Assembly (NCBI GenBank): GCA_001310715.1
Contig: BAXV01000085.1
Coordinates: 1 to 13,442 of the forward strand
Reading direction: 5' to 3'
DNA length: 13,442 nt
From: Pseudovibrio sp. JCM 19062
GTDB lineage: Bacteria > Pseudomonadota > Alphaproteobacteria > Rhizobiales > Stappiaceae
Shown: piece after piece, positions 1-13,442 of the stretch
Layout of the letters: each line of letters begins with the position of its first letter
How positions within the stretch are numbered: the stretch's first letter is position 1
The notes under the pieces: model-generated
What the model saw: the letters and a program-made list of their open reading frames with translations, nothing else
Databases searched by the model: none
Told to the model about the DNA's origin: nothing
Translations under genes and position numbers: made by a program

Positions 1-1
1 C

Positions 2-73
2 AAACCCTCCTCCAAGACTGACCCCAAAACAAATCCACCTCCACTCCCAGCTCCGCCTACAACGGATGGCTGA
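2..73 (+). CDS. possible 3' end of a Pro-rich protein (partial)
   Basis: One frame is open from the window edge to a TGA at 71-73. It reads as a Lys/Pro/Thr-rich tail containing NPPPLPAPPTTDG, like the linker or C-terminus of a larger protein entering from the left. Only 23 codons are visible and the other two frames cannot be ruled out on composition, so this may be ordinary C-rich noncoding DNA. No function can be given. Confidence 0.2.
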   Translation, partial: KPSSKTDPKTNPPPLPAPPTTDG

Positions 74-176
74 ACAGAACTAACTTAATATCATGAGTGA
101 TCGCTTGTAGTATTTCACGGTGAGGCTTCGTCGGGGGGCTTGAAGTCGTGAGCTCGTATTCAGTTGGGAACAGTCT

Positions 177-404
177 ATGTCATATCATGCAGTGCTGTTT
201 ATTGCGGCAACCGCGCTTATCGGGATCGGCATTAGCATGCTGGGAAGGTCCGTAAGTAGGGCCTCTCGTTCGCGTAACAGATACCAAAAGCATACGCCAA
301 GCGGTGTTTGGTATCCGGGAGACAGCTATGTGGATAGTGGCAGTTCTGCCGGTTGTGGCGACAGCAGTGGCGATAGCGGAGGAGGTGGTTGTGGTGGTGA
401 ATAA
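177..404 (+). CDS. small membrane-anchored Gly/Cys/Ser-rich protein
   Basis: This 75-residue protein is not assigned to a named family. Residues about 5-23 form one hydrophobic segment (AVLFIAATALIGIGISMLG), followed by a basic stretch (RSVSRASRSRNR) that would stay in the cytoplasm by the positive-inside rule. The last third is a low-complexity tail rich in Gly, Ser and Asp that carries two isolated Cys residues (SAGCGDSS and GGGGCGGE). Similar short proteins with one membrane segment and a Gly/Ser/Cys tail occur as hypothetical proteins in other alphaproteobacteria. The ATG at 177 has a modest upstream GGGAA, 8 nt away. The antisense strand is also open here, but it gives a His/Thr-rich protein with no organisation, so the plus frame is preferred. 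It stands alone, with no terminator seen on its 3' side. Confidence 0.5.
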   Translation: MSYHAVLFIAATALIGIGISMLGRSVSRASRSRNRYQKHTPSGVWYPGDSYVDSGSSAGCGDSSGDSGGGGCGGE

Positions 405-525
405 CCCCAACCATCCGAGAGGTCTCGGTCTAAAGCGCTTCAGTGAGTGAGAAACCACCTTTGTCTTATCTGCTTTGGTTCCGCAACATCACAAAGAAGC
501 GTAGGCCAACCAACAAGCACAAAAC

Positions 526-553
526 AAAAAAAAGCGACCACCAAGGCCGCTTT
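526..553 (-). terminator. Rho-independent terminator of the phnA-like gene
   Basis: Read on the minus strand, a 9-bp stem (AAAGCGGCC with GGTCGCTTT, one G-U pair, 5-nt loop) is followed by a run of eight T. It lies 28 nt after the stop codon of the gene ending at 581. The position and U-tract fit an intrinsic terminator for that gene. Confidence 0.8.
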
Positions 554-580
554 CTGTCGTTCGGGTGCTTTCACCCACCC

Positions 581-1159
581 TCAGGATTTCTTCACAAACT
601 CCGTCAGGATAACAATGCGCTGGTCGTTGACGCGGCCTTCGATGTGCTCGGCGTTGTCTTGCACCAAAGTGATGTTGCGCACGGCTGTTCCGCGCTTGGC
701 GGTAAAGCCTGCGCCTTTGACCTTGAGGTCTTTGACGAGCGTAACGGTGTCGCCAGCAGAAAGCACAGCGCCGTGTGTGTCTTTGTGCACGATAGCATCT
801 TCATCATCTGCTGCTGCTACGCCGGATTGAGCCCACGTCAGCGTTTCCTCATCCAGATACAGCGTATCCAGCAGATCCCGCGCCCACGCTTCACCAGAAA
901 GGCGGCCCAGCATACGCCATGCGGTTACCTGTACAGCTGGCTCAGTGCTCCATGCGCTTTCATTCAGGCAGCGCCAGTGGTTCACATCCAGCTCAGCCTC
1001 GCTCTCCATCTGAGCAGCACAGGTCGCGCAGGCCAGAATGGATTTATCCGCACTGCCATCGCTATCCGGACCAACGGCTACAGCAGTAAGTTTCTCTGTC
1101 GCACCGCAAAGCTCGCATTTGTCTTCCGCGCGGCTGCGCAGGTCATTCTCAAGGGACAT
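581..1159 (-). CDS. yjdM: PhnA/YjdM-family zinc-ribbon protein
   Basis: The 192-residue protein has the two-part plan of the PhnA/YjdM family. The N-terminal part is a zinc ribbon with two CxxC knuckles (C15/C18 and C44/C47), and the C-terminal PhnA domain (about 125-192) contains DTHGAVLSAGDTVTLVKDL and the family-typical VKGAG turn. E. coli YjdM is about 110 residues; here a roughly 60-residue helical insert with several Trp separates the two parts, as in longer proteobacterial versions. The old name PhnA suggests phosphonate use, but YjdM is not part of the C-P lyase operon and its biochemical role is unclear. The start ATG at 1159 sits just after a TAAAGG-type sequence within a 14-bp palindrome. 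LepA lies upstream on the same strand, but a terminator separates them, so this is probably its own transcription unit. Confidence 0.85.
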   Translation of the reverse strand: MSLENDLRSRAEDKCELCGATEKLTAVAVGPDSDGSADKSILACATCAAQMESEAELDVNHWRCLNESAWSTEPAVQVTAWRMLGRLSGEAWARDLLDTLYLDEETLTWAQSGVAAADDEDAIVHKDTHGAVLSAGDTVTLVKDLKVKGAGFTAKRGTAVRNITLVQDNAEHIEGRVNDQRIVILTEFVKKS

Positions 1160-1161
1160 GG

Positions 1162-1175
1162 CTAAAGGCCTTTAG
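1162..1175. repeat. 14-bp perfect palindrome over the phnA-like ribosome-binding region
   Basis: CTAAAGGCCTTTAG is fully self-complementary and ends 2 nt before the start codon at 1159. The AAAGG within it is the only Shine-Dalgarno-like sequence nearby. It could be an operator or a small hairpin that hides the ribosome-binding site. Chance is also possible for a site of this length. Confidence 0.4.
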
Positions 1176-1186
1176 ATCGTTGTTTC

Positions 1187-1214
1187 ACGAAAAAGGCGAC
1201 CAGAGGCCGCCTTT
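1187..1214 (-). terminator. Rho-independent terminator downstream of lepA
   Basis: On the minus strand AAAGGCGGCC and GGTCGCCTTT form a 10-bp stem with one G-U pair around a 3-nt loop, followed by a short T-run. It lies about 130 nt after the restored lepA stop and before the phnA-like start. The stem sequence closely resembles the terminator at 526-553. Confidence 0.65.
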
Positions 1215-1300
1215 GAATTCTTTGCCTGTGAGGGCTGGTTGCTGCTTTACTTGCCCGCTCGACGGCGCGGTGCGCCTTACTCTCGCGTGCCTTCGCACCT

Positions 1301-1338
1301 GCAAACGACAATTAGTCGTTTGCTTTGCTTACGCAAAC
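1301..1338. repeat. 9-bp inverted repeat with an alternative overlapping hairpin
   Basis: GCAAACGAC and GTCGTTTGC (1301-1323) are perfect 9-bp arms around AATTA. The right arm also contains GTTTGC, which can pair instead with GCAAAC at 1333-1338. It lies immediately after the lepA stop. It may help end or stabilise the lepA mRNA, but there is no U-tract. Confidence 0.4.
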
Positions 1339-1344
1339 CGGTGC

Positions 1345-3149
1345 TCAGTCATCCATCTTCAGCGCTTGAATGAAGCTTCCTGAGGGATCTCAACCTTACC
1401 GAACTGGCGCATCTTCTTCTTACCCGCCTTCTGCTTATCCAGCAGCTTGCGTTTACGGGAAGCGTCACCGCCGTAACATTTCGCGGTCACATCCTTACGC
1501 AGGGCAGAAAGCGTCTCACGCGCAATCACGCGGCCACCAAGTGCTGCCTGAATCGGAATCTTGAACATGTGCCGAGGGATCAACTCTTTCAGAACCTCAC
1601 ACATCGCACGCCCGCGTTTATCTGCCTGCGAACGGTGAACCAGCACGGAGAGCGCATCAACCGGCTCATCATTTACCAGAATAGACATCTTGGCCAAATC
1701 ACCGGCACGGTATTCGCTGATGGTGTAATCAAACGACGCGTAGCCTTTAGAGATGGATTTTAGGCGGTCGTAGAAATCAAAGACCACTTCGTTGAGGGGC
1801 AAGTCATAAGTGACCATCGCACGAGACCCAACGTAGGAAAGGTCAACCTGCACACCGCGGCGATCCTGACACAGCTTCAAGATAGCACCCAGATATTCAT
1901 CCGGTGTCATAATATTCGCGCGGATCCAAGGTTCACGGATCTCTTTGATCTTCACAACATCCGGCATATCAGCAGGGTTGTGCATTTCAAACTGAGAGCC
2001 GTCCGTCATCTCCATCTCATAAACAACAGAGGGTGCTGTTGCGATGAGGTCCAGATTGAACTCACGGGACAGACGTTCCTGAACGATCTCAAGGTGCAGC
2101 AGACCAAGGAAACCACAGCGGAAACCAAACCCAAGCGCAGCCGATGTTTCCATCTCATAAGAGAAAGACGCATCATTAAGGCGCAGCTTGCCCATGGCAG
2201 AGCGTAGATCTTCAAAGTCGTTGGCATCAACCGGGAACAGACCACAGAACACAACAGGCTGAGCTGGTTTAAAGCCCGGCAGCGCTTCCGTGCAGCCTTT
2301 TTTTATCCGTGGTGATGGTGTCACCTACACGGGTATCAGCAACCTCTTTGATGGAAGCTGTCAGCACGCCAATCTCACCCGGTCCAAGACGGTCCGTCGC
2401 CACAAACGCTGGGGTCATCACACCAACGCGGTCAACCGGATACACAGCGCCAGTGCCCATCATCTTGATGGAGTCGCCTTTTTTCAGCTCACCATCAATA
2501 ATGCGAACCAGAACCATCACGCCAAGGTAAGTGTCGTACCAGCTGTCCACCAACATGGCCTTCAACGGGCCATCCGGATTGCCTTTGGGGGCAGGAAGTT
2601 GTTTGACGATTGCTTCCAAAACATCAGGAATACCAAGCCCGGTCTTCGCTGAAATCATCACCGAGTCAGCGGTATCAAGGCCGATCACATCCTCGATCTG
2701 CTCTTTGATGCGATCCGGCTCCGCAGCAGGCAGGTCAACCTTATTGAGAACGGTCACGATATCGTGGTCGTTGTCAATCGCCTGATACACGTTCGCAAGC
2801 GTCTGCGCTTCCACACCTTGGGAGGCATCAACCACCAGAAGGGAGCCTTCCACCGCAGCAAGGGAGCGAGAAACTTCATAGGCAAAGTCCACGTGACCTG
2901 GGGTATCGATCAGGTTCAGCGTGTACTCTTCACCGTCGTCTGCCTTATAAATCAGGCGAACGGTTTGAGCCTTAATGGTAATGCCGCGCTCCTTCTCGAT
3001 ATCCATGGAATCGAGAACCTGCTCCGTCATCTCACGATCCGTGAGAGTGCCGGTAGACTGGATGAGGCGATCGGCCAGGGTGGACTTACCGTGTCGATGT
3101 GCGCGACAATCGAGAAATTGCGAATATTGGACAAAGTTTTGGTCGTCAT
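1345..3149 (-). CDS. lepA: elongation factor 4 (LepA), reading frame broken by three single-base indels
   Basis: LepA/EF4 is a ribosome-bound GTPase that acts during translation or ribosome assembly. The N-terminal GTPase motifs are present: AHID(H)[25 protein letters not shown] and SAKTG. The LepA-specific C-terminal domain follows, with [17 protein letters not shown] and the [22 protein letters not shown] signature. Three positions break the frame. One base is missing near 3093 inside the P-loop, so the motif reads IDTVS instead of IDHGKS. One extra A/T lies in the run at 2299-2305 (a DKKG codon series with seven A instead of six). One base is missing near 1373, after which the usual ending FIQALKMDD reappears in the other frame. 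Correcting them gives about 601 residues, the normal LepA length. The start [13 protein letters not shown] at 3149 matches the family; the longer TTG start at 3159 is an artefact of the first shift. Gene decay is unlikely because the protein is otherwise perfectly conserved. Confidence 0.95.
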
Positions 3150-3165
3150 GGGCGCTCAATTACCA

Positions 3166-3189
3166 CTGCTTTGCTCTATGGCAAAGCAG
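3166..3189 (-). promoter_or_regulatory. 9-bp inverted repeat in the lepA leader
   Basis: CTGCTTTGC and GCAAAGCAG are perfect arms around a 6-nt loop, 16 nt before the lepA start at 3149. It may be a leader hairpin or an operator. No clear Shine-Dalgarno is visible between it and the start other than a weak GAG. Confidence 0.4.
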
Positions 3190-3523
3190 ATAATAACCAC
3201 CCACGCGCTTTTTTTACTGTTTTCCAGCCAATAAAGTGAGGAGCAACCCACTTCACCTCGGGCTTAAGGAATGTTCCGGCTAAAAATTGTACAACCTCCA
3301 GAGGTGACTGAGTCCGGAGAATCCTGCAATAAACTCAAGTGTCTGCCACCAGTGCCCTCTTGAGGGGCACTGCCAAATATGACAGTTCTGAAGGAAGCAG
3401 CAGCCTACATTGAAAGAATGCATGTTGGTTTTCAAAGGAGGGTGCGCGAGAAGTGTTTGTCTGAGGTCGTGCAACCAGCACCGCTAAGATGCTGGCGACC
3501 TCAGGAGTTTTAGAGGGACTTTC
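3190..3523. other. gene-free region between lepA and the acetyltransferase, with strong hairpins
   Basis: No convincing reading frame is seen on either strand. The region must hold the divergent promoters for lepA and the acetyltransferase gene. It contains at least two good stem-loops: 3351-3371 (AGTGCCC with GGGCACT plus a wobble pair) and the long structure at 3461-3504. An untranslated RNA or long leader is possible, but no known RNA family was recognised. Confidence 0.5.
3461..3504 (+). promoter_or_regulatory. long stem-loop in the acetyltransferase leader
   Basis: CTGAGGTCG (3461-3469) pairs with CGACCTCAG (3496-3504), and inside it CCAGCA (3475-3480) pairs with TGCTGG (3490-3495). This makes a 15-bp stem with one 5-nt bulge and a 9-nt loop. 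It is followed by GAGTTTTA and ends 19 nt before the start codon at 3524. It could be an attenuator, a 5' stabiliser or a terminator of a leader transcript. Confidence 0.5.
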
Positions 3524-4051
3524 ATGAAACTGCGTCACGCAACCAAATCTGATATTCCGGCTATTCTGGAGATCCACAATGATGCAGTCAAAACTCTGGC
3601 TGCGATCTGGACCGATAATCTGGAAACGCTGGAAGATCGACAGAACTGGTTCGACAATCGGCTTGCAGACGGCTTGCCAGTGATTGTGGCTGAAGATGAC
3701 AGTGGTGCGGTTCTGGGGTACGGCAGTTACGGTCCGTTCCGTGAAAAGTCCGGCTATAACAAAACCATGGAACATTCCGTCTACATAACGCCGCAGTCAC
3801 GTGGAAACGGCGCAGGCTCTGCACTACTGGAAGAATTGATCAAACTGGCAAGGCAGGGCGGCTACCACGTGCTTGTCGGAGCAATCGATAGCGAAAACAA
3901 AGGCTCAATCGGCTTGCACGAGCGCTATGGCTTCAAAGTCACCGGAGAACTCCCCCAGGTCGGCTTCAAATTCGGCCGCTGGCTCGACCTGACCCTGATG
4001 ACACTCATCCTCAACAACGATCCCGCTCCCGAAGCTTACGTGCACGACTGA
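3524..4051 (+). CDS. GNAT N-acetyltransferase, phosphinothricin/methionine-sulfoximine type
   Basis: The 175-residue protein is a single GNAT domain of the Pat/Bar/MddA kind. Such enzymes transfer acetyl from acetyl-CoA to the amino group of amino-acid analogues such as phosphinothricin, methionine sulfoximine or methionine sulfone. Visible landmarks in order are the N-terminal RHATKSDIPAILEIHNDAV, the substrate-loop motif AIWTDNLETLEDRQNWF, the EHSVYITPQSRGNG segment holding the acetyl-CoA pyrophosphate loop (RGNGAG), the LHERYGF motif B, and the ending KFGRWLDL, which is typical of this subfamily. The ATG has an AGAGGGA Shine-Dalgarno 6 nt upstream. The gene is intact and sits alone on the plus strand between lepA and a convergent broken gene. 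The substrate cannot be decided from sequence. Confidence 0.9.
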   Translation: MKLRHATKSDIPAILEIHNDAVKTLAAIWTDNLETLEDRQNWFDNRLADGLPVIVAEDDSGAVLGYGSYGPFREKSGYNKTMEHSVYITPQSRGNGAGSALLEELIKLARQGGYHVLVGAIDSENKGSIGLHERYGFKVTGELPQVGFKFGRWLDLTLMTLILNNDPAPEAYVHD

Positions 4052-4078
4052 ATAAAAAGGGAGCGCCTCCGCTCCCTT
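4052..4078. terminator. shared terminator hairpin between convergent genes
   Basis: AAGGGAGCG and CGCTCCCTT form a 9-bp perfect stem with loop CCTC, starting 6 nt after the acetyltransferase stop codon. The T-run lies on the minus-strand reading (CTTTTTATT), so it is a good terminator for the minus-strand gene ending at 4110. On the plus strand it lacks a clear U-tract and may terminate more weakly. Confidence 0.75.
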
Positions 4079-4109
4079 CATGTCTTCTTGAATGAGAAAC
4101 CAGTTCACC

Positions 4110-4464
4110 CTATGGCCAGGTAAAGTAGAAGGTCAGATTCTTCGAGACCTGCACGTAGAACGCATTGTGCCCTGCCTTTTCATCGAAAAAGCGCCCCTTC
4201 TCATTGGTGTAAGTTAGGTCTGCAATCAGGCATTCCAGAAAATTCCCAAAAGTGGCATCATCACTTACTGCCCTGCGCATTTGGAGGACCAGAAAACCCA
4301 AAGAATAGGTTTTTGAAGCCCGCGTGTGCGGCGAGTTTTTCGATGTCTTCGAGAACGCCGATGAAATGAAAGGGCTTCACATTATGAATGCTCAGAGTGC
4401 CCCCGCAGATTCTCCGCTGATACTTTGAAAATCTGTGAAGCTTTGTAGTGCCATCTGGTGCCAC
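4110..4464 (-). pseudogene. broken gene of unknown function (two overlapping frames)
   Basis: Two natural-looking protein segments lie in different frames. The upstream one contains GFVVAPDGTTKLHRFSKYQ and later KPFHFIGVLEDIEKLAAHA, and ends at a TGA near 4260. The downstream one contains LECLIADLTYTNEKGRFF and ends NLTFYFTWP at 4110. A single inserted base near 4262 would join them as ...AQGSKSDDATFGNFL... A good minus-strand terminator lies just beyond 4110, which supports a transcribed gene. The upstream frame is open without ATG to about 4508, running into the end of the glutathione S-transferase gene, so the true 5' end may be missing. The GTG at 4464 is only a formal start and lies within an inverted repeat. 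The family was not recognised. It may be a sequencing-error split or a truncated remnant. Confidence 0.5.
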
Positions 4465-4472
4465 TACAAAGC
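4440..4472. repeat. 11-bp inverted repeat after the glutathione S-transferase gene
   Basis: GCTTTGTAGTG (4440-4450) and CACTACAAAGC (4462-4472) are perfect arms around an 11-nt centre. They lie 15 nt beyond the stop codon of the gene ending at 4487. There is no U-tract on either strand, so it is not a standard intrinsic terminator, but it may protect or end the mRNA. Confidence 0.5.
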
Positions 4473-4486
4473 CTGTGGGTTCGCGG

Positions 4487-5191
4487 TTAGGATACCTTAT
4501 CGAAGTTCATTTCGGTTTTAGGCAACCAATCCAAGATGGCTGCTTTGAAGCTTGGTCGCTGCATAATCGACTTTTTCCAAGCCTCTAGGTTTGGGTAGTT
4601 TTCAAACGGGTACTTTGCGGCCTTTAGAATGACCAATTGCGGTATCCACGCAATGTCCGCCAAGGAAAACGAGTTACCCGCCAACCATGCGTTATTTTCA
4701 AGCCTTTTGTTCATTTGGGCAAAACAGCTGTCAATGACGGCTTCCGCCTCTTTAACTTGCTCGCTGGTTATGCCGTCCATAGAGGAGAAACGTTCGTGGA
4801 AAGCTAGAAGTTCTTTGTCAAACGTCTGCCTTTGGCGATACCACTCCATCTCTTCCTCAGACTTCTTCATCGAAGTCAAAAAGCCGATGTTGCCATACAT
4901 GTAAGTTTTGATTGAGATATGGTTGTCGCGGGCAAGATGCATCCACTCGTACATCTCTCCAGTCTCAGAAGAGGAAGAGGGCCGCAGAGAATTGGGAACA
5001 TATTTTTTATCGAGATAGTCCACGATATCGGTTGAATCTATAATCACCCAACCATCATCAACCAGTGTAGGCACGACAGCATTAGGATTGATACTAATGT
5101 ATTCGTCTGTCAGATGCTCACCTTTCATAATGTCCAATAAGTGACTGGCCCATGGAAGACGTTTTTCTTCCAAAGTGAGGCGTACTCTCAT
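4487..5191 (-). CDS. glutathione S-transferase family protein, start codon unclear
   Basis: The protein has the two GST domains. The thioredoxin-like N-terminal domain contains INPNAVVPTLVDDG and the glutathione-binding IIDSTDIVDYLD. The all-helical C-terminal domain contains AWLAGNSFSLADIAWIP and ends with the typical NLEAWKKSIMQRPSFKAA. From the ATG at 5191 it has 234 residues, but this start would omit the first beta strand and the catalytic region. The same frame continues upstream as LHLYHAGFSNCAM, exactly the missing N-terminus including a candidate active-site Cys (codon 5195-5197). It stays open to a TGA at 5264-5266 and contains no ATG, GTG or TTG. Either an indel hides the true start or the start was lost. 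Base composition looks more AT-rich than the neighbours. The physiological substrate is unknown. Confidence 0.85.
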   Translation of the reverse strand: MRVRLTLEEKRLPWASHLLDIMKGEHLTDEYISINPNAVVPTLVDDGWVIIDSTDIVDYLDKKYVPNSLRPSSSSETGEMYEWMHLARDNHISIKTYMYGNIGFLTSMKKSEEEMEWYRQRQTFDKELLAFHERFSSMDGITSEQVKEAEAVIDSCFAQMNKRLENNAWLAGNSFSLADIAWIPQLVILKAAKYPFENYPNLEAWKKSIMQRPSFKAAILDWLPKTEMNFDKVS

Positions 5192-5596
5192 GGCGCAATT
5201 AGAAAATCCCGCATGATATAGATGTAATCCGTGTAGATGTACTACGTCCTTGTTTTTTTGGAGTCACTATACCCATTGTCATCCCGCCCATTTTGAAAGT
5301 TAATACAACGATTGATGCAAATATTGCTTTCCACTTGGGGAAATAAATTCGCGAACGGATATCTAGAACTTTCCTGTCGCAATTTTATTTCGGAAAAACG
5401 GGATTATGTATCAATTGGTCATATTCGGCTTCACCGGTACATATGGATACATCATTGTGTAGTACGACAAGGAAATTGGCACAGGTTCTCTCGAGCAAAG
5501 CCGGTGCTTTGATTATGATTTTGGGAGAGCTATCGTTATTCGGCGGCACAAAGTGCCTCCGACTTAGTTGCTTCAGAGCACTACGACCTAACCAAA
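5192..5596. other. AT-richer stretch with no supported gene
   Basis: The first 40 bases encode the missing N-terminus of the glutathione S-transferase. They contain an 8-bp direct repeat TAGATGTA (5219-5226 and 5234-5241, 15-bp period). The remainder has only short, featureless reading frames on both strands and looks lower in GC than flanking genes. A small hairpin (GGCAC/GTGCC) lies near 5550, downstream of the endopeptidase gene, without a U-tract. Promoters for the glutathione S-transferase must be here, but none stands out. Confidence 0.5.
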
Positions 5597-6583
5597 CTAC
5601 TCCGTCCTCAATACAGCCGCGCAGCTATTAGGCAGGTCGGCGACGGTTAAAGGTGGCTTCGGAGCAGGCGGTTTTGCACCCGGCTTTGGCTCTTTCGGCA
5701 CCCATGGTTCGTCTGAAAGCCAGTAGGTCAACTCACTCCCGCAACCATCTCCCGCTGGAGGAGGGGCTTGATCCCGGCATTCTTTGCTATCTGCCGGGCA
5801 GGTCATGCGCACGTGGAAATGGTAGTGGTGGCCCCACCATGGCCGCACCTTGCGCAGCCAGTCGCGGTCTCCGGTCTCGAACTCACAAAGCGCCTTCTTG
5901 ATGGTCGGGCTCACGAAGATACGCGCAACACCGTCATCCTGCGCAGCACGGCGGATCAGCTTTGCGTGGGCATCGGTCCAACGCTTCGGGTCAACGCTAC
6001 GGTCCGCCCCCGGCTTGCTCAGGTCTTCCTTGAGCATGGAGATCGCGCTCTCTGTCTCGCGCTGCTTGGAGCTGAACCGATAGTCCGGCATTTGCCGCAG
6101 CCAGATGTCGGCATCCAGCCCGATCTGATGGGAGGCGTGACCGGTCAGCATCGGCCCGCCACGCGGCTGCGAAAGGTCACCAACCAGCAGGCCGTTCCAC
6201 CCCAAGTCAGGAGCGTCATCAGCCAGTCGCTTCAGAAAATCAATCAGAGTAGGGTGTCCCCAGTTGCGGTTGCGTGACAGGCGCATCACCTGCCAGTTTT
6301 CACCATCATGGGGAATCGCAACGGCCCCGGCAACGCAGCCCTTTGCATAACTGCCAAAGGAAAGCGGTTCATCATTACTCGGTGTTTCGGCGTGCCCGAA
6401 GTGAAACTTGGCAGCACCCGGAAACTCCGGAAGCTGCCGTAATGCGTCGCGATAATCTTCCTCGGCCAAGGGAGGTTTCGTGTCAGGAAGAGGTACCGCG
6501 TAGGCACCAGCAGAAAGCATACTCACCATAAGTCCGCCAGCCAAAACGGCGGTTTTACGCTGATGACCTCTCAATCCCAACAT
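5597..6583 (-). CDS. mepA: penicillin-insensitive murein endopeptidase (MepA, peptidase M74)
   Basis: The 328-residue protein is a periplasmic zinc endopeptidase that cleaves D-Ala-meso-diaminopimelate cross-links in peptidoglycan and is not inhibited by penicillin. Residues 1-29 are a signal peptide (basic start, hydrophobic core, AYA cleavage motif). The LAS-type zinc site is complete: G-H149-A-S-H152-Q-I-G-L-D-A-D159, and later W-W-G-H252-H-Y-H255-F-H257. These correspond to the known E. coli MepA active-site histidines and aspartate. FGSYAKGCVAGAV and LSQPRGGPMLTGHASHQIG are also family-typical. The last 40 residues form a Pro/Lys-rich tail. The start ATG has a strong GGAGGG 3 nt upstream, and the frame is undamaged. 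It lies 88 nt after the patatin-like gene on the same strand and could share its transcript. Confidence 0.93.
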   Translation of the reverse strand: MLGLRGHQRKTAVLAGGLMVSMLSAGAYAVPLPDTKPPLAEEDYRDALRQLPEFPGAAKFHFGHAETPSNDEPLSFGSYAKGCVAGAVAIPHDGENWQVMRLSRNRNWGHPTLIDFLKRLADDAPDLGWNGLLVGDLSQPRGGPMLTGHASHQIGLDADIWLRQMPDYRFSSKQRETESAISMLKEDLSKPGADRSVDPKRWTDAHAKLIRRAAQDDGVARIFVSPTIKKALCEFETGDRDWLRKVRPWWGHHYHFHVRMTCPADSKECRDQAPPPAGDGCGSELTYWLSDEPWVPKEPKPGAKPPAPKPPLTVADLPNSCAAVLRTE

Positions 6584-6671
6584 GATCCCTCCAACACACT
6601 CACGGACCTACCGTGATTCACTTTTCTTATTCATCTCAAAAGTTGTAGCAGCGGCGGAAAGATTGTGAAGC

Positions 6672-7715
6672 CTAAAAGCCGGGGCCATCCTGCCTTTCTT
6701 GCATAAGGTCTGCCAGTTTATCCAGTTCGGCATCGTAGGCAGACAGCAGTTCATCCGCAAGATGGTTCAGTTGAAGCGCTTCGCCGGGGCGAACGCTATA
6801 AAGGTCACTTCCCAGATGAGGAAGGTCAGCGGTCAGCCGAATGTACTCGACCCCCGGCATATCTGCGAAAAGCACATCTGCATATTGTCCGGTGGAAGCC
6901 GTCTGGCCGTGCATATAACTGCAAAGCAAAGGCGTGCCTTCTTCCGGCGAGAGCCAGCCACGCGTGCCCCACTGCACAGTCTCTTCAAAGCTATGCTTCT
7001 CCTCAACCGGATTGCCGCTGCCAAGCGACAGGATGATGATGTCCTTTGGGTCCCAGCCATGACGCCGCGCCTCGGTATATGCCGCCAGCACCGGATCATT
7101 CAGGAAGCTTGCCGCATCAATCATGATCTCTTCATCGCCAGTGGTCAGGTTTTCAACGCGCGCTGGTTCAAACCACGATGGCGTAGAGGTCGTCGCCCGT
7201 ACAGCCTGCCAGAAGTAATAGTCATCCTGACCCGTTGTGTTGTTGCCCATGGAAACCACACGGCGGTTTTTCAGATCATACGCCGTCAGCAAAACGGAAG
7301 TCAGACTGCTGGACAGAGCACTCCACCCGATGCGTTGCTTGATAGCCTGCTCAACCGGACGCTCCTGAATGGCTTTATTGAACTGCCGGAAGGGGTGGTA
7401 CAGCGCCCGGTGGACCCAGTGGCGCCGGTTGGTCATGTAAAGTTCACGGGCCTCAATCTCGAAGAAGTCCTGCAAATCATTGAGTGTCATCGCGGATTCA
7501 CCACGCCGCGAGTGGTCCGGATTAGGCGCGGTGAGCCCGGCGGCAATCAGGCCGCCACTGGATGTTCCGCAGATCAGATCGAAATATCGGTGAAGTGGCG
7601 CGGACTTGCCGCGCATGGACAGTTTGGTTTCAAGTCCGCGCAGCAAGCGAACCGGAAGAAGACCGCGTGCTCCACCACCATCAATAGAAAGAATAATGCG
7701 TTTTCTTTTTTTCAT
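6672..7715 (-). CDS. patatin-like phospholipase/lipid acyl hydrolase
   Basis: The 347-residue protein has the patatin fold signatures near its start: the oxyanion loop DGGGARG (residues 12-18) and the nucleophile elbow G50-T-S52-S-G54 with Ser52 as nucleophile. The catalytic-dyad aspartate is D200 in MIDAASFLNDP. Most patatins have DGG or DGA here, so DAA is a variant that keeps the Asp. Enzymes of this family hydrolyse acyl chains from phospholipids or neutral lipids. There is no clear signal peptide, so it is probably cytoplasmic or peripheral to the membrane. The ATG at 7715 begins MKKRKRIILSIDGGG, the usual short lead into the first beta strand; the longer TTG start at 7820 would add 35 unrelated residues. 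It is divergent from the nucleoside-diphosphate-kinase-like gene and upstream of mepA. Confidence 0.9.
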   Translation of the reverse strand: MKKRKRIILSIDGGGARGLLPVRLLRGLETKLSMRGKSAPLHRYFDLICGTSSGGLIAAGLTAPNPDHSRRGESAMTLNDLQDFFEIEARELYMTNRRHWVHRALYHPFRQFNKAIQERPVEQAIKQRIGWSALSSSLTSVLLTAYDLKNRRVVSMGNNTTGQDDYYFWQAVRATTSTPSWFEPARVENLTTGDEEIMIDAASFLNDPVLAAYTEARRHGWDPKDIIILSLGSGNPVEEKHSFEETVQWGTRGWLSPEEGTPLLCSYMHGQTASTGQYADVLFADMPGVEYIRLTADLPHLGSDLYSVRPGEALQLNHLADELLSAYDAELDKLADLMQERQDGPGF

Positions 7716-7985
7716 TGAAGAACCCAGTGCCGTGATCGTGTGTTTTGAATCGTTTTTATTTTTATCGAGTCTGTCCAAAAATGAGGTGAAGAGATGACGC
7801 CTCAAAACGAGGAAACGCAACCGCTTGAGATTGCGGTGAATTAAGGGTTAAGCTGGGTCTGCTGCGAGCAGGTGGATTCCACCCCCACCTCAATTCCGCC
7901 ACCAGCTACCCCTACGGCATCTTGGGGGGCGGCAACATATCAGTGCGGCACGCCTCACGTCTGTCAGTTTAAAGGAACGGTCTCA
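7716..7985. promoter_or_regulatory. divergent intergenic region with a possible 16-codon leader ORF
   Basis: This 270-bp gap must hold promoters for the patatin gene (minus) and the gene at 7986 (plus). An ATG at 7794 with GAGGTGAAGAG directly upstream opens a 16-codon frame ending with TAA at 7842-7844 (MTPQNEETQPLEIAVN). It could be a leader peptide of the plus-strand gene or chance. A C-rich stretch follows at 7873-7920. No convincing promoter boxes were found. Confidence 0.35.
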
Positions 7986-8894
7986 ATGGAACACAACATA
8001 CTCCTTGTGAAGCCAGTCCCGCTTGATCAGGAGCAAATTACCGAAGCGATCTGCGCTGATCTGTTGAAGAACGGGCTGGAAGTTGTGGCCATCAACTCTA
8101 AGCCTCTGAGTGTTGCTGAATTTGAAAAACACTTTATTTGTAAAAGCCTTGCCCATTCCGAATATATGACCAGTGGACCGGTGACCTCGATTTTGTACAA
8201 GGGAGAGTCGGCCACCAGCTTCGGGCGGGCCTATAAGTTCTGGTTCCGAAAACAACACCCGACCGATGAGCTTAGAAACATCCTGCACTCAACGGAGCCG
8301 GGGAATGAATTTGCCACGCAGTTCAAGCTGTTCTTTCCTGACTTGAACATTGCCGACCATCATCAGGTCGCAGATCAAGGCGTCTACTTTGGTGAGTTGA
8401 CCGAGGCACAGCGCAGTGCGTTATCTGGGTTATCGGCTTTCAACCTGATCGCCGCCAATGAAGAAGAAGCGAACTCGCAGCAGTTCAAAAGCATCAGCGA
8501 ATTAGACAATTGCAAATATGTAGGCGTGCGGGGAGATGTTCAGGCAGGCAGTGAAATACTGCGATATCGAAGAAAGCACGAGTTGGGCGCTCCCAACGCA
8601 AAAGAGCTTCGCGTCTTGCTTTTCAAAGAAGAGCAAAATTTTTGGGCAACGATCCCGCAGCTGAAAGAGGCGCACAAGGTTCAGGCCGTGGTGTGCTACA
8701 AGCCGCGCTTCACTCTCCTGCAAACCGAAGAGCTGCGCACAGCAACTCTTGAGAGCAATCTGTTCTGTATTGGCGGGAGCTTTGGAGATGAAGGGCCCGG
8801 CTCAATCAGAGTTTCACAAGAGCTGACGGAGCTTTTTGACAGTTGGTTTGAGTGCAGTCAGCTGGTGCTGGACTTTCCCGCACTACCCACTTGA
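7986..8894 (+). CDS. two-domain protein with an NDK-like N-terminal domain and a C-terminal domain of unknown function
   Basis: Residues 3-120 follow the nucleoside diphosphate kinase fold: NILLVKP with K9, the helix EAICADLLKNGLEVVAI, the signature SGPV (63-66), GESATSFGRA, and L-R97-N-I-L-H101-S-T-E followed by KLFFPDL. H101 aligns with the phospho-accepting histidine of NDK (NxxHGSD). The segment before it is much shorter than in true NDKs, and SD is replaced by TE, so NDK activity is uncertain. Residues about 125-302 were not recognised; they include KYVGVRGDVQAGSEILRYRR, CYKPRFTLLQTEELRTA and CIGGSFGDEGPGSIRVS. The start ATG at 7986 has AAAGGAA 8 nt upstream. The longer GTG start at 7872 adds a Pro-rich, unlikely segment. 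The stop overlaps the convergent sugE stop by 12 bp. NDK proper has about 140 residues, so this 302-residue arrangement is unusual. Confidence 0.8.
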   Translation: MEHNILLVKPVPLDQEQITEAICADLLKNGLEVVAINSKPLSVAEFEKHFICKSLAHSEYMTSGPVTSILYKGESATSFGRAYKFWFRKQHPTDELRNILHSTEPGNEFATQFKLFFPDLNIADHHQVADQGVYFGELTEAQRSALSGLSAFNLIAANEEEANSQQFKSISELDNCKYVGVRGDVQAGSEILRYRRKHELGAPNAKELRVLLFKEEQNFWATIPQLKEAHKVQAVVCYKPRFTLLQTEELRTATLESNLFCIGGSFGDEGPGSIRVSQELTELFDSWFECSQLVLDFPALPT

Positions 8895-9208
8895 AACAAG
8901 CTTCAAGCCGACGATCGCAGTGATCAGCAGGGCTATGAAGAAGATGCGGGCGAAGGTGACCGGTTCTCCAAAGTAGAAGATGCCGACGATGGCGATACCG
9001 GTGGCCCCGATGCCGGTCCACACAGCATAGGCTGTGCCGATTGGGATGCAAGCCATAGCTCTGGTCAGAGAGTAAAGCGACAACAGCGCCGTGATGGCAA
9101 AGGCAACTGTAAAAGGTAATCTGGTAAAGCCCTCAGACATTTTGAGGCAGAGAGCAAAAATGATTTCCAAAAAGCCCGCTACGAAGAGCACGTCCATGCC
9201 ATTGCCAT
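8883..9208 (-). CDS. sugE: SMR-family exporter, SugE/Gdx guanidinium subtype (one-base frameshift near the start)
   Basis: This is a four-helix small multidrug resistance transporter of the inner membrane that works as a dimer and exchanges protons for a small cation. The conserved helix-1 glutamate is in GFLEIIFALCLKMSEGF. IPIGTAYAVWTGIG and the FGEPVTFAR loop match SugE/Gdx, the guanidinium exporters, more closely than EmrE. The last helix reads IALLITAIVGLKL. The frame open at 9197 starts with MDVLF. One base earlier, an ATG at 9208 with AAGGAGG 7 nt upstream gives MAMAWT, the usual SMR beginning, in another frame. Restoring one base near 9191 (GGACGTG to GGACGGTG) joins the two as MAMAWTVLFVAGF, for about 108 residues. 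The earlier open frame up to 9356 is leader DNA. Confidence 0.9.
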
Positions 9209-9211
9209 TCA

Positions 9212-9370
9212 GTTGCCTCCTTGCGCAACGTTTGTTGCCTGCTTCCAGAAACGACTGAAAGGACTGTGGTCCCCACTTCTCGGTGACCACCAAAATACTG
9301 TTTGAATGTCCCGGTGGCATATCAGGACCCATCAAAATTAGGTTCATTTGGAGCAAAACCCCTTTCAGTC
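9212..9370 (-). promoter_or_regulatory. structured leader candidate of sugE
   Basis: GACTGAAAGG (9253-9262) and CCTTTCAGTC (9361-9370) are perfect 10-bp inverted arms separated by 98 nt. A second stem, GTGGTC/GACCAC (9266-9271, 9285-9290), nests inside. Next to the start codon, minus-strand GTTGC (9229-9225) can pair either with upstream GCAAC (9238-9234) or with GCAAC (9216-9212), which touches the AAGGAGG site. This switch-like layout suits a leader RNA. SugE/Gdx genes are often under guanidine riboswitches, but the consensus of those classes was not recognised here. Confidence 0.4.
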
Positions 9371-9378
9371 CTTGTAAG

Positions 9379-9393
9379 ATTTACTGAGTAAAT
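9379..9393. promoter_or_regulatory. 15-bp palindrome upstream of sugE (operator candidate)
   Basis: ATTTACT-G-AGTAAAT is a perfect inverted repeat with 7-bp arms around one base. It lies just outside the outer stem of the candidate leader, where a promoter for sugE would be expected. Size and symmetry fit a dimeric repressor site. No regulator gene is adjacent. Confidence 0.4.
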
Positions 9394-9557
9394 TTAAGGG
9401 GGATTGATTAAAACTTGCTACATGCTTCGCCGGACCCGAAGGCAACCTCCAACGGCCCGTAGGTTTCTGACCTGATACGCTGCTCGTGCAAGCGGAGTAA
9501 CTTTAGCGCTGCCAACACCGCCAGAACGAACAGCCCGCCATTACCGAACGCGCCCCG

Positions 9558-9848
9558 TTAATAGCCGTAGTCGTAATAGTCGGGATAATAATATCCGTAG
9601 TCCCGGCGATCTCTGTACGGTTCACGATAAGCTCTCTCTTGCCGCTTTATCTGCTTGCGTACGAACTTATTCCGTTCCTTTTCGAACTTGCGATAGGCTT
9701 TTTCTTGCTTCTTGAAAGCCTTTTCCTGCTGCTTGAAATACTTTTTGTGATGCTTGTCCGCATACGCAACGCTTCCGAAGGATACAGTTGAAAGCGCTAC
9801 AGCAGCAGCCAGTCCAACTTGAAGTATTAACCTCTTGGCATTCCTCAT
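9558..9848 (-). CDS. secreted highly charged small protein, paralogue A
   Basis: The 96-residue protein starts with a clear signal peptide (MRNAKRLILQVGLAAAVALS, cleavage likely after SVAYA, about residue 30). The mature part is a run of Lys, Arg, Gln and Glu in a roughly seven-residue rhythm (FKQQEKA, FKKQEKA, YRKFEKE), predicted to be a long charged helix. It ends in a Tyr-rich tail (DYGYYYPDYYDYGY). No family was recognised. The ATG at 9848 follows TCACTGGAGCAC, with GGAG 9 nt upstream. The same sequence precedes paralogue B, which has an equal total length and a similar signal peptide. It is probably periplasmic or extracellular; what the basic and Tyr-rich part binds is unknown. Confidence 0.75.
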   Translation of the reverse strand: MRNAKRLILQVGLAAAVALSTVSFGSVAYADKHHKKYFKQQEKAFKKQEKAYRKFEKERNKFVRKQIKRQERAYREPYRDRRDYGYYYPDYYDYGY

Positions 9849-10216
9849 GATTATGTGCTCCAGTGACGTTTGGTTATTCGTGTCACTATGGAGCAGTAAC
9901 CGAGCAGACTTATGGCACAGCACGGCAATTTGATGCGCTGTGTTCTGTTTGGAATCCTAATGAGTGTAATGCCATGTGCAAAGCGCAAGTAAGCAGCGGG
10001 GATAGCGCTCTTTTGTTGCAAGAGTTTAGAAAATTAGGAGGGAAAGAGAGTGGGAAAAAGCTATGCAGATAACTCAGGTTGCCCGCCATCGCGGGCGAAA
10101 ATCGTGGATCACTCGAACCAGTAGTCTATGACAGTGCTTTCATTGTGCTTCACAAAAAGCTGAGTGAAAGCACTGTCAAATGAGCAGGTCATGCCGACCT
10201 GATGCGTACCAACGCA
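9849..10216. other. intergenic region between the two secreted paralogues
   Basis: No supported gene lies here. A plus-strand frame at 9863-10072 has no ribosome-binding site and covers the promoter side of paralogue A. The stretch contains a GC hairpin at 10081-10096 (GCCCGC, CATC, GCGGGC) and the 14-bp inverted repeat at 10129-10178. Neither has a U-tract on either strand. The promoter of paralogue A should be in the left part. Confidence 0.45.
10129..10178. repeat. 14-bp perfect inverted repeat with an inner mini-hairpin
   Basis: TGACAGTGCTTTCA (10129-10142) and TGAAAGCACTGTCA (10165-10178) are exact reverse complements. The 22-nt centre contains TTGTG-CTT-CACAA, a second small stem. It lies 39 bp downstream of the paralogue B stop codon. 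Without a U-tract it is not a standard terminator. It could be a mobile palindromic repeat unit or an mRNA 3' stabiliser. Confidence 0.65.
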
Positions 10217-10507
10217 TTAGTAGCGGCGACCAGGAGGACCCCTGCGGTCAAAATGCCGTGGATGAGCGCCAGGCCTGTATAGGCGGCGGTTATCGTGGTG
10301 GTTCCGGTATGCGTGCCTGCGGTCGTACCTGTAGTCACGTCGATCCCGATAGCCTCTTCGGTCCCCGTCAATCGCTCTCTCTGCTTGGTCGAGAATGATA
10401 TTGCCAAGAGGATTGGCCGCATACGCAACACTGCCGATTCCGATAGCTGGCAGTGCTAATGCTGCAGACAGAACGAGTTGCAGCACGAGTTTCCTGATAT
10501 TTTTCAT
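10217..10507 (-). CDS. secreted Arg/Tyr/His-rich small protein, paralogue B
   Basis: Also 96 residues, with a signal peptide closely matching paralogue A (MKNIRKLVLQLVLSAALALP, then GSVAYA before the likely cut). Both genes even share the 13-nt stretch GTTGCGTATGCGG at that site. The mature part begins NPLGNIILDQAERAI and continues as an Arg/Tyr/Asp/His-rich chain (RDRRDYRYDRRHAYRN) that ends RRGPPGRRY. It looks disordered and strongly basic. The start ATG at 10507 follows TCACTGGAGCGC, as in paralogue A. The signal and leader are conserved while the mature part has diverged, which suggests duplication followed by change of the exported portion. Function unknown. Confidence 0.75.
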   Translation of the reverse strand: MKNIRKLVLQLVLSAALALPAIGIGSVAYAANPLGNIILDQAERAIDGDRRGYRDRRDYRYDRRHAYRNHHDNRRLYRPGAHPRHFDRRGPPGRRY

Positions 10508-10652
10508 AGTGCGCTCCAGTGATAATAGGTATTATCCCGATCACCTTAGGTTAGCTTGCTGTCAAACATGTGGCACACTTATCTTGCTGACAGACTTATT
10601 ATCTCATTAGAAATGGCAGAAAAACGCAAATTATGAGGGGAAATGGGCGGCA

Positions 10653-10679
10653 ATCAGGCTTCATTGAGAGAAGCCTGAT
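10653..10679 (-). terminator. hairpin just after the alpha/beta hydrolase gene
   Basis: ATCAGGCTTC and GAAGCCTGAT are perfect 10-bp arms around a 7-nt loop, 12 nt past the hydrolase stop codon. A U-tract is missing (the minus strand continues TGCCGCCC), so termination would need help. The position still makes it the likely 3' end of that transcript. Confidence 0.55.
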
Positions 10680-10691
10680 CACGAGAGCAAA

Positions 10692-11479
10692 TTAGCGCTG
10701 GGCCAGTTCCGCCACAGCCGCAATCATGCGGTCCAGATCTTCTGGACGCGACAGACGGTGGTCGCCGTCTTTCACCAATGTCAGCACCACATCGTCATGG
10801 GCCATGCCTTCCACAATGCGCAAGGCATGCTGCCACGGCACGGCATCATCTTTCTGGCCTTGCAGAATAATGGTCTTGCAGCCGGTGACGATCGGATCGC
10901 CAAGCAGGAGGTTCTTTCTACCATCCTCGATCAGCTTACGAGTGATGATGTACGGGCTGTCGTCATATTCAGATGGACGCTCGAAGCGGCCTTTCTCCAT
11001 GATCTCCTGCTTCATCTCATCGGTAAACTCATGCTTCCACATCAGCTCCTCGGTAAAGTCAGGTGCCGGTGCAATCAACACCATGCCGGATAGAGAGCCT
11101 TCGATCTTCTCAGAAGCTTCATGCAGCGCTTTGGCCAGCAGCAGCGCCATCCAGCCGCCCATGGAAGAGCCAACAACAATAGTCGGACCTTTGCAGAACT
11201 GTTTGAACACAGCAACCGCTTCTTCCAGCCAAAGGGAGATGGTGCCATCAGCAAACTCACCACCGGATTCCCCGTGACCGGAATAATCCATGCGCGTGTA
11301 GGTCAGGCCTGTTGTTTCTGCCCACTCGGCAAGCACTTCTGCTTGGTGCCAAGCATGTCGGATTTGAAGCCAGACAGCCACAGGATACCCGGCGCACCGC
11401 GCTCATCATGACGCACTGCGATTTGTCGTGCACTGTCGCCTTTGCCAACGCTGATGAATTGGGGTAAGTCAGCACTCAT
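10692..11479 (-). CDS. alpha/beta hydrolase (serine hydrolase), one-base frameshift
   Basis: After restoring one base near 11342 (ACCAAGCAG to ACCAAGGCAG) the protein is about 262 residues. It begins MSADLPQFISVGKGDSARQI and passes through ILWLSGFKSDMLGTKAEVL. It then has YSGHGESGG, the nucleophile elbow GSSMGG (Ser about 106), the acid-residue region GQKDDAVPW and the histidine in DGDHRLSR. These are the Ser-Asp-His triad positions of a cytoplasmic esterase/peptidase-like alpha/beta hydrolase similar to ABHD10-type enzymes. The substrate is unknown. The ATG at 11479 has GGAGG 6 nt upstream. In related alphaproteobacteria a hydrolase of this type is, as I recall, often next to infC; here the glycosyltransferase lies between. 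Most of the protein lies in the frame 10692-11381 and the N-terminus in another frame. Confidence 0.9.
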
Positions 11480-11586
11480 TCATAACCTCCAAACGCTTTA
11501 TCGGCTTATCGTTGCCGGCAATTGTCTGGAAACCTGATTACAGCCTCGTCACCATTGCCGCCTGTTATTCGGGGGAGCATAGTTGG

Positions 11587-12782
11587 ATGATGCGCAAAAA
11601 ACACAGAGAAATATCCAAAGTGCCAACCATTTTGCAAATTGTCCCCGACCTTCAAACCGGCGGAGCGAGCGCACCACACTGGATGTTGCTGAGGCAATCG
11701 TGAATGCAGGCTGGAAAAGCCTTGTGATTTCACAAGGCGGACGCATGGTGCCCGAGTTGGAAACAACCGGAGCGGTGCACTTTGAAATGCCGGTCAAATC
11801 CAAGAACCCTTGGACTATGTGGCGCAACTCTTATCTGATCGAACGTATCTGCAAGGAACATGACGTTGATCTGGTTCACGCCCGATCCCGCGCTCCGGCG
11901 TGGTCTGCCTTGTGGCTGCACGCCGTCTGAGCATTCCTTTTGTCACCACCTATCACGGCATTTACAGGGAAACCAACAGGTTCAAGGCGTTCTACAATTC
12001 CTCCATGACCCGCGCCGATAAAGTGATCGCGAACTCTAAATTCACCGCTGATTTGGTGGAACGGCGAGATCCGCGCACCAAAGGCAAAACCTCGGTGATC
12101 TACCGTGGCCCGGATATAGACTCTTATGATCGCGACAATATCAGTGATGAGCGCGTCTCGGACCTGCGCGCCGCTGGGGCGTTTCCGACAAGCGCCGCGT
12201 GGTGATGAACCTTGCGCGCCTGACTGAATGGAAAGGTCAGCGCGTCTTGATTGAGGCGACCCGCCAGCTTGTTCAGCGCGGCGGCTATGATGATGTGCTT
12301 GTGGTTTTAGCCGGGGATGATCAGGCCGCGAGACCTACCGCCAATCTCTTGAGCTCCAGATTGAGGAATCTGAGTTGGTCGGCAACGTCCGCATTGTTGG
12401 TCACTGCTCGGATGTTCCCGCAGCGCTCGCAATCGCAGATGCTTCTGTTGTCGCCTCCATTGAGGCCGAGGCCTTTGGCCGTGCCGCTGTCGAAGCGCAG
12501 GCTGCAGGCGTGCCGGTGATCGTCTCCAATATTGGCGCGGTGCCGGAGACCGTACTCGTCCCGCCTGTGGTGCAAGATGAAGAGCGCACGGGCTGGCACT
12601 TTGAGAATGGCAACGTGGAAGAACTTGCGGATCTGATGGCTCAGGCATTGGATCTGAGTGAAGAGGAGCGCGCAAAACTTACCAAGCGCGCCCATGACCA
12701 TGTGGAACGCTCGTTCACCAAACAGGCCATGTGTGCCGCGACGCTTGATGTTTACCGGGAGTTGTTACCAACAGAGATCTAG
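11587..12782 (+). CDS. GT4 glycosyltransferase, reading frame broken by four one-base deletions
   Basis: Joined across frames this is a GT-B glycosyltransferase of family 4 with about 399 residues. The N-terminal domain has TILQIVPDLQTGGAERTTLD, VDLVHARSRAPAW and FVTTYHGIY. The C-terminal domain has VVMNLARLTEWKGQ, the nucleotide-sugar region VGHCSDVPAALAIAD, and the EX7E motif in EAEAFGRAAVEAQAAGVPVI. Such enzymes build lipopolysaccharide core or capsule sugars; the donor and acceptor cannot be read from sequence. One base is missing near 11666 (GGAGCGAG), 11912 (CCTTGTGG), 12173 (GCCGCTGG) and 12324 (CAGGCCGC). Each restoration gives family-like sequence across the joint. The start is the ATG at 11587 with GGGGGAG 9 nt upstream. 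The gene is divergent from the hydrolase and precedes infC by 190 bp. Four hits in one gene could be decay, but infC and lepA show the same kind of change. Confidence 0.88.
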
Positions 12783-12821
12783 CTGGTTGCATATGTCGCG
12801 CAAGAACCAGCAAAACTAGTG

Positions 12822-12850
12822 TTGACTTACGGGACATTTTTCCTGATTTT
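12822..12850 (+). promoter_or_regulatory. possible promoter of infC
   Basis: TTGACT (12822-12827) is followed after 17 nt by GATTTT (12845-12850), a good -35 box with a weak -10 box. It lies in the only gap upstream of infC and would give a leader of about 115 nt. Confidence 0.35.
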
Positions 12851-12901
12851 AGCAAAGCAGCAATAATGATGCCCCTGCAATATGTTTCTCGACTTGACGA
12901 A

Positions 12902-12953
12902 ACTGCCGGAACGAGTCATTGAGCTGTAGTCAAATATTCGTAAGTTCGGCAGT
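12902..12953 (+). promoter_or_regulatory. leader stem-loop just upstream of the infC ribosome-binding site
   Basis: ACTGCCG (12902-12908) plus AAC (12910-12912) pair with GTT plus CGGCAGT (12944-12953). This is a 10-bp stem with one bulged G enclosing 31 nt. The stem ends 4 nt before the AAGAGGAG Shine-Dalgarno. Its placement suggests a role in infC translation control or in stacking next to the ribosome-binding site. Confidence 0.45.
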
Positions 12954-12972
12954 CTAAAGAGGAGATACTCAC

Positions 12973-13442
12973 ATTCGCCGTCCGTTTCGCGCACCGCCAC
13001 CCACCAAGGAAGGGCCGCGCACCAATAAAGAGATTCGCGTTCGCGAAGTGCAGCTGATTAACACCGAAGGTGACAACCTCGGTCCAACTCCAATCGAAGA
13101 AGCCCTCGCTATGGCGGTGGATCAAGGTTTGGATCTGGTCGAGATTTCCCCGAACAGTCAGCCACCTGTTTGTAAAATTCTGGATTATGGTCGCTACAAG
13201 TACCAAGCCCAGAAAAAAGCTGCAGAAGCGCGCAAAAAAACAAAAGATCGTTGAGATCAAAGAGATCAAGATGCGCCCGAACATCGACACTCATGACTAT
13301 GAAGTGAAGATGCGGAACATGCTGCGCTTCTTTGAAGATGGTGATAAAGTGAAGGTGACACTTCGCTTCCGTGGCCGTGAAATGGCCCACCAGGATCTCG
13401 GAATGAAATTACTTCTGAAGGTTAAAGCTGAGACTGCCGAAG
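12973..13442 (+). CDS. infC: translation initiation factor IF-3 (partial, ATT start, one-base frameshift)
   Basis: IF-3 binds the 30S subunit, prevents early 50S joining and checks initiator tRNA and start codon. The N-domain runs from [20 protein letters not shown] through [11 protein letters not shown] and [13 protein letters not shown]. The linker AEARKK is followed, after removing one extra A in the seven-A run at 13234-13240, by [20 protein letters not shown] and [13 protein letters not shown] of the C-domain. About 156 of roughly 175-180 residues are inside the window. No ATG, GTG or TTG lies between the in-frame TAA at 12955 and a GTG at codon 26. The family-conserved RRPF is preceded by ATT at 12973, with AAGAGGAG 9 nt upstream, so ATT is the start. 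E. coli infC also starts with AUU, through which IF-3 limits its own synthesis; the same control is inferred here. Confidence 0.92.

Follow-up and report, generated by a model that had tools for sequence, protein, structure and literature searches.

Nucleoside diphosphate kinases (NDKs) are highly conserved and are usually single-domain proteins. According to excerpts of PMC7554756, the alpha-A/alpha-2 hairpin and the Kpn loop of these enzymes together form a nucleotide clamp in which Phe58 is the base-stacking residue, the monomers must assemble for activity with the Kpn loop sharing in the oligomer contacts, and viral NDKs whose Kpn loop is shorter differ in the nucleotides that they prefer to bind. 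The same excerpts speculate that bulky substrates reach the histidine when the alpha-A/alpha-2 hairpin opens. Human NME6, as described in parts of PMC8597243, keeps the essential residues yet is monomeric, makes no phosphohistidine and is inactive. For PHP domains, excerpts of PMC9410882 report that the activity of RNase AM is abolished by changes of E72 and of D255/H257, and PMC3666897 reports that a PHP domain whose metal ligands were lost plays a structural role.

Here, we describe a gene encoding an NDK-like domain joined to a C-terminal domain that models as a PHP-like barrel. It lies in the window, i.e. the whole 13,442 nt stretch of Pseudovibrio sp. JCM 19062 (contig BAXV01000085.1) that was analysed. 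The frame is open, the ATG start is preceded by AAGGA and the product is 302 residues long (Table 1). The 3' end overlaps that of a convergent gene, identified by Pfam as an SMR transporter, by 12 nt.

Table 1. Coordinates of the features discussed (window positions unless a locus is named)
Feature	Position	Strand	Basis or remark
AAGGA, probable ribosome binding site	7972-7976	+	9 nt 5' of ATG, read directly
Whole gene, 302 aa, NDK-like and C-terminal PHP-like domains	7986-8894	+
NDK-like domain, residues 1-120	7986-8345	+
K9 codon, counterpart of M. tuberculosis Lys10	8010-8012	+	14/14 members
F50-Y60, shortened alpha-A/alpha-2 hairpin	8133-8165	+	alignment
R81-R88, shortened Kpn loop	8226-8249	+	alignment
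H101 codon, catalytic histidine counterpart	8286-8288	+	14/14 members
PHP-like barrel, residues 127-291	8364-8858	+	model; without insertion domain, apparently without the usual metal ligands
Overlap with convergent SMR transporter gene	8883-8894		3' ends
Patatin-like phospholipase gene	6672-7820	-	divergent neighbour
Presumed LepA-like frame	1359-3159	-	split into two overlapping ORFs
Presumed glycosyltransferase-like gene	11583-12782	+	spread over three ORFs
SDR gene	Ad37 locus L003, 9274-9966		adh_short (Pfam)

The NDK-like domain

Pfam matched only NDK (PF00334), over residues 2-118, with 27.3 bits against a curated cut-off of 27, and the NCBIfam NDK equivalog PRK00668 gave 24.3 bits, below its cut-off of 155. 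A sequence-only reading had proposed an NDK-like domain that retains the catalytic histidine, has lost the long loop before it and is fused to a further domain; the observation was confirmed and its interpretation borne out in part. The predicted structure of residues 1-120 has the NDK fold, with pLDDT <50 at residues 88-99 and 101-106, which are part of the active site, and N-x-x-H with the catalytic histidine is present in all 14 family members that include this domain. Neither a lack of the NDK fold nor a variable His101, the two outcomes named beforehand as contrary to the NDK reading, was found. In the alignment, the three charged phosphate-site residues K9, R81 and R88, the asparagine N98 and H101 are invariant in the 14 members, and the aspartate of KPD is replaced by Val in three, the window protein among them.

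The full nucleotide clamp, comprising both Kpn loop and alpha-A/alpha-2 hairpin, is lacking in all 14 members. Compared with 45 of 46 NDKs, the Kpn loop is 10 residues shorter, with both arginines retained, and the hairpin is 5 residues shorter than in NDKs, so that the columns of the base-stacking Phe are gone; the column of the phosphate-contacting Thr is likewise missing. The counterparts of Tyr50 and Glu128 (M. tuberculosis numbering) are Phe and Gln throughout. These two deletions and two substitutions argue against ordinary NDP kinase activity. Several members are labelled nucleoside-diphosphate kinase in public records, a name that is probably misleading.

The C-terminal domain

The sequence-only reading had taken the C-terminal part for an unrecognised, new partner domain. 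It is indeed new as a partner for NDK, but judging from the model it is probably not a new fold: the predicted structure is a shortened PHP-like barrel that lacks the insertion domain. Its best VIA-align matches, 3e0f and 9etk, are PDB entries related in sequence to E. coli RNase AM. Foldseek with the C-terminal model returned no match at E 0.001, the first row being an unrelated ribosome-assembly chain. Sequence profiles did not confirm the assignment. With an E limit of 10, the PF02811 profile matched none of the 12 members searched. When 12 C-terminal domains were compared using hhalign to 30 RNase AM-family sequences (E. coli and 29 of 30 loci, L061 being left out as short), the probability was 0.4 %, which is not significant: a score as high was obtained with 31 of 200 column-shuffled controls, and with the reversed control the score was 15.7 vs 16.1. 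Global mode aligned 2 columns, inclusion of two more members gave a probability of 0.3 % with the register unchanged, and a post hoc half-domain test was equalled by 13 of 200 controls. The assignment to PHP is therefore based on the predicted fold.

The set of PHP metal ligands (HxH, TDH, G-x-E, AHP and GSDxH) was not found. The strings TDH, GSD and AHP are absent from all 15 C-terminal parts and HxH is present in three. Individual ligand positions were assigned in a hand register, of which only residues 222-266 fall inside the best, non-significant profile path. In this register, the position of RNase AM E72 is R or K and that of D255 is F in 14 of 14 members, and no His occupies either HxH position in 13 of 13. 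The His of GSDxH becomes E (10 members), D (three) or G (one), the histidine on the strand that follows G-x-E becomes E or D in 14 members, and the TDH aspartate position is D in two and E in two of 14. A first hand register that placed HxH at 124/126, and would give HxH in two members, was replaced by the present one, which agrees with the VIA-align range. Because some ligand positions are acidic and two members have HxH at residues 124-126, the C-terminal domain may, to go by its sequence, still bind metal weakly.

Three cysteines (C176, C237 and C261) are invariant in 12 aligned rows, C176 also in 11 rows of another alignment, and could possibly form a redox or metal site. The interdomain linker (residues 126-133, H-Q-x-x-D-Q-G-V) is invariant in 13 aligned rows.

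Distribution and selection

The two-domain arrangement recurs in a family of 15 members, including the query, found in protein searches of a 90 %-clustered set of some 5.8 billion sequences; these searches reach only relatives sharing short exact words. The first search returned 11, P0012 and P0013 were then added, followed by P0056 and P0057. As P0057 is a C-terminal fragment, 14 members include the NDK-like part; P0011 ends within the C-terminal domain. A source organism is available for nine of the 15, namely seven Pseudovibrio, one Rhizobiaceae MAG and one Agrobacterium rhizogenes.

This two-domain protein is rare in bacteria. Full-length matches were obtained in 5 of 16 genomes of the genus, 5 of 151 relatives' genomes (three more matches cover the NDK part only) and 2 of 397 genomes of the order (22 more weak matches end by position 129). 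A profile of the C-terminal domain matched 5 of 87 genomes of the family and 2 of 385 of the class, the latter being G001 and a weak match in G431 that was set aside as chance (36 positions, E 0.007, in-frame stop). Among the five gene-bearing genus genomes, that of P. denitrificans has a copy with an in-frame stop close to its 3' end.

A phage or plasmid origin was considered and rejected, no two-domain relative having been confirmed in any of the sets searched: viral contigs, searched with the C-terminal profile only, gave 28 pattern matches and no confirmed relative, phages searched with P0012 gave none, plasmids gave none with P0056 and one NDK-only match (E 3e-3) with the window protein, and PHROGs had no match for the window protein or P0012.

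Leaving P. japonicus aside, six named Pseudovibrio members are 56-61 % identical to the window protein; the lowest identity, 47 % over its length, is that of P0056. The four genomes searched for a separate canonical NDK gene all have one alongside the NDK-like gene, and these canonical NDKs are 99-100 % identical to each other. The patatin-like phospholipase encoded by the divergent neighbour has strong matches in 12 of the 16 genus genomes, with 81-95 % identity in nine and 52-55 % in the other three. For the two halves of the NDK-like gene, dN/dS was 0.059 and 0.102 between the window and P. japonicus and 0.116 and 0.206 between P. ascidiaceicola and Pseudovibrio sp. Ad37. Many other pairs were saturated, and all finite ratios were ≤0.21, indicating purifying selection on both halves. 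Hence, with low dN/dS and identities well below those of the canonical NDK and the patatin, the gene is maintained and is fast-evolving for the genus.

Genomic neighbourhood

Four loci (P. ascidiaceicola, Ad37, P. denitrificans and L117 of genome G012) carry an SDR gene immediately 5' of the NDK-like gene and in the same orientation, with 34, 34, 13 and 8 nt, respectively, between its end and the start of the NDK-like gene. Genome G006 has the flanks seen in Ad37 and P. denitrificans without the SDR and NDK-like genes, and the site is ~120 bp vs ~1.7 kb in P. denitrificans. In G007, G008 and G009, no SDR was found in the fetched stretch, and the NDK-like family is absent throughout. In the window and in P. 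japonicus, there was no SDR match in the stretch examined around the gene. This pattern of presence and absence suggests that the two genes are an optional module at a single site, the NDK-like gene occurring also alone.

A role in a defence system was rejected: the window protein has no match in PADLOC, the patatin scores 94.9 bits to NCBIfam CBASS_lipase, below the cut-off of 200, and other genes lie between the patatin and the NDK-like gene at the four SDR-type loci. Elsewhere in the window, what we take to be a LepA-like frame is split in two, probably by a frameshift that is perhaps a sequencing error, and P. japonicus has one ORF of 601 aa; the presumed glycosyltransferase-like gene corresponds to one ORF of 399 aa in P. 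japonicus.

Possible functions

We tentatively favour, with a probability of about 0.38, an accessory NDK paralogue in which H101 would transfer phosphate to or from a bulky partner, with the PHP-like domain serving as a recognition or structural module. The phosphate on H101 would come from a nucleoside triphosphate or a different phosphodonor. As the cleft is open, the partner that receives or supplies phosphate would be bulky, either a protein or a large phosphate-bearing metabolite. The PHP-like domain would position this partner and would not act as a phosphatase. The housekeeping NDK would not be replaced, as the four genomes searched each have a separate gene for it. Support comes from the NDK fold with its invariant residues, from the PHP-like model with its replaced ligand positions, from purifying selection on both halves, and from the deletions, which in 14 of 14 members fall on the two elements that the excerpts of PMC7554756 name as the clamp. 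A more specific version, in which a phosphohistidine transfer protein without a clamp is fused to a metal-free former phosphoesterase domain that presents the bulky phosphate acceptor or donor, appears unlikely.

The case for phosphotransfer is weakened by NME6, which PMC8597243 reports as inactive despite intact residues, and phosphotransfer is only a little ahead of inactivity. Slightly less likely than the favoured reading is that the protein, like NME6, does not transfer phosphate and serves as a scaffold or sensor that binds nucleotide or phosphate, with H101 kept for binding or by history. The monomeric state of NME6 and its lack of phosphohistidine fit such a role, as do the substitutions at Tyr50 and Glu128 and the shortening here of a loop that, in the excerpts of PMC7554756, contributes to the assembly needed for activity; however, the five active-site residues have stayed invariant despite identities down to 47 %. 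A true second NDP kinase, its clamp rebuilt by the C-terminal domain or another subunit and its nucleotide preference altered, is improbable. Most phosphate-site residues are retained and, according to the same excerpts, viral NDKs with a short Kpn loop still bind nucleotides, but the deletions here (10 and 5 residues) are larger than the viral ones and the base-stacking Phe and phosphate-contacting Thr columns are both missing. Compatible with the other readings, and rather unlikely, is that the C-terminal domain has an unrelated alpha/beta fold of barrel-like appearance and is not derived from PHP.

By retaining the phosphohistidine residues and trimming both nucleotide-holding elements, this lineage offers a natural test of clamp-free NDK machinery and, if the C-terminal domain is a metal-free PHP barrel, a PHP domain has been reused non-catalytically outside DNA polymerases.

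Comparison with known systems

None of the searches of this analysis showed an NDK joined to a metal-free PHP domain and, among the open-licence PMC papers listed, titles and abstract openings contained no description of this protein, whether as an NDK-PHP fusion, as another NDK domain fusion or as a Pseudovibrio NDK. In E. coli DNA polymerase III alpha, the PHP domain is longer and is fused to a polymerase, unlike the domain described here. RNase AM/YciV (E. coli rnm) and 3e0f differ in that here the insertion domain is absent and, in the hand register, the metal ligands are replaced. The Mimivirus and Tupanvirus NDKs, which were among the fold matches, also have a shortened Kpn loop, in which the arginines enclose 12 residues in the Tupanvirus protein (P0025) vs 6 here; unlike the window protein, they have a normal-length hairpin and are about 130 residues long. 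Human NME6 has, to our knowledge, no PHP-like domain. It is likewise an NDK relative with retained active-site residues and an altered Kpn loop, though the alteration, according to PMC8597243, is an insertion vs a deletion here. The window protein shares 28 % identity with the canonical NDK of the P. japonicus genome. It resembles NDKs (PF00334) in the fold of residues 1-120 and in the counterparts of Lys10, Arg86, Arg104, Asn114 and His117 (M. tuberculosis numbering), and differs from them in that both jaws of the clamp are shortened, Tyr50 and Glu128 are changed to Phe and Gln, and a second domain has been added.
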